A stretch of DNA of 25,831 nucleotides from an uncultured Cloacibacillus sp. GTDB lineage: Bacteria > Synergistota > Synergistia > Synergistales > Synergistaceae. The DNA lies in assembly GCA_900545755.1 (NCBI GenBank), contig URAG01000032.1, positions 1-25,831 on the forward strand, in the 5' to 3' direction. The number at the start of each line of letters is the position of its first letter. The stretch's first letter is position 1. Below the pieces are notes generated by a model, which was given only the letters and a program-made list of their open reading frames with translations, was not told the origin of the DNA and ran no database searches. The translations under genes were made by a program, and so were the position numbers. Shown here piece after piece: positions 1 to 25,831 of the stretch.

Positions 1-702
1 TCGATAATGTCGCCGCAGGCCGGCGAGGCGGCTGAGATAGCCGCAGCCTGCGACGCGCTGCTGATAAACATCGGCACGCCGCCCGACGGCGCGCGCAAGC
101 TTTACCTGACGGCGGCGCGCGCGGCCGCCGCGGCGAAACGCCCGATAGTAATGGACGCGGTCGGCTACGGCTTCTCGCGCTTCCGCACCGAGGCGGCGGA
201 TGCTCTGCTCTCCGAGGTCAAATTTTCCGTCATAAAGGGCAACTTTTCTGAAATAGCGGCGCTCTGCGGCGAAGGCGCGGCCCCGCGCGGCGTTTCGAGC
301 GAGTGCGGCGAGGACGGGGCCGCGGAGATAACCGCCGAATGCGCAAAAAGGTTCGGCGCCGTCGTCTATTGCACCGGCGAGCGCGATTTTCTGGCGGGAG
401 CCGAAAGCGGCAGGCGCGAGGTCATAGACGGCGGCTCGCGGATGCTAGCGATGACGAGCGGCATAGGCTGTGCGCTCGGCAGCGCGACGGCGCTCTTCTG
501 CGCGCACGACGAGCCGTTCGTGGCCTCGCGCCGCGCGCTGAAACTTTTCCGCCGCGCCGCGGCGCTCGCGGAGAAGGACAGCGCCTCCGTTGGGCCTTAT
601 TCCTTCCGCACGGCCTTTATGGACTGGCTCGCGGAGCTCAATTCGGAGGAAGAAAAATGTACGATAGAAAGAAGCTGGCGGAGAGGCTTCGCCTCTATAT
701 GA
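1..702 (+). CDS. thiM: Hydroxyethylthiazole kinase (C-terminal part, 5' end outside window)
   Basis: ThiM phosphorylates 4-methyl-5-(2-hydroxyethyl)thiazole with ATP, salvaging the thiazole half of thiamine in the cytoplasm. The frame is open from the first base, so the gene starts upstream and the ATG at position 7 is internal. The visible 233 codons carry family landmarks in order: the ALLINIGT segment, MDAVGYGFSRFRTEAA (usually DPVGVGA...R), VIKGNFSEIAAL, and the glycine-rich nucleotide-binding MTSGIGCALGSATALF. The gene runs 46 bases into thiE in another frame, so its last 15 residues are encoded by thiE sequence and look unlike a normal ThiM end. The thiE-thiW context supports thiazole salvage. 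The family call is firm; only the N-terminal part is missing. Confidence 0.93.
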   Translation, partial: SIMSPQAGEAAEIAAACDALLINIGTPPDGARKLYLTAARAAAAAKRPIVMDAVGYGFSRFRTEAADALLSEVKFSVIKGNFSEIAALCGEGAAPRGVSSECGEDGAAEITAECAKRFGAVVYCTGERDFLAGAESGRREVIDGGSRMLAMTSGIGCALGSATALFCAHDEPFVASRRALKLFRRAAALAEKDSASVGPYSFRTAFMDWLAELNSEEEKCTIERSWRRGFASI

Positions 703-1301
703 TATGCGGCGAGGGCGACGCGCCCGGGGCCGTAATCGAAAAGACGCGCGCGGCGCTCGCTGGCGGCGTCACGGCGGTGCAGCTCCGCGTAAAAAGCTGG
801 ACGGGGCGCGAAACGTACGAGACTGCGCTGAAACTGAAAGAGCTCTGCGCGGAGCGCGGCGCTCTTTTCTTCGTCAACGACAGGCTTGACGTGGCGCTCG
901 CCTCTCACGCCGACGGCGTACACCTCGGACAGAAGGATCTGCCCGTGGACGCGGCCCGCGCGATAGCGGGGCTGGACTTCATAATCGGCGGGACGGCGCG
1001 CACGCCGGAGCTCGCGCGCGAGGCGCAGAGGCTCGGCGCAGACTACGTAGGCTGCGGAGCGGCCTTCGGCACAGCGACGAAGGGAGACGCGGTGGTCATC
1101 GGCCCTGCGGGGATTAAAAAAACGCTCTCTGCGATAGAAATCCCATCGGTCGCGATAGGCGGCATAGAGTTGGCGAACGTGCGCGAACTCGCTGGCTGCG
1201 GCGCGAGCGGCATATCGCTCTCCGGCGCTATAGTGCGCGCTGACGACCCCGAAAGCGCGGCGCGCGCGCTGATAAACGAAATAAACAAATATTTCATGTA
1301 A
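657..1301 (+). CDS. thiE: Thiamine-phosphate synthase
   Basis: ThiE joins hydroxymethylpyrimidine diphosphate and thiazole phosphate to give thiamine phosphate. The 214-residue product has the usual family length. Landmarks are GVTAVQLRVK near the N-terminus, FFVNDRLDVAL, ADGVHLGQKDLP, the phosphate-binding IIGGTART, GADYVGCGAAFGTATK (usually GPVFPTxTK) and SVAIGGIELANV. The ATG at 657 is chosen because GGAGGA lies 6 bases upstream and because the protein then begins at the usual TIM-barrel start; the open frame extends further upstream only as shadow over thiM. The start lies inside thiM, so the two are probably translationally coupled. The G-C-G-A-A-F-G variant at the pyrophosphate loop is a mild departure from most homologues. 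Confidence 0.95.
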   Translation: MYDRKKLAERLRLYMICGEGDAPGAVIEKTRAALAGGVTAVQLRVKSWTGRETYETALKLKELCAERGALFFVNDRLDVALASHADGVHLGQKDLPVDAARAIAGLDFIIGGTARTPELAREAQRLGADYVGCGAAFGTATKGDAVVIGPAGIKKTLSAIEIPSVAIGGIELANVRELAGCGASGISLSGAIVRADDPESAARALINEINKYFM

Positions 1302-1314
1302 AGAAGAGATAACA

Positions 1315-1839
1315 ATGGCAAACGGCAAAAACAACCTTCTGTTCAGAAAAGCGGTGCTCGCGGGCGCGCTCGCGGCGGCGGGCGTCGCGCTCTCCGTCGT
1401 CTCCATACCTATGGGGCCGACGAAATGCTTCCCGTTTCAGCACACGATCAACGTCCTCGCCGGCATAGTCCTCGGCCCGTGGTGGGCCGTAGGCGCGGCC
1501 TTCACGACGAGCGTCATACGCAACCTGCTCGGCACCGGAAGCCTCTTCGCCTTTCCGGGCAGCATGTTCGGCGCGCTGTTCGTCGGGCTGGCGGCGCGCG
1601 CGCTGCCCGGCAAATACAAAATCGCCGCCGCCTGCGCCGAGCCCGTAGGAACCGGAATCGTAGGCGCGTGGGTGGGCGCGAAGCTGCTCGGCCCCGCGAT
1701 AGGCAAGAGCGTCGGATTTCTCTTCTTCTCCGGCTCGTTCCTCGTCAGTTCCGTCCCCGGCGCGCTGATCGGCGCGGCGCTCGTCTGGGCGCTCGACAAA
1801 CGCCTCGGGGCGACGCGCACCTTCGGTACTCTGATGTAA
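1315..1839 (+). CDS. thiW: ThiW, thiazole-specific ECF transporter S component
   Basis: A 174-residue membrane protein of the ThiW family, the substrate-binding S component that brings hydroxyethylthiazole in with a shared energy-coupling-factor module (EcfAAT). Features: a short cationic N-terminus, then about five hydrophobic segments. The family hallmarks are IPMGPTKCFPFQHTINVLAG near residues 32-51, LGPWWAVGAAF, and RNLLGTGSLFAFPGSMFGAL. The ATG is 13 bases after the thiE stop, so it shares the thi transcript; thiM plus ThiW is a coherent uptake and phosphorylation pair. No ECF ATPase or T component is in the window. No TPP riboswitch is seen between thiE and thiW; any would lie upstream of thiM, outside the window. 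Confidence 0.92.
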   Translation: MANGKNNLLFRKAVLAGALAAAGVALSVVSIPMGPTKCFPFQHTINVLAGIVLGPWWAVGAAFTTSVIRNLLGTGSLFAFPGSMFGALFVGLAARALPGKYKIAAACAEPVGTGIVGAWVGAKLLGPAIGKSVGFLFFSGSFLVSSVPGALIGAALVWALDKRLGATRTFGTLM

Positions 1840-1854
1840 CCAGGATGTAACCAG
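1833..1854 (+). repeat. Perfect 11-bp tandem duplication over the thiW stop codon
   Basis: GATGTAACCAG occurs twice without a gap. The first copy contains the in-frame TAA stop of thiW (1837-1839); the second lies just after it and is followed by one further G. It looks like a slippage duplication. No function is evident. Confidence 0.8.
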
Positions 1855-1886
1855 GCGCTGGAAATTCACCCAAAGGCGGTAATTCT

Positions 1887-3107
1887 TTGACTGACGAACA
1901 GACTAAGCGGCGCTCCTTCGTTTTCCTCTCCCTTCTCTGTTTCGCACTCGCTGACGTCGCAGACGGCCTCGGGCCTTTCTTCGGCGTCTATTTGCAGCAG
2001 CAGGGGTGGACTCCCGACGGCATAGGCTTCGTCATGACCGCTGGCGGCCTCGCTGGGCTCGTCGGGACGGCTCCGCTCGGGGCCTTTACCGACCACACGC
2101 GTTTCAAACGCGCGCTCGTAGCAGCGAGCGTCGCGCTCATGACCGCGAGCTGCGGCGTTGTTTTCATCCAGAGCGGCGCGGCTTCTGCGACGCTTTCAAA
2201 GATCTTGCAGGGCGCGGCGGCCGTCGCCATAAAACCCGCGCTGAACGCGATAACGCTCGGTATGACCGGACAGCGCGGCTTTGTCCGCCGCCTAGGCGTC
2301 AACGAGGCGTGGAACCACGCCGGCAACGCCTTCTCCGCCGCTGCAAGCGGCTTCGTCGGCTACGTTTACGGCATCCCCGGCGTTTTCTTCGTAATGGCCT
2401 GTATGGGCGCGCTCGCACTCTTCAGCCTTCTATGCATAGAGCCGCGCTGCATAGACTACGACTCGGCGCGCGGCAGCGAGAGCGGGGCGGCGCGCGGCGG
2501 GGATTACCGCGCGCTTTTCACAGATCTGCCTCTGCTCTGCGTCGCAGGCACGCTCTTTTTCTTCCACCTCGGCAACGCTGCGATGCTGCCGCTGCTAGGG
2601 CAGTCCGCCGTAGCGCGCTTCGACGTAGACCCGGCGGCATACACGGCGGGAACGGTGATTCTCGCGCAGGCGACGATGATATGCACGGCTCTCTGGGGCG
2701 CCCGCGCGGCGAAGCGGCGCGGATACGGCCTGCTCTTCATTCTAGCGCTGACTGCTCTGCCTCTACGCGGCTGCGTAGCGGAGCTCTGGGAAAATCCGTG
2801 GAACATCGTACCGGTTCAGATGCTCGACGGCGTAGGCGCCGGGCTGCTCGGCGTCGCGACGCCTGGGCTCGCGGCACGTCTGCTGCGCGGCAGCGGACAC
2901 GTGAACCTTGGCCTCGGCTTCGCTTTGACGATTCAGGGAGTAGGCGCGGCGCTGAGTAACACCTACGGCGGACTATTCGCACACCACGTAAGCTACAGCG
3001 CGGCGTTCCTTGCCCTAGGCGCAGCCCCCTGCGCAGGCCTGTTGCTCTTCGCCGCCGGCACGCGCTTGATGCCGAAGTTGAAACGCGCGGTAGGCACGGA
3101 GGATTGA
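1887..3107 (+). CDS. Major facilitator superfamily transporter (substrate unknown)
   Basis: A 406-residue inner-membrane protein with about twelve hydrophobic segments, the standard MFS length. The MFS motif A between helices 2 and 3 is visible as GAFTDHTRFKR (about residues 65-75). A hydrophilic, Gly/Arg/Ser-rich central loop (about 195-210) divides the two six-helix halves. The start is a TTG at 1887, preceded by AAAGGCGG as a weak ribosome-binding site; no ATG or GTG gives a better fit. It follows thiW by 47 bases on the same strand and may be cotranscribed, which makes a thiamine-precursor or other vitamin role possible, but nothing in the sequence proves it. Equally likely it is a general efflux or uptake carrier. 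Confidence 0.8.
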   Translation: MTDEQTKRRSFVFLSLLCFALADVADGLGPFFGVYLQQQGWTPDGIGFVMTAGGLAGLVGTAPLGAFTDHTRFKRALVAASVALMTASCGVVFIQSGAASATLSKILQGAAAVAIKPALNAITLGMTGQRGFVRRLGVNEAWNHAGNAFSAAASGFVGYVYGIPGVFFVMACMGALALFSLLCIEPRCIDYDSARGSESGAARGGDYRALFTDLPLLCVAGTLFFFHLGNAAMLPLLGQSAVARFDVDPAAYTAGTVILAQATMICTALWGARAAKRRGYGLLFILALTALPLRGCVAELWENPWNIVPVQMLDGVGAGLLGVATPGLAARLLRGSGHVNLGLGFALTIQGVGAALSNTYGGLFAHHVSYSAAFLALGAAPCAGLLLFAAGTRLMPKLKRAVGTED

Positions 3108-3198
3108 GCCGAAAGATACGGCGAAGCTGTTCCTGAATAGTGAGGGGCAACTGCGTTAAAGTTCGGCTTTGACGTGAGCTTCTCATTGTCCCAATCCT

Positions 3199-3227
3199 TT
3201 GACAAAGCCCTAAAAGAATAATATAAC
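3199..3227 (+). promoter_or_regulatory. Near-consensus sigma-70 promoter for the MFS-MATE pair
   Basis: TTGACA at 3199-3204 and TATAAC at 3222-3227 are separated by exactly 17 bases, giving 11 of 12 consensus positions. It lies in an A+T-rich stretch of an otherwise G+C-rich window, 60 bases before the ATG of the second MFS gene. It should drive that gene and the MATE gene nine bases after it. No operator-like inverted repeat is obvious around it. Confidence 0.75.
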
Positions 3228-3287
3228 ATAACGAACGCGGCGCGCGCCTAAGCAAATCACGCAACATGCGGCGAAGGGACGGGGCTT

Positions 3288-4448
3288 ATGGTTAAGGAAG
3301 GTTTCTATTCACGCGATATTATCCTTATTCTCGCGGCAAGCTTTTTCTACTTTTCATGCCCGATGCTCGTCACGCCGATAATTACAGGCTTTTCCGGCTC
3401 GATCGGAGCTTCCGCGGCGCTCATGGGGCTCATAGGCGGCATGATGAACATCTGCTCACTGGTCTGCCGCCCATTCGCCGGCAATCTGGCGGACAAAATC
3501 AGCAAACGCCGCCTTTCCATAGCGGGGACTTGGATGATGGCCGCGGCCTGCCTCGGCTATATGCTCGCGCTAACGCCCAACGTAGTGACGGCCGCACGCG
3601 TCGTACACGGCGTTGGCTTCGCCTGCTGCTCCGTCTGCATGGCGACGTGGATGTCGAATCTGCTGCCCCGCGACAAAATAGGCTCAGGCATGGGCTTGTA
3701 CGGCGCGATGAACGCGCTTGCAATGGCGCTGGCCCCCGCGCTAGGCATCTTCGCGTACAGGCTCTTCGGATACCGCGCCGCTTTCGGCGTCGCAATGCTC
3801 CTGTCACTTATAGGCTCTTTCATTATTATGCTTATCAAAAACGACGGCACGCCGGAGCTGCGTCAAGCTTCCGGCGAAAAGCGCAGAAGTTTCAGCTTCA
3901 TCCATATAAGAGTCGTACCGGTCGCGATCATAATAATGCTATTTGCGATTCCATACTGCGCGACGCAGTCTTTCATCGTCGGTTATACCGAAGCGCGCGC
4001 CATGCACGTCGCGGTGGGGATCTTCTTTCCGTCGTACGCCGCAGTGCTGCTCACGCTCAGGCTCTGCCTCAAAAGCTATTTCGACAAACTTCCCTTCAAG
4101 ACTTTTCTTACGGCGTCGTCGGCAAGCACGATAGCCTCAGCGGCATGCCTCACGTTTATGGACGGAAACGTCGTCCTCTTCTTCGCCGCCGCCTTCATGG
4201 CCGGCAGCTACGGCGTTATGAGCTCAGTCTGCCAATCGGCGGCGATGCTCGCAGCCGGGCCGGAGAAGCGCGGCCTGGCTAACAGCACGTACTACATCGG
4301 CCTGGACATAGGAATGATACTAGGGCCCGTCTTCGGCGGCCTCCTCTTCGGCCACGCGCCGCTTGCGTTTTTCTATCCTGCGCTCGCGTTCGCAGTCCCC
4401 GCGGCGGCGGCGGTCTACATAATTTCGGCGCGGCGCGGCATGTTTTAG
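3288..4448 (+). CDS. Major facilitator superfamily transporter, probable drug or metabolite efflux
   Basis: A 386-residue integral membrane protein with about twelve hydrophobic helices. MFS motif A is present as GNLADKISKRR (about residues 65-75) after helix 2, and GMGLYGAMNALAMALAPALG matches the helix 5 antiporter region. The family is that of short bacterial arabinose-efflux/YfcJ-like MFS proteins; substrate is unknown. The ATG at 3288 is preceded by a purine-rich GAAGGGACGGGG tract. It begins a transcription unit of its own (promoter at 3199-3227) and is followed after nine bases by a MATE pump, so the two may form an efflux module. It is only distantly like the MFS protein at 1887-3107, so the pair is not a recent duplication. 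Confidence 0.82.
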   Translation: MVKEGFYSRDIILILAASFFYFSCPMLVTPIITGFSGSIGASAALMGLIGGMMNICSLVCRPFAGNLADKISKRRLSIAGTWMMAAACLGYMLALTPNVVTAARVVHGVGFACCSVCMATWMSNLLPRDKIGSGMGLYGAMNALAMALAPALGIFAYRLFGYRAAFGVAMLLSLIGSFIIMLIKNDGTPELRQASGEKRRSFSFIHIRVVPVAIIIMLFAIPYCATQSFIVGYTEARAMHVAVGIFFPSYAAVLLTLRLCLKSYFDKLPFKTFLTASSASTIASAACLTFMDGNVVLFFAAAFMAGSYGVMSSVCQSAAMLAAGPEKRGLANSTYYIGLDIGMILGPVFGGLLFGHAPLAFFYPALAFAVPAAAAVYIISARRGMF

Positions 4449-4457
4449 AGGCTTGCG

Positions 4458-5840
4458 GTGAAAAATCAGCTCAGCGAAAAAGAAATAGAGATATTCGAGA
4501 CTATGCCGGTGCCAAGGGCCGTAGCGGCGCTCGCCGTGCCGACCGTCATAAGCCAGATCATAGCTATGATCTACAACATCGCGGACACTTGGTACATCGG
4601 CCAGTTGAACGACACGGGCATGATGTCCGCAGTCACGCTCGTCTTCCCCGCATTCCTCATGCTTTCTGCCGTCGCGAACCTCTTCGGTATCGGCGGGGCC
4701 AGCCTGCTCTCGCGTTCGCTCGGGCGGCGCGATTACGAAATGGTGCGGCGTTCAGGTGCGACGGCGGCGTGGCTCGCCGCGGCGTCTGCGGTGCTCTACG
4801 CCTTCATGGTATTTATATGGCGCGTTCCGCTGCTGTCCGCTCTAGGCGCAGATGAAAAATCGCTGCCACATGCAAGCGCCTATCTTTTCTGGACGGTGAC
4901 GATAGGGGGGCTCCCAACTATCATGAACATGGTGCTCGCTCATCTCATCCGCGCAGAAGGGCAGTCGCGGCGCGCGAGCTTTGGTTTGAGCTTCGGCGGC
5001 GCGCTGAACGTCGCATTAGATCCTATATTCATTTACGACTGGGGGCTAGGTCTAAAAATGGAAGGCGCGGCGATAGCGACGTGCATCTCGAACGTCGCGG
5101 CCGCCTGCTACCTTCTGTATTATCTATTGAAACCGCATGAAGACAACGTCGTCTCTCTTTCTCCGAAATACGTCTGCTTCGGCAGGGCGACGACTGGAGA
5201 GATACTTTTCGTTGGAATCCCAGCGTCTGTGCAGATGGTCATGAACTCGTTGTCCAACGTCGTACTGAACTACCTGATGTCGGCCTACGCCGCAGGGGCG
5301 CTCTCCGCCGTCGGAATAGTGAAGAAGATCGACCAGGTGCCAACCTACATAGTTCAGGGCATATGCAGCGGAGTCATTCCGCTGCTCGCTTACAACTACG
5401 CTTCCATGAACTACAGGCGGCTGTGGCGCTGCACCTACTTCGCCGGATTATGCTCCCTCGCCGTCACGCTTTCCTACCTAGCGATGTGCGAAACCATCCC
5501 AGCTGCTCTCATACGCATATTCATGAAAGATGCTTCCGCCGTATCAGCCGGCACTGTGTTCCTGCGGCTGCACTGCGTGTCCATCCCGTTCCTCTCGATA
5601 ATTTCGCTGATAATAGCTTTCTTCCAGGCGACAGGGCGCGGCAAACCCGCTCTCGTTCTCTCCTTTCTGCGCAAGGGGCCGATAGACATTCCGTTGATGG
5701 CGATAATGAACATCGTATGGCCAATGTACGGCATCATGGCAGTGCAGCCGATGATGGACATCATCGTGGCCTCCATCTGCGTCGCAACATATAGAACCAT
5801 ACAAAAACGCGACAGAAGAAAGGGTAAAACGGCGCTTTAG
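4458..5840 (+). CDS. MATE family Na+/H+-coupled efflux protein
   Basis: A 460-residue polytopic inner-membrane protein with the usual twelve-helix MATE length. The N-terminal half shows VPRAVAALAVPTVISQIIAM and NIADTWYIGQL, typical of NorM/DinF-like MATE carriers, followed by FGIGGASLLSRSLGRRDYE. The second repeat begins around VGIPASVQMVMNSLSNVVLN, with GIVKKIDQVP and QGICSGVIPLLAYNYAS matching the family's repeated pattern. The start is GTG at 4458, with GAGG just upstream and the preceding MFS stop only nine bases away, so they are cotranscribed. Likely function is export of cationic drugs, dyes or metabolites against a Na+ or H+ gradient. Its stop overlaps tail to tail with a small minus-strand ORF. 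Confidence 0.93.
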   Translation: MKNQLSEKEIEIFETMPVPRAVAALAVPTVISQIIAMIYNIADTWYIGQLNDTGMMSAVTLVFPAFLMLSAVANLFGIGGASLLSRSLGRRDYEMVRRSGATAAWLAAASAVLYAFMVFIWRVPLLSALGADEKSLPHASAYLFWTVTIGGLPTIMNMVLAHLIRAEGQSRRASFGLSFGGALNVALDPIFIYDWGLGLKMEGAAIATCISNVAAACYLLYYLLKPHEDNVVSLSPKYVCFGRATTGEILFVGIPASVQMVMNSLSNVVLNYLMSAYAAGALSAVGIVKKIDQVPTYIVQGICSGVIPLLAYNYASMNYRRLWRCTYFAGLCSLAVTLSYLAMCETIPAALIRIFMKDASAVSAGTVFLRLHCVSIPFLSIISLIIAFFQATGRGKPALVLSFLRKGPIDIPLMAIMNIVWPMYGIMAVQPMMDIIVASICVATYRTIQKRDRRKGKTAL

Positions 5841-5995
5841 CCGTGCTCGCAGCCTGCATCGCAGAAATCCGCTCCAAGCCTTTCAGCGTCAAAGCGGTTG
5901 ACGATTCGCAATAACAAGATAAAAGCTGCGGCGACGTCTATGACTGCAATAAAAGCGGCGTATTGCGCCAGCTGATTAAAGGTCACAACCAACAT
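5837..5995 (-). CDS. Possible small membrane protein or remnant (52 aa, hypothetical)
   Basis: I do not recognise this ORF. From ATG at 5995 it encodes 52 residues: a hydrophobic segment (AAFIAVIDVAAAFILLL) followed by a charged tail RIVNRFDAERLGADF and a Cys-containing end. The frame stays open 18 codons further upstream, to a TGA at 6050-6052, and those codons are also strongly hydrophobic (FPLYFVILYPSVIYVV). That would make a second membrane helix, but no ATG, GTG or TTG begins it; a GTG lies two codons before the ATG. No clear Shine-Dalgarno site is seen. Third-position G+C looks lower than in the neighbours. It may be a real small protein, a protein with an unusual start, or the 3' remnant of a lost gene. 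Confidence 0.35.
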   Translation of the reverse strand: MLVVTFNQLAQYAAFIAVIDVAAAFILLLRIVNRFDAERLGADFCDAGCEHG

Positions 5996-6030
5996 CCGCA
6001 CAACGTATATAACGGAAGGATAAAGTATAA

Positions 6031-6062
6031 CAAAATAAAGCGGGAAGCATCACGCCACCCGC
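6031..6062 (-). terminator. Probable intrinsic terminator after mutS2
   Basis: On the minus strand GCGGG (6058-6062) pairs with CCCGC (6040-6044) across a 13-base loop and is followed by TTTATTTTG. It sits 44 bases after the mutS2 stop. The stem is only five base pairs, so strength is uncertain. Confidence 0.5.
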
Positions 6063-6105
6063 CGCTATAAGGAATCTAAATTATAGAAGAACGCCCGCCG
6101 CGACG

Positions 6106-8460
6106 CTAACGGCGGAACTTTACTACAGTGACGCCGTAGCCGCCCTCTCCGGGGCCGCCGAGGTTGTGTTCCGCGACGTACGGGAGACGCTTGCAGAGAT
6201 CCTGCACCTCGCGGCGCAGTATGCCCTGTCCGCGGCCGTGTATGACGGTCACTACGTCGTAGCCGGCGCAGTAGGCCTGGTCAAGGTACTGCTCGACCAT
6301 CGGCATCGCCTCGTCTATCGTCATGCCGCGCACCATTATCGACGACGGCACGCCGACCGGGCGGCTGATCTTTATCTGAACCGTCGGCTGCGGCTGCGGG
6401 GTTTTGCGCGCGATTACCTTGAGTTTCGTCAGCGGGACTTCCATCTCGGCGATGCCGGCGCGGATACGCGCCTTTTTGCCGCTTACCTCAATGACGGTCG
6501 CGCTCTTGCTCGTGCCTATGAGCTGCACTGTGTCTCCGGCCTTGAGTTCCTGTCCCGTCGCGACGACAGATTCCGCAGTTTCTTTCTTTTCTTCGCGCTT
6601 TATCGCAGATTTCTCGATTTTCTGGAAGTGGCTGCGTTTTTTCTCAAGTTCGCGGCGCGCCTGAGACTCGGCCTCCGCGTTCTCCATGTTCTTGATGAGC
6701 GCTCGCGCCGAGTCTTCGGCGTTGCGCACTATCGAGAGCGCCTTTTTGTCAGCCTTCGCGATGAGCGCGTCGCGTTTTTCTTCGATGGCCTTTATCTTCG
6801 ATTCGTAATCCCTTTCGAGCTCGGCCAGCTTCTGGCGCGAACGCTCGACCTCGCGCGATTCGCGTTCGAGCGCCGCGCGCTTTTCATGCAGCTCGCCGAT
6901 GAGGTCTTCCATGGAGACTTCGCGCCCGTTTATGGCCTCTTCGGCGCGGCGGATTATCTGCTTTTTCATGCCAAGCTTGCCCGCGATGAGCAGCGCGTTG
7001 CTGCGCCCGGGGATGCCTATCAGGATTCTATAGGTCGGCGAGAGCGTCGAACTGTCGAACTCTACGCTCGCTGTTTCTACGCCGTCGGCCGCGAGCGCGT
7101 AGCGTTTTATCGGGTTGTGGTGCGTCGTAGCGAGCACAAGCGCGCCGCGCTCGCGCAGCCAGTCGAGAAGCGCGATGCCGAGCGCAGCGCCCTCCTCGGG
7201 GTCGGTGCCCGCCCCTAGCTCGTCCAACATGACGAATGAGCGCGGCGTGACCTTGTCGAGTATCTGCGTGACGTGCGTGATGTGCGCGCTGAAGGTCGAA
7301 AGGCTCTGTTCTATGCTCTGTTCGTCGCCGATGTCTGCGAAGAGTTCGCCTATATCGCCGATCACGGAGCCTTCGCCAGCCGGTACGGGGAAGCCGAGCC
7401 AACCAAAGTATACGCAGACGCCAGCCGTTTTGAGCGCGACCGTTTTGCCGCCGGTATTCGGCCCAGTTATGACGAGGATGCGGAATTTATCGCCGCATTT
7501 GATGTCTATCGGCACGGACTTCTCGCCAAGCAAAGGATGGCGCGCGCGGACGAAGGAGAACTCCGTGCGCTTCGATAAATCAGGCATACGCCATTTGTAA
7601 AGGCGCGTCATTTCCGCTAACGCGTAGAAGAGGTCTATCGTGCCGAGGACGTTTTCGGTGTCGAGTATCCCCTTTTTGCGTTTTATGAGCCGCGCGGTAA
7701 ATTCACGGAAGATGCGCGTCTCTTCGAGCATTTCCTCGCTGTAGAGCCTGCTGTATTCGTTGTTGAGGCTCATGAGGCTGTGCGGCTCCATGTAAACGCT
7801 GTTCCCTGAGCCTGAGCGCTCGATGACCGCGCCGGGGAACTGCGATATCGCGTCCTGACGTACAAGGAAGGCGTGGCGTCCGTTGCGCAGAGTCAGCACA
7901 CGTTCCTGAAGCATCGAAGCTATGCCGGGGTCGTTGAGCAGCGCGTGCCCTTTGCGGCGCAGCGTCTCTTTCAGGCCGCGCATCTCGCGGCGCACCGCGG
8001 AGAGCTTCTCCGAGGCGTAGTCGTAGAGATGGCCGTCGTCATCTATGACCGATAGCATCTCCGTCTCTTCGGCGAAGTCGCGCATGCTGCGCAGAAGAAT
8101 AGAAAAAGCCGGATACTCGTCGCGCGCCTCGGTCAGAGCCTCGCGCATGCGCCCCGAGAGCGTGAGCATCAGCCTTATCTTGACGAGTTCCTCGCCAGAC
8201 AGAAGGCCGTTCTCCTCCGCAAATTCGAGCATGAAGGCGACCGAGACCAGGCCGTCGGCCCACGGCAGCTCGCCCTTGCGCCCGCGGTACTTCTCCACGT
8301 CCTCGAAGAGCCAGCGGCGCTTCGCAAGCTCGTCCAAATCGGCGGCTGGCGCGATGTTTTCCGCGACGAGTGCGCCTATCTCGCTGCGGCAGCGGCGCGA
8401 AATAAGCGCGGTTATTTTCGATATTTCCAGGCTGTTGTATGCAGATTGTTCGATGTACAT
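6106..8460 (-). CDS. mutS2: Endonuclease MutS2 / ribosome-rescue ATPase
   Basis: A 784-residue MutS2 of standard length. Walker A is GPNTGGKT at 333-340, the MutS signature FADIGDEQSIEQSLSTFSAH spans about 375-394, and Walker B is VMLDELGAGTDPEEG just after. A charged coiled-coil stretch covers about 510-620, followed by a KOW-like beta segment (GDTVQLIGTSKSATVIEV). The C-terminal Smr nuclease domain carries VRGMTIDEA and HGRGQG (H741). The usual LDLRG of Smr domains reads SIMVRG here. Family members suppress recombination or, in Bacillus, act on collided ribosomes. The ATG at 8460 is the only start matching the family N-terminus but has no recognisable Shine-Dalgarno site. It ends the pheST-zapA-cvpA-mutS2 run, an order also known in Firmicutes. 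Confidence 0.96.
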   Translation of the reverse strand: MYIEQSAYNSLEISKITALISRRCRSEIGALVAENIAPAADLDELAKRRWLFEDVEKYRGRKGELPWADGLVSVAFMLEFAEENGLLSGEELVKIRLMLTLSGRMREALTEARDEYPAFSILLRSMRDFAEETEMLSVIDDDGHLYDYASEKLSAVRREMRGLKETLRRKGHALLNDPGIASMLQERVLTLRNGRHAFLVRQDAISQFPGAVIERSGSGNSVYMEPHSLMSLNNEYSRLYSEEMLEETRIFREFTARLIKRKKGILDTENVLGTIDLFYALAEMTRLYKWRMPDLSKRTEFSFVRARHPLLGEKSVPIDIKCGDKFRILVITGPNTGGKTVALKTAGVCVYFGWLGFPVPAGEGSVIGDIGELFADIGDEQSIEQSLSTFSAHITHVTQILDKVTPRSFVMLDELGAGTDPEEGAALGIALLDWLRERGALVLATTHHNPIKRYALAADGVETASVEFDSSTLSPTYRILIGIPGRSNALLIAGKLGMKKQIIRRAEEAINGREVSMEDLIGELHEKRAALERESREVERSRQKLAELERDYESKIKAIEEKRDALIAKADKKALSIVRNAEDSARALIKNMENAEAESQARRELEKKRSHFQKIEKSAIKREEKKETAESVVATGQELKAGDTVQLIGTSKSATVIEVSGKKARIRAGIAEMEVPLTKLKVIARKTPQPQPTVQIKISRPVGVPSSIMVRGMTIDEAMPMVEQYLDQAYCAGYDVVTVIHGRGQGILRREVQDLCKRLPYVAEHNLGGPGEGGYGVTVVKFRR

Positions 8461-8503
8461 GTCGTAAGGTAAGATAGGGGATTTTGCGTGATTTTATGCG
8501 GTC

Positions 8504-9187
8504 TCAGACACCGCTCGCCCCGCCGTCCTGCGACGGGAACACTTCTCCACCAGCCGGAGAGAGTCCGTCCGTCTCTCCGCCGCCGGAATTTTCATCGTTG
8601 TGGTAATCGTATCCGTACGGCCACTCGCCGCCTTCGCGGTATGGGCGCAGTATCTCCTCAAGAGTGCCCTCAGGCAGAGCCGTATCGCGCGGCACCAGGC
8701 CGAGACCTATCAGTGCGGAACGGAACTGCGGCCAGCTTCGCCCCGCGTAGCGAAGTACATCGCTGTCCGACATCCATGTCGGGTTCGCCACCGGAGCGAG
8801 AAGTATGCCGGCCGCCATGATTGCGTATATCACGATAATGGTTTTTAGCGCTCCGGCGAACAAGCCGAGCAGCTTGTCGATGCCGCCGAGGCTCGCGGCT
8901 CTTATGAGCCCTTTCATAACCATGCGCACGACCGATGCAGCCATCGTTATCGTGAGCCAAATCACAACGCCGGCCACCGCCTGCGCGGCATAGGGATTTA
9001 TACCCGCCGTCCCTTCTATGAAACGTCCGAACTGGCCTGAAAACCGGAAAGCGCAGTAGAATGACGCGAGGAAGCCGACGAGGGCGATTACCTCGCCGAC
9101 GAGGCCGCGGAAAAGGCCGCGGACGACGAAATAGACGCCGATGACGGCGAAGAATATATCCCAGCAGCTGAATCCAGCAACGCTCAA
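8504..9187 (-). CDS. cvpA: CvpA family membrane protein
   Basis: A 227-residue CvpA-family (colicin V production) protein with four hydrophobic segments. Landmarks are the N-terminal WDIFFAVIGVYFVVRGLFRGLVGEVIALVGFLASFYCAF and the GLIRAASLGGIDKLLGLFAGALKTIIV region. The last 50 residues form a hydrophilic Gly/Asp/Glu-rich tail. The start is TTG at 9187, overlapping the zapA stop as TTGA, with GGGGAGG about eight bases upstream. A longer reading from an ATG at 9217 would overlap zapA and lacks such a site. Molecular role of the family is not settled; homologues affect envelope stability and cell division. The zapA-cvpA-mutS2 order is conserved in other phyla. Confidence 0.88.
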   Translation of the reverse strand: MSVAGFSCWDIFFAVIGVYFVVRGLFRGLVGEVIALVGFLASFYCAFRFSGQFGRFIEGTAGINPYAAQAVAGVVIWLTITMAASVVRMVMKGLIRAASLGGIDKLLGLFAGALKTIIVIYAIMAAGILLAPVANPTWMSDSDVLRYAGRSWPQFRSALIGLGLVPRDTALPEGTLEEILRPYREGGEWPYGYDYHNDENSGGGETDGLSPAGGEVFPSQDGGASGV

Positions 9188-9456
9188 GATTTTTCCTCCC
9201 CGCCGAACTCGGCGCACAAGCCTCCGACTCGCTCACCCATGTCCTCGATGCGGAAAGCGAGAGACATCAGCGCCAGAACTAGTCGTTCGTCCTGGCTCAG
9301 ATTAGGAGGAAAACTCGCGACGAGCGAACTGACGCCCTCCGCTATGCGGCAGAAGCGCGCCGGTTCAAGCTTCGTTGCGAGCGTATATTTCTGCCGCCCG
9401 ACCCAAAAGGAGTACCTTCCGTCGCCGAGCGATTTTATTTCGTTAAGCTCGTCCAT
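9184..9456 (-). CDS. zapA: ZapA-like FtsZ-ring associated protein
   Basis: A 90-residue small cytoplasmic protein with the ZapA layout: an N-terminal beta strand with FWVGRQKYTLATKLEPARFCRIAEGV (the family's G-x-x-Y-x-L core), a short linker with NLSQDERLVLALMSLAFRIEDM (the LxAALNLADE-like helix), then a short C-terminal helix. ZapA crosslinks FtsZ protofilaments in the division ring. The similarity is moderate and the coiled coil is shorter than in E. coli ZapA, but position directly before cvpA-mutS2 and behind pheT matches the Bacillus order and strengthens the call. The ATG at 9456 has only a poor ribosome-binding site, so coupling to the preceding coiled-coil gene, 28 bases upstream, is plausible. 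Confidence 0.72.
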   Translation of the reverse strand: MDELNEIKSLGDGRYSFWVGRQKYTLATKLEPARFCRIAEGVSSLVASFPPNLSQDERLVLALMSLAFRIEDMGERVGGLCAEFGGEEKS

Positions 9457-9484
9457 TTGGGCGCGGCCCGTTGCTTAACAGAGG

Positions 9485-9772
9485 CTAACGCTGTTCCTCC
9501 GCTGGGGCCTCCTTCGGCTGCGAGGCGAGGCGTCCCATGCGGCCGAGCAGGCTGTCGAGCGTGTTACCGATCTCGTCCTTCTCGGCCTTCGCGGCGGCCG
9601 CAGCCTTCTCCGCGTCCTCCTGGAGCTGGAGTATTTCAAGGTCGCGGTCCTCAATTACGCCCTTGAGCTCGGCGTTTTCGCGGCGCAGCGCCTCGTTATC
9701 GTTTTTCATTTCTGTAAGTATCGCTTCGAGACGGTCGAGCGCCTCGTTGAATTTCTCAAACTGCTCCATCAT
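9485..9772 (-). CDS. Small coiled-coil protein, ZapB-like
   Basis: A 95-residue, strongly charged protein that is almost wholly a predicted coiled coil. Heptad-like spacing runs through FEKFNEALDRLEAILTEM, ALRRENAELKGVIEDRDLEI and LQLQEDAEKAAAAAKAEKDE, followed by a short GNTLDSLLGRMGRL segment and a Pro/Glu-rich tail. The layout recalls ZapB, but coiled coils are easily confused and no catalytic domain is present. GGAGG lies nine bases before the ATG at 9772; a second ATG follows directly. Immediate upstream position to zapA suggests a partner in FtsZ-ring assembly, by inference only. Confidence 0.6.
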   Translation of the reverse strand: MMEQFEKFNEALDRLEAILTEMKNDNEALRRENAELKGVIEDRDLEILQLQEDAEKAAAAAKAEKDEIGNTLDSLLGRMGRLASQPKEAPAEEQR

Positions 9773-9809
9773 TGCAAAACACCTCCGTGTTCTTCGCGCC
9801 GGTACGGCG

Positions 9810-9836
9810 TGCGGGGAAGGCGGAACCCTCCCCGCA
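9810..9836 (-). other. Intergenic hairpin between pheT and the coiled-coil gene
   Basis: TGCGGGGA (9810-9817) and TCCCCGCA (9829-9836) form an 8-bp perfect stem with an 11-base loop, directly after the pheT stop. Neither strand has a T tract after it, so it is more likely an mRNA-stability or processing hairpin than an efficient intrinsic terminator. Confidence 0.6.
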
Positions 9837-9849
9837 TAAGTCTAGCAGA

Positions 9850-12282
9850 CTATTGCGCTCCGCGCACGTCTCCGCCGAATTTTTTGTTTATCTTTTTAGT
9901 CACCTGCTTGGCGACGTTCTCTATCTGCTCTGAGGTGAGCGTACCCTTGTCCGAGCCGACCCAGATTCTGAACGAGACGGACTTCTTGCCCGCGCCTATC
10001 TGCTTGCCGCGGTACTCGTCGATGAAGCGCACGTCGCGCACGAGGTCGGCCTTGCGCGCTATCGCCTCGATGTCGCGCCACGCGACGCCTTCGTCGAATA
10101 CTACCGAGAGGTCGAAGTCGGAGAGCGGATATTCCGGCAGGTGGGCGAACTCGTTCTGGCGCGACGCGAGCGGCACGAGCTTCTCGACGTCTATCTCGAA
10201 TAGCATGACGAGGCTGCGCTTGATGCCAGCGGCCTTTGCGCACTTCGGCGAGACTAGTCCGAGCGAGCCTATTACCTCGCCGCCGCGCGTGACGTTGACC
10301 CAAAGCTTGTCGTCGGCCCATGACGGTTTGTCGTTCTGAACGAAGCTAAGCGGTTCCATCTGTACCGCGCGGTGCATATATTCGAGCACTCCCTTCGCCT
10401 CACGGAACAACGCGCGCGCGTCGTTCCCCACGAACGCTGCGCCGAGGTGGCGCGCCATCTCAGGAAGAAGCTCATCCTCGGAATTGATGCTGTGGTAATT
10501 CCTGTCTAAGAATACCTGCGTCAGCTCGAATATGCGGAAGTCTGAGAAGTAACGCAGGTTCGTTACAACCGCGCCGAGCAGCCCGGGGACGAGCGTCGAG
10601 CGAAGCCTTCTCTCCTCAGGCGCAGGCGGCGTCGAAAGCTCCAGCATATCGGACGTTTCCACGCCGGAGGCTTCGATGTAGAGGTCGTTAATCCACGGGT
10701 AGGTGAAAACTTCCTGCATGTTGCAGCGGAAGGCGAGGTATTCGCGTATCGCGCGTTCAAGCTGCGGCCCGAGCTGGTTTATCGCGTGGTCAAGCTTCAC
10801 GGAGGGCGCGATGAACGGGAAGTTCACGTAGCCCATGAGGCGCGCGACCTCTTCGAGTATGTCGTCCGGCAGCGATATATCGCCGGTCGAACGCCACGAC
10901 GGTGCAGTCACGCGCAGAACGCCGTCATGCTCATCTGTCTTAAAGCCTAGGCGGCCAAGTATTGCTTCCACGTCGGCGGCGGACAAATCGCGTCCGAGGC
11001 GTTTGCGAAGGAAGTCAAGACTGACCTCTACAACCGCGCATTCAAGCGGGCGCGGATATACGTCGGTGTGCGCAGTGACCTGAGACCCAGGGAAATATTC
11101 TTTGAAAGCGGCGAGCGCCACCGCAGCAGCGTCGTCCACGCGCTGCGGATCGATCCCCTTCTCGTAGCGCGACGAAGCGTCGGTGCGCAGCTCGAAGCGC
11201 TGCGAGGTGCGGCGTATGCCGAGCGGGCTGAAGTTCGCTATTTCGAGGATGAGCTCGTCCGTGTCCTCGAGTATCGAGTCGAGCTTGCCGCCCATGACTC
11301 CCGCGAGGCCGACCGGCGTTTTCTCGTCGGCTATGACAAGGTCCTCGGAGGTAAGAGTCAGCGTCTCGCCGTCGAGCAGCACGAGCTGCTCGCCCTCGTA
11401 GGCGCGGCGCACGTAAATGCCTCCGGTGATGTGCTTGCGGTCGAAGCCGTGCGTCGGCTGCCCCGTAGCGAACATTATGTAGTTCGTGATATCGACCGGA
11501 AGGTTTATCGGGCGCTGCCCTACGCGCCAGAGCATGCTCTTGAGCTCGAAGGGCGACGGGACGTTCTTTATGCCCTTGATGATGAAACCGGTGTAGCGCG
11601 TGCAGCGGGCGTCGTCCTCTATCACAACCTTGAGCTCCTCGCTCATTTCGGGAAGCGAGACAGGCTCAATTGGCTTCAGCGGGCATTTGTAGATGGCGGC
11701 GAGCTCGCGCGCCATGCCGTAGTGTCCCCAGAGGTCGGGGCGGTTAGTCATAGACTTGTTGTCTATTTCAAGAATAACGTCGTCGAGGCCGAGCGCCTCG
11801 GCGAGCGGCGTGCCCGGGGCAGCACCGAACTCCGTGATGTCCATAATCTCCGCCGGCTGCGTAGTCGGGAAGAGGTCTGCAAGGCCGATTTCGCCCGACG
11901 CGCAGATCATTCCATAGCTCATAACACCGCGCAGCTTCGCGGGCTTTATCTCGACGGGGTCGCCCTCGCCGTGCCATTTGACCCACGCGCCGGGTTTTGC
12001 GACGGCGACGAGCTGCTGGGGAGCGAGGTTGATTCCGCCGCAGACTATAACGGACGGATCTGCGTCGCCGACGTCGACGGTGCAGACGCGCAGCTTGTCG
12101 GCGTCTGGATGTCTGTCGACGGTCAGGATTTTACCTACGACGAGGCCGGCAAGACTCTCGCCGATGCTCGTCGCGTCCTCGACCTCGACTGTGCACATAG
12201 TGAGGTCGTAGGCGAGCTTATCCATAGTGAGGTCCGCGGGAAGGTCGACGTAACGTTTTATCCAGTTTAACGAAAGCTTCAT
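9850..12282 (-). CDS. pheT: Phenylalanine--tRNA ligase beta subunit
   Basis: An 810-residue PheT with the full bacterial domain set: the N-terminal MKLSLNWIKRYVDLP, an EMAP-II-like tRNA-binding domain (about 40-150, with VDRHPDADKLRVCTVDVG), the B3/B4 editing region (about 205-375, including MTNRPDLWGHYGMARELA at its entrance and PVDITNYIMFATGQPTHGFD), the B5 domain (about 405-475), the inactive catalytic-like core, and a C-terminal anticodon-binding FDX-ACB domain from about 715. It pairs with PheS as an alpha2-beta2 enzyme charging tRNA-Phe and hydrolysing Tyr-tRNA-Phe. AGGAGG lies 8 bases before the ATG and contains the stop codon of pheS, so translation of the two is tightly coupled. Confidence 0.98.
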   Translation of the reverse strand: MKLSLNWIKRYVDLPADLTMDKLAYDLTMCTVEVEDATSIGESLAGLVVGKILTVDRHPDADKLRVCTVDVGDADPSVIVCGGINLAPQQLVAVAKPGAWVKWHGEGDPVEIKPAKLRGVMSYGMICASGEIGLADLFPTTQPAEIMDITEFGAAPGTPLAEALGLDDVILEIDNKSMTNRPDLWGHYGMARELAAIYKCPLKPIEPVSLPEMSEELKVVIEDDARCTRYTGFIIKGIKNVPSPFELKSMLWRVGQRPINLPVDITNYIMFATGQPTHGFDRKHITGGIYVRRAYEGEQLVLLDGETLTLTSEDLVIADEKTPVGLAGVMGGKLDSILEDTDELILEIANFSPLGIRRTSQRFELRTDASSRYEKGIDPQRVDDAAAVALAAFKEYFPGSQVTAHTDVYPRPLECAVVEVSLDFLRKRLGRDLSAADVEAILGRLGFKTDEHDGVLRVTAPSWRSTGDISLPDDILEEVARLMGYVNFPFIAPSVKLDHAINQLGPQLERAIREYLAFRCNMQEVFTYPWINDLYIEASGVETSDMLELSTPPAPEERRLRSTLVPGLLGAVVTNLRYFSDFRIFELTQVFLDRNYHSINSEDELLPEMARHLGAAFVGNDARALFREAKGVLEYMHRAVQMEPLSFVQNDKPSWADDKLWVNVTRGGEVIGSLGLVSPKCAKAAGIKRSLVMLFEIDVEKLVPLASRQNEFAHLPEYPLSDFDLSVVFDEGVAWRDIEAIARKADLVRDVRFIDEYRGKQIGAGKKSVSFRIWVGSDKGTLTSEQIENVAKQVTKKINKKFGGDVRGAQ

Positions 12283-12294
12283 AATTTCATCCTC

Positions 12295-13380
12295 CTACTT
12301 GAACTGCTGAAGGAAGCGGAGGTCGGCGCTGTGGAAGAGACGCACGTCGTCGACTCCGTAGCGCATCATGACGAGGCGGTCGAGGCCGATGTTGATGTAG
12401 AAGCCGGACCAGACCGACGGGTCGAGACCTGCCGCGCGCAGCACGTTCGGGTGCGGCGTGCCGCCGGGCATTACTTCAATCCAGCCGACGTGCTTGCAGA
12501 CCTTGCAGCCAGCTCCGCCGCAGACCTGGCACTTCATGTCTATCTCGAAGCCCGGCTCGACGAACGGGAAGAAGCCGACGCGCATACGGACGTCGACTTC
12601 ATGGCCGAATACCTTTTCAAGAATCGTCTTTATAAGCACCATGCCCGACGCAAACGAGAAGTCTTTGTCGACGATGAGCGCCTCGTACTGGAAGAAAGCT
12701 CTCTCATGGCGCGCGTCGGTGGTCTCGTTGCGGTAGACGCGACCGGGATATACGAAGCGCGCTGGAGCGCCGTGCTCCATGAGGTAGCGCACGGAAGCGC
12801 CGGTAAGGTGCGGGCGCAGGCAGAGGCGCTTGGCGCCGCGTTCTTCGTCGTGGCCTTTGAGCCAATAGGTGTCCATGCTCTCGCGCGCAGGGTGCTCCGG
12901 CGCAAAGTTAAGGTTGTCGAAAGCGTATTTTTCGCTTGTAATCTCAGGCTCGGAGAATATCTCGAAGCCGAGCGAGCGGAAGGCGTCGTTGAGGTCGTAG
13001 CACATCTGCGTTACTGGGTGCAGCCCGCCGCTGAACGGCACCGTGCCTGGGACCGTGATGTCCGCCTCGCCTTCGAAGGCCGAGAGCGAGTCGAGCAGCT
13101 CCGCGCCGCGCTTCTCCACCGCGTCGGATAGTATCTGCTTGACCTCGTTCGCCGCCTGGCCGAGCGCCTTGCGCAGCTCGGGCGCGGCCTGTCCGACGCT
13201 TTTAAGAATGTCGGTGAGCTCGCCCTTGCGTCCAAGCAGATTCGCCCTGACGAGCTGAAGCTGGTCGGGAAGCGTGCTTTCCGCTATCTTCTGAAGCCCG
13301 GACTGCTTTATCTGTTCCAATCTTTCGAGAAGGCCGCCGTCCGCTGCCTGCGGGGCCTTCGATCCGTCGTTCTCCTGCAT
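12295..13380 (-). CDS. pheS: Phenylalanine--tRNA ligase alpha subunit (divergent motif 2)
   Basis: A 361-residue class II synthetase catalytic subunit. The N-terminal helical tRNA-binding arm covers about 15-100. HPVTQM (121-126) begins the core, motif 2 is GRVYRNETTDARHERAFFQ (213-231), and motif 3 is IGLDRLVMMRYGVDDVR (331-347). A CxxC-x4-CxxC knuckle (C284, C287, C292, C295) may bind zinc, as in many bacterial PheS. Several pocket segments differ from the E. coli form: LRPHLTGAS instead of LRTHTSGVQ, FFQYEA instead of FHQMEG, and GFYINIG instead of GFAFGMG. GGCAGGAGG lies upstream of ATG 13380. No T-box leader is present in the 84 bases back to ktrA. Function is nevertheless secure from pheT linkage. 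Confidence 0.96.
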   Translation of the reverse strand: MQENDGSKAPQAADGGLLERLEQIKQSGLQKIAESTLPDQLQLVRANLLGRKGELTDILKSVGQAAPELRKALGQAANEVKQILSDAVEKRGAELLDSLSAFEGEADITVPGTVPFSGGLHPVTQMCYDLNDAFRSLGFEIFSEPEITSEKYAFDNLNFAPEHPARESMDTYWLKGHDEERGAKRLCLRPHLTGASVRYLMEHGAPARFVYPGRVYRNETTDARHERAFFQYEALIVDKDFSFASGMVLIKTILEKVFGHEVDVRMRVGFFPFVEPGFEIDMKCQVCGGAGCKVCKHVGWIEVMPGGTPHPNVLRAAGLDPSVWSGFYINIGLDRLVMMRYGVDDVRLFHSADLRFLQQFK

Positions 13381-13404
13381 CTTTATGCCTCCTGCCGCGG
13401 CGCT

Positions 13405-13420
13405 TTACATGCTTACATGC
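13405..13420. repeat. 8-bp tandem duplication inside a small inverted repeat, ktrA-pheS gap
   Basis: TTACATGC is repeated twice without a gap. On the minus strand the pair sits in the loop of a CGGCGC/GCGCCG stem just upstream of the pheS ribosome-binding site. No T tract follows, so this is not a terminator; a role in pheS expression is conceivable but unproven. Confidence 0.55.
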
Positions 13421-13464
13421 GCCGGGTAAATTTCATATTTTCAATGCGCCGCACGCCTGCCAGG

Positions 13465-14130
13465 CTAAACCGCGCCGACGAGGGCCTCGATATCGTCTAT
13501 CGTGCCCTGTATCCACAGCTTGTCCCCTTCTTCGATGGGGCGCATAGGGTCTGGGCTGTGCTGCCTGCCGCCATATTCCATAAGTATAACAATAACCTTG
13601 TATTTTTGCGAAAATTTCAGCTCGGCCATCGTGCGCCCAATCATCTCCGGGAGCGGCGAAATTTTGCCTATTACGAAATCTCCGCCGTCTATCCGCGTGA
13701 AAGACGAGTACCACGGATAGACGAGAGCCTCGCCTATGCGCGCGCCCATGTCCCACTCGGGGAAGATGACGCGGTGTGCCCCGACGCGCTCAAGCACGCG
13801 TGCGTGGAGCTTGCTGCATGCTCGCGCTATAACGAGCGGCACGCCCAGCTCGACGAGCAGCGACGTGGAAAGCACGCTCGGTTCGACGGCCTCGCCTATC
13901 GTTACAATCGCGACGTCGGCCTCTTTAGCGCCTATCTTTATCAGCGACGACTCGTCGGTTACGTCCATCTGTGCTGCGACAGAAATTTTGTCGGCTATCT
14001 CCGCAACTGGCGCTGCGGAGGCGTCGACGCCGATGACGTTCTGTCCGAGAGAGGCGAGTTTCTCGCAGAGCGCGGTACCGAAGCGCCCGAGGCCGACGAT
14101 AAGATATGTTTTCTGTTCTTTGACGTTCAT
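13465..14130 (-). CDS. ktrA: KtrA/TrkA-type K+ channel regulatory subunit (RCK)
   Basis: A 221-residue cytosolic protein with a single RCK unit, the KtrA layout rather than the doubled E. coli TrkA. The Rossmann nucleotide site is IVGLGRFGTAL (GLGRFG at 13-18), with the acidic strand end VIGVDAS around 36. VAIVTIGEAVEPSVLSTSLL and HRVIFPEWDMGARIGEAL are typical later RCK-N elements. The RCK-C/TrkA-C domain covers about 145-221 (ISPLPEMIGRTMAELKF). It forms a ring under the KtrB pore and gates it by ATP/ADP or NAD(H). The ATG at 14130 has AAGGGG upstream and lies 14 bases after the ktrB stop. The open frame continues upstream over ktrB only as shadow. Confidence 0.93.
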   Translation of the reverse strand: MNVKEQKTYLIVGLGRFGTALCEKLASLGQNVIGVDASAAPVAEIADKISVAAQMDVTDESSLIKIGAKEADVAIVTIGEAVEPSVLSTSLLVELGVPLVIARACSKLHARVLERVGAHRVIFPEWDMGARIGEALVYPWYSSFTRIDGGDFVIGKISPLPEMIGRTMAELKFSQKYKVIVILMEYGGRQHSPDPMRPIEEGDKLWIQGTIDDIEALVGAV

Positions 14131-14144
14131 GCTAATCCCCTTCG

Positions 14145-15473
14145 TTATCCTATCGGGACGTGAGTCTCCGGGTAGCGTATCTCGGAGCCGCCGTCTGGAA
14201 CTATCAGAGTTGAGAGGAATGTATAGAGGCCGACGCGTCCCCAAAACATCAGCGTCGTGACTATGAGCTTGCCGGGCGCCGACAACTCCGGTGTGATTCC
14301 AACTGAAAGCCCCGTAGTCGAAAGAGCAGAGGCCGCTTCGAATATCAGCGCCGAATATGGCATCTTCTCCGTGAATGTCAGCAGCACCGTGATTGCGAAC
14401 ATCGTCATGAGGTATACCGCGATGACCGACAGCGCGCGACGTTCGGTCGATGGAGAGATGCCGCGCCCCATGAAGGTCGAACCACCGCGTCCGTGCAGCT
14501 CGCTCCAAACCGCTACCGCGAGGACGCCGAAGGTCGTCGTCTTCACGCCGCCGCCCGTCGATGCTGGCGAGGCGCCTATCAGCATCAGCACAAGCATGAC
14601 GGCCTGTCCAAGCCCTGAAAACGTGCCGGGCGCTATCGTGTCGAAGCCGGCAGTCCTCGTCGTCACGCTCATGAACAGCGCGTTCCATACCTTCGCCCAT
14701 ACTGGATAACCGCGCAAAGCGCCGTTCCAGTCTGAAAGCAGCAGGAGCAGGGCGCCGCCTAAGACAAGCCCCGCCGTCATGCCGAGGACGAGCTTTGCAT
14801 AGGCTGAGAGGCGAAACGCGCTGTCCTTCCATCGCGCCGCGCACTCGGCGAAGACCGGGAAGCCGATGCCGCCGAGTATAATTAGCGTCATCGCCGCACC
14901 CGGCACTATCAGCGTCGCCGCGTAGCCCTGAAGGCCGCCTGGGCATGGCGAGAAACCGGCGTTGCAGAACGAGCTTATCGAGTGGAAGACGGCGAGATAT
15001 AAGGCTCGCCAGAAACTCTCGCCGTTAAGCAGGAAGCCCGCGAGAAACGCCAGCGCGCCTACAGCCTCAAGTGTGAAGGTAAATTTTATGACCGTGAAGA
15101 AAAGCTTCACAGCCCCTTGAACACCGTCGACGCCGAAGCCTCCAAGGAAAAATATCCGTCCCTTGATGCCGACCCTGCGGCTCACTATGAGCGACATGAA
15201 CATCATTCCAGTCATGATGCCTAGGCCGCCGATCTGAATCAGCAGCAAAAGAACAAGCTGTGAGACGATGCCGGTCTCCTTGGAAACGTCGATGACGCTG
15301 AGCCCGGTGACGCACACCGCCGAGGTCGCTATGAAGAGCGCGTCGACAGGCGTCATCGGAATGTCGTGGACAAAATTATTGGAGAGCCATAAGAGAAAGG
15401 CCCCTGCCAATATTACCAGCAGGAAGCCTAAAACGATAACTCTCTCTACTTTATACGAAGTGTGTATTTGCAA
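14145..15473 (-). CDS. ktrB: KtrB/TrkH-type potassium uptake channel
   Basis: A 442-residue membrane protein with four pore-loop repeats. The four selectivity-filter segments are visible: VTGLS (55-59), NAGFS (171-175), TAGFD (274-278) and TTGLS (386-390). GGGVKTTTF (307-315) marks the flexible gating loop of helix M2C2. Size and filter sequences fit KtrB, which takes up K+, often Na+-dependently, together with KtrA encoded directly after it. The start is TTG at 15473; an in-frame stop lies four codons upstream and no ATG or GTG alternative exists, but the ribosome-binding site is poor. It follows rplT by 36 bases with no clear terminator between, so it may be transcribed from the infC promoter. 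Confidence 0.94.
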   Translation of the reverse strand: MQIHTSYKVERVIVLGFLLVILAGAFLLWLSNNFVHDIPMTPVDALFIATSAVCVTGLSVIDVSKETGIVSQLVLLLLIQIGGLGIMTGMMFMSLIVSRRVGIKGRIFFLGGFGVDGVQGAVKLFFTVIKFTFTLEAVGALAFLAGFLLNGESFWRALYLAVFHSISSFCNAGFSPCPGGLQGYAATLIVPGAAMTLIILGGIGFPVFAECAARWKDSAFRLSAYAKLVLGMTAGLVLGGALLLLLSDWNGALRGYPVWAKVWNALFMSVTTRTAGFDTIAPGTFSGLGQAVMLVLMLIGASPASTGGGVKTTTFGVLAVAVWSELHGRGGSTFMGRGISPSTERRALSVIAVYLMTMFAITVLLTFTEKMPYSALIFEAASALSTTGLSVGITPELSAPGKLIVTTLMFWGRVGLYTFLSTLIVPDGGSEIRYPETHVPIG

Positions 15474-15509
15474 TTCTGCACGGCTTCAGCCCGAGGGCCG
15501 CTGCTGTCT

Positions 15510-15860
15510 TTACAGAGCCGCGCGCGCCTTCTCCACGAGCTGGGCGAACGCCGGGGCGTCGTTCACCGCGAGGTCGGCGAGCATCTTGCGGTTGATGGTG
15601 ATGTTGGCTTTCTTGAGGCCGTTGATAAGCGCGCTGTAGGCGATGCCGTTGGCGCGGGCGGCCGCGTTGATACGGATGATCCACATCTTACGGAAGTCGC
15701 GTTTTCTGTTCTTGCGGCCTGCAAAGGCGCTCGTCAGCGCGTGCAGATAAGCTTCGCGAGCGCGGCGGTAGACGTTCTTCTTACGTCCCCAGAATCCTTT
15801 CGTAATGCTGTACAGCTTCTTATGTTTATTGCGGCTGGCGCTTGAACCCTTTACTCGCAT
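15510..15860 (-). CDS. rplT: 50S ribosomal protein L20
   Basis: L20 is a 23S rRNA-binding protein needed early in 50S assembly and, in several bacteria, represses the infC-rpmI-rplT operon. The 116-residue product has the family length. Hallmarks: [16 protein letters not shown] (usually MRVKxGxxxRxRHKK), [33 protein letters not shown], and [21 protein letters not shown]. The ATG at 15860 is preceded by AAGGAG at good spacing. It is the third gene of the conserved order infC-rpmI-rplT. Confidence 0.98.
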
Positions 15861-15912
15861 TATCAGTCACTCCTTGAGATTTTGTTTTAAGATGAAACGT
15901 CCGTCCCCGCGC

Positions 15913-16110
15913 TTACGCGTAGGGGAGCATCTTCTTGACGTGGGCCTCGATGCCCGGAAGAAGGATGCCCTTCTTTCTCAGCGTGCGGAGGCGCTTCGAG
16001 TTCTTCGACGAAAGAAGGTGTCCGCGTCCGCTCTTCTTAAAGCTGACCTTACCGGTGCCCGTTATCTTAAAACGTTTTTTCGTTGCGGAATGTGTTTTCA
16101 GTTTAGGCAT
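15913..16110 (-). CDS. rpmI: 50S ribosomal protein L35
   Basis: A 65-residue basic protein with all the family features: MPKLKTHSATKKRFKITGTG at the N-terminus, GRGHLLSSKNSKRLRTLRK in the middle and the short C-terminus VKKMLPYA. L35 is a small zinc-free protein of the large ribosomal subunit. The ATG at 16110 has AGGAGG upstream. It lies between infC and rplT, the order found across bacteria. Confidence 0.98.
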   Translation of the reverse strand: MPKLKTHSATKKRFKITGTGKVSFKKSGRGHLLSSKNSKRLRTLRKKGILLPGIEAHVKKMLPYA

Positions 16111-16153
16111 TACTAGGTTCCTCCTCTAATTTCTGCCAGTTTGCGGCATATTC

Positions 16154-16813
16154 TTATATCTGGTCTGCATCAGGCAGGACGTTCTTCTTGACCTTCTGCG
16201 GCTTAGCTGGAGCGGGCTGAGTCTGGGCGGAAGTCTGCGTTTCCTCCGCTGGCTTCTGCTGCTTTTTCTGCGCCTGCTTCTTCGTCTGAGAATCGGAAGC
16301 CGGCGCTATCATAATACGCATATAAGCGCCTTCCATGCGCGGCTCCATCTCAATTTTGCCGTAGTCGGAGACGGCGTCGAGCACCTTGTTCAGCACGTCG
16401 CGTCCCCTGTCGAGGAAAGCCATCTCGCGTCCGCGGAAGAATATCGAGACCTTGACCCTATGTCCCTCCTCAAGAAAGGACTTGATAGCCTTGACCTTGA
16501 ATTCGTAGTCGTGCAGGTCTATCTTCGGACGCATTTTGATCTCTTTGACGACCTGGTTCTTCTGCTTTTTTCTGGCGTCCTTGTCGCGCTTCTGCTGCTG
16601 GAAACGGTATTTGCCGTAGTTCATTATTCGGCATACCGGCGGTTTAGCCTGCGGCGCTACTTCTACGAGATCCAGCTCCGCCGCCTCGGCCAATTTAAGC
16701 GCTTCCTGAATGCTGACGACTCCGCGTTTTACATTCGACTCATCGATGAGAAGAATTTCCGGGCATCTTATCTCGGAATTTACGCGCGGTTCGTCCTCTT
16801 TTGGATTTGCTAT
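16154..16813 (-). CDS. infC: Translation initiation factor IF-3 with an apparent AUA start
   Basis: IF-3 binds the 30S subunit, checks the initiator tRNA and start codon, and prevents early 50S joining. The reading gives 219 residues: the N-domain (VNSEIRCPEILLIDES through LDLVEVAPQAKPPVCRIMNYGKY), a linker, the C-domain (VKEIKMRPKIDLHDYEFKVK to RIMIAP), then a 48-residue Lys/Gln/Ala/Pro-rich tail (172-219) absent from E. coli IF-3 (180 residues). The frame has no ATG, GTG or TTG before residue 41, which would cut off the N-domain. The ATA at 16811-16813 is nine bases after a perfect AGGAGG, and the family pattern of non-standard infC starts (AUU in E. coli) supports it. Such a start makes IF-3 limit its own synthesis. 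Confidence 0.93.
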   Translation of the reverse strand: MANPKEDEPRVNSEIRCPEILLIDESNVKRGVVSIQEALKLAEAAELDLVEVAPQAKPPVCRIMNYGKYRFQQQKRDKDARKKQKNQVVKEIKMRPKIDLHDYEFKVKAIKSFLEEGHRVKVSIFFRGREMAFLDRGRDVLNKVLDAVSDYGKIEMEPRMEGAYMRIMIAPASDSQTKKQAQKKQQKPAEETQTSAQTQPAPAKPQKVKKNVLPDADQI

Positions 16814-16828
16814 GGCATTACACCTCCT
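16810..16828 (-). promoter_or_regulatory. infC initiation region: Shine-Dalgarno, AUG-CCA-UAG minimal frame and overlapping AUA start
   Basis: On the minus strand AGGAGGT (16822-16828) is followed by ATG (16816-16818), CCA and TAG (16810-16812). The TAG overlaps the ATA (16811-16813) that opens the IF-3 frame by two bases. The ATG is four bases and the ATA nine bases after GGAGG. A ribosome starting at AUG would make only fMet-Pro and stop on top of the infC start. This could be a decoy or a re-initiation device; the arrangement is seen directly, its role is inferred. Confidence 0.75.
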
Positions 16829-16841
16829 GATAAAATTCTAC

Positions 16842-16881
16842 AAATAAAAAAGTCCGGGCGCATACTAGAATGCACTCGGAC
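16842..16881 (-). terminator. Intrinsic terminator (attenuator) in the infC leader
   Basis: On the minus strand GTCCG-A-GTGCAT pairs with ATGCGC-C-CGGAC around a six-base loop TCTAGT (an 11-bp stem with one A/C mismatch and one G-U pair) and is followed at once by TTTTTTATTTG. It lies just 14 bases before the infC Shine-Dalgarno core, so it is an attenuator of the infC operon rather than an end for hppA. Confidence 0.85.
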
Positions 16882-16977
16882 CTGAAATTTATCTCTTCAG
16901 GGGCAAGCCCGGCAGCAAGCTGAACCGACGGGCGAGAGGCGCATTCCTCTGCTTGAACCCATTGACCTTAGTCAACT
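16843..16977 (-). ncRNA. Structured 5' leader of infC-rpmI-rplT (putative r-protein or IF-3 operon leader)
   Basis: About 135 bases of leader carry a series of stems, given here on the minus strand in transcription order: TTGAC/GTCAA (16962-16975), AGAGG/CCTCT (16935-16950), GCCCG/CGGGC (16907-16933, with an inner CGG/CCG extension), CCTGAA/TTCAGG (16881-16901), then the terminator. CCGGGC at 16907-16912 is a perfect complement of GCCCGG at 16854-16859 in the terminator's 3' arm, so an antiterminator fold is possible. In Bacillus, an L20-binding leader controls this operon by attenuation; this element may be an analogue, but I cannot match it to that family by sequence. It has no T-box AGGGTGGNACC motif. 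Confidence 0.6.
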
Positions 16978-16982
16978 AAGAG

Positions 16983-17011
16983 ATATTAACACATTTCCGC
17001 TCGCGCCGCAA
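16983..17011 (-). promoter_or_regulatory. Probable promoter of the infC operon
   Basis: On the minus strand TTGCGG (17006-17011) and TAATAT (16983-16988) are 17 bases apart. The -10 is extended by TGT just upstream (TGTTAATAT), which compensates for the weak -35. Transcription would begin near 16976, at the start of the structured leader. It lies in the gap after the hppA stop. Confidence 0.6.
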
Positions 17012-17036
17012 CAGCGTGCAAGTGTTCCACGCCTTT

Positions 17037-18995
17037 TTATAACGCGAAGAGCGGAGCGAGGACCGTAGCAACGACGGACATAAGCTTGATGAGGATGTTG
17101 AGGCTCGGGCCCGCCGTGTCTTTGAAGGGGTCGCCTACCGTGTCGCCTACTACCGCAGCCGCGTGCGCCGGCGTACCTTTGCCGCCGAAGTTGCCGCTTT
17201 CTATGTATTTCTTGCCGTTGTCCCACGCGCCTCCCGCGTTGGACATGAATATGGCCATCATGACTCCGGTGACTATCGATCCGCCGAGCATTCCGCCGAG
17301 GGCAGGCGCTCCGAGTACGAGGCCGACGAATATCGGCGCAAGGACCGCCATGAGGCCCGGTATTATCATTTCTTTGAGCGCGGCAGCGGTGGAGATGTCT
17401 ACGCAGCGCTCGTATTCAGGGCGTCCCGTGCCTTCCATTATGCCGGGGATTTCTCTGAACTGGCGTCTGACTTCTTCTATCATTTTTTCCGCCGCGCGGC
17501 TTACCGCCTGTATCGACAGGGCGCTGAAGAGGAAGGGGAGGAGTCCGCCGATGAAGAGGCCTACCATTACGTAGGGATCTTTGAGGTCTATGGTGCTGAG
17601 GTTGGTGGCTTCGGCGTAGGCGACGAAGAGGGCTAGGGCGGTGAGGGCCGCAGACCCTATGGCGAGGCCTTTGCCTACCGCCGCCGTGGTGTTGCCTACG
17701 GCGTCTAGGTTGTCTGTGATGTTTCTTACTTCATGGGGCAGTTCTGCCATTTCGGCTATGCCTCCGGCGTTGTCGGCTATGGGGCCGTAGGCGTCTACGG
17801 AGAGGGCCATGCCGGTTATGGCGAGCATTCCTACCGCGGAGCAGGCTATGCCGTAGAGGCCTCCAAAGACGAAGCCTGATACTGTGGCTACGCAGACGAG
17901 GATTACGGGGATGGCTGTGGATTTCATGCCGACTCCAAGGCCGGCGAGTATGTTGGTGGCGGCTCCCGTCTCGGACGCGGCGGCTATTTCTTTGACGCTG
18001 CCGTAGTCGCCTGAGGTGTAGTATTCGGTCGCCGCCCCTATGAGGAGGCCGCAGAGGACTCCGGAGACTACCGCGAAGAAGAGGGTGAGTTCGCCGAAGA
18101 GCCAATTGGTGAGGAGGTAAGCCCCTATTATCATGAAGAGGCCGGTGGAGCCGAGGCCTATTCTGAGGGCTTTGGCGGGGTCTCCTCCTTCTTTGACTCT
18201 TACGAAGAATGTGCCTAGTATCGAGGCTATTATGCCTATGGCTGAGAGGAGGAGCGGGTAGATGATTCCGCCGGGGCCGAGGACTATGGCGCCGAGGGCC
18301 ATCGCCGCTATTATGGAGTTGACGTATGACTCGAAGAGGTCGGCTCCCATTCCGGCTATGTCTCCGACGTTGTCTCCTACGTTGTCGGCTATGACTGCGG
18401 GGTTGCGCGGGTCGTCTTCTGGGATTCCGGCTTCTACTTTGCCTACGAGGTCGGCTCCTACGTCGGCTGCTTTGGTGTAGATGCCTCCGCCGACTCGTGC
18501 GAAGAGGGCTATGGAGCTGGCCCCGAAGCCGAAGGCGGTCACTATGTTGGCGTCGCCGAAGATGTAGTACATGACTACTACGCCGAGGAGCCCTACTCCT
18601 ACTACCGTCATGCCCATTACGCTGCCTCCGGTGAAGGCTATTTTGAGGGCTCCGTTCATGCCGTGGGTGGCGGCGTAGGCGGTCTTGCCGTTGGATTTGG
18701 TGGCTACTCTCATTCCTACGTAGCCGGTGAGGGCGCTGCATACGGCTCCGCAGACGAAGCATACTGCGCTCTGCGGGTTGATTTTCCACGCAAGGAGCGC
18801 TCCCACCACTATGACGAAGGGTACCAGGGCTTTGTATTCCCTGTAGAGGAAGGCCATCGCCCCTCCCTGGATGATGCCGGAGAGCTCGCTTACTCGCGCG
18901 TTCTCTACCTTGAACGCACCTATCTTGCCGGACGCAAACGCCGCGTAGCACAGCGCCAAGCCTCCGACTATTCCCGTTAACAACAGCATATTCAT
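17037..18995 (-). CDS. hppA: Membrane-bound K+-dependent ion-translocating pyrophosphatase
   Basis: A 652-residue integral membrane pyrophosphatase coupling PPi hydrolysis to Na+ and/or H+ pumping. The active-site signature [20 protein letters not shown] (169-188) and [20 protein letters not shown] (193-212) are intact; later acidic motifs [16 protein letters not shown] and [16 protein letters not shown] are present too. [10 protein letters not shown] (434-443) has Ala where K+-independent enzymes have Lys, so the enzyme should need K+. LFESY (220-224) carries the Glu typical of Na+-pumping members, favouring Na+ transport by inference. AAGGAGG precedes ATG 18995. Codon choice is strongly biased (Ala mostly GCC, many GTA, ATA, AGA) compared with GCG-rich neighbours, perhaps from high expression. 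It stands between the acyl-CoA cluster and the infC operon. Confidence 0.97.
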
Positions 18996-19041
18996 CGTAA
19001 AAATATCCTCCTTAAAGGGTCGTCAGAAATTTATATGAATT

Positions 19042-19068
19042 TGTGCACCGGCGCAAGGCCGGTGCACA
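19042..19068. repeat. Perfect 11-bp palindromic hairpin, carboxyltransferase-hppA gap
   Basis: TGTGCACCGGC and GCCGGTGCACA pair perfectly around the loop GCAAG. On the minus strand it follows the carboxyltransferase stop and is trailed by AATTCATATAAATTT, which has no run of T; a TATAAA there could be an hppA -10. It may be a weak terminator or stability element. Its core resembles the hairpin at 22685-22714. Confidence 0.7.
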
Positions 19069-19125
19069 GTAAGGTGGGGTGGGTGAAGAAGTTATTCTAT
19101 TGACTGCGTTTAAGACGCGCTCAGC

Positions 19126-20667
19126 TTAGAGCGGAATGTTGCCGTGCTTACGCGCAGGGCGCTGCTTTTTCCTGCCCCAGAACATGCGGAGCGTCTGGAT
19201 TATCTTTTTCCTCGATTCCGCGGGCTCTATAACGTCTTCGAACTTTCCGAGCTCCGCGGAGCGGTAGGGGTTGAGGAACTCGTCCTCGTACATTTTCTTG
19301 TACATTTCCCTCGCCGCTGCCGGGTCGGCCGCCTGCTCTATCTCGTTCTTGTAAAGCACCGCGACCGCCGCGTCGGCTCCGACGACGGCGCGCTCGCAAG
19401 TCGGCCACGCCATTACGAAATCAGCGTGCATATCTATGCTGCACATCGCGGGCGTAGCGCCGCCGTAGGATTTGCGTATCGGCATGATGATCTTCGGCAC
19501 AGTAGCCTCGGCCCAAGCGTAGAGCATCTTAGCGCCGTGACGGATGATGCCGTCGTGTTCCTGCTGGACGCCGGGCAGATAGCCGGGTACGTCCACTATC
19601 GAAAGGAGCGGGATGCTGAAAGCGTCGCAGGTGCGGATGAAGCGCGCCGCTTTGCACGAGGCGTTGATGTCGAGGCATCCGGCCATGCAGCCTGTCTGGT
19701 TGGCGACGACGCCGACCGGCATTCCGCCCATACGGACGAAGCCTATTATTATGTTGCGCGCATACATCGGCGAGATCTCGAAGAAGAAATTATCGTCTGC
19801 GATTTTCGTGATGATGCTCTTCATGTCGTAGGACTTGCGCTTGTTGTCAGGGATGATGTCGTTGAGTTCTTCTATTCTGCGGTTCACATCGTCGTCGCAC
19901 TGGTAGACCGGCGGCATCTGCGTGCAGTTGTCGGGGAAGAAGCCGAGCAGGCACTTAATCTGCGCGATGCAGTCGTAGTCGTCGCGCGCGACTAGCTGGC
20001 AGAGGCCGGACTTCGTGCTGTGCGTCGCGGCTCCGCCGAGCGTCTCGAGATCGACAACTTCGCCAGTCACCTGCTGGATGACTTTCGGCCCCGTTATGAA
20101 CGCTTTGCTGGTCTTGTCCACCATTATGACGAAGTCTGTGAGTGCCGGCGAGTAGCAAGCCCCGCCAGCGCAGCTTCCCATGATAGCGGAAATCTGCGGT
20201 ATGACGCCAGACGAGTTGACGTTGTTGTAAAAGACTGTGCCGTAGACCGACGCGCCAGGCCCCTCCTGGAGGCGGCCTCCGCCCGAGTCGTTGAGCCCTA
20301 TGATCGGGACGCCGGCTTCGAGCGCGAGTTCCTGCATTCTCGCGAGCTTCAGGCCGTGCATCTCGCCCATAGAGCCGCCGAGAACCGTCGCGTCCTGCGA
20401 GTAGACGAAAGCTTTTCTTCCATTGATGAGGCCGTGCCCTGTGACGATGCCGTCGGCTGGCGCATCGACCTTATCCATGCCGAAGCGGGTCGCACGCGGC
20501 TTAACGAACATATTGTACTCGACGAAGGTGCCGGGGTCGAAGAGCAGATCGACGCGCTCTCTAGCGGTCAGCTTGCCGTTGGCATGCTGCTTATTGATCC
20601 TCTCCTGCCCGCCCTGAAGCATGATATGCGCTTTCAGATCAAGCATAGTCTGAAGACTTTGATTCAT
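19126..20667 (-). CDS. mmdA: Acyl-CoA carboxyltransferase, methylmalonyl-CoA decarboxylase alpha / propionyl-CoA carboxylase beta type
   Basis: A 513-residue biotin-dependent carboxyltransferase of the MmdA/PccB family with its usual two crotonase-like halves. The N half has HANGKLTARERVDLLFDPGTF and the oxyanion region LNDSGGGRLQEG; the C half has NQTGCMAGCLDINASCKAARF, VDVPGYLPGVQQEHDGIIRHG and KSYGGATPAMCS. It moves the carboxyl of methylmalonyl-CoA to or from a biotin carrier. In anaerobes the MmdA form works with a Na+-pumping beta subunit, but no biotin carrier or membrane subunit is in the window. The ATG at 20667 is preceded by GGGAG; the longer open frame upstream is a Gly/Arg-rich shadow of the promoter region. 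It is split from the amidohydrolase gene by a terminator, so it may be a separate transcript. Confidence 0.9.
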   Translation of the reverse strand: MNQSLQTMLDLKAHIMLQGGQERINKQHANGKLTARERVDLLFDPGTFVEYNMFVKPRATRFGMDKVDAPADGIVTGHGLINGRKAFVYSQDATVLGGSMGEMHGLKLARMQELALEAGVPIIGLNDSGGGRLQEGPGASVYGTVFYNNVNSSGVIPQISAIMGSCAGGACYSPALTDFVIMVDKTSKAFITGPKVIQQVTGEVVDLETLGGAATHSTKSGLCQLVARDDYDCIAQIKCLLGFFPDNCTQMPPVYQCDDDVNRRIEELNDIIPDNKRKSYDMKSIITKIADDNFFFEISPMYARNIIIGFVRMGGMPVGVVANQTGCMAGCLDINASCKAARFIRTCDAFSIPLLSIVDVPGYLPGVQQEHDGIIRHGAKMLYAWAEATVPKIIMPIRKSYGGATPAMCSIDMHADFVMAWPTCERAVVGADAAVAVLYKNEIEQAADPAAAREMYKKMYEDEFLNPYRSAELGKFEDVIEPAESRKKIIQTLRMFWGRKKQRPARKHGNIPL

Positions 20668-20739
20668 TTGACCATTCTCCCTATAGGCGGGACGCGAACG
20701 GGAAGAGAGGTTCCGCGCTCCGCGCCGCAAAAATTTGGA

Positions 20740-20760
20740 TAAATTTTATAAAAAGTGAAA
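20740..20760 (-). promoter_or_regulatory. Candidate promoter core for the carboxyltransferase gene
   Basis: An A+T-rich stretch after the terminator contains TATAAA on the minus strand (20745-20750), 78 bases before the ATG. No good -35 hexamer is seen at 16-18 bases, so the call is weak and rests on position and composition. Confidence 0.3.
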
Positions 20761-20786
20761 AACGCCGAAAAGTTGCGCCGTACCGT

Positions 20787-20823
20787 CAAAACGCGCCGCG
20801 CGCGTTACGGCTGCGCGCGGCGC
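20787..20823 (-). terminator. Intrinsic terminator after the amidohydrolase gene
   Basis: GCGCCGCGCGC and GCGCGCGGCGC (20793-20803 and 20813-20823) form a perfect 11-bp all-G/C stem with a nine-base loop. On the minus strand it is followed by GTTTTGAC (T tract 20788-20791), 22 bases after the amidohydrolase stop. It probably ends or reduces transcription of the acyl-CoA cluster before the carboxyltransferase gene. Confidence 0.75.
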
Positions 20824-20844
20824 TTAAAGCTTTCGCTTTGTTTA

Positions 20845-21837
20845 CTACATTAACCCTTTCCACGGGCTGAGGTCGAGTCCGCACTTCTCGAAGCGCTCGC
20901 CGAGGAAGTTGAGCGCATTCTTGTACATGACCTTCTCCATGATGCCCGGTCTCAGGTCGAGCTCTTCCCACTCCTTGAGTATCTCGCTGAGCTTGAAGAC
21001 GCCCCACTCTGAGCCGAAGATGAACTTGTCCTGGAGACGGCGGTTCATCTCGTAAAGCATGCACTGCGGGAAGTACTTCGGCCACATGCCGGAGGTTTCG
21101 CGCATGACGTTCGTCTTGTGCATAGCGACATGGTTGATGACTTCGGGCCACGGCTCGCCGACGTGGAGCGCGATTATCTTGAGGCGCGGGAACTCCGCCG
21201 CCACTTCGTCGACGTCGAGAGGCTGGCAATAGGTCATGCTGTAGAGGCCGTCGCCGCCGGGCGCCCCGCTGCCCATTCCGGTATAGCCGATGTGGAACTG
21301 AACAGGCGCGCCGAGCTGCTGGCAGAGATCCCAGAGCGGGAAGAAGCGGCGGTCGTTGACGCGGAACTTCTGAGTGCACTGCTGGAACTTAAGGCCTATG
21401 AGCTTGAGGTCTACGAGCGCATGCTCAGCCGCATGAAGAGCCTGCTGCCCCTGCCACGGGTCTACAGAGCCCCATGCGCCGAAGAACGAATCAGGGAACT
21501 GCTGCCAGAGGCCGTGGACGAACTCGTTGCTTGTCGGCGGCTCGCCCATTCCGCTCGTCGCATCCCACGCGACGGGCTGCATCTTGACGCCGTGGGTTTT
21601 AGCGTCGTTCGCCATTACCTCCGGCCCTGTCTCGTCGAACTCGGCCTTGAGATCCTCAAGCGTCGCGTTGCCGGACTTGCCGCGCCAGTTGGGCTGGGTG
21701 TATTTTCTCGAAGCGAGCATCGCGTTCATTGCCGGCGGATATCCTCCGCGGATGAACGGATGCGCGTGTATGTCTATTATCTGGAATCCTCTTTCTTCAG
21801 GAGTTTTAGGTGTTCTATCTCCAGCTGCTATAGCCAT
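20845..21837 (-). CDS. Amidohydrolase_2 (ACMSD-type) family enzyme, substrate unknown
   Basis: A 330-residue TIM-barrel metal enzyme of the amidohydrolase-related group that includes ACMSD and other C-C-cleaving or decarboxylating members. Metal-site elements: DIHAHPF on strand 1 (D22, H24, H26), FHIG (H182) on strand 5, ALHVG (H225) on strand 6, and FGSEWG at the strand 8 position. There the usual Asp of GSDWP-like motifs is a Glu (E277). GLKFQQ (148-153) is also family-like. The ATG at 21837 has GGGGAG eight bases upstream. It lies 41 bases after the BadI/MenB-like gene and ends the cluster before a terminator. Context argues for decarboxylation or hydrolysis of a beta-keto or cyclic carboxylate rather than an amide, but the reaction is not known. 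Confidence 0.85.
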   Translation of the reverse strand: MAIAAGDRTPKTPEERGFQIIDIHAHPFIRGGYPPAMNAMLASRKYTQPNWRGKSGNATLEDLKAEFDETGPEVMANDAKTHGVKMQPVAWDATSGMGEPPTSNEFVHGLWQQFPDSFFGAWGSVDPWQGQQALHAAEHALVDLKLIGLKFQQCTQKFRVNDRRFFPLWDLCQQLGAPVQFHIGYTGMGSGAPGGDGLYSMTYCQPLDVDEVAAEFPRLKIIALHVGEPWPEVINHVAMHKTNVMRETSGMWPKYFPQCMLYEMNRRLQDKFIFGSEWGVFKLSEILKEWEELDLRPGIMEKVMYKNALNFLGERFEKCGLDLSPWKGLM

Positions 21838-21878
21838 AAATCATACTCCCCTTTCAAAAATTATCTGCCGTCAGAATT

Positions 21879-22664
21879 TTAACGGTATTTCGCAACGTCG
21901 GGCGTCCGCTTTTCGCGGAAAGCCGCGCCGACTTCCTTCGCCTCTTCGGTGCCGTAGTAAACGCCGAGCGCGACGCCGGCCATCGACTGCACTCCCCAGA
22001 GCGCGTCGGTGTCGGCGTTGAACGACGCCTTGAGCGCCGCAAGCGCTGTCGGGCTGTTATTTACTATCTCGTCGACCCATTTATCGGTCTCTTCAAGCAG
22101 TTTGTCAGGCTCTACGACAGCGTTGACGAGCCCCATCTTAAGGCAGTCGTCGGCGCTGTACTTGCGACAGAGGTACCACATCTCGCGGGCTTTTTTCTCT
22201 CCGACTATACGTGCGAGGTAGGCGCTGCCGTATCCGGCGTCGAAGGTGCCGACCTTAGGCCCTACCTGGCCGAATTTTGCCGTGGACGAGGCTATCGTGA
22301 GGTCGCAGACGACCTGGAGCACGTGGCCTCCGCCTATCGCGTAGCCGTTGACTGCGGCTATGACCGGCTTCGGGATGTTGCGTACCGTTGTGAGAAGCTG
22401 TGCGAAGAGGCTGACCATCGGAAGCTTCTCGACGGGCGCGGCGTCCTCTGCAACCTCGGCGGGCGTACCGCCTATCGTAAAGGCACGGTTTCCGGCTCCG
22501 GTGAGTATAATAGCGCCGACTTCTTTATCGCTCCACGCGCTCTGGAGGGCCGTTATCATCTCGACGAGAGTGCGTTGGGTGAACATGTTCATCGCGTCGG
22601 GACGGTTGATAGTTATCCTGGCTCTGCCGTTGTACTTCTCGTAGATTATATCTTTGAATTCCAT
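21879..22664 (-). CDS. MenB/BadI-like crotonase superfamily protein
   Basis: A 261-residue crotonase-fold enzyme closest by eye to BadI (2-ketocyclohexanecarboxyl-CoA hydrolase) and MenB, not to ordinary enoyl-CoA hydratases. The N-terminus MEFKDIIYEKYNG and INRPDAMN match that branch. GYAIGGGHVLQVVCDLTIAS (108-127) gives one oxyanion glycine. FGQVGPKVGTFDAGYGSAYL (131-150) has the Asp (D142) conserved in BadI/MenB, and VYYGTEE (235-241) the conserved Tyr. The usual CSGGD loop reads TIGGT (63-67). BadI opens an alicyclic beta-keto-acyl-CoA ring by a retro-Dieckmann hydrolysis, and MenB runs the reverse. AGGAGGGG precedes the ATG at 22664. The acyl-CoA context fits a CoA-thioester ring opener; menaquinone synthesis is less likely as no other men gene is near. 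Confidence 0.85.
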   Translation of the reverse strand: MEFKDIIYEKYNGRARITINRPDAMNMFTQRTLVEMITALQSAWSDKEVGAIILTGAGNRAFTIGGTPAEVAEDAAPVEKLPMVSLFAQLLTTVRNIPKPVIAAVNGYAIGGGHVLQVVCDLTIASSTAKFGQVGPKVGTFDAGYGSAYLARIVGEKKAREMWYLCRKYSADDCLKMGLVNAVVEPDKLLEETDKWVDEIVNNSPTALAALKASFNADTDALWGVQSMAGVALGVYYGTEEAKEVGAAFREKRTPDVAKYR

Positions 22665-22684
22665 TTCAATCCCCTCCTGTTAAG

Positions 22685-22714
22685 CTGTGCGCCGGGAGGT
22701 AGGCCGGCGCACAG
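22685..22714. repeat. Perfect 11-bp hairpin between thiolase and crotonase genes
   Basis: CTGTGCGCCGG and CCGGCGCACAG pair perfectly around an eight-base loop. On the minus strand it follows the thiolase stop and ends five bases before the crotonase ribosome-binding site. No T tract follows, so it is probably an mRNA processing, stability or translational element. Its core TGTGCRCCGG is shared with the hairpin at 19042-19068. Confidence 0.7.
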
Positions 22715-22737
22715 GATGTGTGGAGATGGTGCAGAAA

Positions 22738-23922
22738 CTACACTCTGATTATGAACGCTTCGCTCTCGCCGACTCCGCCGCATATGGTGCAGAGTCCGTA
22801 GCCGCCGCCGCGGCGCTGGAGTTCGTAAGCCATCGTCATAACGAGGCGTCCGCCGGTGGCTCCGGTCGGATGTCCTATCGCTATCGCTCCGCCGTTGATG
22901 TTGGTCTTCGCGCGGATGGCTTCAACCTTGGCCGGGTCGTTGTCGCCGAGGAGTATCGTCGATGCGAGCGGCATGACAGCGAAGGCTTCGTTGATTTCAA
23001 TGACGTCCATCTGGTCGATGGTCATTCCGGCTTTGGCGAGAGCCTTCTGTGCGGCGAAGGCGGGGATGGTCGCGATGTATTTCGGGTGTCCAGAGGCCTG
23101 CGCGTGGGCGACTATCGTCGCAAGCGGCTTGACGCCGCGGCGCTTGGCTTCGCTCTCAGCCATGAGGACGAGGGCGCTCGCCCCGGTGTTGAGTCCAGGG
23201 GCATTGCCAGCGGTTACGGTCGGGCTTCCGTTGACGGTCTTAAGCTTCGCGAGCCCTTCAAGCGTCGTGTCGGGGCGCGGCTGCTGGTCGTCGGTGATGA
23301 CGACGTCGCCCTTCTTGGTCTGGATGGTGTAGGGCTTTATTTCATCCTTGAACTTGCCGGCCTTGAAAGCCTCCTGGTAGTACATCTGGCTGCGGTAGGC
23401 CCACTCGTCCTGCATTTCACGGGTGATTCCGTACTGGAGCCCGACTTCACCGGCCTGCTTCGCGCGCGGCTCGCCGGTGTAGGGGCAGGATACTACCATG
23501 ATGTCTTTGAGGACGACGTCGCCCATGCGCTTGCCCCAGCGGAGGTCTTCAAGGAAGTAGGGGACGTTGCTCATGTTCTCGGAGCCACCGCCGACGGTGA
23601 CCTTCGCCTCGCCGAGTTCGATGGCGCGCTTCGCCATCGCTATAGCGACCATCGAGGAGCAGCATGCACGGTCTACCGTGGTCGAGTTAGCCTCAGGCGG
23701 CATGCCGGAAGCGAGGGAGATCTGGCGCGCTATCGAACGGTTCGCCGTCGGCATGTTGATGCCTATGTAGGTCTCCTCAACGTCTGCGGGATCTACCGCG
23801 GCGCGCTCCATAGCCTCTTTGACTACGAAGGAGCCGAGCTTTACTGTGTTTTCGCCTTTCATTACTCCGCCGAATTTATCGAACGGGGTGCGGACTGCGG
23901 ATACGATGACTACGTTTTCCAT
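22738..23922 (-). CDS. Thiolase (acetyl-CoA C-acyltransferase family)
   Basis: A 394-residue degradative/biosynthetic thiolase. The N-terminus VVIVSAVRTPFDKFGG is standard. The nucleophile Cys lies in VDRACCSSMVAI (C87), where most homologues read NRLCGSGLQA, so a second Cys replaces Gly. INEAF, GHPTGATGGR (H351) and TICGG (C381) supply the other active-site residues. The ATG at 23922 is chosen over a TTG two codons upstream because GGGG is nine bases before it. It should cleave a beta-ketoacyl-CoA to acetyl-CoA and a shortened acyl-CoA, or work in reverse. It sits between a class III CoA-transferase and a ring-opening-type crotonase, which points to a catabolic role. Confidence 0.93.
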   Translation of the reverse strand: MENVVIVSAVRTPFDKFGGVMKGENTVKLGSFVVKEAMERAAVDPADVEETYIGINMPTANRSIARQISLASGMPPEANSTTVDRACCSSMVAIAMAKRAIELGEAKVTVGGGSENMSNVPYFLEDLRWGKRMGDVVLKDIMVVSCPYTGEPRAKQAGEVGLQYGITREMQDEWAYRSQMYYQEAFKAGKFKDEIKPYTIQTKKGDVVITDDQQPRPDTTLEGLAKLKTVNGSPTVTAGNAPGLNTGASALVLMAESEAKRRGVKPLATIVAHAQASGHPKYIATIPAFAAQKALAKAGMTIDQMDVIEINEAFAVMPLASTILLGDNDPAKVEAIRAKTNINGGAIAIGHPTGATGGRLVMTMAYELQRRGGGYGLCTICGGVGESEAFIIRV

Positions 23923-23955
23923 TTTCAATATCCCCTTTTGTATATAAAGCTTCGG

Positions 23956-25164
23956 TTATATGGCTTTCTTGTCGTGGAGCTCTTTTATCTTTTCGTCGCT
24001 GTAGCCGATTTTCTTGAGGACCTCGTCAGTGTCCGCGCCGAGGTTCGGAAGCGGCCTGTATGTCGGCTCGTGCTCTTCCATCTTTATCGGGCAGCCAACC
24101 ATCGAGATCTTGCCGATGATCGGGTCAGGCAGCGTGACTATCATCTCGCGCTTCTTGGTGTGCTCGTCGTGCGCGACGTCCTCGGAGTTCTGTACCGGGC
24201 CGCAGGGAAGTCCCTGAGCCATGAATATCTCGCAGGCCTCGACCTTCGTCTTGTCAGCAAGCCATTCGTTGATTATCGGACGGATGAGCGTCTCCATGTA
24301 CTTGCCGCGTCCCGGACCGGACTGAATCTCGGGGTTCTCAAGCAGTTCGAGATGTCCGATGGCGGTAAGGAACTTCTTCCACATAGACTCAGTCGGAACG
24401 ATGATTGCGACGTAGCCGTCCTTGCACTTGAACGGTCCCCACGGGGCGATGAGTTTGTCCGGGCCTCTCGTGACGACGTTGCCGGTGAAGGCGTATACGT
24501 TATGCGAACGCTCGGCGAGCGCGACCATGCAGTCGTACATCGAGACGTCGAAGTATTCGCCCTTGCCGGTGCGGAGCTTGTTTACATAGCCGAGCATTGC
24601 GGCGTATGCGGCATAGACGCCGGTGCCGGAGTCGCCGAGAGCGAAGCCGAGCCATGTCGGCGGTCCCTGCGGGTCGCTTCCGCAGGTGTACATGAGGCCG
24701 GCCATAGCCTGAGCGATGATATCGTAAGCGAGGCGCTTCGCGTATGGGCCCTCATGTTTCTTGGAGCGTCCGAAGCCGCTTATCGCGACGTAAATGAGTC
24801 CGGGGTTGACCTCTTTGATTTTCTCATAGGTGAAGCCGAGCTTGTCCATAAGGCCGGGCTTCAGGTTCTCGATTACAATGTCGGCCTCTTTGATGAGATC
24901 CCAAAGGACAGCCTGGCCGTCCGCAGACTGCATGTCGACCGTGATGCTCTTCTTGCCGCGGTTGAAGCGCGCAAAGTAGCCGCTCTGCACTCCGCCGTCT
25001 TCGCTTTTAAGAAGCGGCGCCATCTCGCGAGCGGTATCTCCCATACCGGGACGCTCAACCTTGAGCACTTCGGCTCCCTGGTCGGCGAGCATCATGGTGC
25101 AGGTCGGCCCTGCAACCTGCTGCTCAAGACCGAGGACCTTTACTCCGTCAAGTATTCCTTTCAT
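23956..25164 (-). CDS. Class III (CaiB/BaiF) CoA-transferase
   Basis: A 402-residue family III CoA-transferase. Visible family elements are GLEQQVAGPTCTMMLADQGAEVLKVERP near the N-terminus, NRGKKSITVDM, IENLKPGLMDKLG and ISGFG. The probable catalytic Asp is D148 in LAYDIIAQAMAGLM, the position that forms the acyl-anhydride with substrate. WLGFALGDSGTGVYAAYA follows, and the smaller C-terminal domain includes PNLGADTDEVLKKIGYS. It exchanges CoA between an acyl-CoA donor and an acid, which suggests it activates the cluster's substrate. GGGAGG precedes ATG 25164, 36 bases after the B12 subunit gene. The substrate cannot be told from sequence. Confidence 0.93.
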   Translation of the reverse strand: MKGILDGVKVLGLEQQVAGPTCTMMLADQGAEVLKVERPGMGDTAREMAPLLKSEDGGVQSGYFARFNRGKKSITVDMQSADGQAVLWDLIKEADIVIENLKPGLMDKLGFTYEKIKEVNPGLIYVAISGFGRSKKHEGPYAKRLAYDIIAQAMAGLMYTCGSDPQGPPTWLGFALGDSGTGVYAAYAAMLGYVNKLRTGKGEYFDVSMYDCMVALAERSHNVYAFTGNVVTRGPDKLIAPWGPFKCKDGYVAIIVPTESMWKKFLTAIGHLELLENPEIQSGPGRGKYMETLIRPIINEWLADKTKVEACEIFMAQGLPCGPVQNSEDVAHDEHTKKREMIVTLPDPIIGKISMVGCPIKMEEHEPTYRPLPNLGADTDEVLKKIGYSDEKIKELHDKKAI

Positions 25165-25200
25165 GTAGTTTCCTCCCTTATTGCTTCTCTATTTATTTGC

Positions 25201-25653
25201 CTAGATGTTTGACGCCTTGTTCGTCATGTCCTGCGCGGCGTTCTCCGCGAGGTCTTCGGCCTTCGCCATCGCGATCTGCTCGAAGGTGAAGTCGACTACT
25301 TCGTCAAGCGGCGTTCCGGGGCCGAAGACTCCGCTTACGCCCTTTTCCATGAGCGCGGGGATGTCCTGCTGCGGGATGATGCCGCCGAGGATGAACACTG
25401 TCTTGTCCATGCCTTCTTTGGCCTTTACCTTGTCGATGACCTTCGGCATGAGCGTGTTGTGCGCGCCGGAGAGAAGGCTTACGCCGACTGCGTCGACATG
25501 TTCTTTTTCAGCGATGTCGGCTATTTCGTCCGGCGTCGCCTGAAGGCCGGTGTAGATGACTTCGGCTCCGGCCTCTTCGAATGCGCGGGCGACTACCTTC
25601 GCCCCGCGGTCGTGGCCGTCAAGTCCGGGTTTTGCTATCAAAACTTTTACCAT
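25201..25653 (-). CDS. B12-binding subunit of a split acyl-CoA mutase
   Basis: A 150-residue stand-alone cobalamin-binding domain equal to the C-terminal part of methylmalonyl-CoA mutase. LIAKPGLDGHDRGAKVVAR contains the DxHxxG signature (D12, H14, G17), whose His is the lower axial ligand of cobalt. VGVSLLSGAH and ILGGIIPQQD bind the nucleotide tail. About 25 Asp/Glu/Ala-rich residues at the C-terminus extend beyond the core. The gene follows the large subunit with its ribosome-binding AGGAGG directly after that gene's stop (TAAAGGAGG), so the two are translationally linked. Split mutases isomerise methylmalonyl-, isobutyryl-, 2-hydroxyisobutyryl- or ethylmalonyl-CoA; the small subunit cannot tell which. 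Confidence 0.95.
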   Translation of the reverse strand: MVKVLIAKPGLDGHDRGAKVVARAFEEAGAEVIYTGLQATPDEIADIAEKEHVDAVGVSLLSGAHNTLMPKVIDKVKAKEGMDKTVFILGGIIPQQDIPALMEKGVSGVFGPGTPLDEVVDFTFEQIAMAKAEDLAENAAQDMTNKASNI

Positions 25654-25669
25654 AATGACGGTTCCTCCT

Positions 25670-25831
25670 TTAGTAAATCTTCATCGGCGTATATTTGCCG
25701 TAAACTTCTTTGAGCACGCCGCAGATTTCTCCGATCGTCGCATAGGCTTCGACGGCCTCGATCATGTAGTCGCCGAGGTTCTCGTCCTTCTGCGCGGCTT
25801 CCTTTATAGCGGCGAGGGCTCTCGCCACGCG
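25670..25831 (-). CDS. Acyl-CoA mutase large subunit, C-terminal 53 residues (partial)
   Basis: The frame enters from the right edge and ends at TAA 25670-25672. The visible end, including ENLGDYMIEAVEAYATIGEI and CGVLKEVYGKY, matches the C-terminus of stand-alone methylmalonyl-CoA mutase large chains (ENLMPPLIxAVxAYATLGEICDVLRxVFG). The substrate-binding barrel lies outside the window, so substrate specificity is unknown. It is the first gene seen of the catabolic cluster in transcription order; more genes may lie beyond the edge. Confidence 0.9.
   Translation of the reverse strand, partial: RVARALAAIKEAAQKDENLGDYMIEAVEAYATIGEICGVLKEVYGKYTPMKIY

Follow-up and report, generated by a model that had tools for sequence, protein, structure and literature searches.

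At which codon does translation of infC begin in this DNA, and does a tiny AUG frame that overlaps the apparent start have any part in it? The window (here, the whole stretch of 25,831 nucleotides that was analysed) carries infC on its minus strand at 16157..16813, with the stop codon at 16156-16154. This gives 219 codons, if these are counted from an AUA. Behind the same Shine-Dalgarno (SD) site, and overlapping that AUA, lies the two-codon frame ATG-CCA-TAG. A reading of the letters made before any database was searched (below, the sequence-only reading) had proposed that infC starts at the AUA, that IF-3 regulates its own synthesis through this poor codon, and that the AUG frame supplies a second layer of control. 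The first two proposals have held up, the second as a likely analogy with other bacteria; the third has not.

The protein itself is easily recognized. Pfam places an IF3_N domain at residues 11-80 and an IF3_C domain at residues 88-171, and the NCBIfam equivalog model TIGR00168 spans residues 6-172 with 210 bits against a cut-off of 60. Among solved IF-3 sequences, the three best matches begin their alignments at query residues 11, 11 and 9. With both domains present, and a score well above that of the NCBI equivalog cut-off, the infC frame is translation initiation factor IF-3. Downstream of infC, on the same strand, lies an ORF (15510..15860) that resembles rplT, the gene for L20, by eye in the ORF list. 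The same by-eye reading finds, on the minus strand at 19126-25653, a run of ORFs that resemble genes of acyl-CoA metabolism, including a carboxylase, a hydratase, a thiolase, a CoA transferase and a B12-binding subunit.

The start codon is less obvious. As the sequence-only reading had noticed, the IF-3 frame offers no standard start before residue 41, where a TTG at 16693 is the earliest, and this codon lies inside the N-domain. No ATG, GTG or TTG stands in frame in the window between the upstream stop, nine codons before the AUA, and residue 41. The N-domain, in turn, reaches back towards the AUA (IF3_N from residue 11, TIGR00168 from residue 6), again as proposed. The AUA occupies 16811..16813 of the minus strand, and the frame continues from it into GCA AAT CCA. 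Upstream, the core SD AGGAGG (16828-16823) is followed by TGTA, making an extended SD, AGGAGGT, at 16822..16828 (AGGAGGTG with the next base). AUA as the start of infC in the window is well supported because no canonical codon is available in frame from the upstream stop to residue 41. The locus thus has what marks an infC initiated without AUG: an N-domain lacking a canonical start, and a conserved AUA at the usual distance from its SD. ORF callers that admit only ATG, GTG and TTG, of course, cut 40 residues off IF-3 here, as the window's own ORF list did.

The two-codon frame occupies 16810..16818 of the minus strand (ATG at 16818-16816, CCA at 16815-16813, TAG at 16812-16810), and its TAG has two bases in common with the AUA. 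The letters and the overlap are all as the sequence-only reading gave them. Its distances need one correction: the ATG does follow AGGAGG by 4 nt, but the AUA lies nine bases after AGGAGG, not after AGGAGGT, from which it is 8 nt away. A structure that hides the start site was considered as well and discarded, as three folds around the SD and the AUA were no stabler than shuffled sequence (z of -0.67, 1.35 and 0.04).

Do relatives start infC in the same way? Of the relatives, the best is a metagenome-assembled genome of Candidatus Caccocola faecipullorum, which matches at 91% in the best tblastn segment and at 97% over 184 columns; NCBI places the genus Caccocola in the Synergistaceae, phylum Synergistota. 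The comparison was drawn from that phylum. The search for infC covered 185 Synergistota genomes and found a match in 171. The 150 loci compared below come from 149 of these genomes and the window, with 22 of the 171 matching genomes outside the sample. An early comparison of the spacer and the AUA in relatives used 43 of 80 matching loci.

To assign start codons, a script chose the codon with the best SD match, with a preference for a distance of 8-10 nt. So assigned, the 150 inferred starts are AUA at 97 loci, ATT at 22, TTG at 29, and GTG and ATG at one each. Thus, AUA or ATT is the inferred start at 119 of the 150, with TTG, GTG or ATG assigned instead at the remaining 31. The single GTG (L156) and the single ATG (L190) stand behind weak SD matches and are possibly misassigned; weak SDs also occur at two TTG loci (L211, L215) and at one AUA locus (L143). 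The loci that start with ATT are L102, L103, L105-L109, L112, L113, L115-L121, L123, L124, L127, L131, L165 and L173. The 29 apparent TTG starts fall within L171-L226 (for example L171, L177, L198 and L210), mostly behind AAGGAGG. At five AUA loci (L166, L172, L174, L189, L207), ATA and TTG adjoin in frame, an arrangement that resembles an intermediate between AUA and UUG.

Among the 118 AUA or ATT loci for which the surrounding frame was tested, 61 have an in-frame stop no more than four codons upstream. Half of the 118 (59) have no canonical start anywhere from the upstream stop, or from the end of the fetched sequence, to codon 12. The other 59 have a canonical codon in frame either upstream or within 12 codons downstream, mostly far upstream or as a GTG valine codon at residues 9-11. 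TTG lies two codons before the ATT at some ATT loci; at a few AUA loci, a GTG precedes the AUA by three codons or a TTG adjoins it.

The AUA lies exactly 9 nt from the GGAGG register at 88 loci. Numbering backwards from the AUA, GGTG at -11 to -8 is invariant across these 88 loci, as is the AUA, and AGGTG at -12 to -8 is found in 86. The bases just before the AUA are also far from random, with G at -3 in 80 of 88, a pyrimidine at -2 in all 88, and a pyrimidine at -1 in 86; these three positions (G-Y-Y) are more constrained than -7 to -4. As judged from these alignments, it is well supported that the Synergistota join the bacteria known for non-AUG infC starts, here through AUA. Starts at AUA or AUU, those at AUA behind a near-invariant extended SD, would fit a widespread feedback of IF-3 on its own start.

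What counts as an ordinary distance was taken from 400 kb of one relative (G136), in which one SD-supported start, and no more, was found for 97 of the 268 long ORFs. From the GGAGG register, 55 of these 97 starts lie at 7-9 nt, nine at exactly 9 nt and three at 4 nt, in a sample biased, by that requirement, towards genes that bear an SD. A stricter set, limited to ATG behind GGAGG, gives 9 nt in 6 of 53 and 4 nt in 1 of 53. GGAGGTG occurs in only 5 of the 97 SD-supported genes. Thus the SD of the window is unusually long; the AUA follows it at close to the normal distance, and the AUG at a short one that is rare. The AUG would presumably be little used, owing to its 4-nt spacing.

Taken together, this is very probably an ordinary autoregulated infC start, built of a poor codon, an extended SD and a probable L20 leader, with an incidental AUG that has no selected role. 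The extended SD (AGGAGGTG) would place ribosomes 9 nt before the AUA, where initiation would be inefficient. IF-3 would discriminate against the AUA, so that a drop in IF-3 would raise IF-3 synthesis, and the probable L20 leader upstream would add control at the level of the operon. The AUG, 4 nt past the SD, would have arisen by drift at a spacer base free of constraint, and the UAG would be a by-product of an AUA followed by a second codon that begins with G, leaving a two-codon frame without a selected role. Comparison among the loci has established, as far as sequences can, the AUA start, the unusual strength of the SD, and an AUG that varies freely and stands at chance level. The feedback by IF-3 and the control by L20 are taken from other bacteria. 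The available text of PMC5472188 describes how IF-3 regulates itself through an infC start other than AUG, which is ATT in E. coli and ATC in Streptomyces; by that analogy, start-codon autoregulation is the likely reason for the AUA here.

The leader calls for some care. A permissive scan matched the Rfam L20 leader (RF00558) at 16840..16960 of the minus strand, where a terminator-like hairpin and a run of U lie just upstream of the SD. The match has 35.4 bits (E 2.4e-05) against a gathering score of 58.7. At gathering thresholds, Rfam has 0 matches in the whole window, and by this cut-off the element falls outside RF00558. Seven of 18 relatives have the leader at E<=0.01, with 36.1-47.3 bits, all under gathering; in the other 11, which include the window's two nearest relatives in the IF-3 tree (L081 and L082), a search of 61,822 bases gave nothing at this level. 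The window's element shares with the Rfam leader its position before infC, and it matches the full model (1-127); it differs, together with the seven matching relatives, in scoring under the gathering cut-off. Transcription of the operon is thus probably, not certainly, L20-controlled as well. Synergistota L20 leaders may have diverged to form a branch of their own within the family.

The account in which the AUG is incidental must, of course, be weighed against one in which the two-codon frame does something. Ribosomes might start at the AUG, terminate at the UAG, and then either be lost (the frame acting as a decoy, or as a site of dipeptidyl-tRNA drop-off) or restart at the AUA. The geometry invites this idea, with a stop and a start that overlap by two bases behind one SD, and precedents exist for its parts. 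In E. coli, start-stop overlaps allow a ribosome to terminate and then begin again in the proper frame, in a manner that depends on RF2 (PMC9841429, in its accessible portions), and a two-codon minigene acts in cis on txe (PMC8708949, likewise). Further, the window shares its ATG with L081 and L082. A functional frame would give the textbook IF-3 feedback loop a second input.

The comparison speaks against conservation of the AUG. The base at -4, which makes the AUG, is the most variable near the start: the 88 AUA loci have T in 27, C in 23, G in 20 and A in 18, and its entropy is 1.98 of 2 bits (57 distinct 21-mers). An ATG at -5 is seen in 12 of the 88 loci, against 11.35 expected when column -4 is shuffled (P(>=12) = 0.47). 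Among the 57 distinct sites it is seen in 5, against 6.27 expected. Nor is any canonical NTG enriched at -5 in these loci (20 of 88, against 19.0 expected). In the window's own clade of 22 rows, ATG is present in 10 (the window, L081, L082, L084, L087-L091, L100), against 10.5 expected from column frequencies in the 21 rows without an insertion. The 12 rows without it have ACG in seven (L010, L092-L095, L097, L099), ATA in three (L083, L086, L096), AGA in L098, and TTA with a one-base insertion in L085. Beyond this clade, only two of the 88 loci (L142, L182) have ATG at -5. Conservation of AUG-NNN-stop beyond chance, which would mark a regulatory two-codon minigene, was thus found neither across the 88 loci nor within the clade, an outcome that the sequence-only reading had itself listed as refuting.

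Rates of change tell the same story. On an IF-3 tree of 34 rows, in which 10 of 30 inner branches are open, six end branches are long, and L114 and L128 (both near the window's clade) are absent, -4 changes eight times, the most of any position from -12 to +8, and the ATG appears or disappears six times. For third codon positions of infC the median is 9 changes (interquartile 7-11), and for 25 pure fourfold columns it is 11. The rate at the base that makes the AUG is therefore close to that of third codon positions, and slightly below that of fourfold columns. An out-of-frame ATG also occurs at -7, in five loci, where it opens frames of 4 or 8 codons; no fixed two-codon design is therefore indicated. 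The UAG needs no selection to explain it, because an AUA followed by a second codon that begins with G is enough to create it. The 4-nt spacing is rare, although it does exist (the three of 97 starts in G136). From these comparisons, the two-codon frame is most likely incidental, and its AUG bears no sign of selection; a regulatory role for it is very improbable.

A narrower version confines the role to one lineage. The ATG is retained in the window, L081 and L082, and in 7 of 11 rows of the window's poorly resolved subclade. In this ATG-keeping branch, which is Caccocola- or Synergistes-like, an AUG start, a UAG stop and a restart at the AUA might be a lineage-specific input besides discrimination by IF-3. 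This, too, we consider very unlikely.

Alternatively, the out-of-frame stop over the AUA (AUAG or AUAA) might itself be selected, with or without an AUG, as a device that returns ribosomes from the wrong frame to the AUA. Such an action is reported for the A4 start-stop overlap of E. coli (PMC9841429, accessible portions). An overlapping stop stands at 85 of the 88 loci, those in which a purine follows the AUA, and in 80 the purine is G. Ordinary G136 genes have a purine there in 72 of 97 and G in 28 of 97, and the excess of G (80/88 versus 28/97) is a real difference in counts. However, the 88 loci are related, so that these counts are not independent; second codons for alanine (54 of 88) and valine (at least 23 of 88) explain most of the excess; and the feature is absent from ATC- and TTG-initiated infC loci. 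Given the kinship of the loci and the prevalence of Ala or Val as second codon, the overlapping stop is read, without proof, as a by-product. Selection for such a stop has little probability.

Last, an error of sequencing or assembly might have destroyed a normal ATG start, from which the infC frame differs by phase alone; this is exceedingly improbable because relatives in separate assemblies share the spacer length and the AUA (L084, on a 3.5-Mb contig, has both, and L083, on a 3.6-Mb contig, has AUA at equal spacing), and AUA stands at 97 of the 150 loci.

How does this arrangement compare with known systems? The sequence-only reading held the combination to be undescribed, and a literature search, which left most subscription papers out of its reach, found no account of the exact AUG-CCA-UAG/AUA arrangement. 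Its components (AUA-initiated infC, two-codon minigenes, reinitiation at start-stop overlaps) each have a published precedent. Ribosomal drop-off near the N-terminus followed by reinitiation is described at low IF-3, or where codon and anticodon pair poorly (PMC10158994). As far as their accessible text goes, infC is not the subject of PMC9841429, PMC8708949 or PMC10158994. The AUGUGA and GUGUGA overlaps of E. coli likewise place the stop of a short frame over a true start behind a single SD, but there the two starts are canonical and 2 nt apart, whereas in the window 5 nt separate the AUG, which is unconserved, from the AUA (PMC9841429, in part). The axe-txe minigene is also a two-codon AUG frame ahead of a regulated start; unlike the frame in the window, which shares the SD of infC and overlaps its start, it sits ahead of the SD that serves the gene itself, and measurement showed that it raises txe expression (PMC8708949, in part).

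The closest likenesses are other infC genes. Those of E. coli and Streptomyces likewise combine a good SD with a start codon that IF-3 discriminates against; they use AUU and AUC, while the window has AUA, and feedback here is drawn by analogy (PMC5472188, in part). An AUA-initiated infC as such is already known from S. aureus, where Ribo-Ret (ribosome profiling with retapamulin) found the start at an AUA with an extended SD, and where extended SD motifs accompany non-canonical starts (PMC13009471, in part). That gene belongs to another phylum, and the accessible portions of the report do not mention an adjoining AUG frame. In its codon, its gene and its extended SD motif, however, it matches the infC of the window.
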